Below the pieces are notes generated by a model that did no database searches, was not told the origin of the DNA, and saw nothing but the letters and a program-made list of their open reading frames with translations. Positions 1 through 64,000 of a DNA stretch of 64,000 nucleotides are shown here, piece after piece. Positions within the stretch are counted from its first letter, which is position 1. Each line of letters begins with the position of its first letter. Source of the stretch: Fibrobacter sp. UWR2 (GTDB taxonomy: Bacteria; Fibrobacterota; Fibrobacteria; Fibrobacterales; Fibrobacteraceae); assembly GCF_002210285.1 (NCBI RefSeq), contig NZ_MWQE01000001.1:248001-312000 (forward strand), read 5' to 3'. A program made the translations under genes and the position numbers.

Positions 1-2
1 CA

Positions 3-1625
3 TTCTTTGACGATTTCCTCCCGAAGCGCGGTGTGTGGGGCTTCCATTCAGCCCGCAATCCGAATGCATCCCGGTTTGCGCGTATCGTACGCGTACCCTT
101 GAATACAGATGTCGTGGAAGTGGCGCAGGGCCTACCGTTCTTCGGAACGAAAAAGATAGGCATTGCCGAAGTGCGTAATTTGTTCGAACACCTGCTGCGC
201 GATCCTGCGGCTGGCCTTGTCATTCTTGACTTCTCGGGGTATAGCGGCGATGTGGGTGTTTCTAGCGAAATCGACCGCATGGTGACGCAGCTTAGGGCGC
301 GTGGCTCGAAGGTTGTCGCCTATATGGACGATATCCGCCCCTCCGTGCTCCTGGCGGCTTCGTCAGTGGACCGTGTTGTAGCCGAGCCTTCTGCTCACTT
401 TGCCTGGCGCGGCCTAGGCGGCAATTCGCTCTACTACAAGGGATTTTTTGACAAGATTGGCGTGAAGGTGGAATTCCTGCGGCATGGTGCGTACAAGTCG
501 GCCGTTGAACCGTATGTTGCCGATTCTATGTCGGTCGAGGCCCGCGAAAATAGGGAAGCCCTATACAAGGACTTGTGGCAGTCTCTGTCGGCCCGTATCG
601 CGCTTCGTGGTGGCGGAAACTCTTACAGGAGGATGCAGCAGCTGGACTCGCTGGCCAAGGAGCCTATTGTCGCCGCGTCGGGTGCGGTGAAGGCGAATCT
701 TGTCGATACGCTCCTCTATATCGATCAGGTTCCCGCCTATGCTCTCAAGACGTTCTTTGACCTGGATGCCCCGCAGGCGCGTTACAGTGACTGGTACCCG
801 ACCGATCGCAAGGTGTTTTCTGAAAGCTGGCGCCGCCGTGCGAAAATCGCAGTGCTGAATATTGACGGAACGATTGACTCCGACATGGAACGCTACGCTT
901 CCGAAGCTCTCCGCACGCTTCCCGGAAATGTCGCTGCCGTTATCTTGCGCATTTCCTCTCCGGGTGGTAGCGCCCTTGCTTCCGATAAGATTTGGGGAGC
1001 GGTCAAGGCTGTTCGTGGGCGTGAAATTCCCGTGGTTGCAAGTATAGGTAGTATGGGTGCCTCGGGGGCGTACTATATCGCGTGCGGTGCCGACAAGATT
1101 ATCGCCGAGCCCCACTCCATCGTGGGGAGTATCGGCATTTATGGCGGTAAGATCGATGCTACGGGCCTGCTGAGCAAACTGGGCGTACGTGCTGAACCGG
1201 TCAAGAGCCATGAGCATGCCGATGCGCAGACCTTCGCTCGCCCGTGGAGCGAATCCGAGAAGGCGGCTCTCCAGCAGTACATGGATGAGTTCTACGACCG
1301 CTTCGTCGGGATTGTCTCGGAACAGACCGGAGTCCCGAAGGCGACTGTCGATTCGGCGTATGGTGGCGGCCGCGTGTTCGTGGGTCAGAAGGCTCTCCAG
1401 TATGGACTTGTACAGGGGCTCGGCGGCATTGACCTTGCCATCAAGGAGGCGCGTACGCTTGCCGGTATCGGCGAAGGTCGCGAAATCGAACTTATCTCGC
1501 TTGCAACAGGTGATACCCGCCTCGTGACGGAACAGCCACTGCGTACCCTTGCGAATTTCTTTGACGATATCGGGCAGGTGAGCCTGTGGGCCATCGACCC
1601 GTTCTTGTGGAATATGGAACCCTGA
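3..1625 (+). CDS. sppA: Signal peptide peptidase SppA (67K type), 5' end cut by window
   Basis: Membrane-associated serine protease that degrades cleaved signal peptides. The long form has two tandem S49 domains: the N-terminal one supplies the catalytic lysine and the C-terminal one the serine. Both are visible: Lys in the AYKSAVEPY motif (about residue 155 counted from the GTG at 33) and Ser344 in SMGASGAYYIA. The frame stays open without a stop from base 3 through the GTG at 33, and no good ribosome-binding site precedes that GTG, so the true start and probably the N-terminal membrane anchor lie upstream of the window. The C-terminus is complete. The next gene starts one base after the stop, indicating co-transcription. 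Family assignment is secure; the 5' boundary is not. Confidence 0.92.
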   Translation, partial: FFDDFLPKRGVWGFHSARNPNASRFARIVRVPLNTDVVEVAQGLPFFGTKKIGIAEVRNLFEHLLRDPAAGLVILDFSGYSGDVGVSSEIDRMVTQLRARGSKVVAYMDDIRPSVLLAASSVDRVVAEPSAHFAWRGLGGNSLYYKGFFDKIGVKVEFLRHGAYKSAVEPYVADSMSVEARENREALYKDLWQSLSARIALRGGGNSYRRMQQLDSLAKEPIVAASGAVKANLVDTLLYIDQVPAYALKTFFDLDAPQARYSDWYPTDRKVFSESWRRRAKIAVLNIDGTIDSDMERYASEALRTLPGNVAAVILRISSPGGSALASDKIWGAVKAVRGREIPVVASIGSMGASGAYYIACGADKIIAEPHSIVGSIGIYGGKIDATGLLSKLGVRAEPVKSHEHADAQTFARPWSESEKAALQQYMDEFYDRFVGIVSEQTGVPKATVDSAYGGGRVFVGQKALQYGLVQGLGGIDLAIKEARTLAGIGEGREIELISLATGDTRLVTEQPLRTLANFFDDIGQVSLWAIDPFLWNMEP

Positions 1626-1626
1626 T

Positions 1627-2694
1627 ATGCTCGCAATTGTCCTTACCGTCCTATGTTGCCTCTTCTTCTCGGCGTTCTGCTCCGTGACGGAGGCGTCGTT
1701 CTACAGTGTGCCGCCCGCGACGGTGGAGTTCTTGCAGAAGAACAAGAAGTTTACGGCGAAGTACCTCACGCACGTGAAGGATAACATCGATCGTTACATT
1801 GCCTCGGTGCTTATCGTGAATACGGTGGCGAATACTGTCGGTGCGTCGCTTGCCACGGCTCTCGCGGTAAAGCGCCTTTCCTCTACGGGAGCGATGGCAT
1901 TACCGATAATCCTTACCATCCTTATCCTGCTTTTCGGTGAAATTACGCCCAAGACGCTCGGAGTCAAGCAGGCCAAGACGTTTGCCCCGCTGGTCGCCGT
2001 GCCGTTCTACTATATCACGAAGATTCTCAGCTGGACCGGCCTTATCTGGCTCTGCCTCACGCTAACCAAGCACTGGACGCACGAGGACGAGGAGAAGAAG
2101 GATGTGAGCATCGAGGACATCAACAGCCTCGTGAGTCTCGGCCTCCGCGAGGAGGTTATCGATAGGCAGCAGGCGTCTGTCATCAAGAATATTCTTTCGC
2201 TCAAGTCGGTTGCCGCTCGCAAGGTGATGACTCCGCGTCAGGTGGTGTTCAGCCTCCCTGCCGACAAGACTATCGGTGAGACTGTCGACGAACTTGGGAA
2301 CTGGCCGTTCTCGCGAGTTCCCCTGTATGCCGAAAGCAAGGACCGTTGGATAGGAATCGTGCTCCGTCGCGATGCCTACAACAAGTTGGCGGAAGGGGAA
2401 CGCGATGTTACGCTCCGCAAGCTCATGCGCCCCCTGCAGCTGATACCCGACAGTGTCATGCTTGACAAGTTGCTTCTCCGCTTTTTGAAACAGCGCGGGC
2501 ACATGGTCGGCGTTGTTGACGAGTTCGGCGCCATCGCTGGTATCGTGAGCCTTGAGGATGTGCTCGAAGAAATCCTTGGTCGTGAAATTGTCGATGAGTA
2601 CGACGAGTCCGTAAACTTGCAGGAAACGGCCCGCCGTCGCAGCAAGGCGCTTGCCTTCATGCGCAAGAACTATCCGAAGGAAAGTAGGAAGTAG
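1627..2694 (+). CDS. CNNM/DUF21-CBS transmembrane protein (hemolysin C / CorC-like family)
   Basis: Predicted inner-membrane protein of 355 residues. Residues 1-165 form a DUF21 (CNNM) membrane domain with several hydrophobic segments and the family motif FGEITPKTLG. A pair of CBS domains follows (about residues 195-315), including the VVDEFGAIAGIVSLED signature. Relatives are linked to magnesium or cobalt efflux and to nucleotide sensing through the CBS pair. The usual C-terminal CorC_HlyC domain is missing: the protein ends about 40 residues after the second CBS. It starts one base after the sppA stop and probably shares its transcript. Substrate is not deducible from the sequence. Confidence 0.85.
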   Translation: MLAIVLTVLCCLFFSAFCSVTEASFYSVPPATVEFLQKNKKFTAKYLTHVKDNIDRYIASVLIVNTVANTVGASLATALAVKRLSSTGAMALPIILTILILLFGEITPKTLGVKQAKTFAPLVAVPFYYITKILSWTGLIWLCLTLTKHWTHEDEEKKDVSIEDINSLVSLGLREEVIDRQQASVIKNILSLKSVAARKVMTPRQVVFSLPADKTIGETVDELGNWPFSRVPLYAESKDRWIGIVLRRDAYNKLAEGERDVTLRKLMRPLQLIPDSVMLDKLLLRFLKQRGHMVGVVDEFGAIAGIVSLEDVLEEILGREIVDEYDESVNLQETARRRSKALAFMRKNYPKESRK

Positions 2695-2853
2695 GGTTGT
2701 TGCCTGTTATTGGCACTCGGCTACGTGTACGTTTTTTTGTTTTTTTGAAGATTTTTAGCAAAAATGCTATATCAATTGTGGCAATTATATCAATTGGTAG
2801 AATGAAAAACGCCTAAACTATCGACTTTTTTGCAAAAACGGGTTTTTCTACCC

Positions 2854-2882
2854 TTGTTTATCCTGCCGAATTCATCTATATT
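2854..2882 (+). promoter_or_regulatory. Promoter of rplM-rpsI
   Basis: A -35 box TTGTTT (2854-2859) and a -10 box TATATT (2877-2882) are separated by exactly 17 bases, in an otherwise AT-rich gap ahead of rplM. Transcription would begin near 2889, just before the leader hairpin. Confidence 0.6.
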
Positions 2883-2892
2883 TGTTTCGCTT

Positions 2893-2917
2893 TTCCCTGG
2901 GCGCCGAAGCCCGGGAA
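2893..2917 (+). promoter_or_regulatory. Leader hairpin of rplM (candidate L13 autoregulatory element)
   Basis: TTCCC (2893-2897) pairs with GGGAA (2913-2917), and GGGC (2899-2902) pairs with GCCC (2909-2912), with T2898 bulged and a six-base loop. The hairpin begins at the predicted transcript start and ends 13 bases before the GAGGA ribosome-binding site. L13 leaders are known in other bacteria; regulation here is inferred from position only. Confidence 0.45.
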
Positions 2918-2940
2918 TCTAATTCACCTAGAGGATTTAC

Positions 2941-3369
2941 ATGAAGACCATTACGGTAAACCCGAAGTCCGTCACCCGCAAGTGGAAGCTTGTGGATGCC
3001 GCCGACAAGCCGATGGGACGCGTTGCAAGCGAAGTTGCTCGCCTCCTCATGGGCAAGCACAAGGCCATCTATTCCCCGAACGTCGACACTGGTGACTTCG
3101 TTGTTGTCATCAACGCCGGCAAGGTTGCCGTTACCGGCAACAAGAACCTGAACAAGGAATACTTCCACCACACCGGTCACATCGCCGGCGAACGCTGGAT
3201 CAACTTTGCCGACCTCATGGCGAAGGACCCGACCGCCCCGCTGACCGCTGCTATCTGGGGTATGCTCCCGCACAGCGCTCTTGGCCACAAGATGGTTAAG
3301 AAACTCAAAATCTATGCCGGCGCCGAACATCCGCACGCTGCGCAGAACCCCGAAGTCGTTGACTTCTAA
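2941..3369 (+). CDS. rplM: 50S ribosomal protein L13
   Basis: 142 residues, the usual L13 length. It contains the L13 core: W-K-L-V-D-A near the N-terminus, LMGKHKAIYSP and the AIWGMLPHS segment, and it ends with an acidic tail. L13 binds 23S rRNA early in large-subunit assembly. The ATG is preceded by GAGGA at 2931-2935. rpsI follows after 23 bases, the near-universal rplM-rpsI pair. Promoter and leader hairpin are upstream; the only terminator is after rpsI. Confidence 0.98.
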   Translation: MKTITVNPKSVTRKWKLVDAADKPMGRVASEVARLLMGKHKAIYSPNVDTGDFVVVINAGKVAVTGNKNLNKEYFHHTGHIAGERWINFADLMAKDPTAPLTAAIWGMLPHSALGHKMVKKLKIYAGAEHPHAAQNPEVVDF

Positions 3370-3392
3370 TCTTTAGAACGGAGGATACCTCT

Positions 3393-3797
3393 ATCGCTAC
3401 CGCAAAGAACAAGAAGATCTACCGTGGCACGGGCCGCCGCAAGAACGCCATCGCCGCTGTGATCCTGAAGCCGGGTACCGGCAAGCGCACTATCAATGGT
3501 CGTGATTTCAAGGATTACTTCCATTCTGAAGTGCAGAACATGATTGCCAACCTTCCGTTCGCCATCCTCGGCAACGCGGAAGAATGGGACGTCGAAGTCA
3601 CCGCTCGTGGCGGTGGAATCGCCGGCCAGATGGGCGCTGTCCGTCTTGGCATCTCTCGCGCTCTCGTCGCCAACGACGCCGAAGTGAAGCCCGCCCTCAA
3701 GAAGGAAGGTCTCATGACTCGTGACGCTCGTGCCGTTGAACGTAAGAAGTTCGGCCGCAAGAAGGCCCGTAAGCACTTCCAGTTCAGCAAGCGCTAA
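3393..3797 (+). CDS. rpsI: 30S ribosomal protein S9, apparently starting at ATC
   Basis: S9 lies in the small-subunit head with its basic tail (KKARKHFQFSKR) reaching the P site. From codon 3393 the protein reads I-A-T-A-K-N-K-K-I-Y then RGTGRRKNAIA, the conserved S9 N-terminus; total 134 residues, normal for the family. The first possible GTG (3459) would delete 22 residues including GTGRRK, so it is unlikely. A strong GGAGG (3380-3384) sits 8 bases before 3393. No ATG, GTG or TTG exists in frame between the rplM stop and 3459. The sequence therefore indicates AUC initiation, or an ATG-to-ATC sequencing or assembly error. Product identity is certain; the start codon is the odd point. Confidence 0.93.
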   Translation: MATAKNKKIYRGTGRRKNAIAAVILKPGTGKRTINGRDFKDYFHSEVQNMIANLPFAILGNAEEWDVEVTARGGGIAGQMGAVRLGISRALVANDAEVKPALKKEGLMTRDARAVERKKFGRKKARKHFQFSKR

Positions 3798-3818
3798 TCT
3801 GCGAAACGCTTTACAACG

Positions 3819-3848
3819 AAAAGCCCCGCCATCGGCGGGGCTTTTCCT
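3819..3848 (+). terminator. Rho-independent terminator after rpsI
   Basis: A perfect 12-bp stem (3819-3830 with 3834-3845) and ATC loop, with CCCCGCC/GGCGGGG core followed by TTTTCC. It closes the rplM-rpsI operon. Confidence 0.9.
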
Positions 3849-3937
3849 ATTGACTATTTATCCATGATTTCTGCCGTTTTTTGATAAAAATAGCCGTTTT
3901 TTTAGGATACTTTTATACAAAACGAAAGGAGTGTGTG

Positions 3938-5587
3938 ATGGATTTGAAAAAGGCTTCTGACTTTCTGACCATGGCCCTGTGGCTCGTGGGCGGAATTCTT
4001 ATGCTGTCGACACTTGCCTCTGCGGCGCCGAACCCTAATTTTCATATTTACATTGCCTACGGGCAGTCCAACATGGCGGGCAACGGCGATATCGACCCTT
4101 CCGTAGACCAGGCGACCGACCCCAAGAACTTTCTGATGATTGCCTCCCATACGGCAAGTGCAAGTAGCCGTAGCGGTCGCACCACTCAGTCTATAGAGAT
4201 GGGCAAGTGGTATCCGGCAATCCCCCCGATGTTCCATGCTTTCGAGAACCTCTCCCCGGCCGACTATTTTGGCCGCGCGATGGTCGATTCCCTCCCGGGC
4301 GTGACCGTGGGCATTATCCCGGTGGCAATCGGTGCGGTGAGTATCCGCGCTTTTGACAAGGACCAGTACGAGAGTTATTTCAGGGGTGACGGCAAGGACA
4401 TCATGAGTTGGGGCTGGCCGAGGGATTACGATAACAACCCTCCGGGACGCATCCTGGAACTTGCGAAGAAGGCGCAAGAGGTTGGCGTAATCAAGGGCTT
4501 CATTTTCCACCAGGGCGAAAGCGATGGCACCGACGACAACTGGCGCCGCACCGTGTACAAGACCTACAAGGACATTGTGGATGCGCTTGGCCTGGACGAG
4601 AACGAAGTCCCGTTTGTGGCGGGGGAACTGCTCCAGGAAGGCAATAACTGCTGTGGTAGCAAGAACGGCGGCATCGCTCAGCTCAAGAACAATTTCAAGA
4701 AGTTCGGCTTGGCCTCCTCGAAGGGTCTGCAGGGCAACGGCAAGGACCCGTATCACTTTGGCCGTGCGGGCGTGATTGAACTTGGCCGTCGCTACTGCTC
4801 CGAGATGCTCAAGCTTATCGACAAGACGATTGACCCGGATGCTCCTCCTGTAAACCTGGTGGACCCGAGCCAGTCTACGGTTCCTGACGAACCTCCTGAG
4901 GAATATGGTCCGTATACCGACCCGATCGAAATCCCGGGCAAGGTGCAGGCAGAAAACTACAACAAGGGTGGTGCGGGCAAGGCTTATTACGACCTGAACA
5001 AGGGTAACGAGGGCGGCAAACTCCGCAAGGATGACGTGGACATTTACCAGCCGAACATGGGCATTGTCGTGGGCTACAACCAGAAGGGTGAATGGCTCAA
5101 GTACACCGTGAACGTGGCTGCCGATGGCGAATACGAGATTTCTGCCAACGTGGCAAGCGACAATACTACCGGCAGTTTCGTCCTCTATATGGATGACGAA
5201 CGCATTGGCGATGAAATGGCAAGCGCTGGGCAGGGCTTTGACAACTTCACGGAGGTGAGTGGCGGCAAGGCCATCTTGAAGGCGGGCGAACACGAACTGA
5301 AACTTGAAATCACGAACGACTGGATCGATATCGACTACGTGGAATTCAAGGCCGTGGCGAAGGATGATCCTCCAATCAGGATTGCCAATGTCCGCTTTAG
5401 CATGACCGAGGCCGAAAGCAACTTTACTTTGTTTGATATGCAAGGCCACCTTGTGACAAACTTCAAGGCTGCCGGCATGGATGCGGCTGTGGATATGGTA
5501 AAGCATGGCCTCAAGGGAATCCGTCAGGGCGTGTACCTAGTGCGTGGCCCTGGAAAGTTAGGCATGAAAAAAGTTTCTGTTTTCTAG
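3938..5587 (+). CDS. Secreted CE6-type acetylxylan esterase with CBM6
   Basis: Predicted extracellular carbohydrate esterase, 549 residues. The ATG at 3938 is chosen over an upstream TTG because AAAGGAG (3925-3931) precedes it and a signal peptide follows directly (hydrophobic core, cleavage after LASA near residue 27). Residues about 30-300 form an SGNH/sialate-O-acetylesterase fold: IAYGQSNMAG carries the nucleophile Ser, HQGESDG the second block, and D-P-Y-H-F the catalytic Asp/His. A proline-rich linker leads to a CBM6 (about residues 340-470; QAENY, GEWLKY, DWIDIDYVEF). The last 55 residues form a Fibrobacter-type C-terminal tail (LFDMQGHLV...GVYLV). CE6 enzymes deacetylate xylan. Own transcription unit, terminator at 5594. 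Confidence 0.85.
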   Translation: MDLKKASDFLTMALWLVGGILMLSTLASAAPNPNFHIYIAYGQSNMAGNGDIDPSVDQATDPKNFLMIASHTASASSRSGRTTQSIEMGKWYPAIPPMFHAFENLSPADYFGRAMVDSLPGVTVGIIPVAIGAVSIRAFDKDQYESYFRGDGKDIMSWGWPRDYDNNPPGRILELAKKAQEVGVIKGFIFHQGESDGTDDNWRRTVYKTYKDIVDALGLDENEVPFVAGELLQEGNNCCGSKNGGIAQLKNNFKKFGLASSKGLQGNGKDPYHFGRAGVIELGRRYCSEMLKLIDKTIDPDAPPVNLVDPSQSTVPDEPPEEYGPYTDPIEIPGKVQAENYNKGGAGKAYYDLNKGNEGGKLRKDDVDIYQPNMGIVVGYNQKGEWLKYTVNVAADGEYEISANVASDNTTGSFVLYMDDERIGDEMASAGQGFDNFTEVSGGKAILKAGEHELKLEITNDWIDIDYVEFKAVAKDDPPIRIANVRFSMTEAESNFTLFDMQGHLVTNFKAAGMDAAVDMVKHGLKGIRQGVYLVRGPGKLGMKKVSVF

Positions 5588-5593
5588 AAGAAT

Positions 5594-5618
5594 GCCCCCG
5601 ATAGTTTCGGGGGCTTTT
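5594..5618 (+). terminator. Terminator of the CE6 esterase gene
   Basis: GCCCCCGA (5594-5601) pairs with TCGGGGGC (5607-5614) around a five-base loop, followed by TTTTC. It lies seven bases after the stop codon. Confidence 0.88.
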
Positions 5619-5630
5619 CTTTATTGCGTT

Positions 5631-5659
5631 GTCATCCCCGCGAAGGCGGGGGTCTTTTT
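5631..5659. repeat. GTCATCCCCGCGAAGG-type intergenic repeat / minus-strand terminator
   Basis: GTCATCCCC-GCGAAG-GCGGGGGTC is an imperfect palindrome whose GTCATCC end recurs at 8223 and 26069. CCCCGC pairs with GCGGGG. The T-run that follows reads on the plus strand, adding a second terminator after the esterase. Confidence 0.5.
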
Positions 5660-6415
5660 TTAAAAATTATCCGGCCTGTCGAACATGTGCGTGACGAACT
5701 CGGTCACGAGCGTCACGTAGGCGTCGTCGCTGAAGATGGGCTTCTGCATCAGGTCGATTGTTTCTTTCGAGAGGGCGCCGGTGCTAGCAAGTTCTGCGCC
5801 GCCCTTGCGGAACTTTTCGCGCAGCATGTTCAGGCGGCGCGGACCTCCGCGGTGGTCCAGCGCTCGCATCTGGGGGGCGGCGACAAGCGTGTATCCCTCA
5901 TGCCCGAGGATGATGTCGAACTGCTTGCGGATGGGCTCGTAGACTACGTCCAGGTCCATCCAGGCGCAACTCGAAAGCAGAATGATTTTCTGGCCTTCCT
6001 TCTGGAACTGCAGCCCGTGCAGGTGCGAGTTGAGCGCGTTCGCGCCTTCCTTCAGTTTCTGGCCCATGTAGGGGTGGACCATGCCTACTATTCGGTCCAT
6101 GAGTACCTTCATCTGGCCCGGCACGCTAAACAGGTACAAAGGGAAACTCCAGATCACGATGTCGGAATTCGTGAGTTTTTCGCGAATCCAGGGGACATCG
6201 TCGTCTTTTATGAAGCAGCTGCCGTCTTCACGGCCCCAGCAGCTGAGGCACCCGCGGCAGGGTTTGATGTTCAGATTATCGATAAAAAGGTATTCCGACT
6301 CGTATTCGCCGCTTTCTTCAAGGCCTTCTACGAACGCCTTGGTGGGAATTAGCGTTCCACTGCGTTCTTTTTTGGGGCTTGCAACCATTACGAGGACTTT
6401 CTTCTTTTCAGGCAT
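5660..6415 (-). CDS. Flavodoxin-like NAD(P)H-dependent FMN reductase / iron-sulfur flavoprotein family
   Basis: 251 residues, cytoplasmic. The N-terminus VLVMVASPKKERSGT is the FMN phosphate-binding loop of the NADPH-dependent FMN-reductase family; C-R-G-C-L-S-C-W (about residues 55-62) is the cysteine cluster seen in iron-sulfur flavoproteins and multimeric flavodoxin WrbA-like oxidoreductases; WSFPLYLFSVPGQMKVLMDR is the typical second flavin-binding segment. It likely shuttles electrons through FMN; partner unknown. The start codon (complement of 6413-6415) lies within the predicted -35 box of the divergent rpsB promoter, so the two transcription starts are tightly coupled. Confidence 0.78.
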   Translation of the reverse strand: MPEKKKVLVMVASPKKERSGTLIPTKAFVEGLEESGEYESEYLFIDNLNIKPCRGCLSCWGREDGSCFIKDDDVPWIREKLTNSDIVIWSFPLYLFSVPGQMKVLMDRIVGMVHPYMGQKLKEGANALNSHLHGLQFQKEGQKIILLSSCAWMDLDVVYEPIRKQFDIILGHEGYTLVAAPQMRALDHRGGPRRLNMLREKFRKGGAELASTGALSKETIDLMQKPIFSDDAYVTLVTEFVTHMFDRPDNF

Positions 6416-6443
6416 GGACGCAAATTTAGAAATTTTCTACATT
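6415..6443 (+). promoter_or_regulatory. Promoter of rpsB-tsf
   Basis: TGGACG (6415-6420), 17-base spacer, TACATT (6438-6443). The spacing is ideal and the same -10 hexamer occurs at 30711. The -35 matches the canonical hexamer at four of six positions. Confidence 0.5.
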
Positions 6444-6449
6444 TACGCG

Positions 6450-6590
6450 CGCCTTGGTAATTACGCCAGGGTAAAACCAATCACCGGTACGCGAGAGTCG
6501 CTTCGGTGGCGCGGTCCACAACCCTAGGTTCGGGCTTCGCTTCGCGGCTTATTTGCATGCCGGGTAGTAACAACCGAAAAGGAATACATT
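6450..6590 (+). promoter_or_regulatory. Long structured 5' leader of rpsB
   Basis: About 140 untranslated bases. CCAGGGT (6466-6472) can pair with ACCCTAGG (6521-6528, one bulge), enclosing a smaller stem around GTCGC-TTCG-GTGGC (6497-6510) and ACCG/CGGT (6483-6486 with 6512-6515). Autogenous control of rpsB by S2 through its leader is known in other bacteria; here only the folding potential is seen. Confidence 0.4.
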
Positions 6591-7331
6591 ATGGCAAATC
6601 TGCCTTCTGTTGAAGATCTGCTTGCTGCAGGCTCTCACTTTGGTCACCAGACTCAGCGCTGGAACCCGAAAATGAAACCCTACATCTTGGCCGAGAAGAA
6701 CGGTATCTACGTTCTCAACCTGTCCAAGACTCGCGACCTCCTCGAAGAAGCCGCCAAGGCCGCTGCCAAGATTTCTGAATCTGGCAAGACCGTGCTCTTC
6801 GTTGGCACCAAGCCGACTGCCCGTCAGTGCGTGCTCGATGCCGCTGCCGCTTGCAACCAGTTCTCCGTTACCAACCGCTGGCTCGGCGGTATGCTCACCA
6901 ACTTCCAGACGGTCCGCAAGTCCATCAAGAAGATCGACAAGATCGACGCCATGGAACAGGATGGTACTTTCCAGGCCCTCTCCAAGAAGGAAGTGCTCGA
7001 CAAGAACCGCGAACGCGAAAAGCTCCTTTCCGTGTTCGGTGGCATCCGTGAAATGGTGAACCTTCCGGGTCTCCTGGTCGTGACCGACCTCGCCCACGAA
7101 AAGATTGCCGTGGCCGAAGCCCGTCGCCTCCACATTCCTATCATCGGCATCTGCGACACGAACGTCGATCCGACCCTCGTGGATTACCCCGTGCCGGCTA
7201 ACGACGACGCCGTGAAGTCCATCAAGCTCATCGTGGACTACATCGCCGCCAACGTCAAGGCCCGCGTCGCCAACGACAAGAAGGCCGACAAGGAAGAACC
7301 CAAGAAGTTCGACAACGGCGAGGACAAGTAA
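6591..7331 (+). CDS. rpsB: 30S ribosomal protein S2
   Basis: 246 residues. It begins LPSVEDLLAAGSHFGHQTQRWNPKM, the conserved S2 opening, and carries NRWLGGMLTNFQT and the IGICDTNVDP segment. S2 bridges head and body of the small subunit. The lysine/glutamate-rich tail (after residue 225) is a common extension. The tsf ATG lies one base after the stop, so the two are co-translated from the same messenger. Confidence 0.98.
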   Translation: MANLPSVEDLLAAGSHFGHQTQRWNPKMKPYILAEKNGIYVLNLSKTRDLLEEAAKAAAKISESGKTVLFVGTKPTARQCVLDAAAACNQFSVTNRWLGGMLTNFQTVRKSIKKIDKIDAMEQDGTFQALSKKEVLDKNREREKLLSVFGGIREMVNLPGLLVVTDLAHEKIAVAEARRLHIPIIGICDTNVDPTLVDYPVPANDDAVKSIKLIVDYIAANVKARVANDKKADKEEPKKFDNGEDK

Positions 7332-7332
7332 T

Positions 7333-8214
7333 ATGCAGATTACCGCTTCCCTCGTTAACGAACTCCGCCAGAAGACTGGCGTGGGCATGATGCAGTGCAA
7401 GAAGGCCCTCACCGAAACTGACGGTGACATGGACAAGGCCGTCGAACTCCTCCGCAAGCAGGGTGCCGCCGTCGCTGCAAAGCGCGCCGACAAGGCTGCC
7501 AAGGAAGGCCGCATCTACCTCGTGGAAACTGCCGACAAGGCTGCTGCGTTCGAACTCTCTTGCGAAACCGAACCGGTTTCCAACAACGAAGACTTCGTCG
7601 CTCTCGCAAACCTCGCCGTGAAGGCTGTTGAAACTCAGGCCATCTCCTCCGTGGAAGACCTGAAGAACGCTGTCGTCGACGGCGTCAAGATCAACGACCG
7701 CCTCCAGGACGTGCTCGTGAAGATCCAGGAAAACATCGACTTCCGCAAGTTCGGCGAACTCAAGAAGGTCCCGAATTCCGTGTTCGGTGTTTACAGCCAC
7801 ATGAAGGGCAAGATCGGTGTGATTACCGAACTCGCTTTCGAAGGTTCTGCCGACGAAGCCGCCCTCAAGGCTGCCGCCAAGGACATCGCCATGCAGGCTG
7901 CCGCATTTGCTCCGGTTGCCCTGAACGATGCTTCCGTCCCGGCCGAAACGATCGAGAAGGAAAAGGAAATTGCCAAGGCCCAGATCGAAGCCTCCGGCAA
8001 GCAGACCAAGCCTGAGTTCATGCAGCGCCAGATCGATGGCCGCGTGGCTAAGGTCCTCAAGGAAATCGTTCTCGAAGATCAGGAATTCTTCATGTCCGAA
8101 AAGAACCCGAAGAAGCTCAGCGTCAAGGACTACCTCCAGGAAGTCGTTGCCAAGCAGCTCGGTCTTTCCAGCCTGAAGGTCGTGAACTTCATCCGCTTCG
8201 AACGCGGTAACTAA
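7333..8214 (+). CDS. tsf: Translation elongation factor Ts
   Basis: Nucleotide exchange factor for EF-Tu. 293 residues, the normal length for a full EF-Ts. The N-terminal UBA-like region has ELRQKTGVGMMQCKKALTE, the core has the CETEPVSNNEDF motif that contacts EF-Tu, and the C-terminus has VKDYLQEVVAKQLG. It is the second gene of the rpsB-tsf operon. Strong AAG/GAA and C-ending codon bias is as expected for a highly expressed gene. Confidence 0.98.
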   Translation: MQITASLVNELRQKTGVGMMQCKKALTETDGDMDKAVELLRKQGAAVAAKRADKAAKEGRIYLVETADKAAAFELSCETEPVSNNEDFVALANLAVKAVETQAISSVEDLKNAVVDGVKINDRLQDVLVKIQENIDFRKFGELKKVPNSVFGVYSHMKGKIGVITELAFEGSADEAALKAAAKDIAMQAAAFAPVALNDASVPAETIEKEKEIAKAQIEASGKQTKPEFMQRQIDGRVAKVLKEIVLEDQEFFMSEKNPKKLSVKDYLQEVVAKQLGLSSLKVVNFIRFERGN

Positions 8215-8222
8215 TTTGCGGT

Positions 8223-8266
8223 GTCATCCTGAGCGAAGCGCCGAAAGGTGCGGAGTCGAAGGATCT
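8223..8266. repeat. GTCATCCTGAGCGAAGCG...GGATCT intergenic repeat
   Basis: GTCATCCTGAGCGAAGCG at one end and GTCGAAGGATCT at the other flank a short hairpin-forming middle. The same ends appear in varied form at 26069-26146, and GTCATCC starts also at 5631. It is a dispersed element located in a 3' intergenic gap. Confidence 0.55.
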
Positions 8267-8282
8267 CTAGCGAAATTAAATT

Positions 8283-8313
8283 GGTCGCTCCCTCGCGGGG
8301 CGGCCTTTTTTTT
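8283..8313 (+). terminator. Terminator of rpsB-tsf
   Basis: GGTCGCTCC (8283-8291) pairs with GGGGCGGCC (8297-8305) through two G-T wobbles; eight Ts follow (8306-8313). Confidence 0.88.
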
Positions 8314-8434
8314 ATTTGGAGAACTTGTTCAGTGGACATTTTTGTCCACAGTAAATTTTTTTTATACTGCAATCTCTTTTTTTTAAAGTGTATATTACAA
8401 CCAGGTTATGGTTTGTTGCTCGATGGAGGTGCCT

Positions 8435-10348
8435 ATGCAGAAGCATTCCTCGGGTGTTTTAGCGGCGTCGGTTGTCGTTGCTGGGTTGTTTGGGGGTTGT
8501 ACGGAGTCAACCGATAGTGGGGTTTCTCCAGTGGTGGGGGATTCCTCAGCCGCGGCTTTTCTGTCATCTGCAGACCTTCAGGGAGACGGTACGTCTTCTA
8601 CTGAAAATCCTATCGTCAGTTCGTCGGGAGGAACTCTCGTGAGTTCCTCTTCAGGGATTCATCCCGTTTCGTCTTCTGCATCTCTTCCTGCTTCTTCAGC
8701 AACATTTCCTCCTGTTTCGTCTTCTAGCGAGATAGAATTCGTTTATGTGGCTCCGGCGAATTTCTCGGATACGGTGAATGGCGCTGTGTTTAACATGGTG
8801 TATGTGGCGGGAGGCTCGTATACGCGTGGTTGCGATAACTGCGCCGAACAGGACAAAATCTACGAGACCCCTGCACACAAGGTGACGGTTGGCGATTATC
8901 ATGCGGCAAAAACCGAGATTACAATCGGGCAGTGGAACGCCGTGATGGGAGGCAAGAAGAGTGCATGGGAATCAGACAACGCTCCAAAAATAGGTGTGAG
9001 CTGGTTCGATGCGAACGCTTTTGCATGCAAGCTTGAGCAACTGACGGGCCACCAGTACCGTTTGCTGACTGACGCCGAATGGGAATTCGCGGCGCGTGGC
9101 GGCAAGGACGGTGTTGCGGACAACTTCAAGTTTTCTGGTAGTAATTCTGTTGATGATGTTGCGTGGTATTCTGAAAATAGTGGTGGAAAAGCTCATGATG
9201 TGGCGACCAAGAAACCTAATAAGCTTGGCCTCTATGATATGAGCGGTAATTCCTGGGAATGGGTGTACGACTGGCTTGTAGGCTATACTTCCGGAGACAA
9301 GGTGAATCCGGTTCAGCTTACGGGCGCCGGCAACAAGACGCGTCGTGGGGGCAGTTATGGAGAGCCTGCCGAATTTGCACGCGTGAGCCGTCGTGCCATC
9401 CGCAGCCGTGACGGCGCTGCCGATATGGGGTTCCGAATAGGGGTTTCGTCGGAACTCCCGCCGGGGATGGTTGGCCCCTGCGAGGCGGCGAACCCCTCGG
9501 CTGCGGTATGCGATGGCAACAAGAATCGGGATTGTCGCCTGATTACGGATCCCGACGAGGCGTGGGTCAGCGACGACTATACCGTGGTAATCGGTGAAGA
9601 CGGCGTTGCCGCTGTTTCTGGGTATCCGAATGTTTCTGGCCAGTGGTACACGCTCAATAACCGCAGTTTCAATGTGGTCACCAAGAGCGGAACCAAGACG
9701 TATGCCTACTACGTGTTCAGCGAAGATGAACTCACCATGATCAGTGACGACGGCATTCCATACCGTCTCTACCGCCGCGCCGCAAGTGAGGCGAAGAACA
9801 AGGTGAACCTCCCGACAGTCAGCAACCCGAAGACCTTGGAGCAGTTGATTGCGGCGGTAGAGCCCGAACGCCTCGTGACCGATGAACAACTTGCTCATCC
9901 CGATACGAGCGTGCGTGATCCGCGAATCGCTGCTGCTAGCGGATATACCTGGTTCTTTGATGGCCGTTGCTGTGGTGGAAACCACAAGTACCGCTTCCAT
10001 CTAGATAGGAATGGTGATGCGGAATTCGTCGTGATGGATTACGATGACACGCACCACGAGAATATTCTCGCTAAAGGCCGCTGGTTCACCGTAGGCAATA
10101 TCGGGCTTCACATTGTGCTGAATGGAAAGTATTTCAACTACCTCTATACCGCAGGCGAACGCACCATGAGTTACAGCGAGTATATGCCTGCTGGGCCTAT
10201 CTTCTGCCATATCTCGTTCCAGAGTTACGAACGTGGGGATTTCCGCATATTCAACAAGACCGTTTTTGATGACAAGATTAAACGGCCTCGTGGGTTTAAT
10301 GGAGAGAATCCTGTTTATGAGGCGGGCGACTACCAGTGGGGTTCGTGA
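8435..10348 (+). CDS. Lipoprotein with FGE-sulfatase (SUMF1-like) domain and C-terminal repeat domain
   Basis: 637 residues. The ATG at 8435 is preferred to the one at 8408 because GGAGGT (8425-8430) precedes it and a lipobox (LFGGC, Cys at residue 21) follows. Residues about 22-105 are a Ser/Thr-rich linker. Residues about 120-345 match the FGE-sulfatase fold: MVYVAGGSYTRG, the W-E-F-A-A-R-G-G segment, DMSGNSWEWVYDW, RRGGSYGE and DMGFRIG. Such domains include formylglycine-generating enzymes but in lipoproteins often serve as surface modules of unproven activity. The remaining 290 residues have no family I recognise and contain two similar stretches (about 385-455 and 520-600). It overlaps the next start by one base (TGATG), so the two are translationally coupled. 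Confidence 0.8.
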   Translation: MQKHSSGVLAASVVVAGLFGGCTESTDSGVSPVVGDSSAAAFLSSADLQGDGTSSTENPIVSSSGGTLVSSSSGIHPVSSSASLPASSATFPPVSSSSEIEFVYVAPANFSDTVNGAVFNMVYVAGGSYTRGCDNCAEQDKIYETPAHKVTVGDYHAAKTEITIGQWNAVMGGKKSAWESDNAPKIGVSWFDANAFACKLEQLTGHQYRLLTDAEWEFAARGGKDGVADNFKFSGSNSVDDVAWYSENSGGKAHDVATKKPNKLGLYDMSGNSWEWVYDWLVGYTSGDKVNPVQLTGAGNKTRRGGSYGEPAEFARVSRRAIRSRDGAADMGFRIGVSSELPPGMVGPCEAANPSAAVCDGNKNRDCRLITDPDEAWVSDDYTVVIGEDGVAAVSGYPNVSGQWYTLNNRSFNVVTKSGTKTYAYYVFSEDELTMISDDGIPYRLYRRAASEAKNKVNLPTVSNPKTLEQLIAAVEPERLVTDEQLAHPDTSVRDPRIAAASGYTWFFDGRCCGGNHKYRFHLDRNGDAEFVVMDYDDTHHENILAKGRWFTVGNIGLHIVLNGKYFNYLYTAGERTMSYSEYMPAGPIFCHISFQSYERGDFRIFNKTVFDDKIKRPRGFNGENPVYEAGDYQWGS

Positions 10349-11439
10349 TGCGCGTGCAGTTTACATCCTTTACTGCGGTCGCAGCTGTCATGGCGCTCAC
10401 TGTGTTGGCCGCATGTGGCGATTCGGATTTGTCATCAGATCCGCAGTCCGCCGACTCTGCGGAGCCCGCCTCATCATCGCAATCTGAAACGTCGATTATA
10501 GAATCCTGTTCTTCTGACTCGGAAATTCCTAGCTCCTGGAATATGTTTGGGGGGTCATCTGCGCAGGATTCACCGGAATGGTCTTCTGCGGCCTTGTCGT
10601 CGGAGGCCATTCCGGATCCTTCTTCTGACGGACATCTTTCGCCTGAGATGTCGTCATCGATCGAGCCAACGTCCTCGTCTGCGATTGTTGAAGCCTCTCC
10701 GGAGATTGTCCTGGACAAGGACGGCTTCGCGACGGTGGCCGATGTATATCGGGGTCTTGCTCCCGGAGAGAAGGCTGTTTTCATCATCAGACATTCGGAG
10801 CGTGAAGATGCCGTGACGATAGAGACGGAACTCACGGCAAACGGCATCAAGATGGCGCAAAACTTGGGGGCGGCTCTCAAAAGTGACGAGGAATTCTCGT
10901 ATGTCACCTCGGGATTCGTGCGTACGAACGAGACTGCGAATAATATCTCGAAAGGCAGGGGAGAGGCGAGTCTCCCGAAACTCATCACGAATTACGACAT
11001 CACTGGCAACTGGTTCCTGAAAATCTCGGCAGATTCTTTGGCGCAGTATGGGACTGTGCTTGGAATGAGGGGCGGTTCCGTTGAACTCATGTCGCATTGG
11101 GCGTACGAGGGCGGCTATCCCGACGCGCTCTACGAATTAGGACCGCGTGCACAGGAATTCATGCAGTCCGTGATTCTCAAGAATCTGCCAAAATGGAAAC
11201 GTGTGACAATCATGGTGTCTCACGATATCTTCGTGATGCCGCTCGCCGTTTTTGGCTCGCAGAAGAAGGTCGCACTCAAGTACTACGAGGATTACCACTG
11301 GATTAACTATATCGCGGGTCTAGCCGTCATTGCCGACGAGCAGAACAACCTGCGTTACATCCCCGTGAAAGGCGCCGAGTCAGGAGTTATAGACTATCTG
11401 GCTATTTATATGGCGGAACACGGGGGCTATTCCAGGTAA
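10348..11439 (+). CDS. Lipoprotein with histidine phosphatase domain
   Basis: 363 residues. The ATG at 10348 shares its A with the previous TGA. A signal peptide ends in the lipobox VLAAC. A serine-rich acidic linker (to about residue 115) precedes a histidine phosphatase (phosphoglycerate mutase-like) domain: the RHSE motif in FIIRHSERED carries the phospho-accepting His, and SHDIFVMPL supplies the second catalytic His. The domain is complete to the C-terminus. It is predicted to be anchored to the envelope and to hydrolyse a phosphoester, substrate unknown. Together with the FGE-like lipoprotein it forms a two-gene surface operon. Confidence 0.8.
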   Translation: MRVQFTSFTAVAAVMALTVLAACGDSDLSSDPQSADSAEPASSSQSETSIIESCSSDSEIPSSWNMFGGSSAQDSPEWSSAALSSEAIPDPSSDGHLSPEMSSSIEPTSSSAIVEASPEIVLDKDGFATVADVYRGLAPGEKAVFIIRHSEREDAVTIETELTANGIKMAQNLGAALKSDEEFSYVTSGFVRTNETANNISKGRGEASLPKLITNYDITGNWFLKISADSLAQYGTVLGMRGGSVELMSHWAYEGGYPDALYELGPRAQEFMQSVILKNLPKWKRVTIMVSHDIFVMPLAVFGSQKKVALKYYEDYHWINYIAGLAVIADEQNNLRYIPVKGAESGVIDYLAIYMAEHGGYSR

Positions 11440-11582
11440 GTTTGGGAAGTTTTTGTAACAAATTGTAAACAAAATAACGGAAAATAGACCGTTTTTCACT
11501 GAATATCCTGTATATTATTTTGTTTGAAAAATGTTTTCTTATATTTAAAAACACTAACAAACGAATAATAAGGGATATCACC

Positions 11583-12551
11583 ATGAAAAAATACTCTCAC
11601 GCATGGATTGCCTTTATGGCAATTAAACGTCTGGAGGTTATTGCCTCTACAGAAGATGCTTCCGTCGTTAAAGGCGTTAGCGATAGTGTCCGCGCCGAAG
11701 CTAAGGCACTGGTCAAATGGTTCAAAGATTATCGCGACTTCGTTATCGAAGGGGCTTGGTATCCTGACGATGTGTTCAAGGACATGGGTTCGAGCCATAT
11801 TGTGAAGTACCGCCCTTCAGAAGACTCCGCGTATTCTGCGTTTGGTAAATTGCCCTCGACCCATACCATATTCCAGAAGATGACGAAGGTGAAGTCCCCC
11901 CTGCTAGAAAAGCCGTATGTCATTGAAGGCGGTAACTGCGCTGACCGTTGTGAATCTATATCCCACAGTATTGTGGACAATTTTAAGATGCTTCACCGCG
12001 AGGAAAGGGGCTGCCCGATTGCGACTACGGGTAACCATATCGCGATGAGATTCTTTATCCTTAGCCATTACATCGCGGACTGCCACATGCCGCTGCACTG
12101 TGATGCGCGCCCGTTCTCTGATGGTAAGGGCATTCATGGAGCGATCGAGAAGAAATGGGAGGACCAGGTCAACAAGTCCTATAAGATTGACAAGGCCAAC
12201 AATCGTTTCTTCTATGATCCCGATGGCTATCCGCTTCACCTTAATCCCACCCAGTTCGTTCTGGATGTGGAACATGATGTAGAAACGAGAAAATATGCAC
12301 ATGGCTGGGGTACCGGCAACAACAACACCTGGGATTTCATGAGTGTTGTTTCCCAGTACTCCTATGTGTTCTCCTACTACCTGATTCCGGAAACGTTCAA
12401 GAACACTCAGACTATTCAGGAGTTTATGGAACAGACGGAGTGGGGGCGTGACTTTGACAAGTACAGTGTCATGATCTTTGGCGATGCCATCGATTCGCTT
12501 GCGCGTATCTGGCTTCACGTCTGGATCAAGTTCAGGAACTGGTTAAAGTAG
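11583..12551 (+). CDS. Zinc-dependent phospholipase C / S1-P1 nuclease-like protein
   Basis: 322 residues with ATG at 11583. No signal peptide is present: the protein opens MKKYSHAWIAFMAIKRL, where the His/Trp pair resembles the N-terminal zinc ligands of the S1-P1 nuclease/zinc PLC fold. HYIADCHMPLHCD (about residues 160-172) matches the H-x3-D-x2-H-P-LH zinc signature, and a later H-G-A-I-E-K-K-W-E segment fits the following helix. The fold covers nucleases and phospholipases, so substrate is open. A TATATT -10 box lies at 11511-11516, with a weak -35. Its own terminator follows at 12565. The lack of an export signal is unusual for this fold. Confidence 0.6.
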   Translation: MKKYSHAWIAFMAIKRLEVIASTEDASVVKGVSDSVRAEAKALVKWFKDYRDFVIEGAWYPDDVFKDMGSSHIVKYRPSEDSAYSAFGKLPSTHTIFQKMTKVKSPLLEKPYVIEGGNCADRCESISHSIVDNFKMLHREERGCPIATTGNHIAMRFFILSHYIADCHMPLHCDARPFSDGKGIHGAIEKKWEDQVNKSYKIDKANNRFFYDPDGYPLHLNPTQFVLDVEHDVETRKYAHGWGTGNNNTWDFMSVVSQYSYVFSYYLIPETFKNTQTIQEFMEQTEWGRDFDKYSVMIFGDAIDSLARIWLHVWIKFRNWLK

Positions 12552-12564
12552 GAACAAAGAGAAA

Positions 12565-12598
12565 GCCCCGGCTCTAACGAGCCGGGGCAATTTCTTTT
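12565..12598. terminator. Bidirectional terminator between 12551 and the acyl-CoA dehydrogenase
   Basis: GCCCCGGCTC (12565-12574) pairs perfectly with GAGCCGGGGC (12579-12588) around TAAC. Downstream bases are T-rich on both strands, suiting both convergent genes. Confidence 0.88.
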
Positions 12599-12612
12599 CG
12601 CGTTAGCGAGGC

Positions 12613-14325
12613 TTACGCCTTCCTGTAGCTCTCCATGCTTTCCACGTTCACGCTCTTCACGAAGTTGTAGTGCTTGGCGACTTCGGCTTCGGCGAGGTTC
12701 AGGTACACCTTCATGCTCTTTTCGAACAGTTCCGGTGCCTTGGTGGCGTCGCGGAGCATGAGCTGGCTCATCACGCAGTTGGCGGCGAGTTCGTACAAGT
12801 GACGGCTGCAAAGGTCGGTGAACTCGTTGTTGTTCGCGGCCTTCACAGTTTCGATAGCTTCGTTGAACTTCGCGTCCATGGCCTTCGCGCGGGCCTTGAG
12901 GCTCTCGTATTCGGCGGCCACTTCGCCCGCTTCCAGTTCCTCGAGCATCTGGCTGTAGGTTCCGGTGTTGATGTGCGGGAGTGCTGCAACGGTCTGCAAC
13001 TGCGTCGTGCCTTCGTAAATGGAGGTGATGCGAGCGTCGCGGTAGAGGCGCTGGCAAGCGTATTCGAGCATGTAGCCCGAACCGCCGTGAACCTGGATGC
13101 TGTCGTAGGCGTTCAGGTTCGCGTATTCGGAGTTCATGCCCTTCGCAAGCGGCGTGCAAGCTGAAGCGAGTTTCTGGTACAGCTTGAGTTCAGCCTTCTC
13201 CTCGTCGGAGAGCTTGCGGGTGCGCTCGATGTCCTCGAGGCCCTTATAGATATCTACATAGCGGGCTGTCTGGTACAGGAGTGCGCGGCCTGCGTCGAGG
13301 CGTGCCTTGATGTTGGAAATCATCTCGTAGACAGCTGGGAAGTTCACGATGGCCTGGCCGAACTGCTTACGGTCCTTGGCATAGGCGAGAGCTTCGTTGT
13401 ATGCCATCTGGCTGATGCCCACGGACTGTGCGGCAATGCCCAGGCGGGCGCCGTTCATGAGGGCCATCACGTACTTGATGAGGCCGAACTTGCGGCGGCC
13501 ACAGAGTTCCGCCTTTGCGTTCTTATAGACAAGTTCGCAGGTCGGGCTTCCGTGGATGCCGAGCTTGTTCTCGATGCGGCGCACGTTCACGCCACCGTCG
13601 CGCTTGTCGTAGATGAACATGGAAAGGCCGCGGCCGTCATGGGTGCCTTCTTCGGAGCGGGCGAGCACCAGGTGGATGTCGCTGTCGCCGTTCGTGATGA
13701 AGCGCTTGACACCGTTCAGGTACCAGCACTTGTCTTCTTCGCTGTAGGTGGCCTTGAGCATCACGCGCTGCAGGTCGGAACCGGCATCGGGTTCGGTCAG
13801 GTCCATAGACATCGTCTCGCCGGCGCACACGCGCGGGATAAAGCGGGAACGCTGGTCCTCGTCGCCGAATTCATACAAGGTCTCGATGCAGTCCTGCAGG
13901 GACCAAATGTTCTCGAAACCGGCGTCCGCGGAGGCGATCATTTCGTTGATGGCCGTGTAGGCGGTAATCGGGAAGTTCAGGCCGCCGAAGCGGCGCGGCA
14001 TGGTCACGCCATTGAGGCCAGCCTTGCGGGTGGCTTCCAGGTTCTCGTAGGTCTTGCTTGCGTAACGCACGCGGCCGTTTTCGCAGTGCGGGCCTTCGGC
14101 GTCCACGTCTTCCGAGTTCGGGAACACGGTGTTCGCGGTGATGTCGCCTGCGACTTCGAGCACGCGGTTGTAGCTGTCTATCGCGTCGGCGTAGTCTTCC
14201 GGCGCATAGTCAAAGCTGTCCTTGTCGGCGTAGCCGTTTTCCTTGAGCTCCACGATGCGCTGCATCAGAGGAGAACTTTCAAGGTTGAACTTAATCTCTG
14301 GATGGTCTGTGTAAAAATTCGCCAT
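12613..14325 (-). CDS. Acyl-CoA dehydrogenase, long form
   Basis: FAD enzyme that oxidises (or, with suitable partners, reduces) acyl-CoA at the alpha-beta bond and exchanges electrons with ETF. 570 residues, about 190 longer than the classical family: the extra C-terminal helical domain is typical of the 3-methylmercaptopropionyl-CoA/AcdA-like subfamily. Visible motifs are MDLTEPDAGSDL, the signature at A-K-D-R-K-Q-F-G-Q, VHGGSGYMLEY, and the IYEGTTQLQT stretch holding the likely catalytic Glu. Third gene of etfB-etfA-acd; it starts 5 bases after etfA ends. The natural substrate cannot be told from sequence. Confidence 0.9.
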   Translation of the reverse strand: MANFYTDHPEIKFNLESSPLMQRIVELKENGYADKDSFDYAPEDYADAIDSYNRVLEVAGDITANTVFPNSEDVDAEGPHCENGRVRYASKTYENLEATRKAGLNGVTMPRRFGGLNFPITAYTAINEMIASADAGFENIWSLQDCIETLYEFGDEDQRSRFIPRVCAGETMSMDLTEPDAGSDLQRVMLKATYSEEDKCWYLNGVKRFITNGDSDIHLVLARSEEGTHDGRGLSMFIYDKRDGGVNVRRIENKLGIHGSPTCELVYKNAKAELCGRRKFGLIKYVMALMNGARLGIAAQSVGISQMAYNEALAYAKDRKQFGQAIVNFPAVYEMISNIKARLDAGRALLYQTARYVDIYKGLEDIERTRKLSDEEKAELKLYQKLASACTPLAKGMNSEYANLNAYDSIQVHGGSGYMLEYACQRLYRDARITSIYEGTTQLQTVAALPHINTGTYSQMLEELEAGEVAAEYESLKARAKAMDAKFNEAIETVKAANNNEFTDLCSRHLYELAANCVMSQLMLRDATKAPELFEKSMKVYLNLAEAEVAKHYNFVKSVNVESMESYRKA

Positions 14326-14330
14326 AACGC

Positions 14331-15356
14331 CTACTTGTTGTTTGCCTTGTAATACTTGATCATCTTCGGGATGACCTCTTCGACGGTGCCGTTGATCACG
14401 TAGTCAGCGATAGCGTTGATCGGGGCGTCGGGGTCGGAGTTCACGGAGATGATGATTCCTGAATCCTGCATGCCGGCGAGGTGCTGAATCTGGCCGGAGA
14501 TACCGCAGGCGATATACACCTTCGGGCGTACGGTCACGCCGGTCTGGCCAATCTGGCGGTCATGATCGGCAAAGCCCGCGTCGATAGCGGCACGGCTTGC
14601 GCCCACTTCGGCGTGGAGTTCCTTCGCCAGTTCGAACAGCATGTCGAAGTTTTCCTTGGAGCCCATGCCATAACCACCGGCCACCACGATGGGTGCGCCC
14701 TTGAGGTTGTGCTTGGCCTTTTCCACATGGCGTTCGAGCACCTTGACCACGTATTCCGTTTCCGGCACGTACTTGGCCACGTCGTGCTTGATGACTTCGC
14801 CCTTGTAGTTCGGGTCCACGATTTCCTTCTTCATCACGCCTTCGCGCACCGTCGCCATCTGCGGGCGGTGTTCCGGGTTCACGATGGTAGCGACGATGTT
14901 GCCGCCGAACGCCGGGCGAATCTGGCAGAGCTGGTTTTCGTAGAACTTCTTCACGCCGCCGATGCTCATTTCGAAGCTGTCGATTTCGAGTTCGGTACAG
15001 TCGGCGGTAAGGCCGCTGTGCATGGCGCTGGAAATACGCGGGCCTAAGTCACGGCCAATCACCGTTGCACCGAGCAGGCAAATCTGCGGCTGCTCTTCCT
15101 TGAAGAGGTTCACCACGAGAGAAGCGTGCGGGTTGGTGGTGTAGGGGAAGAGCCCTTCGGCGTCGAACACATGGACCTTGTCCACACCGTAGGGGAACAC
15201 CTGCTTTTCGATTCCGTCGAGGCCCTTGCCTGCGCAGATGCATTCGAGCTGAACGCCGAGCGTGTTGGCGAGCTTGCGGCCCTTGGACAAAAGTTCGAGG
15301 GAAACATCGACAACGGTCGTGCCCTCAATTTCGCAATATACAAATACGTTATTCAT
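14331..15356 (-). CDS. etfA: Electron transfer flavoprotein alpha subunit
   Basis: 341 residues. The C-terminal FAD domain is complete: VVAGGYGMGSKENF, VGASRAAIDAGF, QIGQTGVTVRPKVYIACGISGQIQH and IISVNSDPDAPIN are hallmark FAD-binding segments. The N-terminal half holds the subunit interface domain. It pairs with EtfB upstream and passes electrons between the acyl-CoA dehydrogenase and the respiratory or redox pool. Four bases separate it from etfB. Confidence 0.95.
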   Translation of the reverse strand: MNNVFVYCEIEGTTVVDVSLELLSKGRKLANTLGVQLECICAGKGLDGIEKQVFPYGVDKVHVFDAEGLFPYTTNPHASLVVNLFKEEQPQICLLGATVIGRDLGPRISSAMHSGLTADCTELEIDSFEMSIGGVKKFYENQLCQIRPAFGGNIVATIVNPEHRPQMATVREGVMKKEIVDPNYKGEVIKHDVAKYVPETEYVVKVLERHVEKAKHNLKGAPIVVAGGYGMGSKENFDMLFELAKELHAEVGASRAAIDAGFADHDRQIGQTGVTVRPKVYIACGISGQIQHLAGMQDSGIIISVNSDPDAPINAIADYVINGTVEEVIPKMIKYYKANNK

Positions 15357-15359
15357 AGG

Positions 15360-16241
15360 CTAGCCAATAATCTTCCCGTCTAAAAGTTCCTTGATAAGTC
15401 CTTCGACGTCGGCGTCGCTTGCGGTGAGCGTGCGGCTTTCCTTCGCCTTGAACACGATGTTCTTGACAGCCTTCACGTTCGTCGGCGAACCGGCCTTACC
15501 GATCTGGGCAGGGTCTGCGTCGATGTCGGCGGCACCCCACTGCGGAATGTTCAGGTAGGGCTTCTTCGCGATGAGGGCTTCGTACTTTTCGGCATCTTCC
15601 GGCTTGCGTTCGGCAACCACAGTTGCGTTCTTGAACTTCATGAGGCGCTTTGCGTTGCGCGGACGGCACGGGGCCGCACTTCCGTTCACGGTCACGACCA
15701 GCGGGAGCGGTGCTTCCACCGTTTCCACGCCACCGTCGATGTGGCGGCGGATCACGACCTTGCGGGCCTTTTCGTCGAGGGAGAGGATTTCTTCGGCGTA
15801 GGTCACCTGGGTGAGGCCGAGCTTTTCTGCAATCTGCGGACCGACCTGTGCGGTATCGCCGTCGATAGCCTGGCGGCCACCGAGAATGATGTCGTAGTCG
15901 CCAATCTTCTTGACGGCCTGGGCGAGCGTGTAGCTCGTGGCGAGAGTGTCTGCACCACCGAGCGGGCGGTCCGTCACCACGAAACCCTCGTCGGCACCGC
16001 GGTACAGAGCTTCGCGGACGACTTCGGCAGACTTCGGGAGACCCATCGTCAGCACAGAGATGGTGGAACCCGGGAACTGGTCCTTCAAACGAAGGGCTTG
16101 CTCCAGGGCGTTCAGGTCTTCGGGGTTGAAGACCGCGGGCAATGCGGCACGATTGATGGTTCCCTGCTCCGTCATGGCATCGGGGCCCACGTTTCGTGTA
16201 TCAGGTACTTGCTTAGCAAGCACAACGATTTTAAGACTCAT
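15360..16241 (-). CDS. etfB: Electron transfer flavoprotein beta subunit
   Basis: 293 residues. Conserved features are IVVLAKQVPDT at the N-terminus, LNALEQALRLKD, GRQAIDGDTAQVGPQIAE and LPLVVTVNG. First gene of the etfB-etfA-acd operon; AAGGA lies just before its ATG on the minus strand. The subunit is somewhat longer than mitochondrial EtfB (about 255), which is common in bacteria where this form can take part in bifurcation. Whether this pair bifurcates cannot be decided by eye. Confidence 0.94.
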   Translation of the reverse strand: MSLKIVVLAKQVPDTRNVGPDAMTEQGTINRAALPAVFNPEDLNALEQALRLKDQFPGSTISVLTMGLPKSAEVVREALYRGADEGFVVTDRPLGGADTLATSYTLAQAVKKIGDYDIILGGRQAIDGDTAQVGPQIAEKLGLTQVTYAEEILSLDEKARKVVIRRHIDGGVETVEAPLPLVVTVNGSAAPCRPRNAKRLMKFKNATVVAERKPEDAEKYEALIAKKPYLNIPQWGAADIDADPAQIGKAGSPTNVKAVKNIVFKAKESRTLTASDADVEGLIKELLDGKIIG

Positions 16242-16406
16242 TATATCCTTATAGTGTTGAATTTACGTTTAATGTTTTGCTGTGTACAAGATAGAAATTA
16301 TCGGGTGCTCCGCCCCGACCTCGAGTTGCGGTCTTTCCTACGTCATCTCTGCATAAGAAAATTGACACTTTTTTGTAATAAACTTCTTTTGAGTATGCAC
16401 AATAAA

Positions 16407-16432
16407 AGCCAATCCGTAAATTTGGACTGGCT
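16407..16432 (-). terminator. Terminator of the M6 protease gene
   Basis: AGCCAATCC (16407-16415) pairs with GGACTGGCT (16424-16432) with one mismatch. Read on the minus strand the stem is followed by TTTTATT. Confidence 0.6.
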
Positions 16433-16463
16433 GAAAATAATTTTATCCTATATTATACTTCCG

Positions 16464-18002
16464 CTATTTTATTTCCACGTAAATACCCTTGGGCAGGTCG
16501 GGGAGGGTGCCGTTGGCGTTGCGCGCCCCTACGGGCTGGCCGAGCACGTTAAAAATCCTGTTCCCGGGCTTGCCATTCCCATTTTTTTCGATGTTCGAAA
16601 TGATAATGCGGGCCGTGCTGCTGGAACTGCTGGAAATTTCCGGTGCGCTGGAACTAGACGATGTTTCTGGGGCCACAGAACTTGACGAGAACTGTTCCGG
16701 TTCGCTAGACGAGCTTGAAACCGGGTCGGAGCAGTTTTCACCGATGCAGAACGTGAGCGTTTCTCCAGGTGTCCCGATGTCTGTGATTTTGAGTCCTGTC
16801 TTGGAACCGCTGTACCAACGGATAGCGGGGTAGGCGTCGTCCGAAAATCCAGAATAGGTTCCGCTCTTGAAGAACGTGTTCGCCGTGCTTCCAGGATCCG
16901 GCCACTGGTTGGGCTCGATGTCGCTTGACTTGCCCTGAGAACTCGCATGTACGATTCTCAAGCCGAGTTTGTCCGAGGCGGAATTCCCATCAATGGAAAA
17001 ATCGTAATGCTGCATCAGGAGCCCACTGCCTTTGAGGACCTTGTTTCGGCCCGTATTTTGCACGTACGACCAGACGAGCCCTTCTTTTTCAGGCCTTTCG
17101 GGGTTCTTGTAGCGGTAGCAGAATTCGCCGGGCTTGGAAACTTCAAGAACAGTTGCGTTGTTTACGTCTTCGCTTGTAATGTCCACAAACGGAATCCAGC
17201 CCTGGTCCGCGCGGTAGAAGTCATTGATGGCGACGGGGTTCTTGTCGCTCGGTCTATTGCCCATGGTGCAATAGTCCCCGTACCAATAGAGGTCGGGCCA
17301 GCCGAAGATCATGTGCCCGCTTTCGTGTACGAATACGTATATCGAAAATGTGCCCGGCATGTCCGTCATCTGGTGGTGCGTCAGCTTGACGCCATCCCTT
17401 CTTTCCGATGACCATCCGGAATGCGGCCACAGTCCCTGACCCCATACTTCTCCGGCTCCGGCATAGACAATATTTATGGCTTCGGTGGTGCCGTCCTTGT
17501 CGTTGTCGTAGCGTGAAAAATCGACTTGCGGATCGAAGTAGTCAAAAACCTCTTTCATGAGGGAATCCGATCCCGAGTACCCTTGCAAACCTTCGTACCA
17601 GGATTTAGGGTGCTTCGCACGGTACCAGCCGTAGACTTCGTTGGTGAGGTCCAGCTGCCCGTTGGAGACGTCGAGGTAGTAGTCGCGCACGGAACCGTTA
17701 CAGCCATCCCTGTTGAAGCCTTCCTTGTTGAGCCAGTCCTCGACTTCGTTGATGGTGACTGGCGCTACTTTGTCTGTAAAGTCCACGAGCAGGGTAAGAC
17801 TATATATTTTACCCTTGGGTGCGGCGTAGTGGCTTTTTTCCTGTGTCGCGATGGCCTTTAACAGCCCACGGGAGTTGTCGAACGTGGGTGTAGCCTCATC
17901 GGGCCATGCGGCGACCCTTTTTCCTTGATACACGATGTCGGCGAAGAGTGCCGAGTGAAGCGCAAATAGCGCAAGGCAGAAGAGTGAAATCCTGTTTTTC
18001 AT
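16464..18002 (-). CDS. Secreted M6-family metalloprotease (immune inhibitor A-like)
   Basis: 512 residues from the ATG at 18002 (an in-frame ATG at 18014 is possible). A signal peptide precedes FADIVYQGK. The M6 domain has YSLTLLVDFTDK, the NGSVRDYYLDVSNGQL segment, and the zinc site in FVHESGHMIFGWPDLY: HExGH with the family G-W-P-D continuation. A serine-rich linker (SSSSEPEQFSSSS pattern) leads to a short tail ending IFNVLGQPV...LPKGIYVEIK, the Fibrobacter-type C-terminal signal. It is expected to be exported and to cut extracellular protein. Divergent from pyrH. The frame stays open for a further 279 codons upstream, but that part is the antisense of pyrH. Confidence 0.85.
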   Translation of the reverse strand: MKNRISLFCLALFALHSALFADIVYQGKRVAAWPDEATPTFDNSRGLLKAIATQEKSHYAAPKGKIYSLTLLVDFTDKVAPVTINEVEDWLNKEGFNRDGCNGSVRDYYLDVSNGQLDLTNEVYGWYRAKHPKSWYEGLQGYSGSDSLMKEVFDYFDPQVDFSRYDNDKDGTTEAINIVYAGAGEVWGQGLWPHSGWSSERRDGVKLTHHQMTDMPGTFSIYVFVHESGHMIFGWPDLYWYGDYCTMGNRPSDKNPVAINDFYRADQGWIPFVDITSEDVNNATVLEVSKPGEFCYRYKNPERPEKEGLVWSYVQNTGRNKVLKGSGLLMQHYDFSIDGNSASDKLGLRIVHASSQGKSSDIEPNQWPDPGSTANTFFKSGTYSGFSDDAYPAIRWYSGSKTGLKITDIGTPGETLTFCIGENCSDPVSSSSSEPEQFSSSSVAPETSSSSSAPEISSSSSSTARIIISNIEKNGNGKPGNRIFNVLGQPVGARNANGTLPDLPKGIYVEIK

Positions 18003-18140
18003 GACCAATCCCATTACCGAAAATAAACCTTCTCTAATTATATATTCTTTTGGGGACGATAGGCGCCCCGGTATGCAGTTTTTGTGTTGAAGGTGTGTAA
18101 ACGACCTCCGAGCAAGTCGCATTTTATTACATTTTCCGTC

Positions 18141-18845
18141 ATGAAATTTAAACGCATTCTCCTGAAACTCAGTGGCGAAGCCCTCGCAGGCGAAAAGGGC
18201 CACGGTATCGATAACGTTATACTTTCCGACATGGCGAGCGAAATTGCCTCCATCGTCAAGCAGGGCGTGCAGGTCGCGCTCGTAATTGGTGGTGGTAACC
18301 TTGTTCGCGGTATTTCCGCCTCCGCAGGCGGCATGAATCGCGCCCAGGGCGATGCCATGGGCATGCTCGGCACCGTGATGAACGGCCTTGCCATGCAGGA
18401 CGCCCTCGATAAGCAGGGTATTGACTCTGTGGTGATGTCTGCCATCCGCATGGAACCGGTCTGTGAGTTCTTCGACCGCCGCAAGGCCCTCAAACTCCTT
18501 TCCGCTGGTTCTGTGGTCATCTTCTCCGCCGGTACGGGTAACCCGTTCTTTACAACGGACAGCTGCGCCGCCCTTCGCGCCATCGAAAGCGAATGTGACG
18601 TCATCATGAAGGCTACCAAGGTCGATGGCATCTATACGGCCGACCCGGTCAAGGACCCGACGGCAACCCGCTTCGACGACATCAGCTACAAGGAAGTCAT
18701 TTCCCGCGGTCTTAAGGTGATGGATACGGCAGCCGTTGCCCTCTGCATGGAAAACGACATGCCCATCTTCGTGTTCAAGATGGAAAAGGGCAACCTCACG
18801 CGTGCCGCTATCGAAGGCGACCTCGGCACGCTGGTCCACTGCTAG
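18141..18845 (+). CDS. pyrH: UMP kinase
   Basis: Phosphorylates UMP to UDP in pyrimidine synthesis. 234 residues from the ATG at 18141, the standard bacterial length. It begins [18 protein letters not shown] and shows [10 protein letters not shown], the [14 protein letters not shown] nucleotide loop, and [13 protein letters not shown]. An upstream in-frame start at 18084 would add a non-conserved stretch and is rejected. It is first of the pyrH-frr-uppS-cdsA series, a gene order shared by many bacteria. Confidence 0.97.
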
Positions 18846-18919
18846 TGTTTTTACTTATATTTATTTCAGAATAATGGCGCCAAGCGCCGCAACCTAAAAC
18901 CTGTAACCTGAAAGTTATT

Positions 18920-19453
18920 ATGGCAGATTATAACGAAAAAATGGACAAGGCCATCGAGGCCACCGAACGTGAATTTGCGAAGGTCCGCGCCGGCAAGGCG
19001 ACCCCTGCAATCCTGAACGACGTGCGCGTTGACTACTACGGCACTCCGACCCCGATTTCGCAGGTGGCAAAGGTTTCTGTGCCCGAACCGCGCATGCTCC
19101 TCGTGACCCCGTGGGAAAAGACCATGGTGGACCCGATCGAGAAGGCTATTCTCGCTGCGAATATCGGCCTTACCCCGATGAAGGACGGCAACTGCATCCG
19201 CGTGTCGCTCCCGATTCTCACGACCGAACGCCGCCAGGAACTTGCGAAGATCGTGCGCAAGCATGCTGAAGAAGGCCGTGTGGCCATCCGTAACATCCGC
19301 CGCGATGCCAATGATGCCATCAAGAAGAACAAGGACCTGCCCGAAGACGAAGTCAAGAAGCAGCAGGACGAAATCCAGAAGGCGACCGACAAGGCTATCG
19401 CGCAGATTGACGCCCTTCTCGCCGAGAAGGAAGCGGACATCCTCAAGGTGTAG
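18920..19453 (+). CDS. frr: Ribosome recycling factor
   Basis: 177 residues, slightly short of the usual 185 but complete. Features are KVRAGKATPAILNDVRVDYYG, the P-I-S-Q-V-A segment, VPEPRMLLVTPWEK and VAIRNIRRDANDAIKK. It splits post-termination ribosomes with EF-G. It follows pyrH by 74 bases that include a small GGCGC-CAA-GCGCC palindrome at 18874-18886. uppS starts 12 bases after its stop. Confidence 0.97.
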   Translation: MADYNEKMDKAIEATEREFAKVRAGKATPAILNDVRVDYYGTPTPISQVAKVSVPEPRMLLVTPWEKTMVDPIEKAILAANIGLTPMKDGNCIRVSLPILTTERRQELAKIVRKHAEEGRVAIRNIRRDANDAIKKNKDLPEDEVKKQQDEIQKATDKAIAQIDALLAEKEADILKV

Positions 19454-19465
19454 TTCGGGGCTTGC

Positions 19466-20176
19466 GTGGGTAACGAACTTCGACATGTGGCCATTATCAT
19501 GGATGGTAATGGCCGTTGGGCTAGGAGCCGCGGGCTCGAACGTTTTCTGGGCCACCGTAAGGGGACCCAGGCGACTATCGACGCGGTGGAGGTTGGCGTA
19601 AACCTTAAGCTCGAGCACATGACTCTCTATGTGTTCAGTTCCGAAAACTGGGGCCGCCCGAGCAAGGAGGTGGATTACCTGATGAATCTCCTCATCGAGA
19701 TGGTGGTGAAGGAAATCCCCGACCTCATGGAAAAGAACGTAAAGCTCAAGGTTATCGGGAACATGGACCGACTGCCCGAAAAACCGCGCGCAAGTCTGCA
19801 GTCCGCAATCGACATGACCGCAAACAATACGGGTATGCAACTGAACCTTGCCATTTCCTATGGTGGTAGGCAAGAGATTGTGGATGCAACGAAGTCCATT
19901 GCGGCCCAGGTGGCTGCAGGAACGCTCAAGGTCGAGGATATCGACGAAAACCTGTTCGCAAGGAACTTGTATTTGAAGGGTGCGCCCGACCCGGATCTCG
20001 TTATCCGTACGGGCGGTGAATTTAGACTTTCGAACTACCTCCTCTGGCAGGCTGCCTACAGCGAGTTCTACGTGACGGACACGCTGTGGCCCGACTTCAC
20101 TCAGGAAGAGTTCATGAAGGCTGTCGAGTTTTTCAAGACACGGGAACGGAGATTTGGGAAGGTGTTGCATGAGTAA
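19466..20176 (+). CDS. uppS: Isoprenyl (undecaprenyl) diphosphate synthase
   Basis: cis-prenyltransferase producing the C55 lipid carrier for peptidoglycan and surface polysaccharide. 236 residues beginning at GTG 19466. Motifs: HVAIIMDGNGRWA (Asp for pyrophosphate and magnesium), GHRKGTQ, TLYVFSSENWGRP, and the closing DPDLVIRTGGEFRLSNYLLWQ region. Its end overlaps the cdsA start by 8 bases, so the two are coupled. A TCGGGG weakly resembles a ribosome-binding site before the GTG. Confidence 0.96.
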   Translation: MGNELRHVAIIMDGNGRWARSRGLERFLGHRKGTQATIDAVEVGVNLKLEHMTLYVFSSENWGRPSKEVDYLMNLLIEMVVKEIPDLMEKNVKLKVIGNMDRLPEKPRASLQSAIDMTANNTGMQLNLAISYGGRQEIVDATKSIAAQVAAGTLKVEDIDENLFARNLYLKGAPDPDLVIRTGGEFRLSNYLLWQAAYSEFYVTDTLWPDFTQEEFMKAVEFFKTRERRFGKVLHE

Positions 20177-21050
20177 TCTGGCTCAGCGTTTGATAACGGC
20201 GTTTATCGCCATACCGATAGTGTTTTTCCTGCTGTGGTTCTGCGACTACAGCCGTATCGGGCTGATGTGCTTCCTGGCGGGCGTAGGTGCCTGGGAATGG
20301 GCGGGCATGGCATCCAAGATGTACAAGGGTCCCGACATGCGGTACCTCTCCTTTGCATCGTCCCTCGCGTTGACGCTGGCCTGGGCGCTTTCGAAGGGCG
20401 ACTACTTCGGACTCCCCGCTGTTCCGTATGTAGTCGGCATGACGTTCCTTGTAATCTTTGCAATCTATATCGGTATTGCCTATGCGAAGGTGGAAATCGA
20501 CCACCTGTTCCCCTGGCTCGTGATGCAGCTCGGCGCTCCCCTGTACATTGGTCTCTGGGGTGGCATGAACGCTCTCATGATGGGTAACGGCCAGGGCTTC
20601 GAACACTGCTATCCGTTTATCCTCGTGATGACCTCCATGTGGCTCTGCGACACGGTGGCGTACTTCTTCGGCAAGTTTGCGGCAGGCAAGGGCCCCTTCG
20701 GGAGGCACCCGTTTGCTCCGAGCATCAGCCCCAAGAAGACTTGGGAAGGTAGCATTGCCGGTTCCATCGCGACTATCGCGTGGGTGGCCTACTGGGTCAA
20801 GTGCAGCGCGGCTCTCTCCAGCTTCAATATCGACTTCAACTGGGGTATTGCCATTGCGATTGGCGTGCTGCTCACTGTCGCGGGCCAGGCAGGCGACCTC
20901 TTGATGAGTGCCCTCAAGCGTTGGAGCGGTACGAAGGATTCGGGTAACCTGTTCGTGGGGCATGGTGGCGTGCTCGACCGCTGCGACTCCTTCTTCCTCG
21001 CGGCTCCCGCACTCTACCTGCTTCTGGATTTTCTCAAGAACATAGCTTAG
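20169..21050 (+). CDS. cdsA: Phosphatidate cytidylyltransferase
   Basis: Makes CDP-diacylglycerol for phospholipid synthesis at the inner membrane. 293 residues from ATG 20169, which sits within the uppS end (ATGAGTAA overlap). It has multiple hydrophobic spans, the SPKKTWEGSIAG motif, and the C-terminal S-A-L-K-R-W-S-G-T-K-D-S-G ... HGGVLDRCDS signature of CdsA. An upstream TTG at 20154 lies inside uppS and is not needed. Confidence 0.95.
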   Translation: MSNLAQRLITAFIAIPIVFFLLWFCDYSRIGLMCFLAGVGAWEWAGMASKMYKGPDMRYLSFASSLALTLAWALSKGDYFGLPAVPYVVGMTFLVIFAIYIGIAYAKVEIDHLFPWLVMQLGAPLYIGLWGGMNALMMGNGQGFEHCYPFILVMTSMWLCDTVAYFFGKFAAGKGPFGRHPFAPSISPKKTWEGSIAGSIATIAWVAYWVKCSAALSSFNIDFNWGIAIAIGVLLTVAGQAGDLLMSALKRWSGTKDSGNLFVGHGGVLDRCDSFFLAAPALYLLLDFLKNIA

Positions 21051-21067
21051 CAATTTAAGGGGAAATT

Positions 21068-21442
21068 ATGAAACTCAAGTTTATTATTGGGGCTTTCGCT
21101 TTGGTGGCTGCCCTCGGTTTTACGGCGTGTGGCGATGACGATTCCAATCCCACTTCCGGTAATGGTACTACCGATCCCGACAACGGCGGTAAAGGCAAGA
21201 AGGATGATGGCAAACTGGAAGCCGGCTGTAACTTTGAAAAAGAAGACAATGTCTGGAAGTACAAGTATTCTACATGGAATTACATCGATGTCTACACGTG
21301 GATCGACGAGAGCACGGTTGACTACAAGGCCTACATGAACTCGTATCACATGGACAAAGACGATACGACTTACACGGGCGTGAATCGTGACGAGTTCTTT
21401 AATAAAGTTATGAAAGAATGCCTGTCCTATCAGGAAATGTAG
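21068..21442 (+). CDS. Small predicted lipoprotein of unknown function
   Basis: 124 residues. An AAGGGG lies before the ATG. The signal peptide ends in a lipobox (LGFTAC, Cys near residue 19), followed by a Gly/Asp/Lys-rich spacer (about residues 22-48) and a compact 75-residue domain rich in Tyr and Trp (WKYKYSTWNYIDVYTWID). I recognise no family. It is inserted between cdsA and dxr with short gaps (17 and 11 bases), so it is probably part of that operon. Envelope location is inferred from the lipobox. Confidence 0.75.
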   Translation: MKLKFIIGAFALVAALGFTACGDDDSNPTSGNGTTDPDNGGKGKKDDGKLEAGCNFEKEDNVWKYKYSTWNYIDVYTWIDESTVDYKAYMNSYHMDKDDTTYTGVNRDEFFNKVMKECLSYQEM

Positions 21443-21453
21443 AGGTTTAGGAA

Positions 21454-22599
21454 ATGAAAAATGTCGTTCTTCTCGGAGCAACCGGTTCTATCGGAACTTC
21501 TAGCGTAGATGTCATCTTGCAGCATTCCGACATCTTCAATCTGTATGCGGTTGCCGCAAACAGCAGTGTCGCGAAGGTGGCCGAAATCGTGCGCAAGTTC
21601 AAGGTGGAACGCGTATGCATGTTCGACCCGAACGCCGCGAAGGAACTTGAAAAAGAACTTGGCATGAAGGTGCTTGCCGGCATGGAAGGCCTGTGCGAAC
21701 TTGCTGCCGACCCGAAGGCTGACATCATTATCAACGCCCTGATGGGTGCGGTGGGCTGCCTCCCGACCATTACCGCCATCGAGCACGGCAAGCATGTGGC
21801 GCTTGCGAACAAGGAGACGATGGTCATGGCGGGTCCCGTCATCTGGGACAAGCTTGCGGAAAACCCGAAGTCGTTCATTACGCCGATCGATTCCGAGCAC
21901 AGCGCCATTTTCCAGTGCCTTTCCGGCCGCCCCGAAAAGGAAGTGGAATTCCTCGAGATTACGGCTTCCGGCGGACCTTTCCGCGAATGGCCTATTGAGA
22001 AGTTCGAGCAGATAACCGTGGCCGATGCTTTGAACCATCCGGTGTGGAGCATGGGCAAGAAGATTACCATCGATTCTGCCTCGATGATGAACAAGGGTCT
22101 CGAAGTGCTCGAAGCACACTTTTTGTTTCACATTCCGTACGAGCAGATCAAGGTGGTCGTTCACCCGCAGTCGATGGTGCATTCGCTGGTGCAGTTCCGC
22201 GATGGTTCCCTCATGGCTCAGCTCGGCGCGCCCGACATGCGCATTCCTATCCAGGTGGCGCTCACGTGGCCCGACCGCCTGCCGCTCGAGACCAAGCGCC
22301 TCGACCTGCCGACGCTCGCGAAACTTACCTTCTTCGAGCCGGACTTCAACAAGTTCCGTTGCCTCGCCCTCGCGTTCGAGGCGGGCCGCCGTGGCGGTAT
22401 CGTCCCCTCGATGATGAACGCCGCGAACGAGGTTCTCGTTGACGCCTTCCTCAAGGGCAACCTCAAGTTCACCGACATCCCGCGCCATGTGGAAACCATC
22501 ATGGCGGGAGCCCCGAACGTGACCGGCCACCTGACGCTCGACCAGGTGCTTGAGGCTGACGCCGAGGCCCGCAGGCTCACCGAAGCGCTGATAAAGTAA
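21454..22599 (+). CDS. dxr: 1-deoxy-D-xylulose 5-phosphate reductoisomerase
   Basis: Second step of the MEP isoprenoid pathway (DXP to MEP, NADPH). 381 residues. The N-terminal Rossmann loop is VVLLGATGSIGTSSVDVI; active-site segments are LANKETMVMAGP, PIDSEHSAIFQCL, ITASGGPFRE and KKITIDSASMMNKGLEV. It supplies precursors used by uppS upstream and the polyprenyl synthase at 51213. A hairpin terminator follows. Confidence 0.97.
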   Translation: MKNVVLLGATGSIGTSSVDVILQHSDIFNLYAVAANSSVAKVAEIVRKFKVERVCMFDPNAAKELEKELGMKVLAGMEGLCELAADPKADIIINALMGAVGCLPTITAIEHGKHVALANKETMVMAGPVIWDKLAENPKSFITPIDSEHSAIFQCLSGRPEKEVEFLEITASGGPFREWPIEKFEQITVADALNHPVWSMGKKITIDSASMMNKGLEVLEAHFLFHIPYEQIKVVVHPQSMVHSLVQFRDGSLMAQLGAPDMRIPIQVALTWPDRLPLETKRLDLPTLAKLTFFEPDFNKFRCLALAFEAGRRGGIVPSMMNAANEVLVDAFLKGNLKFTDIPRHVETIMAGAPNVTGHLTLDQVLEADAEARRLTEALIK

Positions 22600-22629
22600 T
22601 TTTACAATCGTTGAAAAACACTTTCTTGG

Positions 22630-22668
22630 CCCTATTGCCTAAAAATGGCAATAGGGTTGTATTTGTTT
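22630..22668 (+). terminator. Terminator after dxr
   Basis: CCCTATTGCC (22630-22639) pairs perfectly with GGCAATAGGG (22647-22656), followed by a T-rich stretch (TTGTATTTGTTT). Confidence 0.75.
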
Positions 22669-22690
22669 ACAACGTTTGCTGGCTCCGAGT

Positions 22691-22719
22691 TTGACAAGAG
22701 GTCTTTTTTATGGATAAAT
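22691..22719 (+). promoter_or_regulatory. Promoter of the secreted alpha/beta hydrolase
   Basis: A perfect TTGACA (22691-22696) with a -10 candidate GATAAA/ATAAAT at 22713-22719 (16-17 base spacer). A second AT-rich hexamer TATATA lies at 22722-22727. The gene starts at 22763. Confidence 0.5.
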
Positions 22720-22762
22720 TTTATATACCCCCTCTGGATGGGGTGTTTTAAGGAGCTAGGTT

Positions 22763-23980
22763 ATGAAGAAAATAATTTTGGCCTCGTGCCTGTTGGCCGC
22801 GGCGACGGCGTTCGCCCAATTTGGCGGTTTCGGTGGCCCTCAAGGTGGCGGCAGTGTGCCGGATGCCGACAAGACGGCCGACGTGAACTACGCTGGCGAC
22901 GGAAAAACTTACCATACGCTGGACATTTACATTCCCAAGGAAGCGAAGGATTCATATCCGGTGGTCATCCATACTTACGGCAGCGCCTGGAGCATGAACA
23001 ACATGAAAGGCTCCGCGGACTTGAGCACTATCTGTGCGGCTTATGCCAAGGCGGGCTATGCCGTCGTGACTCCGAACCATCGTTCGGCAAGCGATGCCAT
23101 ATATCCGGCGCAGTTGCACGACATCAAGGCCGTGGTGCGCTTTGTCCGTGGCAATGCGGCCAAGTACAAGTTCGACACGAATTTTGTGGCCGTTTCCGGG
23201 TTTTCTTCGGGTGGTCACCTTTCGAGCCTTGTGGCGACGACTTGCGGTTTGAAAGAGGGCAAGTCTGGCTCGGTGACCGTTGATTTGGTCGGCAATCTCG
23301 GTGAATTCACGTCGTTCAGCAGCTGCGTCGATGGAGCCGTTCTCTGGTCTCCTCCGACCGACATCTACACGATGAATCCCATCAGCATTGGCGGTTCCGG
23401 TACAATGGAAGGCGCCTTCATTGGTGTGGAACGCGAGGGCAACAAGGACAAATGGATGGTCGCAAGTTCGCCGTACTATGCGAGCGACGACGATCCGCCG
23501 GTTATCATTTTCCACGGAACTAAAGACCAGGTTGTGAACATCGAACAGAGCAAGGAACTTTACGACTCTCTCAAGCATCACAATGTGGTGGTGGAATTGG
23601 ACACGGTGCCGAACGGTGAGCATGGCGGCAACGTGATGTACGCAACCGAAAACCTGAACAAGGCGGTCGCCTTCTTGGATAAGGCTCGCGAGGCCAAGGC
23701 CGCTGCCGCCGTAGTCCCGCCGGATACAAGCAAGCAGGATACGAGCGTGACTGATACGTCCAAGACGGATACGTTGCCGCCTGATACGCAGTCCATCGCA
23801 ATTCACTCAATGCGCGTACCCATGCTTGCGCCGGTTTCTTACTCGGTGTATTCGCTTGACGGTACCTTGGTCTCGCGCTCTTCCGTGCTCAACAAGCAAG
23901 CGCTCAGGCCGGGCGTCTACTACGTGGTGTCGAAGTACAACACGGGTGAACGCAAGATGTTCCGTATCGTGAAGCGCTAG
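22763..23980 (+). CDS. Secreted alpha/beta-hydrolase esterase with Fibrobacter C-terminal tail
   Basis: 405 residues. Signal peptide to about residue 19 (TAFAQ), then a glycine-rich stretch. The catalytic domain (about 35-310) is of the BD-FAE / carboxylesterase type: TLDIYIPK, the HTYGSAW oxyanion segment (in place of the more usual HGGG), nucleophile Ser in SGFSSGGH, Asp in FHGTKDQVV and His in NGEHGG. A Thr/Asp/Ser linker of D-T-S-K repeats leads to a tail with VYSLDGTLV ... LRPGVYYVV. It probably removes acetyl or feruloyl groups from plant polysaccharide, but that is inferred from the neighbouring cellulase. The gene is preceded by its own promoter. Confidence 0.75.
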   Translation: MKKIILASCLLAAATAFAQFGGFGGPQGGGSVPDADKTADVNYAGDGKTYHTLDIYIPKEAKDSYPVVIHTYGSAWSMNNMKGSADLSTICAAYAKAGYAVVTPNHRSASDAIYPAQLHDIKAVVRFVRGNAAKYKFDTNFVAVSGFSSGGHLSSLVATTCGLKEGKSGSVTVDLVGNLGEFTSFSSCVDGAVLWSPPTDIYTMNPISIGGSGTMEGAFIGVEREGNKDKWMVASSPYYASDDDPPVIIFHGTKDQVVNIEQSKELYDSLKHHNVVVELDTVPNGEHGGNVMYATENLNKAVAFLDKAREAKAAAAVVPPDTSKQDTSVTDTSKTDTLPPDTQSIAIHSMRVPMLAPVSYSVYSLDGTLVSRSSVLNKQALRPGVYYVVSKYNTGERKMFRIVKR

Positions 23981-24005
23981 CACGGATACACTTGATACAC
24001 TTTAG

Positions 24006-24042
24006 TATAATTTTTGCTAATTGGCGGTCCTGCGTGGGCCGC
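24006..24042 (+). terminator. Hairpin between esterase and GH9 genes, with an upstream TATAAT box
   Basis: GCGGTCC (24024-24030) pairs with GGGCCGC (24036-24042) with one wobble, followed by TATTCTTTAT. It may terminate the esterase. A perfect TATAAT lies at 24006-24011 just before it, so the hairpin could instead lie in the GH9 leader; the -35 is weak. Confidence 0.4.
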
Positions 24043-24098
24043 TATTCTTTATATTAATCTCTGGTGCATGGAACTTTCTTGCGCAAGAGAGGACAGTT

Positions 24099-26060
24099 TT
24101 GGAAAAGAATGATATCAAGCGGATTGCGCTTTTCGCAATCGTTGCCGCCGGTACATCGGCGGCTTTTGCTGCAAATGCCTACATAAACCAGGTTGGGTTC
24201 CGCCCTTCCGACCCCAAGGAAATTTCGCTGGTCGATGCCTCTGGCAATGTCGAGATTGTAAACGCATCGGGCCAGACCGTGCTTACGGTGACTCCAAGCG
24301 CTGCATCTTACTGGGATCCAAGCGGCCAGAATGTTCAGCTTGTAGATATCTCTAAACTGACTGCCGAGGGCAAGTATTCCATCAAGGTGGGCGGGCAGGT
24401 ACTCCGCCAGGATCTGGTGGTCAAGAACAACACCTTCGCCGATGTCTACAAGGCGGCCATCAAGTGGTTCTACTACCAGCGTGCATCGATGGCGTTGGAA
24501 TCCAGTTATGCGGGGCAGTGGAGCCGTGCGGCGGGCCACACGAACGCGACGGTTGAACTTCACAATTCTGCGGGTTCGGGCACCATCAATTCGACCAAGG
24601 GCTGGTACGATGCCGGCGACTACGGCCGCTATATCGTGAATTCGGGCATTACCACCTACACGCTCCTCTCGCTTTACGAACATTTCCCGGACTTTTTCAA
24701 GATGGCCAAGTGGAATATCCCTGCTGAGGGCAGCCTCCCGGACCTGCTCGCCGAAATCAAGTGGAATCTAGACTGGATGCTCACCATGCAGGCGTCTGAC
24801 GGCACCGTTTACCACAAACTGACATCGCTCGGGTTCCCGGGCGACGTGATGCCCGCGCAGGATAACCTGAAGCTTTACGTTATCGGCAAGAGCGCCGAGG
24901 CCGCTTTTGACTTTGCTGGCGTGATGGCCTTGGCTTCGCGCGTGTATAAGCCGTTTGATGCGAGTTATGCGAGCAAGTGCCTAGAAGCGGCGAAGAAGGC
25001 CTACTCCTGGGGCTCGAATAACATGAACGTGCACTTTAAGGCGAATCCTTCTGACGTCTCGACGGGCGCTTACGAGGGTTCCGATGCTACCGACGAGAAA
25101 CTTTTTGCGGGTACGGAACTTGCGATTACCACGGGCGATGCATCTTACAAGCAGTCGGGCACTTCGCCGTATGTCTCGTGGTGGGGCGGAATGGATGGAA
25201 TTGCAACTTACGGCAAGGCAACGCATGCGTCCGTATTTAACGATGCAGGCGAAGCCAAGCAGAATATCCTCTCTACGGCCGACGGTTTCGTAGATCGCGC
25301 CAAGTCGGGATTCGGCGTGACGATGGCAAAGGGTGATTTTAACTGGGGCTCCAATTCGTCTGCCGCAAATCAGGGCGTTTGGCTGCTGCATGCCTACTAC
25401 CTCACCGGCAACGAAAAGTATTATACGGCAGCCTTGAAGGCGTTCGATTACCTGCTCGGCAAGAACCCGCTTGACATGTCGTTCGTGACGGGTTATGGCT
25501 CCAAGTCCCCGATGCACCCGCATCACCGTCCGAGTACTTCGGACAACGTAACTGAACCGATTCCCGGCATGCTTGTGGGTGGCCCGCACTCTGGCGGCGA
25601 TGACGTTGGTTCCGCTGCCGAATGGAAGTGTGCCGACTATAGGACGGGACATGTGGCGAAGGATTATACCGATCAGCAGTGCAGTTTCGCAACGAACGAG
25701 GTGGCTATCAACTGGAACGCCCCGCTCGCCTACTTGGCTGGTGCGCTCGAGGCGATTAATGCCGGGTATGCACCCTCGTTTGCGGTGGAAGGTGTCGCAA
25801 GGAAGAATACGGCAACGTCATCCAGTTCTTCGCAGGGGAACCCACCGCAGTTCAGTTCTAGTTCCAGCGTCGTTCCGCAGTCGAGCTCTAGCTCGACAAT
25901 TGTGCCCACGAGCAGTTCGTCTACGACTGCCATACGTGATTTCGGGTACGAGGCCGACTCGGGCAAAGACGCTAGCCCCAAGCTCCGCATGGATGGTCAC
26001 AAGCTGTTTGTCGAGAAAAGCGGCAAGCGCTACGACCTCCGCGGTAACAGACTGCACTAA
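24099..26060 (+). CDS. Secreted GH9 cellulase (endoglucanase)
   Basis: 653 residues starting at TTG 24099: AGAGAGGA (24086-24093) sits five bases upstream, and a signal peptide follows directly (cleavage near AAFAA, residue 24). Residues about 25-105 form the CelD N-terminal Ig-like domain (INQVGFRPSD). The GH9 (alpha/alpha)6 barrel follows: KGWYDAGDYGRY (about 168-178) holds the catalytic base Asp pair, HPHHRPS the substrate His/Arg block, and NEVAINWNAPLAYLAGAL the acid Glu (about residue 533). A serine-rich linker and a short tail (LRMDGHKLFVEK) close the protein. GH9 enzymes hydrolyse beta-1,4-glucan. Confidence 0.92.
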   Translation: MEKNDIKRIALFAIVAAGTSAAFAANAYINQVGFRPSDPKEISLVDASGNVEIVNASGQTVLTVTPSAASYWDPSGQNVQLVDISKLTAEGKYSIKVGGQVLRQDLVVKNNTFADVYKAAIKWFYYQRASMALESSYAGQWSRAAGHTNATVELHNSAGSGTINSTKGWYDAGDYGRYIVNSGITTYTLLSLYEHFPDFFKMAKWNIPAEGSLPDLLAEIKWNLDWMLTMQASDGTVYHKLTSLGFPGDVMPAQDNLKLYVIGKSAEAAFDFAGVMALASRVYKPFDASYASKCLEAAKKAYSWGSNNMNVHFKANPSDVSTGAYEGSDATDEKLFAGTELAITTGDASYKQSGTSPYVSWWGGMDGIATYGKATHASVFNDAGEAKQNILSTADGFVDRAKSGFGVTMAKGDFNWGSNSSAANQGVWLLHAYYLTGNEKYYTAALKAFDYLLGKNPLDMSFVTGYGSKSPMHPHHRPSTSDNVTEPIPGMLVGGPHSGGDDVGSAAEWKCADYRTGHVAKDYTDQQCSFATNEVAINWNAPLAYLAGALEAINAGYAPSFAVEGVARKNTATSSSSSQGNPPQFSSSSSVVPQSSSSSTIVPTSSSSTTAIRDFGYEADSGKDASPKLRMDGHKLFVEKSGKRYDLRGNRLH

Positions 26061-26068
26061 TCCGCATT

Positions 26069-26146
26069 GTCATCCCTGACTTCTCTGTAATGTCATCCCC
26101 TGTCATCCTGGAGCCACGCAGTGGCGATAGGACCTGCCGGGGATCT
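26069..26146. repeat. Cluster of GTCATCC intergenic repeats
   Basis: GTCATCC occurs at 26069, 26092 and 26102. The last copy continues to GGGGATCT at 26139-26146 and contains the small hairpin GCCAC-GCA-GTGGC (26113-26125). It shares its ends with the 8223-8266 element. Confidence 0.55.
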
Positions 26147-26171
26147 TTGTTTTTTACTACATTGTCCCTTG

Positions 26172-27551
26172 ATGGAAAGTATTTTTAGTAATGTACTGAT
26201 GTTTGTGCTGGGCCTAGTGGCGCTCAGCTTTCTTGTGACGATTCACGAGCTCGGCCATTTTCTGGTCGCGAAGTGGAACAACGTCAAGGTGAACACGTTC
26301 AGCATCGGTTTCGGCAAGAAGTTAATCCGCTACAGGCGTGGCGAGACGGAATACTGCATTTCGGCAATTCCTTTCGGTGGATATGTGGCCATGGCGGGCG
26401 AGAATCCGGACACGCTCGAGGAGGGCGAGGTCCCTGACGAACGTGATTTCGTGGCGAAGTCCGTGGGCGCTCGCGCGGCGATTGCTTTCGCGGGCCCGTT
26501 CATCAATATCGTGTTTGCGTTCGTACTTTTGATGGTGCTCTACATGGTGGGAGTGCAGGAACCTGCGACGAACGAGCTCATCGTGGGCTTTGTTGGGAAG
26601 GATTCTCCGGCGGCAGCGGCAGGCATCCAGCCGGGCGATACCATTACCGAAATGAACGGTAAGCCGACGCAGGGCTGGGACGATTTCCGCGAGCAGATAG
26701 GCGTGAGCCTCGGTGCTAGCGTTCCCCTCACGGTGCATCGCGGCGGTGAACCGCTGACGCTTACTGTCGTTCCCGAAGAACTTGTAATACCGGCGCAGGA
26801 TTCCACCGGTTCCGAAATCGCGATGGGCATTGGCGACATTGGCATTTACCCGCGCAACCGCGTCATTGTGCGCGTTCCGCCTGTAGAAGGTTCCGCCGCG
26901 GCGAATGCGGGAATCCTCCAGAACGATACGATTTTTGAAATCAACGGCGAGCACATTTCCCGCTATGAGGAAGTCGTGCGCATTATCGACGGAAGCAAGG
27001 GCGAAACCGTCAACGTGACCGTCATCCGCAATGGTGACACTCTTACCAAGCCGCTTACTCCTGTATTCAACGAGGAATACAAGCGTTACATGGTCGGCAT
27101 CCAGATGGGCTACGTGCTCTTCCGCGAAACGAAGATTGTACGCCGTGGCCCAGTGGAAGCGTTCACCAAGACGTGCGCCACCAGCTGGAAAATGACGACG
27201 AGTATTTTCCGTTACTTCAAGCGCATGTTCCAGGGCCAGGTGAAGGTCGATGCGTTCTCGGGTCCGGTCTCCATTGTCGCCGTGATGGGCAACGTCTGGA
27301 TGAGCGGTTTCCAGGAATTCCTGATGCTGCTTGCCCTTATCAGCATCAACTTGGGCGTGATGAACCTGCTCCCGCTCGCGATTACCGACGGCGGCCTTTT
27401 GATGTTCCTCGGAATCGAGAAGCTGCGCGGCAAGCCACTTTCCACCAAGACGCAGAGCATTATTCAGAACGTCGCTGCAGCATTCTTCATCAGCTTCTTC
27501 GTGTTCATCACGATTCTTGACTTCGGCAAGCTTTCGCTGTTCCTGAAGTGA
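26172..27551 (+). CDS. rseP: RseP-type site-2 zinc metalloprotease
   Basis: Intramembrane protease (M50B) that cuts anti-sigma factors or signal-peptide remnants. 459 residues from ATG 26172; an ORF start at 26121 lies inside the upstream repeat. The zinc site HELGH is at residues 25-29 in the first membrane span. Two PDZ domains follow (about 130-200 and 220-300). The second active-site motif reads NLLPLAITDGG, keeping the key Asp but with Thr replacing the usual Leu of LDG. Usually adjacent to dxr; here two secreted hydrolase genes intervene. Confidence 0.93.
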   Translation: MESIFSNVLMFVLGLVALSFLVTIHELGHFLVAKWNNVKVNTFSIGFGKKLIRYRRGETEYCISAIPFGGYVAMAGENPDTLEEGEVPDERDFVAKSVGARAAIAFAGPFINIVFAFVLLMVLYMVGVQEPATNELIVGFVGKDSPAAAAGIQPGDTITEMNGKPTQGWDDFREQIGVSLGASVPLTVHRGGEPLTLTVVPEELVIPAQDSTGSEIAMGIGDIGIYPRNRVIVRVPPVEGSAAANAGILQNDTIFEINGEHISRYEEVVRIIDGSKGETVNVTVIRNGDTLTKPLTPVFNEEYKRYMVGIQMGYVLFRETKIVRRGPVEAFTKTCATSWKMTTSIFRYFKRMFQGQVKVDAFSGPVSIVAVMGNVWMSGFQEFLMLLALISINLGVMNLLPLAITDGGLLMFLGIEKLRGKPLSTKTQSIIQNVAAAFFISFFVFITILDFGKLSLFLK

Positions 27552-28884
27552 AACGCTTAATATTGTAGAAATATATTCCCATGATAACCGCAATCGTGAT
27601 GACCCAGCTGATGGGGTAGACGACCATCAGTGAGGCGAACGAGTTGTACCTGGGGAACACAAAAATCACCCAGAGGATGCGGATGCCGCAAACGCCTGCC
27701 ATGCAGGTGAGAGCTGGCGGTAGCGACTTGCCCATTCCAGAAAGTGCACCCGAAAATACGTCCAGGAAGACGTTGATGGCGAGGAGCCCGACCACTACGT
27801 ACATGCGGATGGTCGCGATTTCGATGATATCGTTATTAGACGTGAATACGCTCAGCATGGGCCTTGCGAAAATACAGCAGAGCGCGCTCAACACGATGGT
27901 GGACGAACACCCGAGCAAGAGAGCCCAACGGACCGTGCGGCGGCAACGTTCCATATTTTTTGCCCCGAAGTTTTGCCCCACGAAGGTCACGCAAGCCTGC
28001 GAGAACGAACTTAGCCAGTAATATACGACGAATTCGTAATTGAGGGCGATGGACGATGCTGCCACTGTCGCGGAGCCCAGGCTGTTGATAGCCGATTGCA
28101 GGCACACGTTGCTGAACGAGAATACGACGCCGCGGAGTCCCGTCGGGATTCCCACGCGCAATATGCGGCTCAGGAAGAAGGGCGTCACGCGCAACTTCCA
28201 GAATTCCAGCTTGAAGGGACCCACCTCGTGCATGAGCATGTAGAACAAGGTGATTCCGCTGATGACGTTGGCGATGACGGTTGCAATGGCTACGCCCGAT
28301 ACGCCCATGTCAAAGCCAGCTACTAGAATCAAGTTTAGCGCCACGTTCACGGCTCCCGCCACCATGAGCACGTAAAGCGGCCGCTTTGTATCGCCCTTGC
28401 TGCGCAGAATGGCTGCGACAAAGTTGTAGATCATCACGAAGGGCATCCCGGCAAAGTAGATTTGCAGGTAGCGCACCGCCAAGTCCAGGATGTCGGCTGG
28501 CGTTGAAATCAGTTCGAGAATCGGCCTTGCAAAAAAGATGCCTACAAACGAGAGCAATATCCCGCTAAAGAACGCTATCATCACCGACGTGTGGACACTG
28601 CGGGTTACGGAGCGGTAACTGCGCGCGCCGATGGAATTGGCCACCACTACGTTCGCGCCTACGGAAATCCCGACGAACAGGTTGATGAGCATGTTGATGA
28701 CGAACGTGTTCGCGCCGACGGCCGCCAGTGCCTTGTCGCCCGCGAACTGCCCCACTACGGCGACATCTGCCAGGTTGAACATCTGCTGGAAAATGCTGCT
28801 CAGGGCAATAGGGATGGCAAACCTCAGGATTTTTCTCCCGAGGGGCCCGTTCAGCATATCTATGTTCGTCTTTGCCGCCGTCAT
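27508..28884 (-). CDS. MATE-family multidrug/Na+ antiporter
   Basis: 458 residues, about twelve hydrophobic spans. The N-terminus LNGPLGRKILRFAIPIALSSIFQQMFNLADVAVVGQF is a classic MATE opening (two more landmark loops: GIPTGLRG and GSATVAASSIAL). It would export cationic drugs or metabolites using Na+ or H+. The start is the ATG at 28884 with AAGG upstream. Its last 44 bases overlap the end of rseP on the opposite strand, a convergent antisense overlap. It is divergent from the flavodoxin gene. Confidence 0.88.
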   Translation of the reverse strand: MTAAKTNIDMLNGPLGRKILRFAIPIALSSIFQQMFNLADVAVVGQFAGDKALAAVGANTFVINMLINLFVGISVGANVVVANSIGARSYRSVTRSVHTSVMIAFFSGILLSFVGIFFARPILELISTPADILDLAVRYLQIYFAGMPFVMIYNFVAAILRSKGDTKRPLYVLMVAGAVNVALNLILVAGFDMGVSGVAIATVIANVISGITLFYMLMHEVGPFKLEFWKLRVTPFFLSRILRVGIPTGLRGVVFSFSNVCLQSAINSLGSATVAASSIALNYEFVVYYWLSSFSQACVTFVGQNFGAKNMERCRRTVRWALLLGCSSTIVLSALCCIFARPMLSVFTSNNDIIEIATIRMYVVVGLLAINVFLDVFSGALSGMGKSLPPALTCMAGVCGIRILWVIFVFPRYNSFASLMVVYPISWVITIAVIMGIYFYNIKRFTSGTAKACRSQES

Positions 28885-28951
28885 GCAGTACCTTGAAAAC
28901 GGGCGTAAATTTAGTTTTTTAAATTGTGGGAACAGAAAGGATTGTATTTCG

Positions 28952-29473
28952 ATGAACTCTATTATCATCTACGGGAGCCGTTATGGCTCGACAAAACGCT
29001 ACGCCGAACGCCTCGCTGAAATCGCGGGGCTCAAGGCCGTTTTCTACACCGACGTGAAGAACGTTGCCGATTATGACCGCGTCGTCTATCTGGGCGCCCT
29101 CTGCGCAGGTGGCGTCATGGGCCTCAAGAAAACGGTTTGCGGCCTCTCTGCAAATCAGGAACTGTTTGTTGCGACCGTCGGTCTCGCCGATCCGACCGAT
29201 GCCGAAAACGTCAACCATATCAGGGGCTGCATCAAGAAGCAGGTTCCCGCATCGCATTACGACGAAAGCAAAATCTTCCACCTTCGCGGCGCCATCGATT
29301 ACACCAAACTCGGCCTGAAGCATCGAATCATGATGAAGCTCCTGTATTCAAAGGTCTTGAAAATTCCCGAAGCGGAGCGTAACGCCGAAGTCCGCGCCCT
29401 CATCGCCACCTACGGCAAGCAAGTGGACTTCGTGAATCTCGATACCCTGGAACCGATTGTCAAGGCGCTGTAA
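28952..29473 (+). CDS. Flavodoxin-domain protein
   Basis: 173 residues. It opens SIIIYGSRYGSTKRYAERLAE, the flavodoxin FMN phosphate loop, and continues with YDRVVYLGALCAGG. Distant relatives include HemG-type protoporphyrinogen oxidase, but this is too general to name. Likely an FMN electron carrier or quinone/porphyrin-linked reductase. The ATG at 28952 is preferred: the frame upstream runs through the MATE gene antisense. It begins an accessory run of small genes on the plus strand. Confidence 0.75.
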   Translation: MNSIIIYGSRYGSTKRYAERLAEIAGLKAVFYTDVKNVADYDRVVYLGALCAGGVMGLKKTVCGLSANQELFVATVGLADPTDAENVNHIRGCIKKQVPASHYDESKIFHLRGAIDYTKLGLKHRIMMKLLYSKVLKIPEAERNAEVRALIATYGKQVDFVNLDTLEPIVKAL

Positions 29474-29474
29474 A

Positions 29475-30026
29475 ATGGGCCACCAAGTGATGGAAACAGA
29501 ACGATTCATATTGCGCCACTGGCAAGAAAGCGATGCCGCGGCGTTGTTCAAATATGCGAGCGACCCGGAAGTGGGGCCGCGTGCAGGTTGGCCTCCGCAC
29601 AAGTCCGTAGAAGAAAGCCAGGAAATCATCCGCACCATTTTCAGCGGGGAAGGAATGTGGGCCGTCATCTGGAAAGAGACGAATGAAGCCATCGGTTGCG
29701 TTGGCTATCTGCCGTCAACCGCTTCGAACTTGAAAATTGCGGAAACCGAATGCGAAGTGGGCTACTGGATTGCCCGCCCGTATTGGGGAAAGGGAATTTG
29801 CACCGAAGCGATGAAGTTGGTGGTAGACTACTGCATTCGCGTGAAAGGCTTTACCACTCTTTGGGGCGACTACTTTCTCGACAATCCGTCATCGGGCCGC
29901 GTGATGGAAAAATGCGGGTTCGTCGATACCGGCAAAGAAACGTTGTGCCCAAGCCTTGTCGTGGGTGCCGACCGCCCCGTAAGAGTAATGAAACTGGAAG
30001 CAAGCCACAAAACAATTAAACAGTAA
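29475..30026 (+). CDS. GNAT acetyltransferase, RimJ/RimL-like
   Basis: 183 residues. METERFILRHWQESDAAALFKYASDPEVG is the typical start of the Acetyltransf_3 family; an alternative ATG at 29490 gives exactly this start. IARPYWGKGICTEAM is the acetyl-CoA pyrophosphate loop (Q/R-x-x-G-x-G/A), and N-P-S-S-G-R-V-M-E-K-C-G-F is the conserved end. It transfers an acetyl group to an amine, perhaps a protein N-terminus or small molecule. It starts one base after the flavodoxin stop. Confidence 0.85.
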   Translation: MGHQVMETERFILRHWQESDAAALFKYASDPEVGPRAGWPPHKSVEESQEIIRTIFSGEGMWAVIWKETNEAIGCVGYLPSTASNLKIAETECEVGYWIARPYWGKGICTEAMKLVVDYCIRVKGFTTLWGDYFLDNPSSGRVMEKCGFVDTGKETLCPSLVVGADRPVRVMKLEASHKTIKQ

Positions 30027-30032
30027 TTCATC

Positions 30033-30656
30033 ATGGCAAAAGAAATCGATCCGAAAAGCACCACTAGAGCAATGGCGTTCAAACTTTGGATGCAAGCTCC
30101 GAATCCGATGGTGACATTCTTCAAAACATTGAACGTCACAAGGCTTGTAAAGGTCAGCAAGAAACGCGGCCTGAAATTCAACATGCTTATGGATTACTGC
30201 ATCGGCAAGGCGGCTGCGAGCGTTAAGGAATTTTATATGCTTCCGGTAAACGGCAAGTTGATGCAATACGATTCCATTGCGGTCAATACAATCGTCAAGA
30301 ACAGCAAAGGCGAAGTCAGTTCTTGCGACATTCCGTTTTCCGAGGACTTGGCAACATTCAACCGCGATTACCTCAAGTACACAAAAATCGTAGCGGAAAG
30401 TTGTGAGGATTGGGACTTGTCCGAGAACAGCATGGTCATCGGCACGTCGGCTATTATCGATACCGAAATCGATGGCGCTGTCGGCATGAATTCCGGCATT
30501 TTCAACAACCCGTTTATGATTTGGGGCCGTTTCAGGCGAAAACTTTTCCGCTATGAATTGCCGGTTTCGTTCCAGTTCCACCACACGCAAATGGATGGAG
30601 CTCACGCCGGGAAGTTCCTCGCGAACTTGCAAAAAGCCATTGACGACCTACGCTAA
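30033..30656 (+). CDS. CatA-like (chloramphenicol acetyltransferase fold) protein
   Basis: 207 residues, near the 215 of type A CAT. The motif FQFHHTQMDGAHAGKFL carries the catalytic H-x-x-x-D-G, and N-terminal R-L-V-K-V-S-K-K and FNMLMDYCIGKAA match the fold. True chloramphenicol resistance enzymes have a fuller set of conserved residues, so this may acetylate another substrate. It follows the GNAT gene by 6 bases. AAA predominates over AAG for lysine, unlike the ribosomal genes in this window. Confidence 0.72.
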   Translation: MAKEIDPKSTTRAMAFKLWMQAPNPMVTFFKTLNVTRLVKVSKKRGLKFNMLMDYCIGKAAASVKEFYMLPVNGKLMQYDSIAVNTIVKNSKGEVSSCDIPFSEDLATFNRDYLKYTKIVAESCEDWDLSENSMVIGTSAIIDTEIDGAVGMNSGIFNNPFMIWGRFRRKLFRYELPVSFQFHHTQMDGAHAGKFLANLQKAIDDLR

Positions 30657-30687
30657 AAAACGGTGACATTTTTTTTTGCGGAATCCC

Positions 30688-30716
30688 TTGACGAATCGTT
30701 TTTATTAGTGTACATT
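30688..30716 (+). promoter_or_regulatory. Promoter of the DUF3795-GyrI-zinc ribbon operon
   Basis: TTGACG (30688-30693), 17-base spacer, TACATT (30711-30716). The spacing is ideal and the -10 equals that proposed for rpsB. The gene starts 22 bases downstream. Confidence 0.65.
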
Positions 30717-30738
30717 TGAGCAAAAGCGGAGAACGATT

Positions 30739-31032
30739 ATGACGAATAATGCTATTATCAGCTGCTGCGGCTCCGATTGCAGCGTATGCTATTGCTATGG
30801 AAAGATGTGCCAGGGATGCAATGCCTCATGCGGCAAAGTCTTCCATTGCCCCGAAGGCGAGGAATGCGCTATTTATCACTGCTGTGTTACGAAGAATGGC
30901 TATAAATCCTGCGGCGAATGCGACAAACTCCCGTGCGACATTATTCTCGGCACGAGAGATCCGAAGATGACTGAAGAAGAATTCATGAAGAGTGTGGAAG
31001 AAAGAGTAAACCGTCTTAAAGGGAATAAATAA
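30739..31032 (+). CDS. DUF3795 cysteine-rich protein
   Basis: 97 residues with 16 cysteines, arranged as CCGSDCSVCYCYGKMCQGC and later CGECDKLPC, matching the DUF3795 pattern. These are probably metal-binding (zinc or iron-sulfur) sites; function unknown. First gene of a three-gene operon with short gaps. GGAG before the ATG. Confidence 0.8.
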   Translation: MTNNAIISCCGSDCSVCYCYGKMCQGCNASCGKVFHCPEGEECAIYHCCVTKNGYKSCGECDKLPCDIILGTRDPKMTEEEFMKSVEERVNRLKGNK

Positions 31033-31033
31033 G

Positions 31034-31666
31034 ATGCCCTTTGACTTCAAGAAAGAATACAAAGAATTCTACATGCCGAAAGGCAAGCCGGAAATTGTCA
31101 CCGTTCCGGCGATGAACTATATCGCTGTCCGTGGTAGCGGCAACCCGAATGAAGAAGGCGGTGACTACAAGAAGTCAATTGAACTTCTGTACGGAATCGC
31201 ATACACGATTAAGATGAGTAAAAAGGGTGACCACAAAATCGAAGGTTACTTTGATTACGTGGTGCCACCGCTTGAAGGATTCTGGTGGCAGGACGACGTT
31301 GACGGAATCGATTACAGCCACAAGGAAAATTTCCAGTGGATTTCTGTCATCAGGCTCCCTGACTTTGTTACCAAAGCCGATTTTGATTGGGCTGTTGACG
31401 AGGCGACCCGCAAAAAGAAAATGGACTTTTCGAAAGTCGAATTTCTAGAAATCGAGGAAGGGCTTTGCGTACAGTGCATGCATTCCGGCTCGTACGACGA
31501 CGAACCCGCGTCAATCGCTGCAATGGACAAGTTTATCGCCGACAACGGTTACGAAAATGACATCTCGGACACGAGGCGTCATCACGAGATTTACCTCTCC
31601 GACGCGCGCAAAGTCGCCCCGGAAAAGTTGAAAACAGTCATCCGCCACCCGATAAAGAAGAAATAA
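31034..31666 (+). CDS. GyrI-like small-molecule-binding domain protein
   Basis: 210 residues. It opens FDFKKEYKEFYMPKGKPEIVTVPAMNYIAVRGSGNPN, the start of the stand-alone GyrI-like family related to the effector domain of AraC/MerR-type drug regulators. No DNA-binding domain is attached. It may bind or hydrolyse small hydrophobic compounds. It starts one base after the DUF3795 stop. Confidence 0.82.
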   Translation: MPFDFKKEYKEFYMPKGKPEIVTVPAMNYIAVRGSGNPNEEGGDYKKSIELLYGIAYTIKMSKKGDHKIEGYFDYVVPPLEGFWWQDDVDGIDYSHKENFQWISVIRLPDFVTKADFDWAVDEATRKKKMDFSKVEFLEIEEGLCVQCMHSGSYDDEPASIAAMDKFIADNGYENDISDTRRHHEIYLSDARKVAPEKLKTVIRHPIKKK

Positions 31667-31677
31667 AAGGAGGACCT

Positions 31678-32265
31678 ATGGAAATGAAATTTTGTCAAAG
31701 CTGCGGAATGCCGCTCACGCCGGAAATCTTGGGCACCAACGCCGACGGCAGCAAGAGCGAAGAATACTGCATCTACTGCTATAAAGACGGTGCCTTCACC
31801 GGCGACTTCAATATGGAACAGATGGTCGAATTCTGCTCGCAGTTCGTTGATGAATTCAACAAGAATACAGGCAAGAGCCTCACCCGCGAAGAATACAAGG
31901 CGGAGCTGCGCAAGTACTTCCCGACACTCAAACGCTGGCGACTTCCGGCAGACCAATTGCCGCATGCCACCTCGCCCATGAAGCAGAAGTTCATCGAAGA
32001 GGTAAACGCGCTTAATATCAAGGACATGCCGAAAATCGACAACCTCTTTGTGCTGCAGGGCTCGTTCATCAATCAGGAATACAAGATCAACGGCAACACC
32101 GTCAAGCTCCTGGACGATAACGCAAGCTACTGGGGCAACCAAGTCGAAAAAATTGGTGCCGAAGGCCGCTGCTTCGGAATCGCCTGCGACGAACGCTATA
32201 TTCTCGTGAGCGAATACGGCAAAAACGGAGCTGATGCCGAAATTGTCGTATTCAAGAAACGGTAA
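31678..32265 (+). CDS. Putative zinc-ribbon protein (Zn_ribbon_2 family)
   Basis: 195 residues. FCQSCGMPLTPE and YCIYCYKDGAFTGDFNMEQMVE form the treble-clef zinc ribbon (C-x2-C ... C-x2-C) followed by the helical part of the family. The C-terminal 75 residues (GSFINQEYKINGN onward) look like a second domain, not recognised. Strong AGGAGG before the ATG. It ends the operon begun at 30739. Related proteins in Firmicutes and Bacteroides lie next to GyrI-like genes, as here. Confidence 0.75.
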   Translation: MEMKFCQSCGMPLTPEILGTNADGSKSEEYCIYCYKDGAFTGDFNMEQMVEFCSQFVDEFNKNTGKSLTREEYKAELRKYFPTLKRWRLPADQLPHATSPMKQKFIEEVNALNIKDMPKIDNLFVLQGSFINQEYKINGNTVKLLDDNASYWGNQVEKIGAEGRCFGIACDERYILVSEYGKNGADAEIVVFKKR

Positions 32266-32276
32266 TGTTTAAGATA

Positions 32277-32522
32277 TTACGCTTCTTTCCCGAGAACGGC
32301 GCGGGCGAGCTGGTCGGCGCATGAAGTCGGCTTCCCGCCGCAGGTGTTGCCCAAGAGCTTTGCCGCAATATCTTCGGCGCGCATGCCTTCGCAGAGTTTC
32401 GCAATCGCCTTCAGGTTGCCGTTACATCCGCCCGTAAAGCGGATGTTCCTGATTTTGTCTCCGTCGCGCGTGAATTGGATTGTCGTCGCGCAAACGCCTC
32501 TAGTCTTGAAAGTCTCTTCCAT
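32277..32522 (-). CDS. TSCPD domain protein (TIGR03905-like)
   Basis: 81 residues from the ATG at 32522; an upstream ATG at 32612 would add 30 residues not seen in this short family. FKTRGVCATTIQF, IRFTGGCNGN and GKPTSCADQLARA match the TSCPD domain, named for the conserved T-S-C-A-D core. The domain also occurs at the C-terminus of class II ribonucleotide reductase; stand-alone copies have unknown roles. Convergent with the zinc-ribbon gene. No clear ribosome-binding site for either start. Confidence 0.78.
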   Translation of the reverse strand: MEETFKTRGVCATTIQFTRDGDKIRNIRFTGGCNGNLKAIAKLCEGMRAEDIAAKLLGNTCGGKPTSCADQLARAVLGKEA

Positions 32523-32658
32523 ACGTGTCTCGGGGTTGAATGTCTGCCTTAAATATACAATGATTCCCGATAAAAGCGCAGAATGTTCTGATGGAAATAA
32601 GCCTGTATTCATCTGTGTTTTTTAAATTATGTTATATCAAAATCAGGAGAGAACAATT

Positions 32659-33138
32659 ATGAAACGTATAAGAGATTTCTTTGGTTACTTGCTGGGCGGA
32701 GTTCTTTTTGTTGCCTTGATCCCGACAATCATGTGGCTTGCGTCTGGCATGCCCACGCTGTGGCCGGTCGATACGTGGCGTTGCATTGTGGCGCCTGTCG
32801 TGATGCTTGTGGGCCTTGTGCTGAGTATTTGGACTATCGTCTACATGCGCAATCGTGGCAAAGGAAACCCGATGGATGCTTTCGGCCACGAAGTGGCCCC
32901 GCGTACGCAGCATCTGATGATTGAAGGTCCGTACAAGATTAACCGCAACCCGATGCTTACAGGAACCCTCGTTTATCTCGTGGGTGCCGCCGTGTGGCTG
33001 TGGACTTGGCAATCGTGCGTTGTATTTGTCGCCTTCTTTGCCATCATGATGGTGCAGGTGCTGAGCGAAGAAAAACGCCTCCGCCGCGACTTCGGCGAAG
33101 AATACGAAGAGTATTGCAAACACTCACGAAGGTTTTAG
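32659..33138 (+). CDS. Isoprenylcysteine methyltransferase / phospholipid methyltransferase family protein
   Basis: 159 residues, four predicted membrane segments. GPYKINRNPMLTGTLVYLVG is the ICMT-like SAM-binding motif and E-E-K-R-L-R-R-D-F-G-E-E-Y-E-E-Y the conserved end. These membrane enzymes methylate lipids, isoprenoid ends or heavy metals; bacterial substrates are mostly unknown. CAGGAGA precedes the ATG at 32659. The next small gene starts 3 bases after. Confidence 0.8.
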   Translation: MKRIRDFFGYLLGGVLFVALIPTIMWLASGMPTLWPVDTWRCIVAPVVMLVGLVLSIWTIVYMRNRGKGNPMDAFGHEVAPRTQHLMIEGPYKINRNPMLTGTLVYLVGAAVWLWTWQSCVVFVAFFAIMMVQVLSEEKRLRRDFGEEYEEYCKHSRRF

Positions 33139-33141
33139 TAA

Positions 33142-33477
33142 ATGAAGTTTTTAGCAGTATTCCTTTTGACTCTTTCGTTGGTGGCGACAAGTTCTTTTGC
33201 AGTGTCGCTGAATCCTCCGCTGGTTCTGTCGATGCAGGAATATGAAGGCACTATGACCTCCGACGATTTTGACTATAATGAAAGATCGGAGGCTGATTTC
33301 AGTTTCTTTAAACCCTTTGTGGGCGTAATCTCGTTTATGCTTGTTATTTTTGGTTTTTCCTGGGGTGTGATGGGGGCAGCGGAACTCAAGGACGGGGGCG
33401 ATAACGGAGGTGCGATGCTTGGTGGTGGCCTAGGTATAACTGCTTTAGGGGCCCTAGGCATGTACTGGGCGTTTTGA
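33142..33477 (+). CDS. Small exported membrane protein of unknown function
   Basis: 111 residues. N-terminal signal peptide (cleavage near SSFA, residue 20), a polar central part rich in Asp/Glu/Ser, and two hydrophobic segments at the C-terminus (VGVISFMLVIFGFSWGVMG and a Gly-rich one). No family is recognised. It begins 3 bases after the ICMT-like gene and is likely co-transcribed with it. Confidence 0.65.
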   Translation: MKFLAVFLLTLSLVATSSFAVSLNPPLVLSMQEYEGTMTSDDFDYNERSEADFSFFKPFVGVISFMLVIFGFSWGVMGAAELKDGGDNGGAMLGGGLGITALGALGMYWAF

Positions 33478-33527
33478 TGTGCAAATTTTTCTAAATTATC
33501 CTTCCGTAACAGTAAAGGATACGCTAT

Positions 33528-34820
33528 ATGAATATTCTCGTCGTTGGTAGTGGTGGTCGTGAACATGCCATCGCTCTTGCAGTCAAGAAGTCGCCGCTGT
33601 GCGATACTCTCGTGTGCGCTCCGGGCAACCCGGGCATGGCAAACCTCGGCAAGTGCGTGCCGGTGGATGTGGCCGACCCGAAGGCAATCGCTGACCTCGC
33701 CGTAGCAGAGCATATTGACCTCGCAGTCATCGGCCCCGAAATTCCGCTGGTCGCGGGCGTGGTGGATGAATTCCGCCGTCGCGGTCTTCGCGCATTCGGC
33801 CCGACTGCGGCTGCTGCCGCGCTCGAAGGCTCCAAGGCCTTCAGCAAGGATATCATGAAGAAGTACAACGTGCCGACGGCAGCCTTCGAGACCTTCACCG
33901 ATCTCGCCTCCGCGAAGAAGTTCCTTGCCGAACACCCGGCTCCGATCGTGGTGAAGGCGTCGGGCCTCGCTGCGGGCAAGGGCGCCATCGTCTGCATGAC
34001 CGACAAGGAAGCGAACGACGCTGTCGAAGAAATGCTCGGCGACAAGGCCGTCTTCGGCGAATCCGGCAAGACGGTCGTGATTGAAGAATTCATGGACGGC
34101 GAAGAAGCCTCCATCTTCGTGGTTTGCGACGGCAAGGACTACGTGATTCTCTCTTCTGCCCAGGACCACAAGCGCGTCTTTGACGACGACAAGGGCCCGA
34201 ACACCGGTGGAATGGGCGCCTACAGCCCGGCTCCGGTGGTGACGGACGCTCTCCTCGACGAGGTGAAAAAGACGATTATCGAACCGACCCTCAAGGGCAT
34301 GGCCGCCGAAGGCAAGCCCTACACGGGCGTGCTCTACGTGGGCATCATGGTGACTGCGAAGGGCCCGAAGGTCGTGGAATACAACTGCCGCCTCGGCGAC
34401 CCCGAATGCCAGATTGTGCTCCCGCTCTACGACGGCGATGTGCTCGCATTGTTCGATGCTGCCGAAAAGGGCGAACTCGCCAAGCTCGGTGCCCCGAAGG
34501 CTCCGAAGGGCAGCTCCGCTATCGTTGTGCTCGCAAGCGCCGGTTATCCGGGCTCCTACGAAAAGGGCAAGGTCGTCACGGGTATCGAAGAAGCCGAAAA
34601 GAACGGCGCCCAGGTGCTCCACGCCGGTACCAAGATGGTCGATGGCAAGCTGGTCACGAACGGTGGTCGCGTGTTCGGCGTGGTGGGCCATGGCGAAACG
34701 CTCCAGGCCGCTCTCGACATCGCTTACGAAGCCGCCGAGAAGGTTCAGTTCGAAGGCAAGTTCTACCGCAAGGACATCGGCAAGAAGGGCTTGGCCCGTC
34801 TCGCCAAGATGGCGAAATAA
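33528..34820 (+). CDS. purD: Phosphoribosylamine-glycine ligase
   Basis: Second step of purine synthesis, ATP-grasp enzyme. 430 residues, normal length. It opens NILVVGSGGREHAIA; other landmarks are GPEIPLVAGVVDEF, VVKASGLAAGKGAIV, PNTGGMGAYSPAPV, and EYNCRLGDPECQIVLP. purE follows after 11 bases, so both are one operon. High C/G-ending codon use suggests good expression. Confidence 0.97.
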   Translation: MNILVVGSGGREHAIALAVKKSPLCDTLVCAPGNPGMANLGKCVPVDVADPKAIADLAVAEHIDLAVIGPEIPLVAGVVDEFRRRGLRAFGPTAAAAALEGSKAFSKDIMKKYNVPTAAFETFTDLASAKKFLAEHPAPIVVKASGLAAGKGAIVCMTDKEANDAVEEMLGDKAVFGESGKTVVIEEFMDGEEASIFVVCDGKDYVILSSAQDHKRVFDDDKGPNTGGMGAYSPAPVVTDALLDEVKKTIIEPTLKGMAAEGKPYTGVLYVGIMVTAKGPKVVEYNCRLGDPECQIVLPLYDGDVLALFDAAEKGELAKLGAPKAPKGSSAIVVLASAGYPGSYEKGKVVTGIEEAEKNGAQVLHAGTKMVDGKLVTNGGRVFGVVGHGETLQAALDIAYEAAEKVQFEGKFYRKDIGKKGLARLAKMAK

Positions 34821-34831
34821 GAGGTAACAAA

Positions 34832-35305
34832 ATGGATTTGAAAGAAAATGCAAAGGTCGGTATCGTTGCGGGTAGCAAGTCCGACCAGGAAACTGTAGAT
34901 AAAATCACCGCCGTGCTTGACAGCTTCGGCATCGTGTGGGAATACAACATCCTCTCTGCACACCGCACCCCGAACGCCACCGCGAAGTATGCTCGCGAAG
35001 CCGCCGGGCGAGGCCTCCAGGTCCTCATCGGTGTCGCTGGCCTCGCTGCAGCCCTCCCGGGCGTGCTCGCAGGGCACACCATCCTTCCCGTTATCGGTCT
35101 GCCCTGCGCCGGCGGCCCGCTCAACGGCGTCGATGCCCTGCACTCCATCGTGCAGATGCCCCCGGGAATCCCGGTGGCAACAGTCGGCATCGGCAACGGC
35201 AAGAATGCCGGTTACCTCGCCGCCCACATCGTCGCCATCGCAGATCCGGCTGTCCGTGAGAAGCTCGTCGCTTACCGCAAGAGCCTCGGGGATATCGAGG
35301 GCTAG
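34832..35305 (+). CDS. purE: N5-carboxyaminoimidazole ribonucleotide mutase
   Basis: 157 residues. GIVAGSKSD, SAHRTPNATAKYA and LPVIGLPCAGGPLNGVDALHSIVQMP are the class I PurE signatures (Ser/His substrate binding). AGAGG precedes ATG 34832. Class I PurE normally needs PurK; purK is not in this window. It follows purD by 11 bases, and a gene for a DUF3108 protein begins 26 bases later. Confidence 0.95.
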   Translation: MDLKENAKVGIVAGSKSDQETVDKITAVLDSFGIVWEYNILSAHRTPNATAKYAREAAGRGLQVLIGVAGLAAALPGVLAGHTILPVIGLPCAGGPLNGVDALHSIVQMPPGIPVATVGIGNGKNAGYLAAHIVAIADPAVREKLVAYRKSLGDIEG

Positions 35306-35331
35306 TCTGCGTGATGTTTAGGAGGAACACC

Positions 35332-36102
35332 ATGCCCGGTGCAAGGATTGTCGCGCTCGCGATGTTCCTTGCCGCATTCTGCTTCGCGGGCGAACCGAAC
35401 CTGCCGGAGGTCAAGGCCCCGTGGATGAAGGGCGAACGCTTGACCTTCAGTCTCGGTTGGGGCCCGATTACCGCGGGTGAGGCTACGCTTGAAGTGAAAC
35501 CCCTCCCGGAGGGCAAGACGGAGTTCCTCTCGTTCGCGCAGGGCAACAGCACCATCACGCGCATCTACCCCGTGTACGATACGGTCTATACCCGTGTGCG
35601 CAACAAGGGACTCATGACCGAGGTCTTCCGCAAGCAGCTGCACGAGGGCAAGTTTCACAATACTTCCGTCATCCGCTTCGACCGCAAGGGCGAGAAGGCC
35701 TGGCTTTCCGACACGGTGTTCACCGACATGAAGACCCGCAAGGTCAAACGCTCTGCCGATACCGCGGTCACCATCCAGGGCATGGAGCACAGCATTATGT
35801 CGGCGTTCTACTACGTGCGCACGATGCCCCTCACGGTCGGCGATACGACCCGTTTTTCGGCGGTGAGCGGCAAGAAGCGTTACGAACTGAAGGTGCTAGT
35901 CCACGGGCGGGAATCGCTCAAGACGGTTATCGGAAACGTGAATACGGTCAAGGTGGAACCGGTGCTCGACGGCGACGGAATATTCAACTCCAAGGGCCGT
36001 ATTTTCATCTGGCTCACGGACGATGACCGCCGGATTCCGGTGCTCATGCAATGCGAAATCGCGTTGGGGAGTATCAAGGCGAAGCTCACCAAGGCGGAAT
36101 AG
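35332..36102 (+). CDS. DUF3108 exported protein
   Basis: 256 residues. AGGAGG (35320-35325) sets the ATG at 35332. A signal peptide (ending near CFAGE) precedes KGERLTFSLGWGPITAGEATLEV, the standard opening of DUF3108, a beta-rich domain found in Gram-negative periplasmic proteins. No enzyme motif visible. It may be read through from purDE, as no terminator is seen between. Confidence 0.8.
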   Translation: MPGARIVALAMFLAAFCFAGEPNLPEVKAPWMKGERLTFSLGWGPITAGEATLEVKPLPEGKTEFLSFAQGNSTITRIYPVYDTVYTRVRNKGLMTEVFRKQLHEGKFHNTSVIRFDRKGEKAWLSDTVFTDMKTRKVKRSADTAVTIQGMEHSIMSAFYYVRTMPLTVGDTTRFSAVSGKKRYELKVLVHGRESLKTVIGNVNTVKVEPVLDGDGIFNSKGRIFIWLTDDDRRIPVLMQCEIALGSIKAKLTKAE

Positions 36103-36165
36103 GTCGAAAATCTCCCTAAAAGTGCCTTTTTTTGCCAAGATTAAGGAACTTTTACAACAATGTGT

Positions 36166-36195
36166 TTGGAAAAAAAGCGGATAATAATTTATATT
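36166..36195 (+). promoter_or_regulatory. Promoter of the barrel-like protein gene at 36227
   Basis: TTGGAA (36166-36171), 18-base spacer, TATATT (36190-36195), 31 bases before the start codon. Confidence 0.55.
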
Positions 36196-36226
36196 CCAAA
36201 GGTGATTTTATAATCAGAGGCTTTTA

Positions 36227-37171
36227 ATGTTTAAAAAAGTGATTTTGTTGCTGTGCGTGCTCTGTCTTATGGCATGGGCTGGCAAGCCCAAGGCTAAGTC
36301 TGCTGCTCCTGCGCCCAAGGCTGCCGTTGAAGACGAATTTGATGACAGCGGTTTTGAATCGGCAGATTCCGAAGAATCGTCTCAGGCAAGTGTTGCTGGC
36401 GACGACGATGAGGATTTCGAAGAGGCTGAGGACCCCTCTCTTACGGGTGCCCAGAAAGCAGACCTCGATGCCCGCAAGAAGTTCGAAGAAGAGCAGCGTC
36501 TGGATGAATACGCCAACTCCCTGCGCCGTCGTAACTGGCTCAAGGACCGTCTGATTTTCCAGATCGGTATGGGTTCCCGTTACCCGTTCATGGGTGAAAC
36601 CGGCATGGGTATGGGCTTTGGTCTCGGCGCCGAATACATCACGCGCTGGGGCCTTGGTGTCTACGCGTCCGGCGGTCTTCTTCCCAAGGGCGATGACAAC
36701 GACTTCGAAGGTATTGAACTCGAGGGAGGCTACGGCTACAAGGTGGGTATCAACTACTACCTCTTCCCGAAGAACCCGCTGCACTTGGGTGTGTCTGCCT
36801 CTTATGGTACGGTATACTACGACCACAACGTGGAACCGAAGGACGGCGTCCGTCCGCTTATCACGGTTAACGGCTACCAGTTCGACGTGCTTATCTCCTA
36901 CATGACCAACGAATGGTACTACCTGCAGTTCTCCGTGGGTATGTACTACTCTCCCGAACTGGGCAAGGAAACTCCGGAAGAAAACCCGAGCCTGCGCTAC
37001 CAGTCCGAAGGTAGTTCTAAGATCATTTCGTCCGTGGTCAATCCCGATGGCATGAGCAAGACGGGTATTGTTTTCGGCATTGCTATCGGCTATGCGCTTC
37101 CGGAATTCTTCCCGGACGATACCGAAAAGCGCCGCCGCCAGCGTGAGAAGGAACGCAACCGCTCCAGGTAA
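36227..37171 (+). CDS. Predicted outer-membrane beta-barrel protein
   Basis: 314 residues. A signal peptide (cleavage near AWAG) is followed by a Lys/Ala then strongly acidic Glu/Asp/Ser stretch (about residues 30-75), a short coiled-coil-like segment, and then about eight alternating amphipathic strands (e.g. IFQIGMGSRYPFMG, LGVYASGGLLP, YYLQFSVGMYYS). It ends in a very basic tail (KRRRQREKERNRSR), odd for an outer-membrane protein, whose strand usually ends in an aromatic residue. The class is inferred from strand pattern only. Confidence 0.55.
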   Translation: MFKKVILLLCVLCLMAWAGKPKAKSAAPAPKAAVEDEFDDSGFESADSEESSQASVAGDDDEDFEEAEDPSLTGAQKADLDARKKFEEEQRLDEYANSLRRRNWLKDRLIFQIGMGSRYPFMGETGMGMGFGLGAEYITRWGLGVYASGGLLPKGDDNDFEGIELEGGYGYKVGINYYLFPKNPLHLGVSASYGTVYYDHNVEPKDGVRPLITVNGYQFDVLISYMTNEWYYLQFSVGMYYSPELGKETPEENPSLRYQSEGSSKIISSVVNPDGMSKTGIVFGIAIGYALPEFFPDDTEKRRRQREKERNRSR

Positions 37172-37191
37172 TCTGGACTTGGGAAAGTTTG

Positions 37192-37222
37192 AAAACCGTG
37201 GGCTGTGCCTGCGGTTTTTTTT
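37192..37222 (+). terminator. Terminator after 37171
   Basis: AAAACCGTGGGC (37192-37203) pairs with GCCTGCGGTTTT (37207-37218) with two wobble pairs, and the T-run continues to 37222. Confidence 0.85.
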
Positions 37223-37268
37223 GTATTGGGGAGCCGTTGTCCCGCCGACTTTCTATCTTTGGGCTACT

Positions 37269-38999
37269 ATGGCAACCATCCCTACCCTCAAAGAAAATCT
37301 CGTTATTGAAAATATCCGCCCGAATATCGAGGGCGGCCGTTTTATGCTCAAGCGCGAACCGGGCGATTCCGTGACTCTCCAGGCGGACATTTTCCGCCAC
37401 AGCCACGAGAAGTACGACGCCGCGATTTTCTATCGCCACGTGAGCAAGAAGAAGTGGGAGAAGGCTCCCATGCATTTCGTGGATAACGACCTCTGGGAAG
37501 GTACGTTTACGGTCAACAGCATTGGCTACTACGAATACAAGATTTGTGCCTGGACAAAGGAACCGAAGGATGTCCCGACGGAAAGCCCCGTGATGAAGCT
37601 CCGCGTGGACCCCTCCTACAGCCGCATCGGCACATGGTACGAAATGTGGCCGAAGAGCCAGGGAACGGACCCCAAGAAGAGTGCGACCTGGAAGGATTGC
37701 GAAAAGCAACTCGACTACATTGCCGACCTCGGATTCGATACGGTCTACCTGGTGCCTATCCACCCGATCGGTGTCACCAACCGCAAGGGCGCAAACAACG
37801 CGCTGCATGCCAAGACCGACAAGAAGGGGAATCCGCTTGAACCGGGATGCCCGTATGCCGTAGGCAACAAGCACGGTGGCCACTATGACGTGGACCCGGA
37901 ACTTGGCACCATGAAGGAATTCGAACATTTTGCGAAGGCTGCCCGCGAAAAGGGCCTGCGCCTCGCGCTCGATATCGCTCTCAACTGCAGCCCCGACCAC
38001 CCGTACGTGAAGAGCCACCCGGAATGGTTCTACCACGAACCGGACGGCAGTATCAAGTTTGCGGAAAACCCGCCCAAGAAGTACGAGGATATCTACCCGT
38101 TCGACTACTACAACGAGAACTACAAGGCTCTCTGGCAGGAAATCGAGAATATTATCTTGTTCTGGGCCGACAAGGGTATTGAAATCTTCCGCATCGACAA
38201 CCCGCATACCAAGCCGTTCCCGTTCTGGGAATGGCTCATCGCTGACGTGAAGGAAAAGCGCCCGGAACTCGTGTTCCTCGCCGAGGCCTTCACCCGCCCG
38301 AAGATGATGCACCGCCTTGCAAAATCCGGCTTCGACATGAGCTACACGTATTTCGCCTGGCGTAGCGCCAAGTGGGAATTCGAGCAGTACCTGAAGGAAC
38401 TCACGCAGAGCGATGCCAAGGAATACATGCGCGGCATCTTCTTCCCGACCACTCCGGATATCTTCCCGAAGTACCTCGCTTACAAGGGACCGAACGCCTT
38501 CAAGCAGCGCTACTTCCTGGCCGGCACGCTTTCTAGCCTCACCGGCATGTACAACGGCTACGAGCTGTGCGAGAACATTCCCTCGCCGGTCAAGGAAGAA
38601 CTCGCCGACAGCGAGAAGTACCAGTACAAGGTCCACAACTGGAAGGGCCCGGGTATCCAGGATTTCGTGCGCCGCGTGAATACCGCCCGACAGGAACATA
38701 TCGCCTTGCAGGAATACGACAACCTGGACTTCCACTACTGCGCCAACGATCAGCTGATGGTCTACTCCAAGAAGACTGGCGATGACGTTATCTTGTGCGT
38801 ATGCAACATGGACATGGACAACGCGCAGGAAGGTATGGTGGAACTCGACATGGGCAAGCTCGGACTTGCGCCGGATTCATTCTTCTTCCTGAAGGACCTG
38901 ATTACCGACGAGAGTTTCGTCTGGCGCGGCAATCGCAACTTTGTGCGCCTTGACCCGGCAAAGGCTCCTGGCCACCTGCTCGTGCTCAAGAAGATCTAG
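37269..38999 (+). CDS. glgE: GlgE-like alpha-1,4-glucan:maltose-1-phosphate maltosyltransferase (GH13_3)
   Basis: 576 residues. The GH13 barrel has WYEMWPKS, LGFDTVYLVPIHPIG with the following K-G-x-N-N, FRIDNPHTKPFPFWEW (nucleophile Asp310) and FLAEAFTRPKMM (acid/base Glu339); these last two match GlgE rather than ordinary amylases. GlgE extends alpha-glucan using maltose-1-phosphate. It is about 80-120 residues shorter at the N-terminus than actinobacterial GlgE, while the beta-sandwich (YDAAIFYRHV...YYEYKICAW) is present. It stands alone between terminators; TreS, Mak and GlgB are not in this window. GH13 and MalQ genes lie 20 kb away. Confidence 0.85.
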   Translation: MATIPTLKENLVIENIRPNIEGGRFMLKREPGDSVTLQADIFRHSHEKYDAAIFYRHVSKKKWEKAPMHFVDNDLWEGTFTVNSIGYYEYKICAWTKEPKDVPTESPVMKLRVDPSYSRIGTWYEMWPKSQGTDPKKSATWKDCEKQLDYIADLGFDTVYLVPIHPIGVTNRKGANNALHAKTDKKGNPLEPGCPYAVGNKHGGHYDVDPELGTMKEFEHFAKAAREKGLRLALDIALNCSPDHPYVKSHPEWFYHEPDGSIKFAENPPKKYEDIYPFDYYNENYKALWQEIENIILFWADKGIEIFRIDNPHTKPFPFWEWLIADVKEKRPELVFLAEAFTRPKMMHRLAKSGFDMSYTYFAWRSAKWEFEQYLKELTQSDAKEYMRGIFFPTTPDIFPKYLAYKGPNAFKQRYFLAGTLSSLTGMYNGYELCENIPSPVKEELADSEKYQYKVHNWKGPGIQDFVRRVNTARQEHIALQEYDNLDFHYCANDQLMVYSKKTGDDVILCVCNMDMDNAQEGMVELDMGKLGLAPDSFFFLKDLITDESFVWRGNRNFVRLDPAKAPGHLLVLKKI

Positions 39000-39050
39000 T
39001 AGGTAATCGCCACGCATCTTCGATGCCTGCGATGACATTTTTAATATGAG

Positions 39051-39080
39051 AAAAGCCACACGTTTCCGTGCGGCTTTTTT
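39051..39080. terminator. Bidirectional terminator between glgE and the barrel lipoprotein gene
   Basis: AAAAGCCACACG (39051-39062) pairs with CGTGCGGCTTTT (39067-39078) with one mismatch; T-runs are present on both strands. Confidence 0.8.
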
Positions 39081-39099
39081 GCGTATGATGAGTGGAATT

Positions 39100-39885
39100 C
39101 TAGAACAGGAATGTTTTCCCGAGGGAGGCCACGAACGAAGCGTTCGAGTTCGTGAACACGCCTCCGTGGAATCCGCTCGGGTGGAAGTACGAGATCCCCA
39201 GCTGGGTGTCCCACTCCTTCACCTTTTCGGCGAACGTGATGGCGTATTCGACAGATATGGCGCCTGCGCTCCCGTTCTCGCCGAAGCGGGGCCCGAACCA
39301 GGCAGAGGCGGTGGGCCTCCAGTCGAACTTTCCGTCGACATTCTTGACGAGATGCTGCGATTCTAGACGGTCACGCTTGCTCTCGAAGTCTCCGCCGCCT
39401 TGGTAGAACTGGAATCCGCCGGCAGCACCCAGAAACAGGTGGCTACCGATATTGAACTCTGCACCGGCGAGAATGCGTTCCTGAATATTCCAGAACGTAT
39501 AGTCCTTGTCTCCGTCGTCGCTTGCGAGCCATTCGTTGTAGGTGCGGCTGCACGGGGTGTCATTGCAGCCGAACTGCAGCGTACCGGCATATCCTGCGAC
39601 CGATGCGCTCACGAACAGCGGGGAAATTGCGCTTGCAGGGTGGAACCCGATGGTGGCTGCACCACCGCCTGCATTCACCTGCTCCACGTTGAGTCCGGTA
39701 GAGCCGATTGTGCCGAATGCGTCGACAGAAAGGTCGATTTGCTTTTCGCCTGCCGGCGAGATCTTCGGTTGGTGTGCCGTCGTCATCGGGGCCGATCCCA
39801 TGGATTGCATTGAAGGGGCTATACACCCGGTCAATGCAAGGGCAGCGATACTTGCAGCCAGCAGTAATGGTTTCTTTGTATTCAT
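39100..39885 (-). CDS. Lipoprotein with predicted beta-barrel/sandwich domain
   Basis: 261 residues. Lipobox LALTGC (Cys near residue 21) followed by a Ser/Met/Pro-rich spacer. The remainder is rich in amphipathic strands (e.g. LFVSASVAGYAGTLQFG, LFLGAAGGFQFYQGGG, GAISVEYAITFAEK) and ends with Phe (SLGKTFLF), as outer-membrane barrels do. Two cysteines (CNDTPC) may form a disulfide. No named family is recognised. It has its own unit, ending at the shared terminator. Confidence 0.6.
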   Translation of the reverse strand: MNTKKPLLLAASIAALALTGCIAPSMQSMGSAPMTTAHQPKISPAGEKQIDLSVDAFGTIGSTGLNVEQVNAGGGAATIGFHPASAISPLFVSASVAGYAGTLQFGCNDTPCSRTYNEWLASDDGDKDYTFWNIQERILAGAEFNIGSHLFLGAAGGFQFYQGGGDFESKRDRLESQHLVKNVDGKFDWRPTASAWFGPRFGENGSAGAISVEYAITFAEKVKEWDTQLGISYFHPSGFHGGVFTNSNASFVASLGKTFLF

Positions 39886-39982
39886 TTTTCATCCCATTGT
39901 GGCTCCCCTTTTGGGGGAGGAATATGTTGTTCTCATAAATTACCTTATCCGTTATCCTGTGTCAATAATGGATGAGGGTCGG

Positions 39983-42496
39983 CTATTGGAGCTTTACGGA
40001 CCGTATGGTGCAGGTCTCGTTGGCGTCCAGTGCCTGCAGGGTTAGGCGTGATGCCGAAAATCCGTTGCCTGCGGTGACATCCGTATTGATGATATCCTTG
40101 AGGGGTAAAACTTTGTTAACAAACTCATTTTGCATAGAGTTGTTACCAAGATTGACCTTCCCGTGCGAATAGGTGCCGAAATAGATTTCGCTGTTCCGGC
40201 ATGTCGATCCGAGGTATTCGACCTTCAGTTCCTTGTAGTTGTCTAGCGAGAACGTTCCGCCGAAATCGAGATGGATGCCTGCGTATATCTCCTTGAAACT
40301 GAATTCGGTTGCATCGCTGTTCCCGACTTTAACCTGCTTGATTGTCGTGGAGGAGTTCCAGTTAACAGTCTTGTAGTTGGAGGGGAATAGCGTAGCGCTC
40401 CCGATATCGGCGGGTTTCTCGCTGAATGTCTTGAACGTGGTCAGCAGTCGCGTGTTCCTGAGGGTGACTTTGCCTCCATTGGAATTGAGTACCAGGCGGA
40501 ACCAGCGGTACTTTGCCATCGCGCCCTTGACCGTAGGCATCTGCCAGCGTATGGCGTGGAAATCTCCATCCTGTACCACGTTTAGTTCTTCTAGCTGGAC
40601 TTGGCCTCCGCCGCCCTTGTTCGGGGTCAGCAGGAGTTCTGCCTTCATCCAGTTGCTCTTGGGGCTTTCCACCTTGATTTCCGTTTCAAAAATTGCACCT
40701 TCGGGAACGTCCTTCGCGTTGTCAATCAGGGCGACGCGCTGCCATCCGGAAGGGAGCGTAAACTTTACTTCCTTGGTCGTCTCGGTGGCATCCTTGTTGT
40801 AGTCATAACGGATGTAGCCGAATTTCCTGGACTGGATCGCGCCTCCGTTAGCGATGATTTCGGGCATTGACGAGAGGTCCATGCAACTTGTGGTCGGGGA
40901 AAACATCCCGATGAGTTTTGCGTTGCGGAACTCCTTGTTTACGCTGTCGTAATCTGCCTTGGCGACCTCGCAGAGCAGGCGCCAGATTTCGGTCTGCATT
41001 CCCTTGAGTACGGTGCTGTCCATGCTTCCGTCCTTGTTTATGGGCGATTCGATATGCCTTCCACTGATGGATTCATTGTAGCGCGGGTGTGTTTCGTCAA
41101 CTGCATAAACGGCTTTTGCGGTGGAACGCTTTCCCGGATTTTCAAACGGGAAACCTGCCTGCGATGTGCTGAATGCGCAATCCGAACGGATGGCCAGGTC
41201 CCCGTTGCATTGCAGGTCGATAGCGCTTGCTGTCGGGATGAATGTGCTGCTTGCCTGGTAAAGGGTGTCCGCTTCCCAGATGTTGTCGAAATTAATGGTA
41301 TAGAGCGAGGCGCCGAAGGCCTTGAAGGTGTACGACATGTCGTCGGGAATGGCTTCCATCATGCCTTCGCGTAGCGAGTTGTATATTGTCCGCGCGAAGG
41401 GATAGGTGCTGCCCTGGATAAAGTCGTGTGAGGCTTCGCCCGTCTGGGACTTCTTCGTGTTCTGCGAGAGGTATTCGTAGACTCGGTTGTGCGAGAAAAT
41501 CCCGGATTCCTTGTCGGTGGCGGCCATCTCGCTTACGGCACGGCCCCACGCCTCGTCGCCGTTTTTTGCGGTTCGGTTCAGGGAGTAGTACTTGTTTGCG
41601 TGCTTGGGGCTTTTCCCCTTCATTTGACCCTGCGAAAGGAGAATCGCGGGGAACCCCTTGTAGTTTGCCGCTTTGCGGTACTTGCCGAACAGGAACCGTG
41701 ACGTGTCCGTCTTTACTTCGTAGGTGCTGTTTCCGGCTGTCGTGTTATAGAGCAGCAGGTCGCGCGCTCCCGGACTCGAAATCAGGTCGTAGAAAGCCTC
41801 TGCGGAGGCGACTCCGGCCTCGTTCGCCCAGAAGTCGATGGTGGATATCAGGCCACGCGGCATCACGGCACCCTGGTGCGGCGAATCTAGCGAGGCGTAG
41901 ATTCGCACGGGCGCATCGGCGGCTTTGCGCGATGTGTCGTACAGGTAGGCGCCGTAGCGCCCGATGATGCCGCCCTGGCTTATTCCCAGGATGATAAAGC
42001 CGTCTCCGTGCCTGTTCGGGAAGGAAATAAGCGTGTTGTCGCTTAGGAACTTGAGCAACTTAGAGAGTGCGGCCGCATTGTCTTCGAGCCCAACCCTTAC
42101 GGTCTGTGCAAACTGCACGAGTACGGGGGTGTATCCAAGGCTCGAAAGAATTTCAGGAATGCCGAAAGCCTCGGTTTCCTCGTACAGCTGTTCGAGGGTC
42201 CTGGCCTCGTCGGTACTCAGGTGGATTCCGTCGATGATAAAGAACGGCCTGCTGAGTGCAATCCCGTATTTCGCGGCGTCGTCTACGATAGGGTCAATGA
42301 CCCTGATGCGGACATCCGGAGCCGCGTTCGCGATTTCCGTTTTCCCTTCTCGCGTATCGCATTGGGCCGGCTTCATGATGTCCGATATGCAGGGCTGCGA
42401 ATGGTTCGAGAAGAAATGGAAGTCATGGGAGGCCGCCTCTGCTCCGGGTACGAGAGTGAAGCCAATTGCCAAGACGAGATGTATAAGTTTTTTCAT
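39983..42496 (-). CDS. Large secreted lipase/esterase-like alpha/beta hydrolase
   Basis: 837 residues. Signal peptide to about residue 21 (AEAAS). The N-terminal 400 residues resemble PGAP1/DUF676-type lipase folds: RPFFIIDGIHLS, GYTPVLVQFA, then the nucleophile elbow GDGFIILGISQGGIIGRYGAYL (Ser in G-x-S-x-G) and YASLDSPHQGAVMP. The C-terminal 250 residues look like a beta-sandwich that could bind polysaccharide (e.g. KEIYAGIHLDFGG, LEYLG). The catalytic Asp and His are not certain. Translated right after the 42498 gene (1-base gap), so the two form an operon. No Fibrobacter-type tail is present; it ends T-C-T-I-R-S-V-K-L-Q. Confidence 0.6.
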   Translation of the reverse strand: MKKLIHLVLAIGFTLVPGAEAASHDFHFFSNHSQPCISDIMKPAQCDTREGKTEIANAAPDVRIRVIDPIVDDAAKYGIALSRPFFIIDGIHLSTDEARTLEQLYEETEAFGIPEILSSLGYTPVLVQFAQTVRVGLEDNAAALSKLLKFLSDNTLISFPNRHGDGFIILGISQGGIIGRYGAYLYDTSRKAADAPVRIYASLDSPHQGAVMPRGLISTIDFWANEAGVASAEAFYDLISSPGARDLLLYNTTAGNSTYEVKTDTSRFLFGKYRKAANYKGFPAILLSQGQMKGKSPKHANKYYSLNRTAKNGDEAWGRAVSEMAATDKESGIFSHNRVYEYLSQNTKKSQTGEASHDFIQGSTYPFARTIYNSLREGMMEAIPDDMSYTFKAFGASLYTINFDNIWEADTLYQASSTFIPTASAIDLQCNGDLAIRSDCAFSTSQAGFPFENPGKRSTAKAVYAVDETHPRYNESISGRHIESPINKDGSMDSTVLKGMQTEIWRLLCEVAKADYDSVNKEFRNAKLIGMFSPTTSCMDLSSMPEIIANGGAIQSRKFGYIRYDYNKDATETTKEVKFTLPSGWQRVALIDNAKDVPEGAIFETEIKVESPKSNWMKAELLLTPNKGGGGQVQLEELNVVQDGDFHAIRWQMPTVKGAMAKYRWFRLVLNSNGGKVTLRNTRLLTTFKTFSEKPADIGSATLFPSNYKTVNWNSSTTIKQVKVGNSDATEFSFKEIYAGIHLDFGGTFSLDNYKELKVEYLGSTCRNSEIYFGTYSHGKVNLGNNSMQNEFVNKVLPLKDIINTDVTAGNGFSASRLTLQALDANETCTIRSVKLQ

Positions 42497-42497
42497 A

Positions 42498-43748
42498 TTA
42501 CTTCACCTCCACTTTGAGTTTCTGCTGTACTGTTCTCCCGTCCGAACTGAGCTTGAACACGATTTCCTGTTCCCCCGCAGAATCGAACTCTATTTCTGCT
42601 TCGGTCTTCGGGGCTACTGCAGTGCATGTGCCCTTGACGCAGATTTCCATAAGGGGGAGGCTGCTGCGGGTTGTTGCTACAAAGTACGGATCGTATACGA
42701 ACGTCACCCTGGAACCGTATACGGTGCTCGTCGGCAACCCTGTCAATAGCAGGTGAAAATCCTCGAACTCGCTTTTCTTGAAGGTTGTGTCGGCATAGTA
42801 TTTTACGGCGTAGTCTATGTCGGCGATAAGTACGGGGATGGTGTGCTTCTGCATGCTTGCGGCAATATCTCCAGCCTCGAGGAACAGGTTCTTGGGGCTT
42901 GCAATGACACTGTCCCTGAGACGGTTTCTGTCGACAGTGAACATGCTCTTGTACCAGCCGTCGCGAGATTCCTTCGGGGTGAGGCTTGTTGCCGTCTGGA
43001 AACGGATTACCTTTTGATGCTCCTGTTCCGTAAGCACGAAAAGCCTTGTTGTCCTGCGGGCGAACTCGTTTCGTGTTTCCTCGTTCAGCGCTTTTTTTGC
43101 ATCGGGCACGGGTTCCGTGTAGAAGTTCCTCACGTTCGATTCCGGGTTTACGTCGCGGAATACGTATCCAGCATTCCCGTTGTCTGGAGGCAGGTCTCCC
43201 TCCTGTGCGCTGCCTGTGCACGTAACCTTTATGTTGTCTACAAACAGCGTGGTGTATTGGTAGGCTCCTACGCCGAATAGTCCGATCCCCACCTTGTTCA
43301 GGGTGCTGCTGCTACCGAGAAGGTCGCGCGTGGGAAGGCTGATGACCTGCGTGCTGTTTGCCGTCAGTGTATAAAACACGACGTTGCCGTTACCGGAGTT
43401 CCCTGTAAGCCAAAGGCCGAATTTCACGTTTTGGGTGGAACGGACCGAAATGCTGAATGAGCCGCCCTCAACTGGAATGGGCAATCCGTTGAATGAGAGT
43501 GTTCCAGTCCAGTCGGCAGTCTCGTTCTTGATGCCCGAAAGCCGGATGTAGGGGGCCTTCATGTTTTCGAAGTCTCCCCAGTTTGCGGTCCATTCCGGCG
43601 CCTCGGGGAACGTGCGACTGGAATTTTCCATCTGTCCATTGTGTGTGGAGCCGTCGTAGAGCACGGCTTCCCTGCAGTTTTCGGCGTTGCCTGCGGATGC
43701 CAGCACAAGACCCGCAAGTACAGCGCCTTTCAGAATCCTACTTGACAT
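42498..43748 (-). CDS. Secreted protein of unknown function, partner of 39983
   Basis: 416 residues from ATG 43748, preceded by GGAG at good spacing (the ATG at 43772 lacks this). Signal peptide to about residue 22. Residues 25-170 look like a carbohydrate-binding-type jelly roll (FSISVRSTQNVKFGLWLTG, TTLFVDNIKVTC), the rest is unknown, with VTFVYDPYFVA and a small terminal beta domain. Cysteines are few. Translated together with the hydrolase at 39983. Name and target are not known. Confidence 0.55.
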   Translation of the reverse strand: MSSRILKGAVLAGLVLASAGNAENCREAVLYDGSTHNGQMENSSRTFPEAPEWTANWGDFENMKAPYIRLSGIKNETADWTGTLSFNGLPIPVEGGSFSISVRSTQNVKFGLWLTGNSGNGNVVFYTLTANSTQVISLPTRDLLGSSSTLNKVGIGLFGVGAYQYTTLFVDNIKVTCTGSAQEGDLPPDNGNAGYVFRDVNPESNVRNFYTEPVPDAKKALNEETRNEFARRTTRLFVLTEQEHQKVIRFQTATSLTPKESRDGWYKSMFTVDRNRLRDSVIASPKNLFLEAGDIAASMQKHTIPVLIADIDYAVKYYADTTFKKSEFEDFHLLLTGLPTSTVYGSRVTFVYDPYFVATTRSSLPLMEICVKGTCTAVAPKTEAEIEFDSAGEQEIVFKLSSDGRTVQQKLKVEVK

Positions 43749-43780
43749 AGGAATTCTCCATTGTTGATGCATATAGAAAA

Positions 43781-43798
43781 AATGGCCGTCCGGCCATT
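43781..43798 (-). promoter_or_regulatory. Terminator-like hairpin in the leader of 43748
   Basis: A palindrome AATGGCC-GTCC-GGCCATT. On the minus strand it is followed by TTTTTTCTATA and lies 33 bases before the ATG at 43748, so it could work as an attenuator. A terminator of the kinase gene lies just beyond. Confidence 0.45.
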
Positions 43799-43870
43799 GC
43801 CTAAGCTTCGCCAGGAAAAGTCGACAGGATTTTCCGGGAAACCTGAATGTCGTAAGGTCAAAACTATATA

Positions 43871-43897
43871 AACAAAAATCCTCCGTAAAGGAGGATT
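43871..43897 (-). terminator. Terminator of the histidine kinase gene
   Basis: AATCCTCC (43877-43884) pairs with GGAGGATT (43890-43897) around GTAAA; on the minus strand TTTTTGTT follows. Confidence 0.8.
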
Positions 43898-43935
43898 CGC
43901 AGAAAAATTTTTGCCAATATTATCGTTTTGGCTGA

Positions 43936-45198
43936 TTAATCACTTGCCCGGACTGCTTGATCAGTGACTATTGTCAACGAAGCCTTGTAAGTGTTGTCGA
44001 CGACTTCGGTCTTATATTCATAGCGTTCGCTGTAAAGGAGGTCGAGACGCTTCTTGAAGGTGGCAAGTCCGAGCCCGCCTTCGTTTGATTTCTTTTTCCG
44101 CGGGAAGTTCGAATTTTCGGTGAAGAATTCTACGATGTTCCCCTTTTGCACAATCTTGATTCGTGCAAAGCTCGGTCCGTCCGGATTTACGCTGTGCTTG
44201 ATGGCGTTCTCCACGAGCGGCATCGCGATAAGCGGTGCAATTTGAAAATCTTCGGTTTCGAGGTCTGTCGTAAATTCAAGCTTGTAGCTGGGGTCGAGTC
44301 GCAGTCTTTCCAGGTCGGCGTATTTTTCCAGGATGTCGATTTCTTCCTTGATGGGGATGGTGCTGTCCGATGTCTGGTAGAGCATCACGCGCAAAAGCTT
44401 TGAAAGTTTCGCCATCGATTCTTCGGCGCGCTTGGGGTCGAACTGGATAAGTGCGGAGATGTTGTTGAGCGTATTGAACAAAAAGTGCGGACTCAGCTGG
44501 TTCTTGAGAAAGTCAAGTTCGTATTGCAGGGACTTGTTCTTCTGTTCGCGCTGGACGAATGCTCTTAGCGTGTGTCTCAAGACAATGTTGTACAAAACGC
44601 TGATGCCGCAGACGAACCCTACGAGAATGGAAAATAATATGACTGTAATGAAAGAGAAGTGCCCGCCCTTCATGTTCGAGAAGCAATACGAGGTGAAAAA
44701 GTAGGTTATGCCTTCGCCTGGGTTGCGTTCGATAAGGAAAAATGCGACTTCGCGTACAAAGATGGCTCCGATGACAAGTAAGGCGTTGTGAATGACGAAT
44801 GGAATATAGTGCTTCTTGAATATGCAGCTCGGAACGAGAAATTTCTGGTTGAGAAAGAAGATGAGTGTTGTGGTGCAGAAGGGAACGTAGAAGCCTACGA
44901 CGCCCTTCGCGTTAATTTTTGGGGAGGTGATGACGGAGGGGTCGAGGAACGTGGCCAGCGGGAACAGAAGTACGAAAATCCAGATAAGCAGGAGGGGTAC
45001 GAATGGGGGAATGGGATAGCTGATGGACTTCGTTTCTTCTTTGAGCAGGTCCATCAAGTACTTTTCGCTTCGCATGAAGCTTGCTTCTTGTAAACCCTCG
45101 AATGTCCCACGTTTTGTCTCGAAGAACTTTGTAACTGCTTTTGCTGTCTTTTTAACGGTCATGTATTCAAAATTAAGTCTATTTTGGCCAAATTTCAT
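43936..45198 (-). CDS. LytS-type sensor histidine kinase (His_kinase PF06580 family)
   Basis: 420 residues. Four to six predicted membrane segments (about 60-235) precede a coiled segment and the kinase core: LKNQLSPHFLFNTLNNISALI with the phospho-accepting His, PLIAMPLVENAIKHSV (N box) and GGLGLATFKKRLDLLY (G box). This kinase class normally works with a LytTR response regulator, which is not adjacent: the neighbour is a sigma factor in divergent orientation. The start at 45198 has an AGGGG directly against it; 45162 is a weaker alternative. Signal unknown. Confidence 0.85.
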   Translation of the reverse strand: MKFGQNRLNFEYMTVKKTAKAVTKFFETKRGTFEGLQEASFMRSEKYLMDLLKEETKSISYPIPPFVPLLLIWIFVLLFPLATFLDPSVITSPKINAKGVVGFYVPFCTTTLIFFLNQKFLVPSCIFKKHYIPFVIHNALLVIGAIFVREVAFFLIERNPGEGITYFFTSYCFSNMKGGHFSFITVILFSILVGFVCGISVLYNIVLRHTLRAFVQREQKNKSLQYELDFLKNQLSPHFLFNTLNNISALIQFDPKRAEESMAKLSKLLRVMLYQTSDSTIPIKEEIDILEKYADLERLRLDPSYKLEFTTDLETEDFQIAPLIAMPLVENAIKHSVNPDGPSFARIKIVQKGNIVEFFTENSNFPRKKKSNEGGLGLATFKKRLDLLYSERYEYKTEVVDNTYKASLTIVTDQAVRASD

Positions 45199-45296
45199 CC
45201 CCTATATGACATTTTTATGACGAAAGTACGAAAAAAAACGACAAAAACCCAATTTAACTTTTGCAAGCCCCTTTCCCGATGCTGACACAGTCAGGG

Positions 45297-45344
45297 CGTT
45301 ACGGAGGTAAATTTGAATACGTAAAGAACAACGAACCCGTAACG
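45297..45344 (+). promoter_or_regulatory. Stem-loop with a three-codon ORF in the leader of the sigma factor
   Basis: CGTTACGG (45297-45304) and CCGTAACG (45337-45344) form a perfect 8-bp stem with a 32-base loop. The loop holds GGAGG (45303-45307) and a mini-ORF TTG-AAT-ACG-TAA (45313-45324). The stem partly sequesters the first GGAGG. Confidence 0.45.
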
Positions 45345-45358
45345 ACAGAGGTAATATT

Positions 45359-46210
45359 ATGATTATGAATACGCGCAACAGGGAAGAAAGGGATGTCTAT
45401 TTCCAGTACCTGAACGATATTTCAAAATATCCTCTGCTTACGAGGGAACAGGAAACTCTCCTGCTCGCAAAGATTAGGCAGGGGAGCCGTGAAGCGATGG
45501 ACATGCTCGTCAAGGCAAACCTCCGCTTCGTGGTGAATATCGCCAACCTGTACAAGGGCCAGGGACTTGAAGTCGGCGAACTTATCAGCGAAGGCAATAT
45601 GGGCCTCATGGAAGCCGCCCGCCGTTTCGACCCGAACCAGAAAATCAAGTTTATCAGTTATGCCGTGTGGTGGGTCCGTCAGAACATCACCCGCGCCATT
45701 GCCGAAAAGGGCCGCATGGTCCGCATCAGCGCCGAAAAGGAACTCGTGCTCCGCAGATTCGCGAAGAAGGGCGGCAAGCTCCGCCAGGTCGTGGGCGGCA
45801 GCTACGTTCTCGACCCCGAAAGCCTCGCCGGAGTTTCCAAGTACAAGGGCGATGCTATCGAGAAGGTGCTCATGATGGACAATCGTGCGACATCCCTCGA
45901 GACTCCCGTTGGCGAAGATGGCGATGCGACTCTTGGCGATACGATTGCTTCTGCGTCTCGTACAGACAAACTTGCAGAACGCAGGAACCGTACGAACGTT
46001 TTCGAGAAGGTGATGCAGGACAACCTCACCGAGCAGGAACTCGATATCTTAAGACTTTATTTCGGATTCGCGATGGATTCGGACTTGAACCTCAAGGAAG
46101 TTGCCCCGATGGTGGGCCTCTCCAAGGAAAGGGTCCGCCAGCTCAAGGAATCCGCACTGGCTAAACTCAAGACCGAACAAATTCATAGGATCTTGAACGA
46201 AGCCGCTTGA
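45359..46210 (+). CDS. Short RpoD/RpoS-type sigma-70 factor
   Basis: 283 residues, without region 1.1. Regions 1.2-2.4 are clear (DVYFQYLNDISKYPLLT; LVKANLRFVVNIA; GNMGLMEAARRFDP; FISYAVWWVRQNITRAI), region 3 begins RMVRISAEKELVLRRFAKKGG and is atypical, and region 4 carries LKEVAPMVGLSKERVRQLKESAL (helix-turn-helix for the -35). Short sigma factors of this length act as primary sigma in some phyla; whether this one is primary is not deducible. Start at ATG 45359 with AGAGG upstream. The gene has an unusual leader and its own terminator at 46239. Confidence 0.9.
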   Translation: MIMNTRNREERDVYFQYLNDISKYPLLTREQETLLLAKIRQGSREAMDMLVKANLRFVVNIANLYKGQGLEVGELISEGNMGLMEAARRFDPNQKIKFISYAVWWVRQNITRAIAEKGRMVRISAEKELVLRRFAKKGGKLRQVVGGSYVLDPESLAGVSKYKGDAIEKVLMMDNRATSLETPVGEDGDATLGDTIASASRTDKLAERRNRTNVFEKVMQDNLTEQELDILRLYFGFAMDSDLNLKEVAPMVGLSKERVRQLKESALAKLKTEQIHRILNEAA

Positions 46211-46238
46211 TTTTTCATATCTCTCTCCTTTTTTTACT

Positions 46239-46268
46239 AAAAACCGGTCTTTTAAAGGCCGGTTTTTT
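46239..46268 (+). terminator. Terminator of the sigma factor gene
   Basis: AAAAACCGGTCT (46239-46250) pairs with AGGCCGGTTTTT (46256-46267) allowing a T-G pair, followed by a T-run. Confidence 0.88.
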
Positions 46269-46316
46269 CCGTTTCTGCCCGAACCATTGTGCTGTGAAAT
46301 TGTATTTTTTAGGCAT

Positions 46317-48104
46317 ATGGTTTTCAATATGATGTATTTACGCAATTCCCTTGTGGTCGCGCTTTCTGCGGCCTCTCTCGCTCTCGCCGCGAACGACACG
46401 AAGACCCCTCCCGGCGATTTTTACGATGAAGTTTCCCGCCTGAACAAGGTGCTTTCCGAAGTCAACCGCAAGTATGTGGAAGACGTGAACCCTACGGAAC
46501 TGACGGATGCGGCCCTGAATGGTATCCGCGATATCCTGGACCCGCATACGACGGTCTTTACCCCGAAGGATTACGAAGGCCTCAAGGTCTCGATGGAAGG
46601 CAAGTTCGGCGGCGTAGGTATTACGATTAGCCTGCGCGATAACGTGCTTACCGTGATTTCCCCGCTTTCCGGAACGCCTGCCTTTAGGCTCGGTATCCGT
46701 GCGGGTGACCGTATCAGAAAGATTGATGGCAAGGACACGAAGGGACTTTCCCTCGACGATGCCGTGAGCAAGCTCCGCGGAAAGATCGGCACCGACGTTA
46801 CGGTCTCTATCCAGCGCGAAGGCGTGCCCGACCTGATGGACTTTACCATTACCCGTGCCGAAATCGTGGTGCATGCAGTGCCGTACTACGGCATGGTCGG
46901 CAAGGATATTGGCTATATCAAGCTCGCCACCTTCAGCGACAAGACTACGAGTGACGTGGAAAACGCCATCCGTGGCCTCAAGAAGCAGGGCATGAAGAAA
47001 CTGATTCTTGACGTGCGCTACAATCCGGGCGGACTCCTGAACCAGGCTATCGAGATTAGTGAACTCTTCCTCAAGCAGGGAAATGTGATTGTGTCTACGC
47101 TCGGTCGTACGCAGCGCACCGAAAGCCGTGCCCGCCGTGACGGCATGCTCGGGCCCGAGGTACCCATGGTGGTCCTTGTAAACCAGGGCTCTGCAAGTGC
47201 CGCAGAGATTGTCTCTGGGGCGCTTCAGGACTGGGACCGCGCGCTCGTGGTCGGCAAGACCTCGTTCGGTAAGGGCTCCGTGCAGACGATTTTCCCGCTA
47301 GACAACCAGGGCAACGCCCTCAAACTTACGACGGCATTCTACTACCTGCCGTTCGGCCGCTGCATCAACAAGCCTGAAAACGGCATCAAGGGCCTCAAGC
47401 TGCAAGAAGAGGAACCGGCCGAGGATGACGAAGAGGCTCCGGCAGATTCCGTGAAGAAGGATACCGTAACGCGTGATACGTTCTATACCAACAACGGCCG
47501 CATGATGTTCGGCGGTGGCGGTATCAAGCCCGACGTAGATGTGGAACTTTCCCCGATGCCGTGGGTGGTGCAGGTGCAGGAACGCATGGCGATGTACTTC
47601 AAGTTCGCCGTGAAGGTGCGCCCGCTGCTCGACAAGGCCGGCGTGAAGGTCGATGCGAACTGGGTTGTGCCTGATTCCCTGTACACGCAGTTCAAGGAAT
47701 TCTGCATGAAGGATACGAACTTCGTGAAGGTGAAGAGCAACGCCCTCGTGGGTGTGGACCAGCTTGAAAAGAGCATCGTTGCCGAACAGAACTATATGGG
47801 CGACAGCTCGAAGACGGTTGCGGATACGACTCTTTCGAAGAGGCTTACCGAGATGCGCAAGGCCCTCGAGAACAAGCGCGATGCGCAGTTCGACGAGAAC
47901 AAGGACTACATCAAGGATGGCATCAAGCGCGAACTTTTGACTGCGATGGTCGGCGATTCCGTGAGCACGGCGTTCTCGCTCAAGCGCGATGAACAGTTGA
48001 AGGAAGCTATCAAGTACCTCTCCAACGACGCCCTCTTCAAGAAGACGATCTCGGGCCCGGGCAAGCGTCCGCAGGCCGTAAAGCCCAAGCAGAAGAGGAA
48101 GTAG
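46317..48104 (+). CDS. C-terminal processing (S41) peptidase CtpA/Prc-like
   Basis: 595 residues from ATG 46317 (ATG 46332 is also possible, both before a signal peptide ending AANDT). A PDZ domain (FGGVGITISLRDNVLTVISPL...GIRAGDRI) precedes the S41 core: LILDVRYNPGGLLNQAIEI, the nucleophile Ser in NQGSASAAEI and Lys in KTSFGKGSVQTIFPL. A long C-terminal extension (after about residue 375) includes an acidic EEEPAEDDEEAPADS stretch and a helical end. It trims or degrades envelope proteins. No terminator before the next gene, so it may be co-transcribed with the permease. Confidence 0.92.
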   Translation: MVFNMMYLRNSLVVALSAASLALAANDTKTPPGDFYDEVSRLNKVLSEVNRKYVEDVNPTELTDAALNGIRDILDPHTTVFTPKDYEGLKVSMEGKFGGVGITISLRDNVLTVISPLSGTPAFRLGIRAGDRIRKIDGKDTKGLSLDDAVSKLRGKIGTDVTVSIQREGVPDLMDFTITRAEIVVHAVPYYGMVGKDIGYIKLATFSDKTTSDVENAIRGLKKQGMKKLILDVRYNPGGLLNQAIEISELFLKQGNVIVSTLGRTQRTESRARRDGMLGPEVPMVVLVNQGSASAAEIVSGALQDWDRALVVGKTSFGKGSVQTIFPLDNQGNALKLTTAFYYLPFGRCINKPENGIKGLKLQEEEPAEDDEEAPADSVKKDTVTRDTFYTNNGRMMFGGGGIKPDVDVELSPMPWVVQVQERMAMYFKFAVKVRPLLDKAGVKVDANWVVPDSLYTQFKEFCMKDTNFVKVKSNALVGVDQLEKSIVAEQNYMGDSSKTVADTTLSKRLTEMRKALENKRDAQFDENKDYIKDGIKRELLTAMVGDSVSTAFSLKRDEQLKEAIKYLSNDALFKKTISGPGKRPQAVKPKQKRK

Positions 48105-48113
48105 GCCGCGCAC

Positions 48114-48896
48114 GTGAGTCTAATGAATGCCATAGCGGAAGCCCTGGGGCGGTTCGTAAAGAGATTCTTGCGAACTGTCCTGAACTATTTTAAGTTCGTA
48201 TGGGAACTCTTCAAGAACATTCCCGGAGCATTCTCTAACTTCCACACGACCGTGGAACAGATGCAGCGCGTGGGCGTGACTAGCATCCCTGTTGTGTTTG
48301 CCGCTTCACTTGCCACCGGTGCCATCATGTCGTGGCAGTTGGCATACCAGTTCGGTGACATGATCCCGATGATGTTCGTGGGCATGGCCGTGGGTAAATC
48401 CGTGATGGTGGAACTTTGCCCCATCCTTACGGCAATGGTGCTTGCTGGGCGTATCGGGGCCTCTATGTGTTCCGAACTCGGAACCATGGCGGTTACCGAA
48501 CAACTCGATGCGTATAAGGTATTGGGGCTCAGCCCTTACAAGTTCCTGCTGGCACCGCGCCTTATCGCGACGGTCATTATGCTCCCGACACTTACCGTCA
48601 TAAGCATCTTTATCGGTATCGCCGGCGGTTACGAAGTCGCCCACCTGTACAAGGAAGTCTCGTGGTCGGTGTTCTTTTACGGCGTGCGCATGTTCTACCA
48701 CAACTGGGACCTTGTCGTTGGCCTTATCAAGGCGACGCTCTACGGCTATTTTATTTCAAGTTACGCATGCTTCTTCGGGTTCTTCACCCATAGCGGCGCA
48801 GAGGGCGTAGGCAAGAGCACCAAGGCTACCGTGGTGGCCGGCATGACAAGCATCCTTATTGGCGGTTTTACGCTTTCCAAGCTGTTGCTCGTGTAG
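48114..48896 (+). CDS. mlaE: MlaE-type ABC transporter permease
   Basis: 260 residues from GTG 48114 (ATG 48123 possible). Five to six hydrophobic spans with the MlaE family signature: VVFAASLATGAIMSWQ, SVMVELCPILTAMVLAGRIGASMCSELGTMAVTEQLDA and LGLSPYKFLLAPRL. It forms the membrane part of a lipid (or sterol) transporter across the envelope. The ATPase and MCE-domain partners usually follow but are absent here; the next gene is dciA. They must be elsewhere. Confidence 0.9.
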   Translation: MSLMNAIAEALGRFVKRFLRTVLNYFKFVWELFKNIPGAFSNFHTTVEQMQRVGVTSIPVVFAASLATGAIMSWQLAYQFGDMIPMMFVGMAVGKSVMVELCPILTAMVLAGRIGASMCSELGTMAVTEQLDAYKVLGLSPYKFLLAPRLIATVIMLPTLTVISIFIGIAGGYEVAHLYKEVSWSVFFYGVRMFYHNWDLVVGLIKATLYGYFISSYACFFGFFTHSGAEGVGKSTKATVVAGMTSILIGGFTLSKLLLV

Positions 48897-48902
48897 TTCC
48901 AG

Positions 48903-49223
48903 ATGCCAGAGAAAAGACGCAAAGGATACGGGTTTACTGGGGAACGCGTCATGGACGTGAGCGTGCTTTTGGAGCAGGTTCTGAAGAAGAACCACATCGA
49001 CGAAAACATGCACCTGAGGACCATTTCGGAACACTTCGGGGACATCGTCGGGACGGCCGTTTTACCCCATGTACAACTAGTGAAATTGGACAAGCGGACA
49101 CTGGTGCTGAAGGCCGCTTCTTCGGCCTGGAAAAGCGAACTCTTTTTGCAAAAAAAAACTATTATTGACAAGTGTAATACGCTGCTCGGAGAGCCGTTTA
49201 TACAGGCTATACGCTTTGTCTGA
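48903..49223 (+). CDS. dciA: DciA (DUF721) replicative helicase loader
   Basis: 106 residues. The DUF721 core is seen: SEHFGDIVGTAVLPHVQLVKLDKRTLVLKAASSAWKSELFLQKKTIIDKCNTLLG, where W-K-S-E-L is the usual WaxEL motif. DciA is the ancestral loader of the DnaB helicase. The gene lies directly before gyrB, as in many bacteria. It begins 6 bases after the permease stop, so all three may share a transcript. Confidence 0.85.
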   Translation: MPEKRRKGYGFTGERVMDVSVLLEQVLKKNHIDENMHLRTISEHFGDIVGTAVLPHVQLVKLDKRTLVLKAASSAWKSELFLQKKTIIDKCNTLLGEPFIQAIRFV

Positions 49224-49250
49224 ACGGGGATTGCCGGTGCAGATTTTTGA

Positions 49251-51209
<1,959 letters not shown>

Positions 51210-51212
51210 TTT

Positions 51213-52217
51213 ATGAGCCCTACGAAAGCAGACTTTCAGGTGGTTCTTGGGCAGGCGCGTGAACTTGTCCGCGAATCGCTAGAAAGGACGGAACAGGTGA
51301 TTATGCAGGTGGCCGAGACTGCCCCTGTGGGCATTTCTGACCGCCTTGTATCGCTGTTTGGCCGCAAGGGGAAGCGCATACGCTCGACACTTCTGTGCCT
51401 TATCGCAAACTGCGGGGAAAAGGCGCCGGACGTAAACCGCGTGGCCCATGCCTGTGCGAGCGTGGAACTCCTGCACCTTGCAAGCCTCGTGCACGACGAC
51501 ATCATTGACGGTACGGACGTGCGTCGCGGCAAGAAGACTGCGCACAAGGAATGGGGTACCCAGGTGGCTGTGCTTGTGGGCGACTACGTGCTTTCGCAGT
51601 CCATGCGTTGCGTGATTGACGAAGAAGTCCGTAGCGTACCTGTCATTATTTCTGATGCCGCCGACATGCTCATTGTGGGTGAAATCATGGAACTGGATCA
51701 TTGCGGTGAAATGACGCTTTCCAGGGAAATGTACAACGAGATTATCAACCGCAAGACGGCAGCCCTTATCGAGGCCGCGTCGCGCCTGGGTGGTATCATG
51801 GCGGGTTTCGACGAGTCGCTCGTGAACGAATGCGGCAAGATGGGGGCTCACTTCGGGCTTGCCTTCCAGATTATCGATGACCTGCTGGACTACGGCTACG
51901 GCTCCAAGAACCTGGACAAGGCGAAGTTTACCGACCTCTCGAATGGACTTATCACGCTCCCGCTGTTGTACTACTTCGAAGACTGCAGTACTGCGGAGCG
52001 CGCTGAAATGGAATCGCTTATCAAGAAGGCTTCGGAAGAGGGTGTAGCCGAAATGATTCTGGAACGCCTGAACGCAAAGAAGAGCTTTGACAAGGCGAAA
52101 GCCGAAGCGCAGGAACACCTGGAACAGGCGCTCGAGATTGCGGACAAGTTCCCGAAGAACACGTTTACCGAAGAGATTGTCGCCATGTTTGCGAGCATGA
52201 GCGACCGCGGAAATTAA
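51213..52217 (+). CDS. Polyprenyl (octaprenyl-type) diphosphate synthase
   Basis: trans-prenyltransferase of the IspB/IspA group, 334 residues. First Asp-rich motif: LASLVHDDIIDGTDVRRG; second: FQIIDDLLDYGYGSKN. The chain-length-setting residues ahead of the first Asp motif are L-H-L-A-S, so it probably makes a long chain for quinone tails; the length is not proven. It is 3 bases downstream of gyrB and probably read with it. Confidence 0.92.
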   Translation: MSPTKADFQVVLGQARELVRESLERTEQVIMQVAETAPVGISDRLVSLFGRKGKRIRSTLLCLIANCGEKAPDVNRVAHACASVELLHLASLVHDDIIDGTDVRRGKKTAHKEWGTQVAVLVGDYVLSQSMRCVIDEEVRSVPVIISDAADMLIVGEIMELDHCGEMTLSREMYNEIINRKTAALIEAASRLGGIMAGFDESLVNECGKMGAHFGLAFQIIDDLLDYGYGSKNLDKAKFTDLSNGLITLPLLYYFEDCSTAERAEMESLIKKASEEGVAEMILERLNAKKSFDKAKAEAQEHLEQALEIADKFPKNTFTEEIVAMFASMSDRGN

Positions 52218-52222
52218 GCGCC

Positions 52223-52246
52223 TGCGGCGTAGTTATTTACGCCGCA
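52223..52246. terminator. Perfect hairpin overlapping the corA stop
   Basis: TGCGGCGTA (52223-52231) and TACGCCGCA (52238-52246) form a perfect 9-bp stem with loop GTTATT, which contains the corA stop codon. No T-run follows, so it is only terminator-like. Confidence 0.4.
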
Positions 52247-53165
52247 TCCAGAAGGCGAGGAACACCACCACCGACAGGATACAGACTGCGATGATGCCCC
52301 AGAAGGCGATTGCCGATCCGGTGACCGCATCGCCGTTCATGCCGAAGGGGAGTTTTACGTTCATGCCGAACAAGCTTGCGAAGAACGTCGGGAGCGATAT
52401 GGAAATCGTCACGATGGTCAAGTTCTTCATTAGCTGGTTCACGTTGTTGTTAATGACGCTTGCGCGGGCATCCATCATGGATGTCAAAATGTTGGCGTAG
52501 ATGTTTGCCTGTTGCAAACTCTGGCCGTTCTCGATTTGGATGTCTTCCAGGAGCTCGCGCTCGGCTTCCGTCCAGTTGAGGCTGCGGCCCAGCTGCAACT
52601 TGCGGAGCAGCGTATCGTTACTGTTGAGTGCGCTCACGTAGTAAATCAAGCCCTTGTTGAGGCTGAACATGGAAAGCAGGTACTTGTTTTCCATCGACGT
52701 GTTGAGGCGCAACTCCAAGTCGTCGTTGATGCGGTTGATGATACGCAGGTGCTCGTTAAAGTGAGAAATCGCGAAACTCAGCACGCGCAGCACGAAGGTG
52801 TTCAAACTATCGATTTTCGAGAAGCGACGCTCATCCATTACGGGAATGTCGCTGTCGGTAAGGAGCAGCACCCAGTCCTTGAAAATGAAAATGCCGAAGG
52901 ATTCGACGCGGAACTGGAAATTGTCGGCCGCGGAGTAGTTCTTGGGCTTCTTGAACACTATCGTGGTAAAGTCGTCGTCGTACTCGATGCGGGAAAGCTC
53001 GTCGGAGTCGAATGCGGAGGCGATGGTATGCTCGGTAATCTCGTATTCTTTGACTAGGACGCTTCGCTGTTCCTGGCTGAGGGAGCCCATGATGACGATA
53101 TCCGCTGCGTCTTCGTTCGGGGCGACTGCGATGCGACCCGATTCGATTTTGTAATACTTGAGCAT
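52233..53165 (-). CDS. CorA-family magnesium/cobalt transporter
   Basis: 310 residues from ATG 53165, with AAAGGGGG as a strong ribosome-binding site; the ORF start at 53219 would extend it wrongly. The N-terminal domain is alpha/beta, followed by long helices, and at the C-terminus two membrane segments separated by GMN in FASLFGMNVKLPFGMN, the CorA selectivity signature. It would import Mg2+ or another divalent metal. It follows the secDF terminator. Confidence 0.9.
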   Translation of the reverse strand: MLKYYKIESGRIAVAPNEDAADIVIMGSLSQEQRSVLVKEYEITEHTIASAFDSDELSRIEYDDDFTTIVFKKPKNYSAADNFQFRVESFGIFIFKDWVLLLTDSDIPVMDERRFSKIDSLNTFVLRVLSFAISHFNEHLRIINRINDDLELRLNTSMENKYLLSMFSLNKGLIYYVSALNSNDTLLRKLQLGRSLNWTEAERELLEDIQIENGQSLQQANIYANILTSMMDARASVINNNVNQLMKNLTIVTISISLPTFFASLFGMNVKLPFGMNGDAVTGSAIAFWGIIAVCILSVVVFLAFWMRRK

Positions 53166-53234
53166 GGAGCCCCCTTTGATCGAACGCCTGCCAATATAGA
53201 AAAAACTCTCGGAAACCACAAGTTTAGTAATAAA

Positions 53235-53268
53235 GAAAAAAGCCCCGGCGTGGTGCCGAGGGCTTTTT
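53235..53268 (-). terminator. Terminator after secDF
   Basis: GCCCCGGC (53242-53249) pairs with GCCGAGGGC (53255-53263) with one bulge; T-run on both sides (minus strand: TTTTTTC). Confidence 0.85.
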
Positions 53269-53301
53269 AGATCTTCGCTTTCGCGAGGATGATAACAGGA
53301 A

Positions 53302-55947
53302 TTACACCGTCTTCTTGGAGCGGTTGGACCACCAAAGAACGATCGGCGAGCAGATGCACACGGAGGAGTAGGTACCGATGAGGATACCGAAGCACTGCAC
53401 GAGACCGAAGTCGCGGATGGAGGAACCGCCCTTCACGGCGAGGATCACGCACACGAACAAGGTCGTGAGGGAGGTGACCACTGTACGGCTGAAGCACTGG
53501 TTCATGGACTTGTTGATGGTTTCGCCGAAGTTCGCAGAACCGAATACCACGGTGTTTTCACGGATGCGGTCGAAGTTCACGATGGTGTCGTTCACGGAGT
53601 AACCGATCATCGTGAGGAGCGAGGCAATCAGGGCGCCGTCGAAGGAGAGGCTGAATGCCGAGATGAAGCCGAGCGTGATGATGGTATCGTGCACGAGGCC
53701 GAGCACGGCTGCGACACCGAAGCCGAGACCGAACTTGCCGAAACGGAACCACACGTAGAGCAGGATGCCGATCCAGGCGAGAATCACGGACAAGATAGCG
53801 TTGAAGCGGAGTTCCTTACCGATGGTCGGACCCACGGTGTCCTTAGCAACGATCACGCACTTCTGGTTGGCCTTGTCGAAGGCCTGCTGCATGGTGGCTT
53901 CGAAGTTGGCGTCGTCGGTGCGGAGGCTGACCTGGTAGGAGTTGGCAGAAGTACCGCCGAGAGAGCGGACCTTCGTGCCCGTAATGCCGGCAGCGGAGAG
54001 AGCTTTGCTCAAATCCTTTTCGTGCTTGGCGTCATCCTGGTACTGGATGGTGTAAACCTGACCACCGGTGAAGTCGATACTGAAGTCGAAACCCTTCACG
54101 GCGATGCAGGCGATGCTTGCCACGATGAGGACGAGCGAGATAATGCCGAACTTGCGACGGTTCGGGATAATCTGGAGGTTCGCCTCGTTGATGGCCTTGA
54201 AACCGTTGCCGATGGAGAGCGTCGTGGCGTCACGCTTGGCGAGCTTCCAGTCGAGGATAGCGCGGGTGAGCGTGATGGCGCAGAAGAGGGAGGTCAGGAT
54301 ACCGATAGTAAGCGTAAGACCGAAACCCTTCACGGAACCGGTACCGATTTTGTACAGGATAAGGCCAGTGAGAACGGTCGTCAAGTTGGAGTCCAAGATG
54401 GCGCTGAAGGCGCGTTCGTAACCCTTGGCGACGGCAGCACGGGCGGTGAGGCCGGCCTTGAGTTCTTCACGGATACGTTCGTAAATAATCACGTTTGCGT
54501 CGAGCGACATACCCACGACGAGGATGAAGCCCGCAATACCGGGGAGCGTGAGGGTCGCGTTGAACACGGACATCACGGCGGCGGTCACGAGGGTGTTGAT
54601 GAACATACCGATGCTCGCGATGAAACCACCGAGGCGGTAGTAGGCGACCATGAACACCAAGCAGAGGATAAGGCCGATAGCACCGGAACCGAAACCCTGG
54701 ACGATGTTTTCTTCACCGAGGGTGGCACCGACGGTACGGCTTTCGATAATCTTCATCGGGGCCTTGAGGGCTCCGGCGCGGAGCACGACAGCGAGGCGGT
54801 TAGCTTCGGCCATGTCGTCGAGACCGGTAATCTGGGCGTCGCCGTTCGGGATGCGTTCGTTGATGCGCGGGGCGCTGATGACCTGGTTGTCAAGCACGAT
54901 GGCCATCTGCTTGCCGACGTTGGCGGCCGTGACAGCGGAGAACTTCTTGGGACCGATGCCGCCGAACTTGAGGGTCACGGCGATTTCACCGGCGCTCACA
55001 CCGTCAGAGATACGGTGCGGCTGGGCGTTCACGATGTCGTCACCGCCCATTTCGGCACGGCGCTTGAGGAGGTAGAGACGCTTGGCCTTCACCGGAGAGT
55101 CATTCTTGATCTTCTCGAGACCGCTACCGAAGGCGAAGTTTACATCGCGCGGAATGAGCTTCTTGACACCGTCAAGTTCGAGGATCTTCTTGACCTTCTC
55201 GATATCTTCTTCGGCGATGAACCCGCCGTTGCCGATATTCATGTAGTAGTCGCTGAGAGCCTTCCCGACCGCGGATGCCGGTGCGGCTTCGGTTTCTTCC
55301 GTCTTGGAGGAATCTTCGGCCTTCGGGGCTTCGGCAGCAGCGACGTTTCCGCTCAGGAGTTCTTCATCGGAGAGCTGCTTGGCTGTGTCGGCGGCAGCAG
55401 CGACCGTAGAGTCCTTGACTGCGGCACTGTCCGTAGCGGCAGAGTCGGCTGCGGTCACATCGGAAGTCTGGCGGGTCAGGTACTGGTCGATGAGGGTGAG
55501 CGTCGTGTTGAACTTTTCAGATTCTGCGAGAATCTTGAATTCAAGTTTTGCGGTAGAACCCACGAGCGACTTGGCGGTAGAATCGTCCACGCCGGCAAGT
55601 TCGACCAGGATGCGGTCGTCGCCGGAGGGAGAAATCTGCGGTTCGGAAAGACCGAACTGGTCAACACGGTTACGGATAATTTCCAGAGACTGGGCCTGGA
55701 TGTCCTTGATATCGTCGTCTTCCTTGAGGCCGGACGGGTCGATCTGGAGCGTGATGCTCGTACCACCCGCGAGGTCAAGGCCGAAGTTGATGGACCTAGT
55801 TGCAAGTTTCGGGTTTTCCTTGAGGAAGGCCTTCTGCTCTTCGCCCTTCTTGGTGTGAACCTGGATAGAGGGCCAAACAGTGTAGGCCGAGAGTGCAATG
55901 ACGAGGAGAATAAAGAATTCTCGCATGCCGAATTTATGTTTGTTCAT
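53302..55947 (-). CDS. secDF: SecD-SecF fusion protein
   Basis: Protein-translocase accessory subunit using proton motive force. 881 residues, joining SecD and SecF. SecD part: INFGLDLAGGTSITLQIDP and VELAGVDD near the N-terminus; LRAGALKAPMKIIESRTVGATLGEENI, and GFILVVGMSLDANVIIYERIREEL in the membrane domain. SecF part from about residue 600: GFDFSIDFTGGQVYTIQYQ and MIGYSVNDTIVNFDRIREN. A low-complexity Ala/Asp/Glu/Ser stretch (about residues 168-235) is inserted in the first periplasmic domain, absent from typical SecD. Single-gene unit with terminator. Confidence 0.95.
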   Translation of the reverse strand: MNKHKFGMREFFILLVIALSAYTVWPSIQVHTKKGEEQKAFLKENPKLATRSINFGLDLAGGTSITLQIDPSGLKEDDDIKDIQAQSLEIIRNRVDQFGLSEPQISPSGDDRILVELAGVDDSTAKSLVGSTAKLEFKILAESEKFNTTLTLIDQYLTRQTSDVTAADSAATDSAAVKDSTVAAAADTAKQLSDEELLSGNVAAAEAPKAEDSSKTEETEAAPASAVGKALSDYYMNIGNGGFIAEEDIEKVKKILELDGVKKLIPRDVNFAFGSGLEKIKNDSPVKAKRLYLLKRRAEMGGDDIVNAQPHRISDGVSAGEIAVTLKFGGIGPKKFSAVTAANVGKQMAIVLDNQVISAPRINERIPNGDAQITGLDDMAEANRLAVVLRAGALKAPMKIIESRTVGATLGEENIVQGFGSGAIGLILCLVFMVAYYRLGGFIASIGMFINTLVTAAVMSVFNATLTLPGIAGFILVVGMSLDANVIIYERIREELKAGLTARAAVAKGYERAFSAILDSNLTTVLTGLILYKIGTGSVKGFGLTLTIGILTSLFCAITLTRAILDWKLAKRDATTLSIGNGFKAINEANLQIIPNRRKFGIISLVLIVASIACIAVKGFDFSIDFTGGQVYTIQYQDDAKHEKDLSKALSAAGITGTKVRSLGGTSANSYQVSLRTDDANFEATMQQAFDKANQKCVIVAKDTVGPTIGKELRFNAILSVILAWIGILLYVWFRFGKFGLGFGVAAVLGLVHDTIITLGFISAFSLSFDGALIASLLTMIGYSVNDTIVNFDRIRENTVVFGSANFGETINKSMNQCFSRTVVTSLTTLFVCVILAVKGGSSIRDFGLVQCFGILIGTYSSVCICSPIVLWWSNRSKKTV

Positions 55948-56160
55948 CTGTAATCCCTTAATAAGGCATTAATACGCATTTAGTTGCGGGTGCAAAGATA
56001 GAAAATAGTCACCGGTTAATGGTTGCCGGGTGCCGGAAATACGGGTGAGAATGGGCTTTTTTGAGTGTTTTAAGGGGGAGGGCTCCCCCTGGTTCGCACT
56101 ACGTTGCTCTCCACCCCTTCGCCTAAGGGGTTCCACCCCCTAAAACCCCCAGAAGTGAGC

Positions 56161-56195
56161 GCCATAGCCAATGCACTTATGCAATTGGCTATGGC
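56161..56195. repeat. 12-bp perfect inverted repeat
   Basis: GCCATAGCCAAT (56161-56172) and ATTGGCTATGGC (56184-56195) form a perfect stem, with three further base pairs inside (one bulge). No T-run adjoins. Confidence 0.7.
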
Positions 56196-56227
56196 CGAAC
56201 GCAAGGGGGTTCTGCAAACCCCCGATT

Positions 56228-56276
56228 GTCATGCCGGATGTCATGCCAGATGTCATGCCGAACTTGTTTCGACATC
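56228..56276. repeat. GTCATGCC 12-mer tandem array plus GTCATGCCGAACTTG element
   Basis: Copies at 56228-56239, 56240-56251 and 56252-56263; the last continues into GAACTTGTTTCGACATC, an inverted form of the intergenic repeat family. Confidence 0.6.
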
Positions 56277-56320
56277 GCCGTTCCTTACCAGAACCGCTTC
56301 CTATAAGAAAGTTTGCTACA

Positions 56321-56382
56321 AGAGGCTCTTTGCACACTCACACATTCACTTCGTTCGAGTGTTCGCTTAGCGAAGAGCCTCT
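56321..56382. repeat. 10-bp inverted repeat flanking nested palindromes
   Basis: AGAGGCTCTT (56321-56330) and AAGAGCCTCT (56373-56382) are perfect complements. Between them is TTCGC-TTA-GCGAA (56362-56374), a further palindrome overlapping the right arm. Confidence 0.65.
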
Positions 56383-56454
56383 CTCCGCAAAGAAACACGA
56401 GAGGTTCTTTGGAATGGGAACGCTTATTGTAGGGACATGCAAGAATCTGGTACT

Positions 56455-56492
56455 GCGAAAGCCTTGCGGCTGTTAGTCGCTGCGGCTTTCGC
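56455..56492. repeat. 9-bp inverted repeat with inner stem
   Basis: GCGAAAGCC (56455-56463) pairs with GGCTTTCGC (56484-56492); inside, GCGGC and GTCGC can pair with one wobble. Confidence 0.6.
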
Positions 56493-56534
56493 GAACGGCG
56501 GGTATCGTATTAAACTGCGGGTAGATGTTTTTTT

Positions 56535-56630
56535 TTAGGCGTCGATCTTGTAATTGTTGCGGGTGGACTTTTTAGCCTTGGAAGCGGATTTCTTGGTGTT
56601 CTTGTTGTTGGACTTGACGTTCTTGGACAT
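56535..56630 (-). CDS. Tiny basic protein, 31 residues, unknown
   Basis: The minus strand reads MSKNVKSNNKNTKKSASKAK then KSTRNNYKIDA, ending at TAA. Eleven of 31 residues are Lys or Arg and most of the rest are Asn/Ser/Thr. AAAAAGGCG precedes the ATG at workable spacing. Codons are AAG/AAC/TCC-rich like the highly expressed genes here, which argues for real translation. It is too small for most gene finders. A nucleic-acid- or ribosome-associated role is inferred from charge only. It lies next to the hairpin-rich gap. Confidence 0.6.
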   Translation of the reverse strand: MSKNVKSNNKNTKKSASKAKKSTRNNYKIDA

Positions 56631-56663
56631 GATTTTCGCCTTTTTAGTTAAAACTTTTCGTGT

Positions 56664-56682
56664 GGAATTTGAAGAAAATTCC
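56664..56682 (-). promoter_or_regulatory. Small hairpin upstream of the 31-residue gene
   Basis: GGAATTT (56664-56670) pairs with AAATTCC (56676-56682) in the gap between the lipoprotein terminator and the small gene. Confidence 0.3.
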
Positions 56683-56690
56683 ATTTGGGA

Positions 56691-56728
56691 TAAAACAATT
56701 ACAGCGCACCTCGGGGTGCGTTGTAATT
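56691..56728 (-). terminator. Terminator of the paralogous-domain lipoprotein gene
   Basis: AATTACAGCGCACC (56697-56710) pairs with GGTGCGTTGTAATT (56715-56728) with one G-T wobble; the minus strand then reads TGTTTTATCC. Confidence 0.82.
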
Positions 56729-56745
56729 ATTTTCAAAAATGTTGA

Positions 56746-58053
56746 TTATTCTTCTAGTTTAGTACAGCGGACGGAGAAGCCGTGAGTTTTGTACGTTTCC
56801 TGCTCAGTTAGGTACTCTCCCGAACGAGATGTTGCAGCGGCAAACGCTGTTGAAATTACTTCACCATTTTTAGAATAAGAACCTTCGTCGGGATAATACC
56901 AATATGTAGCCTCACCTATACGCGTTAATCTTCGATCCCAAATATACCCTGCACCGACGAGGGAATAGCCGCTGTAATTAAAGCCCCCAAATGATATTGC
57001 TCGAGCGTCTTGAATTCCGTGCTTATTGTTGTCCGCATGAAGCACAATGTAAAAATCGTCCTGAGTCAGAAGCCGCCAGCCATCCGGACAAATTCCCTGG
57101 TGGTTCGGCTGGATTAAATCGGCGCAGCTTTCGGTATTGCAGCGGCTCGGCAGCTGCATCATCTCGGCCCACTGGTAAAGTCCTCCGTAACGGTCGCAAT
57201 TTGTGGTATCCCTATCGTAGCAGTAACGCTCGATTAACGTATCGTTTGCCTGATCTTTTGTAATACCAACCATCTTGCCGATATTGAGGTTTTCTGCCAT
57301 TACGGTCACAGAAGCGGCCTCGCCTTTTTTGTTTTTCCCGTTTATCGTAATGTAGTAGTAGCTACGACCATTGCGTTCATCAACAAAAGTCTTGTAATCG
57401 CTGCTTTTGATACGAATAGCATCACCCAAATCAGCCTTATGGTCATACGGGACATAGCCGCTGCTACTGGGAACACTTGAACTCGACTGCGGAGTGACGC
57501 TGGAGGAGGAGTTCACACTACTGCTCGATTGCGGAGTGACGCTAGAGGAAGACTTCACACTGCTGCTGGATTTCGCGCTAGAGCTCGACTGCGGCGTGAC
57601 ACTAGAAGAGGACTTCGCGGAACTGCTAGACGCGACGCTCGAGGAAGACTTCGCACTGCTGCTAGATTTTGCAGAGCTGCTGGAAGATTTTGCACTGCTA
57701 CTGGACACACTTGTCTCGCTGCTGCTCGACTTCGGTGTGACGCTCGAAGAGGACTTCGCGGAACTGCTAGACGCGACGCTCGAGGAAGACTTCACACTGC
57801 TGCTGGACTTCGCACTAGAGCTCGACTTCGCGTTGACTGAAGAAGAAGACTTGGCAGAGCTACTGGACACACTTGTCTCGTCTTCGCTCGACTGCGGTGT
57901 GACGTCTTCGATACTGCTGGACGACTCGTCGTCGCGCGGGGCAAAACTGCTCTCATCATCACAGGCGGCCAAGAGAAAGATACTTGCGATAAAGAACACC
58001 ATACCGATGTGCCCAACGCATTTTAACGACGACAAAAGTCCAAACTTCTTCAT
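56746..58053 (-). CDS. Lipoprotein with Fibrobacter major paralogous domain (TIGR02145-like)
   Basis: 435 residues from ATG 58053, with GGAAGGAGG upstream. The lipobox FLLAAC is near residue 33 and is followed by a 160-residue poly-serine linker made of S-S-S-x-K/V/A blocks. Residues about 215-435 carry the domain characteristic of Fibrobacter: VMAENLNIGKMVG, RYCYDRDTTNCDRYGGLYQWAEMM, GICPDGWRLLTQDDF and SVRCTK at the end. Such proteins exist in many copies in Fibrobacter genomes; surface exposure is inferred, function unknown. Strong lineage marker for the window. Confidence 0.88.
   Translation of the reverse strand: MKKFGLLSSLKCVGHIGMVFFIASIFLLAACDDESSFAPRDDESSSSIEDVTPQSSEDETSVSSSSAKSSSSVNAKSSSSAKSSSSVKSSSSVASSSSAKSSSSVTPKSSSSETSVSSSSAKSSSSSAKSSSSAKSSSSVASSSSAKSSSSVTPQSSSSAKSSSSVKSSSSVTPQSSSSVNSSSSVTPQSSSSVPSSSGYVPYDHKADLGDAIRIKSSDYKTFVDERNGRSYYYITINGKNKKGEAASVTVMAENLNIGKMVGITKDQANDTLIERYCYDRDTTNCDRYGGLYQWAEMMQLPSRCNTESCADLIQPNHQGICPDGWRLLTQDDFYIVLHADNNKHGIQDARAISFGGFNYSGYSLVGAGYIWDRRLTRIGEATYWYYPDEGSYSKNGEVISTAFAAATSRSGEYLTEQETYKTHGFSVRCTKLEE
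57460..57925 (-). repeat. Serine-codon low-complexity repeat inside the lipoprotein
   Basis: Degenerate tandem units encoding S-S-S-A/V-K-S-S-S and S-V-T-P-Q-S. Direct near-identical copies (for example GACTTCGCGGAACTGCTAGA at 57611 and 57752) make it prone to slippage. The opposite strand is open by codon complementarity and is not a gene. Confidence 0.85.
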
Positions 58054-58214
58054 ATGTCCTCCTTCCAAATCATACACCACAAATATAACCAAAACACCCC
58101 GTCACATTGTAAAAAATGCATGTAAACAAACTTTTTCGGCTCATTTTGTGGGTCAAATCCGTTTTATAGGTAGGGGCTCTGCAATTCCGCAGTTCCACCA
58201 TAAACGGAGTATAA

Positions 58215-58474
58215 ATGAATAATGCGCTGAGTACAGGTTGTGTTGACATTTGGCTGGACGAAATCGTGCCGTGCCTCAAGGATACCGAAACTGGAGAAAT
58301 CAAAGAGACCGTGGTTTTCATTTTGCTCTTAACAAAGAGTTGCTAAATCACTATATTGGAATGTTGGGATGTTCCCATATTGGGGCTCTTCATCCTTATC
58401 ATTTTATGTTAGGGATAAATGCAGCAAAAAAATTGTTGGAGACGTACACCTATGAATGGAACGGAGATGGCTGA
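58215..58474 (+). pseudogene. Remnant of a two-frame acetyltransferase-like gene (internal deletion and frameshift)
   Basis: Frame one from ATG 58215 reads MNNALSTGCVDIWLDEIVPC to ETVVF (to 58319), then changes to unrelated codons and stops at 58346. Frame three of the same strand continues with GFHFALNKELLNHYIGMLGC and ends E-T-Y-T-Y-E-W-N-G-D-G, stop 58474. The two parts look like the start and end of one family of about 190 residues known in gut bacteria (my recollection, not verified). The middle hundred codons are missing. GGAG lies before the ATG. It is upstream of, and overlaps, an intact small gene. Confidence 0.6.
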
Positions 58475-58640
58475 AGATATTTTGGCTGATATTCGGATAC
58501 CGATTTCAGCTGTTCCCAATCCGTATAAGGATGCTCCGCCCTGCAGGCTGAACTTGTTAGAGTTGGCGAGGTACGCCGAGCGCGTCGGGAAGAAAATAGA
58601 AGAACTGACTGCCGAGGAGATTCTGCAGTTCAAGTTGTAA
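58452..58640 (+). CDS. Small protein of unknown function, partner of the 58215 remnant
   Basis: 62 residues from ATG 58452 (an ATG at 58467 is possible). The sequence has ILADIRIPISAVPNPYKDAP and NLLELARYAERVGKKIEELT, with a helical C-terminal half. It overlaps the remnant by 23 bases, so the pair was once translationally coupled. Such overlap is typical of small two-gene modules, e.g. toxin-antitoxin, but nothing else supports that here. No family is recognised. Confidence 0.55.
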   Translation: MNGTEMAEDILADIRIPISAVPNPYKDAPPCRLNLLELARYAERVGKKIEELTAEEILQFKL

Positions 58641-59900
58641 TCATCTGATTTCAAAAGTCGGCTGGCCGCCGGTGAGCGTTACGGCAAGTGTCATCTTTTT
58701 GCGGCCGAGGGTGCGGACGACCGAGAAGGTGTCGCCGTCGCTCTCTATTTGCACCTTCCCGTCGCGGAGTACGGGGTTTTCGCGGCGCATGCGGGTGAGC
58801 TCGCGGATAAACTTGTAGATGGGCAGTGCCTTGCGGGCCTTCAGCTGGTCCCACGGGAATGTTCGCCTGCAATCGGGATCCTTGCCGCCTTCCATGCCGA
58901 TTTCGTCGCCGTAGTAGATGCAGGGGGCTCCGGGCATAAAGAACAGCAGGGCGAGCGCGAGCCTTATACGTTCGGGGCTCGTGCGGGGCTGCGATGCGAT
59001 GCGCGTGGTGTCGTGGCTCCCCAACAGGTTCATCTGCACCCCGAAGCGGTTCGCGGGGAACGCGCTGCGTACCTTCTCGCAGAATTCCCCTGTGGAAATG
59101 GGATTCTCGTCGAAGAGGTACTGCATTACCGCCTTGCGGAACGGGTAGTTCATCACGCCGTCGAACTGGTCGCCCTGTAGCCAGCGTTCCGGGTTGTCCC
59201 AGATTTCGCCCACGATGTAGGCGTCGCGGTTGATTCGCTTGACCCGCCTGCGAAATTCCTGCCAGAAACTGTCATCATCAATCTCGTTCGGCACGTCGAG
59301 ACGCCAGCCGTCGATACCGCGTTTTGTCCAGTATTCGGCGACTTTGAAAAGGTATTCGCGAACTTCGGTGCAGTCGGTATTGAATTTCGGGAGGGCGGGG
59401 TAGTTCCACCAGCATTCGTAATTCGGCTTGCCCGAGTAGGCGTTGAGCGGCCAGCCCTTCACGTGGAACCAGTCTACGTAGGGGGAATCGGGCCCGAGTT
59501 CCATGAGGCTGTTGAACTGGAAGAACCCGCGGGAACAATGGTTGAAAACGCCGTCCAGGATGACGCGGAGCCCGAGCCTGTGGGCCTTTTCTACCAGGCG
59601 GTCGAAGTCGGCGAGCGTGCCGAGCACCGGGTCTATTTCGAAGTAGTCTACCGTATGGTAGCGGTGGTTCGAATTGCTCTTGAAAATCGGGCAGAGGTAG
59701 ATGGCGTTTACGCCGAGCCCCTTGATGTACGTGAGTTTGCTTTCGATGCCGGCAAGGTTCCCGCCGAACATGTTCTCGCGGGTGGGCTTGGTACCCCATG
59801 GCACGAACTTTCCTGCCGCATGGTAACGCTCCGAACGGCAGAACCGGTCGGGGAATATCTGGTAGAAGATGGCGTCTTTAACCCAGGCAGGAGCGTTCAT
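58641..59900 (-). CDS. GH13 alpha-amylase family (neopullulanase/maltogenic type)
   Basis: 419 residues. VKDAIFYQIFPDRF is the opening of the neopullulanase/cyclomaltodextrinase group. Catalytic residues: nucleophile Asp in GIDGWRLDVPNE, acid Glu in YIVGEIWD and stabiliser Asp in LLGSHDTTR. RVILDGVFNHCS and CIYYGDEIGMEGG complete the barrel. No signal peptide, so it acts in the cytoplasm on maltodextrin or glycogen. Its start lies 12 bases after the end of malQ, and the two are an operon. The N-terminal dimer domain of classic neopullulanase is absent. Confidence 0.9.
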   Translation of the reverse strand: MNAPAWVKDAIFYQIFPDRFCRSERYHAAGKFVPWGTKPTRENMFGGNLAGIESKLTYIKGLGVNAIYLCPIFKSNSNHRYHTVDYFEIDPVLGTLADFDRLVEKAHRLGLRVILDGVFNHCSRGFFQFNSLMELGPDSPYVDWFHVKGWPLNAYSGKPNYECWWNYPALPKFNTDCTEVREYLFKVAEYWTKRGIDGWRLDVPNEIDDDSFWQEFRRRVKRINRDAYIVGEIWDNPERWLQGDQFDGVMNYPFRKAVMQYLFDENPISTGEFCEKVRSAFPANRFGVQMNLLGSHDTTRIASQPRTSPERIRLALALLFFMPGAPCIYYGDEIGMEGGKDPDCRRTFPWDQLKARKALPIYKFIRELTRMRRENPVLRDGKVQIESDGDTFSVVRTLGRKKMTLAVTLTGGQPTFEIR

Positions 59901-59912
59901 GGGCGGGGTGCA

Positions 59913-61886
59913 CTAGATTTTCCACATGGGGCGGCGCCTGCGGGTGTCGACCAGCTTGCGGATTTCGGAATTGAGCGCGGTGAAGGTCTCGAGGTCGTCG
60001 ACCGTAAGCGGGAGCCTGTAAGTCCAGTTGTTACCGCCCACGGTTCCCGGGATGTTCACGCGTTCTTCTTCGGCGGGTATTTCGGAAAGCGTCGAGGAGA
60101 GCGCGAAGTAATCCTGTACCGGCAAGATGCAGAACATGCTGTTCGAGGAGAACACGTGCGCAAGGATGTCGCGGACCACCGGCGGGGTGAGCTTTTCGGG
60201 CGCCTTGCCGGTCATCTGTGCGTGCGACCAGTAGAGATCCCTGTCGAAATCGGCCTCTTCCCAGAGCCCGCGAAGGCTCGAGGTATCGTGGCAGCTAGTG
60301 GTGCATACGGAAAGGCGCGGGTATTCCGCCATCTCGTAGTACGGAGAATACGGGGCTTTCCAGTTGCGGGCCCAGCGTTCGATGCGCAGCGAAAGGATGT
60401 TGAGGTTCTTGAGTACCACAGGCACGCAGTTCGGGACGGCACCGAGGTCTTCGGCACACACGAGCATGTCGGTCTCTTTCGCGAGCACGGAAAGCAACTT
60501 GGTCGCATTCTGTTCCCACAGGCCTTCCTGTGCGGCTTCGTTCGCGTGGATGATATCTTTCAGCTTGTCCTGTTCGTTCTGCGGGAGGGTGCCGAGTACG
60601 GGCTGGTTGTACCAGTACCAGAACGGGTAGAACGTGTTCTCGTCGCCCGCCGGGATGAATATGCGGTTCCAGTAGACCTTCAGGAGTGCGTCCTTCACGT
60701 TCTGCGGTTCATCCAGCGAGGTGATGGCGCGTTCGCTGTAGAATTCGGGCTTGAACACGAATCGGGTCGCCTCGTTCGGGAGGTTCTCGAAGTAGACCGA
60801 GACGAGGTTTTCGGTCTCGTCGCCGAGGAAAGCGCGGAGCTGGTCCACGGAGTAGTTGGGCCTACGCAGGTATTCGAGCGTTTCGCGGCTGAAGCCTGCA
60901 TTGTGGAGCAGGTCCCAGGTAAGCGGGACGCAGGGGCTGAAGCGCCCGAGGATGCCGGTGACTTCGCGCTGCGGGATAGACCAGATGCGGAAGAAACCGA
61001 GCACGTGGTCGATGCGGTAGGCGTGGTAGAACTTGCTTGCTTGGGCGAGGCGCTGTTTCCACCAGCGGAAACCATCTTTTTCGAGGACGTCCCAGCGGTA
61101 GGTGGGGAAGCCCCAGTTCTGCCCGCTGTAGCTGAACATGTCAGGAGGAGCGCCTGCGCGGTCGTCGAGCGAGAAGTAGTTGCGGTTGGCCCACACGTCG
61201 GCGCTGTCTTCGTTGATGAGGATAGGAATATCGCCCTTGATGCGGATGCCGAGCTTGGAGGCTTCGCCTACGGCTGCCGAGAACTGTAGCTCGGCAATGA
61301 ACTGCATCCAAGCCTGGTAGAGCATGTCCTTGTGGTGCTTGGTCCAAAGTTTTTCGATATCTTCTTCGGTAGGTTCGCGGAACTTTTTCCAGTCTTTCCA
61401 ACTGGATTCGCCGTTCTGTGCCTTGAGCATGCTGTAGGCGCAGTATGCCTTTGCCCATGAATTGTTGTCAATCCACTTCGACAGTTCCTTGTCCTTCTTG
61501 ATCTGGTCGTAGCGGTTGTCGAAGATGCGACGCAGCATGGTGCGTTTCCAGGTCGAAATCTTGTAGTAGTCGATTCTTTCCTGGTGGTCAAATTCCGTCT
61601 TGGCTTCTTCAATTTCGTTCTCGAATTCGCCGGAACCCTGCACCGACTGGATGTTGATGAAGACCGGGTTCAGCGCGAACGCGCTCCGTGCGCTGTAGGG
61701 GCTTGCCTCTGCACCGGTGTCGTTTACCGGCAAAAGCTGGATGATGTCGAAGTCGCACATCTTGCACCATTTTGCAAAGGGAATCAAGTCGAGGTATTCG
61801 CCGATGCCAATGCCGGATCTGCTGCGGAGACTGAAAAGGGGGACGGCTACGCCGCTCTGAAAAGAAGAAATATCACCATATCGCAT
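59913..61886 (-). CDS. malQ: 4-alpha-glucanotransferase (GH77)
   Basis: 657 residues. GVAVPLFSLRSRSGIGIGEYLDL opens the domain; YHAYRIDHVLGFFRIWSIP holds the catalytic Asp, MLVCAEDLGAVPNCV the acid Glu and CTTSCHDTSSLRGLWEE the stabilising Asp. PYSARSAFALNPVFI is also conserved. It transfers maltodextrin segments. N-terminal carbohydrate-binding modules of larger forms are missing. It is upstream of the GH13 gene and probably co-transcribed with it; both are cytoplasmic. Confidence 0.95.
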   Translation of the reverse strand: MRYGDISSFQSGVAVPLFSLRSRSGIGIGEYLDLIPFAKWCKMCDFDIIQLLPVNDTGAEASPYSARSAFALNPVFINIQSVQGSGEFENEIEEAKTEFDHQERIDYYKISTWKRTMLRRIFDNRYDQIKKDKELSKWIDNNSWAKAYCAYSMLKAQNGESSWKDWKKFREPTEEDIEKLWTKHHKDMLYQAWMQFIAELQFSAAVGEASKLGIRIKGDIPILINEDSADVWANRNYFSLDDRAGAPPDMFSYSGQNWGFPTYRWDVLEKDGFRWWKQRLAQASKFYHAYRIDHVLGFFRIWSIPQREVTGILGRFSPCVPLTWDLLHNAGFSRETLEYLRRPNYSVDQLRAFLGDETENLVSVYFENLPNEATRFVFKPEFYSERAITSLDEPQNVKDALLKVYWNRIFIPAGDENTFYPFWYWYNQPVLGTLPQNEQDKLKDIIHANEAAQEGLWEQNATKLLSVLAKETDMLVCAEDLGAVPNCVPVVLKNLNILSLRIERWARNWKAPYSPYYEMAEYPRLSVCTTSCHDTSSLRGLWEEADFDRDLYWSHAQMTGKAPEKLTPPVVRDILAHVFSSNSMFCILPVQDYFALSSTLSEIPAEEERVNIPGTVGGNNWTYRLPLTVDDLETFTALNSEIRKLVDTRRRRPMWKI

Positions 61887-62035
61887 GTCGGAAAATGTAG
61901 TAATAAATATCTATATTCCTGCATATGAGTTACGAATGCAGGCATTTGCGCGGTACGTTCTGTGCCAAGCGTCAAAAGGAATGCGATCCTGGGGAACCGG
62001 GGTGCGTCCTGCGTGGCCGGGTTTCTTTCCCGTTA

Positions 62036-62063
62036 AAAGAAGCTCCCGCCAAAAAGCGGGAGC
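62036..62063 (-). terminator. Terminator of the AlkD-like gene
   Basis: GCTCCCGC (62042-62049) pairs with GCGGGAGC (62056-62063) around CAAAAA; the minus strand continues TTCTTTTAA. Confidence 0.8.
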
Positions 62064-62094
62064 CTAAAGGGAGTTCGGCGGATTAGCCGATCGC

Positions 62095-62757
62095 CTAGAT
62101 GAGGCGCAGAATTTCCTGCGTGGTCTGCTCGGCGAAACTGTTGTCCTGTACAAAGCGGCGCACTTCGGTCGGGTTGATGCGGGCGTATTCGGAGAGTGCT
62201 CGCCCGATTCCGTTCCTAATATAATAGTCGTCTTCCTTGGCGCAGGTGAGGCAGAACTGGCGGAGTAATGGCCAGTCGGTACGGTCCTTGTACTGGATCT
62301 GGAAGATAATGGCGCTACGGCGGACCCAGATGTTCGGGTCGCGTATCCAGGCGGATATCTTGCTGCGCAGTGCGGGGAGCCTAAGGGCGAGGTCGCCCAG
62401 AATGCAGGCCGCGAGCGTGTCGACTGTGTCCCTCCAAGCGCGGGTCTTGATAAGCTTTTTCAAGAAGTTTAAGTGCTGGCCACCGAGAAGTTCCTTATGG
62501 CGGAAGAGGTAGTCACATGCCGCATACTGTATTTCGCGGTAGGGCTGCGACCACATGTCCTCGACTCTCGCAACGAGTTCAGCGTCATCCTTGGGCGGGT
62601 TCCTGTCGAATATCGGGTAGGTGACTTCGCGCCGCGGGACAAGCCTGATGCCGAGGAAATCGAATTGTTCCCTCGTCTTCTTGGACATCTCGTGTGCTTC
62701 TTCTTCGTTAGCGATAGCACGTAGGGCAAGCAGTATTTCTTGAGTGAACCGTAACAT
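62095..62757 (-). CDS. AlkD-like DNA alkylation repair (HEAT-repeat) protein
   Basis: 220 residues from ATG 62757; the ORF upstream is AT-rich intergenic sequence. It is all-helical HEAT-like. The segment TRAWRDTVDTLAACILGDL resembles the AlkD W-x-x-V-D active-site helix with the catalytic Asp, and DPNIWVRRSAIIFQIQYK the following helix. AlkD excises N3- and N7-alkylated purines without base flipping. The family also includes members with no glycosylase activity, so the name is provisional. It shares an AT-rich divergent promoter region with 62905. Confidence 0.78.
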   Translation of the reverse strand: MLRFTQEILLALRAIANEEEAHEMSKKTREQFDFLGIRLVPRREVTYPIFDRNPPKDDAELVARVEDMWSQPYREIQYAACDYLFRHKELLGGQHLNFLKKLIKTRAWRDTVDTLAACILGDLALRLPALRSKISAWIRDPNIWVRRSAIIFQIQYKDRTDWPLLRQFCLTCAKEDDYYIRNGIGRALSEYARINPTEVRRFVQDNSFAEQTTQEILRLI

Positions 62758-62799
62758 GACCCCACAAAAATAGTCCCAAAAGTTTTTTTTTTCTAGGTC

Positions 62800-62884
62800 T
62801 TGACAAAACTTTTTTTTAAAATTTTTTATTTTTTTTGTGCTTTTTTGCAAAAAAATGACAAAAAATACTCTTGACAAATAAAAT
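62800..62884 (+). promoter_or_regulatory. Divergent AT-tract promoter region
   Basis: TTGACA occurs at 62800-62805 and 62871-62876. The best unit for the 62905 gene is ATGACA (62855-62860), 18 bases, TAAAAT (62879-62884). The region is mostly poly-T/poly-A tracts, which can bend DNA. Confidence 0.45.
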
Positions 62885-62904
62885 TTTTGATTTTTTAAGG
62901 CTTT

Positions 62905-63573
62905 ATGGCTACGGAAAACGGCTCTTTTTATAGTGGGGTAATCGAGGTTCCGCCTGAACTTCGTGGCCCTTCCAATGAAGAAATTTTGCAGATGTCGGAA
63001 CGTGAAGACACCGAAAGGCGCCGCCGGGCGGCTGCTAGGCCCTCCAAGCGCGAAAGGTTGCGCCGCAAGATGAATAAGGAACTTGCCGCCATGTCGAAAA
63101 TAGGTTCTGGCGTCACGCCGGCAAGCCTAGCCCAGCCCGCTCCTGTACAGCACGTGTCTGCCATGAACGGCGAACAGAAGGCGACGGAGGCTCCCCAGAA
63201 AAAGCAGCCGTCCTTTGCCCGCAAGAAACTCGAATCGCTCTATAGCGCCGCTTTCCGCCGTGAGCGCCATGTGGAAGAGACTCCCGCAGCGGCCCCGGTA
63301 AAGAAGGAGCCGAAGTTCACGCCGCCCTCCGTCCCGTCGTCGGGCCGCGTCCTTAGGGGCTCGTTCGGAGCCAAGATCTCCGACGAGGCCAAGGCCAAGG
63401 TTTATTCCGTCGCGGAACTGGAACGCATCCGTATGGAAGAACGCGCCAAGAAGATTCGCGCCGAACTCGCCCGCAAGAACAAGACCGTGGCGCCCGCTGT
63501 TGCAGAAGATGGCACTCCGGTAAAACGCCCGCGCGGCCGGCCCCGCAAGAATCCGCTGCCGGAACAGCTGTAA
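62905..63573 (+). CDS. AT-hook protein of unknown function
   Basis: 222 residues, very basic. The N-terminal half is Arg/Lys/Glu-rich and helical (REDTERRRRAAARPSKRERLRRKM), the middle Pro/Ala/Lys-rich and likely disordered, with a second helical part (ERIRMEERAKKIRAELARKNK). The tail KRPRGRPRKNP is a canonical AT-hook (R-G-R-P core), the minor-groove-binding motif. It may be a nucleoid-associated or regulatory protein; no enzymatic domain is seen. AAGG precedes the ATG, and its own upstream DNA is rich in AT tracts. Confidence 0.6.
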   Translation: MATENGSFYSGVIEVPPELRGPSNEEILQMSEREDTERRRRAAARPSKRERLRRKMNKELAAMSKIGSGVTPASLAQPAPVQHVSAMNGEQKATEAPQKKQPSFARKKLESLYSAAFRRERHVEETPAAAPVKKEPKFTPPSVPSSGRVLRGSFGAKISDEAKAKVYSVAELERIRMEERAKKIRAELARKNKTVAPAVAEDGTPVKRPRGRPRKNPLPEQL

Positions 63574-63595
63574 ATAACCTGGAAAGAGAAATCAA

Positions 63596-63627
63596 AAAAG
63601 CCCGCCTTCTTGCGAAAGCGGGCTTTT
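63596..63627. terminator. Bidirectional terminator between 62905 gene and tRNA-Cys
   Basis: AAAAGCCCGC (63596-63605) pairs with GCGGGCTTTT (63618-63627); it can serve both the plus-strand gene and the minus-strand tRNA. Confidence 0.85.
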
Positions 63628-63630
63628 AAG

Positions 63631-63703
63631 AGGCAACGATCAGACTCGAACTGATGAATAAGGCTTTTGCAGAGCCGCCCCTTACCAACTTGGGTACGTC
63701 GCC
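63631..63703 (-). tRNA. tRNA-Cys (anticodon GCA)
   Basis: The 73 bases fold as a cloverleaf on the minus strand. Acceptor GGCGACG pairs with CGTTGCC (one G-T), the D stem is CCC/GGG, the anticodon loop is CTGCAAA giving GCA, and the T arm is ATCAG/CTGAT with loop TTCGAGT. The discriminator is U73, a known identity base for cysteine. The 27-43 pair is a C-U mismatch. The 3' CCA is not encoded, so it must be added by the nucleotidyltransferase. Confidence 0.93.
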
Positions 63704-63776
63704 GATTGTGAGCGCCAATATAGGTAATTTGAGCGTTTTTGCCAAGGGTTAGGGGCAAAAAAACTAATTTTTGACC

Positions 63777-64000
63777 ATGTTCAGTGCAGTAACGCGCATG
63801 TTTGACGAAATAAAGTTGAAAATCCTTGCCTTGCTCGGGTTTGTGTGGATCCGGAGCCTCCGCGTGCACATGAACACCCCCGAAGGGTTCAGCCCAGGCA
63901 TTATCGGGGCGTGGCACTGCGACTTGATGGCCAGTTTTGCCGCTTTCAGGAATAGAGGGGTGCATGCCCTGGTTTCGGAATCCCGTGATGGCGAAATACT
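63777..64000 (+). CDS. DUF374 lysophospholipid acyltransferase family protein, 3' end cut by window
   Basis: 74 residues visible. After the start MFSAVTRMFDEIKLKIL, the segment GIIGAWHCDLMASFAAFRNRGVHALVSESRDGEI matches the DUF374 core: W-H with nearby Asp is the acyltransferase active site and the S-x-S-R-D-G-E motif is family-specific. These enzymes acylate lipid A precursors or lysophospholipid. There is no clear ribosome-binding site; ATG 63798 is an alternative start. The rest lies beyond 64000. Confidence 0.75.
   Translation, partial: MFSAVTRMFDEIKLKILALLGFVWIRSLRVHMNTPEGFSPGIIGAWHCDLMASFAAFRNRGVHALVSESRDGEI

Follow-up and report, generated by a model that had tools for sequence, protein, structure and literature searches.

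A hairpin-dense intergenic block of Fibrobacter sp. UWR2 as a stack of dispersed repeats with a probably mobile element at its core

The hairpin-dense block at positions 56050-56500 of the window (the whole stretch of 64,000 nucleotides from Fibrobacter sp. UWR2 that was analysed) is probably a nested stack of dispersed intergenic repeats, whose core, here called element B, would be a non-autonomous, hairpin-rich mobile repeat that among the matches listed has so far been found only in Fibrobacter. A stack of this sort is of a known kind, and the family at its core is apparently new. The literature that we searched yielded no description of these repeats; the paper on the F. succinogenes S85 genome (PMC3079729) places its insertion sequences and islands in a supplement. 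The B family thus appears to be undescribed to date and to deserve a name. The features referred to below are listed here.

56073-56150, no strand assigned: module A, a G-run/C-run inverted repeat (AAGGGGGAGGGCTCCCCC ... ACCCCCTAAAACCCCC), a genus-wide dispersed repeat identified by genome matches
56161-56223, no strand assigned: a 12-bp perfect hairpin (GCCATAGCCAAT/ATTGGCTATGGC) and a GGGGGTT/AACCCCC hairpin, from the stem scan
56227-56262, plus strand: three tandem 12-mers, TGTCATGCC(G/A)(G/A)A, read from the sequence
56311-56518, plus strand: element B (class 1b), a dispersed multi-hairpin element of 208 bp, defined by model R1, covariation and seven own-genome copies
56312-56391, plus strand: long arm of B, with helices P1 (56312-56316/56387-56391), P2 (56321-56333/56370-56382) and P3 (56340-56343/56359-56362)
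56346-56356, plus strand: conserved apical loop of the long arm, TCACTTCGTTC
56455-56492, plus strand: 3' hairpin of B, GCGAAAGCC/GGCTTTCGC, with an inner stem-loop at 56466-56480
56535-56630, minus strand: N-terminal stump, 31 codons long, of a formerly longer LEPR-XLL-type gene; it stops next to B
56746-58053, minus strand: gene for a FISUMP-domain lipoprotein (TIGR02145, PF09603), preceding the stump

Composition of the hairpin-dense block

The excess of hairpins that the initial annotation had noticed is real. A stem scan of the block found five non-overlapping perfect stems of 7-12 bp each, 42 bp in sum (56073-56090, 56113-56131, the 12-bp stem at 56161-56195, 56205-56223 and 56455-56492), as compared with means of 0.7 stems and 5.3 bp in dinucleotide shuffles; none of 200 shuffles and none of 283 windows of 451 bases, taken across the 64 kb in steps of 225 bases, attained these values. 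A stem of 13 pairs, one of them G.U (56321-56333/56370-56382), brings the number to six, and the triplicated 12-mer was located at 56227-56262. Folding of 56050-56530 resulted in z-scores of -5.6 on the plus and -4.45 on the minus strand, with none of 100 shuffled controls as stable on either strand. Element B by itself, folded as DNA, was only moderately unusual (z = -2.73 and -2.15).

The hairpins come from independent repeat families, and the main element extends to position 56518. An alternative raised in the initial annotation, stacked palindromic repeats, proved correct: separate dispersed repeats abut here, and each half of the block has its own set of copies. Searching the UWR2 genome (a draft of 3,278,051 bases in 20 contigs, listed completeness 100) with the block returned 11 further matches, seven to the right part only and four to the left part only. 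Module A (query positions ∼373-451) matches many genomes, including some in which B had no match (G003, G016 and G039), and has own-genome copies at C2:114330 and C1:321847. The second of these, C1:321847-321994, matches 56074-56222 and thus carries the companion hairpins along with module A, and the combination of module A and its neighbouring hairpins (56073-56223) is recurrent across the genus. Runs similar to the tandem 12-mers (GTCATCC/GTCATGCC) adjoin B copies in other genomes. Coding sequence over the block was considered and rejected, the open reading frames there being of at most 101 codons and overlapping on both strands; at two other loci (L318 and L319) a truncated upstream gene apparently reads slightly into B.

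Covariation in element B

Copies of B fall into two classes with a mean identity of 54% between them. In both, the long arm ends in a loop resembling TCACTTYGTTC, and the core of the 3' hairpin resembles GTGACTGTTAGTCCC; the loops are fixed in both classes, and the paired arms vary. For example, P1 reads TTTGC/GCAAA in the window and TTGGC/GCCAA in other copies. The covariance model R1 was built from six copies, and the score of 224.6 bits that it gives to the B of the window is that of one of these six sequences.

To assess covariation, representatives were thinned at 93% similarity and required to have recognisable ends. In 17 of the 19 class 1 representatives (L051 and L052, with mixed-looking P2 arms, were omitted), double changes occurred in 22 of 32 pairs and 94.5% of cells were paired, as opposed to 79.4% in shuffles; neither the paired fraction nor the number of double changes was attained by any shuffle. 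The covariation score was 0.474 versus 0.174 in shuffles, and slid structures scored at most 0.109. With all 19 representatives, 92.7% of cells were paired and 22 of 31 pairs showed double changes, the maxima among 200 shuffles being 81.2% and 15 pairs. Covariation was weak in class 2 alone (double changes in 5 of 35 pairs), which is less varied. Covariation as seen in class 1 would normally denote an RNA.

Generally, an RNA under selection tolerates G.U pairs and avoids A.C. The ratio of G.U to A.C in B was 12:10 in class 1 (25:26 for all 19 copies without the 60% filter) and 17:12 in class 2, the latter including a doubtful helix and becoming 10:12 when one of its pairs is removed. In contrast, RNase P of the same genus, for which 20 of the 23 loci entered were used, gave 55:8, a G.U fraction of 0.87. 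The differences from RNase P (Fisher p = 0.002 for class 1 and 0.005 for class 2; by column, p = 0.04) are indicative only, because the cells of related copies are not independent. Since G.U is about as frequent as A.C, unlike in RNase P, the B copies do not look like RNA genes that are maintained on one strand. Near parity is as expected of decaying copies or of pairing at the DNA level: the double changes may stem from different source copies and the mismatches from decay after insertion, or pairing may matter in the DNA itself. For a multi-copy repeat, as this comparison of G.U with A.C illustrates, strong covariation taken by itself can make an RNA gene look better supported than it is.

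The proposal of a structured non-coding RNA thus survived in part. The helices of B covary and its loops are conserved, but G.U is not preferred over A.C, and Rfam covariance models failed to overlap 56311-56518 even at E values up to 5, by which a known RNA family was rejected for B; at gathering score, the one Rfam match anywhere in the window was a tRNA (at 63631). Put in full, B would belong to a multi-copy family of ∼200-nt small RNAs, the apical loop UCACUUYGUUC and the 3' hairpin of which bind a partner. We regard this as unlikely. Besides the strong covariation and the loops fixed in both classes, a TATA-like stretch directly upstream of many class 1 copies speaks for it, but this stretch would place the transcription start within helix P1, and no sigma-70-type match was found adjoining B in the window. 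Nor do the G.U counts, the 40 of 80 genus genomes that carry no match or the lack of an Rfam family fit a small RNA. On the other hand, a decaying repeat would not need loops as fixed as these, which counts against the mobile-repeat reading, and a few transcribed master copies would be compatible with the G.U to A.C ratio; the RNA reading is weakened but alive.

Copies of B, their sites and neighbouring genes

The UWR2 genome (3.28 Mb) contains seven B copies with a conserved 3' hairpin, one of them with an internal insert, as well as fragments. Copies were likewise present in other Fibrobacter genomes: at E 0.01, the model matched in 40 of 80 same-genus genomes and had no match in 40. Twenty of the 80 were rich in B, with 5-18 matches each, numbers that are lower bounds as at most 30 candidates were scored per genome under strict filters. 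The core of the 3' hairpin, which served as the pattern for both the own-genome and the wide scans, was found in 90 stretches among ∼85,000 species genomes, and all 80 among the matches listed were from Fibrobacter; carriage by viruses was rejected, with the pattern in 0 viral contigs. B is mostly intergenic, since 104 of 109 distinct copies were clear of called genes, allowing an overlap of up to 50 nt, and only 5 were not. In one genome (G043), tandem copies with a spacing of 261 bp follow a groEL-like gene. B-rich and B-free groups, with mostly weak forks, appeared in a tree of 17 genomes, for which 6 of 23 were skipped because of cut loci.

This multi-copy, patchy distribution argues against a single chromosomal recombination or replication site, another initial suggestion, although B does sit at gene breakpoints. 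Many unrelated copies in the form of simple repeats would have spoken against a structured entity; because the copies are related and structured, this objection does not apply.

We compared sites with and without B, in which the names groEL, dnaG, hisC, IMPase, comEC and BrnT stand for what we take the genes to be. At the site of the UWR2 copy C1:428471, B follows an intrinsic terminator in three genomes (G000, G063 and G019) and is interrupted in a fourth (G070), while a model search found it absent in the 8 other genomes fetched. Of the 21 genomes for which 1.0-1.2 kb upstream of secDF was fetched, 6 (the window included) have B in that stretch, and the other 15 had no B match there at E 0.1; among the genomes without a nearby B, some carry it at the far end of the same interval. 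The flanks of the B-free sites were too diverged to fix borders or target-site duplications. Sites common to several genomes (upstream of a dnaG-like gene, behind the groEL-like gene and at secDF) imply that turnover is slow and that a function in place is possible. Other hairpin repeats interrupt B copies in G018, G019 and G070. At L358, L359 and L324, another hairpin repeat, CACGCCTCGTTAATACGAGGCGCTTGTGGCTCAC, was seen inside B, in many cases at GCTC, as though repeats inserted into one another's hairpins.

An intrinsic terminator precedes the flanks of class 1a copies in 3 of 8 cases as compared with 0 of 24 control windows, with little or no such preference in class 1b (1/10 vs 1/30) or class 2 (4/18 vs 3/54). 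According to a home-made gene caller, class 1 copies occupy convergent gene ends in 17 of 36 cases versus 34 of 142 gaps (p = 0.008, with each orthologous copy entered as a case of its own); class 2 copies show no preference (15/66) and no tie to gene strand. Could B then serve its flanking genes where it stands, either by terminating transcription in both directions or by forming mRNA 3' ends? The class 1 preference for convergent ends agrees with this, and equal numbers of G.U and A.C would fit the use of both strands. However, the only intrinsic terminator (G+C-rich stem and T run) found on scanning 55000-57500 was at 55269, within secDF, and none was in the block. In addition, class 2 lacks the preference, and at C1:428471 and in the three class 1a flanks a terminator already stands before B. 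We consider such a role highly improbable. Behind a pilT-like gene (L005, 1480-1560, and L079), the upstream arm GGCTCTTGAAG is the complement of the B 5' arm CTTCAAGAGC, so that a possible terminator and B overlap there.

The location first given for the block, between secDF and a tiny basic gene, was right for secDF (53302-55947, minus strand), but the gene on the other side is a truncated remnant. In G009 (L321 and L322) the same start runs for at least 258 codons, through LEPRLMMDA and past the fetched stretch, and NCBIfam LEPR-8K matched L321 with 18.7 bits, narrowly above the cut-off of 17. In the window, at L323 (G009) and at L325 (G043), the gene ends 26-44 codons into this start with B close behind, and longer truncated forms lie upstream of B at L317-L319 (G043 and G070). 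The truncated genes adjoining B indicate that a gene was lost with its breakpoint at B, regardless of whether B caused the loss. As judged by eye, a gene with a similar end to that of the FISUMP lipoprotein gene precedes the stump in eight other fetched places.

In the mobile-repeat reading that we favour, B would spread either at the DNA level or from a small number of master copies whose hairpins are recognised. It would insert into intergenic DNA, in the case of class 1a perhaps directly downstream of terminators, and decay thereafter. Gains and losses of genes may then have their breakpoints in repeated copies of B and of module A, and the truncated LEPR-XLL-type gene is a likely product of this.

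Gene rows in class 2 genomes and comparison with known elements

In sister species, class 2 copies can be accompanied by rows of genes. Read opposite to B, these begin with a promoter-like sequence (TTGCGA-17-TATATT). Next comes a leader of 35 bases (GTCTTATAGGGGCTCTTTATGAGCGGGGATAAAAC), which contains both a Shine-Dalgarno-like stretch and a start codon, and after it one or two genes, a second leader, more genes, a further leader and B. By a loose filter that admits at least one class 1 copy, 18 of 85 class 2 copies were followed on the 3' side by a leader repeat no more than 220 nt away, and in all eight of these with at least 2.5 kb of flank, the promoter-like sequence was present within 4 kb. 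At two places, hisC/IMPase-comEC and amylase-secDF (flanks named by eye), the genes within the interval differ from genome to genome. The latter is the interval of this window, in which amylase and secDF were both confirmed. At L131, L144, L154, L155, L165, L118 and L260, rows of small, often lipoprotein-like genes stand behind near-identical 35-base leaders, with one promoter-like sequence first and B closing all rows but that of L260. BrnA-like genes (NCBIfam match below cut-off) occur on the promoter side of the rows at L144, L155, L184, L186 and L118, i.e. at more than one hot spot, and some of these loci also have a BrnT-like gene, named by eye.

These rows raise the question of whether B closes, as a fixed distal end, a cassette platform of the integron type, in which genes are exchanged between leader repeats. 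We think this decidedly unlikely. The leaders, of which L131 has five, the promoter-like sequence and the differing genes in one interval speak for such a platform, yet 67 of the 85 class 2 copies have no leader repeat. By eye, moreover, no leader stood beside any class 1 copy among the hits and none was present in the window, and no recombinase was noticed among the open reading frames of the rows read. Because it holds a Shine-Dalgarno-like stretch and a start codon, the leader may instead be an expression signal carried by duplicated genes. Integron arrays, with attC sites and a Pc promoter, are similar to the class 2 rows in that these have a promoter-like sequence, a short site that is repeated and encloses a hairpin, units that mostly hold a single gene, and varying genes at fixed places. 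The leader differs, by eye, from the consensus of attC ends (GTTRRRY/RYYYAAC) and contains a start codon, and the resemblance would appear to be one of layout only. The fullest version of the platform is a long shot: a promoter, a hairpin leader providing the start codon and ribosome site, in most cases a single gene behind each leader, and B as closing site would make up a new Fibrobacter gene-capture platform, exchanging genes at several hot spots by an enzyme unlike integron integrases, with class 1 B as its relic and the truncated LEPR-XLL-type gene as one of its scars.

Several candidate enzymes for the movement of B were rejected. Y1/RAYT (PF01797) is absent from the UWR2 draft and present in 27 of 80 genomes, including 6 of the 20 B-rich ones (p = 0.79); reverse transcriptase (PF00078) was found in two of the 20 B-rich genomes, one of them that of UWR2 (p = 0.21). 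A recurrent transposase near B was likewise dismissed: judged by eye among the 25 largest clusters, the commonest cluster of open reading frames (46 of 80 named loci) comprises Ser-rich lipoproteins, taken for FISUMP.

Being multi-copy, non-coding, mostly intergenic and variable in presence, B has the characteristics of an ERIC- or BOX-like dispersed intergenic repeat. In their general features, ERIC/IRU, BOX and Correia (CREE/NEMIS) elements are, like B, non-coding, 100-200 bp long, present in many mostly intergenic copies, foldable on either strand and restricted to a clade. B differs from them in its long arm of freely varying paired stems, its two fixed loops, its tandem copies in one genome and the ability of class 2 to end gene rows. 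Also, no terminal inverted repeats were seen: on the unproven borders used, the 5' end GTTKGCT and the 3' end TTAAACNGC are not reverse complements, which on these borders also sets B apart from MITEs. REP/BIME elements with RAYT (Y1) are similarly dispersed, mostly intergenic hairpins, but B is longer and multi-armed, and the Y1 transposase is missing from its own genome and uncorrelated with B. Group IIC introns share with class 1a the position just behind intrinsic terminators (3/8 flanks vs 0/24); B, in contrast, is ∼200 bp long with neither an Rfam intron match nor a link to reverse transcriptase. In a CRISPR survey (PMC4852346), F. succinogenes S85 is listed with 29 CRISPRs, the most of any group named there, and repeat rows of the present sort might be among those calls.

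Fibrobacter is a main degrader of cellulose in the rumen. B and module A account for part of its repeat-rich intergenic DNA, and mark where small genes and genes for surface proteins (FISUMP and LEPR-XLL) are gained and lost. Whether a new kind of gene exchange exists can be tested directly on the class 2 gene rows.
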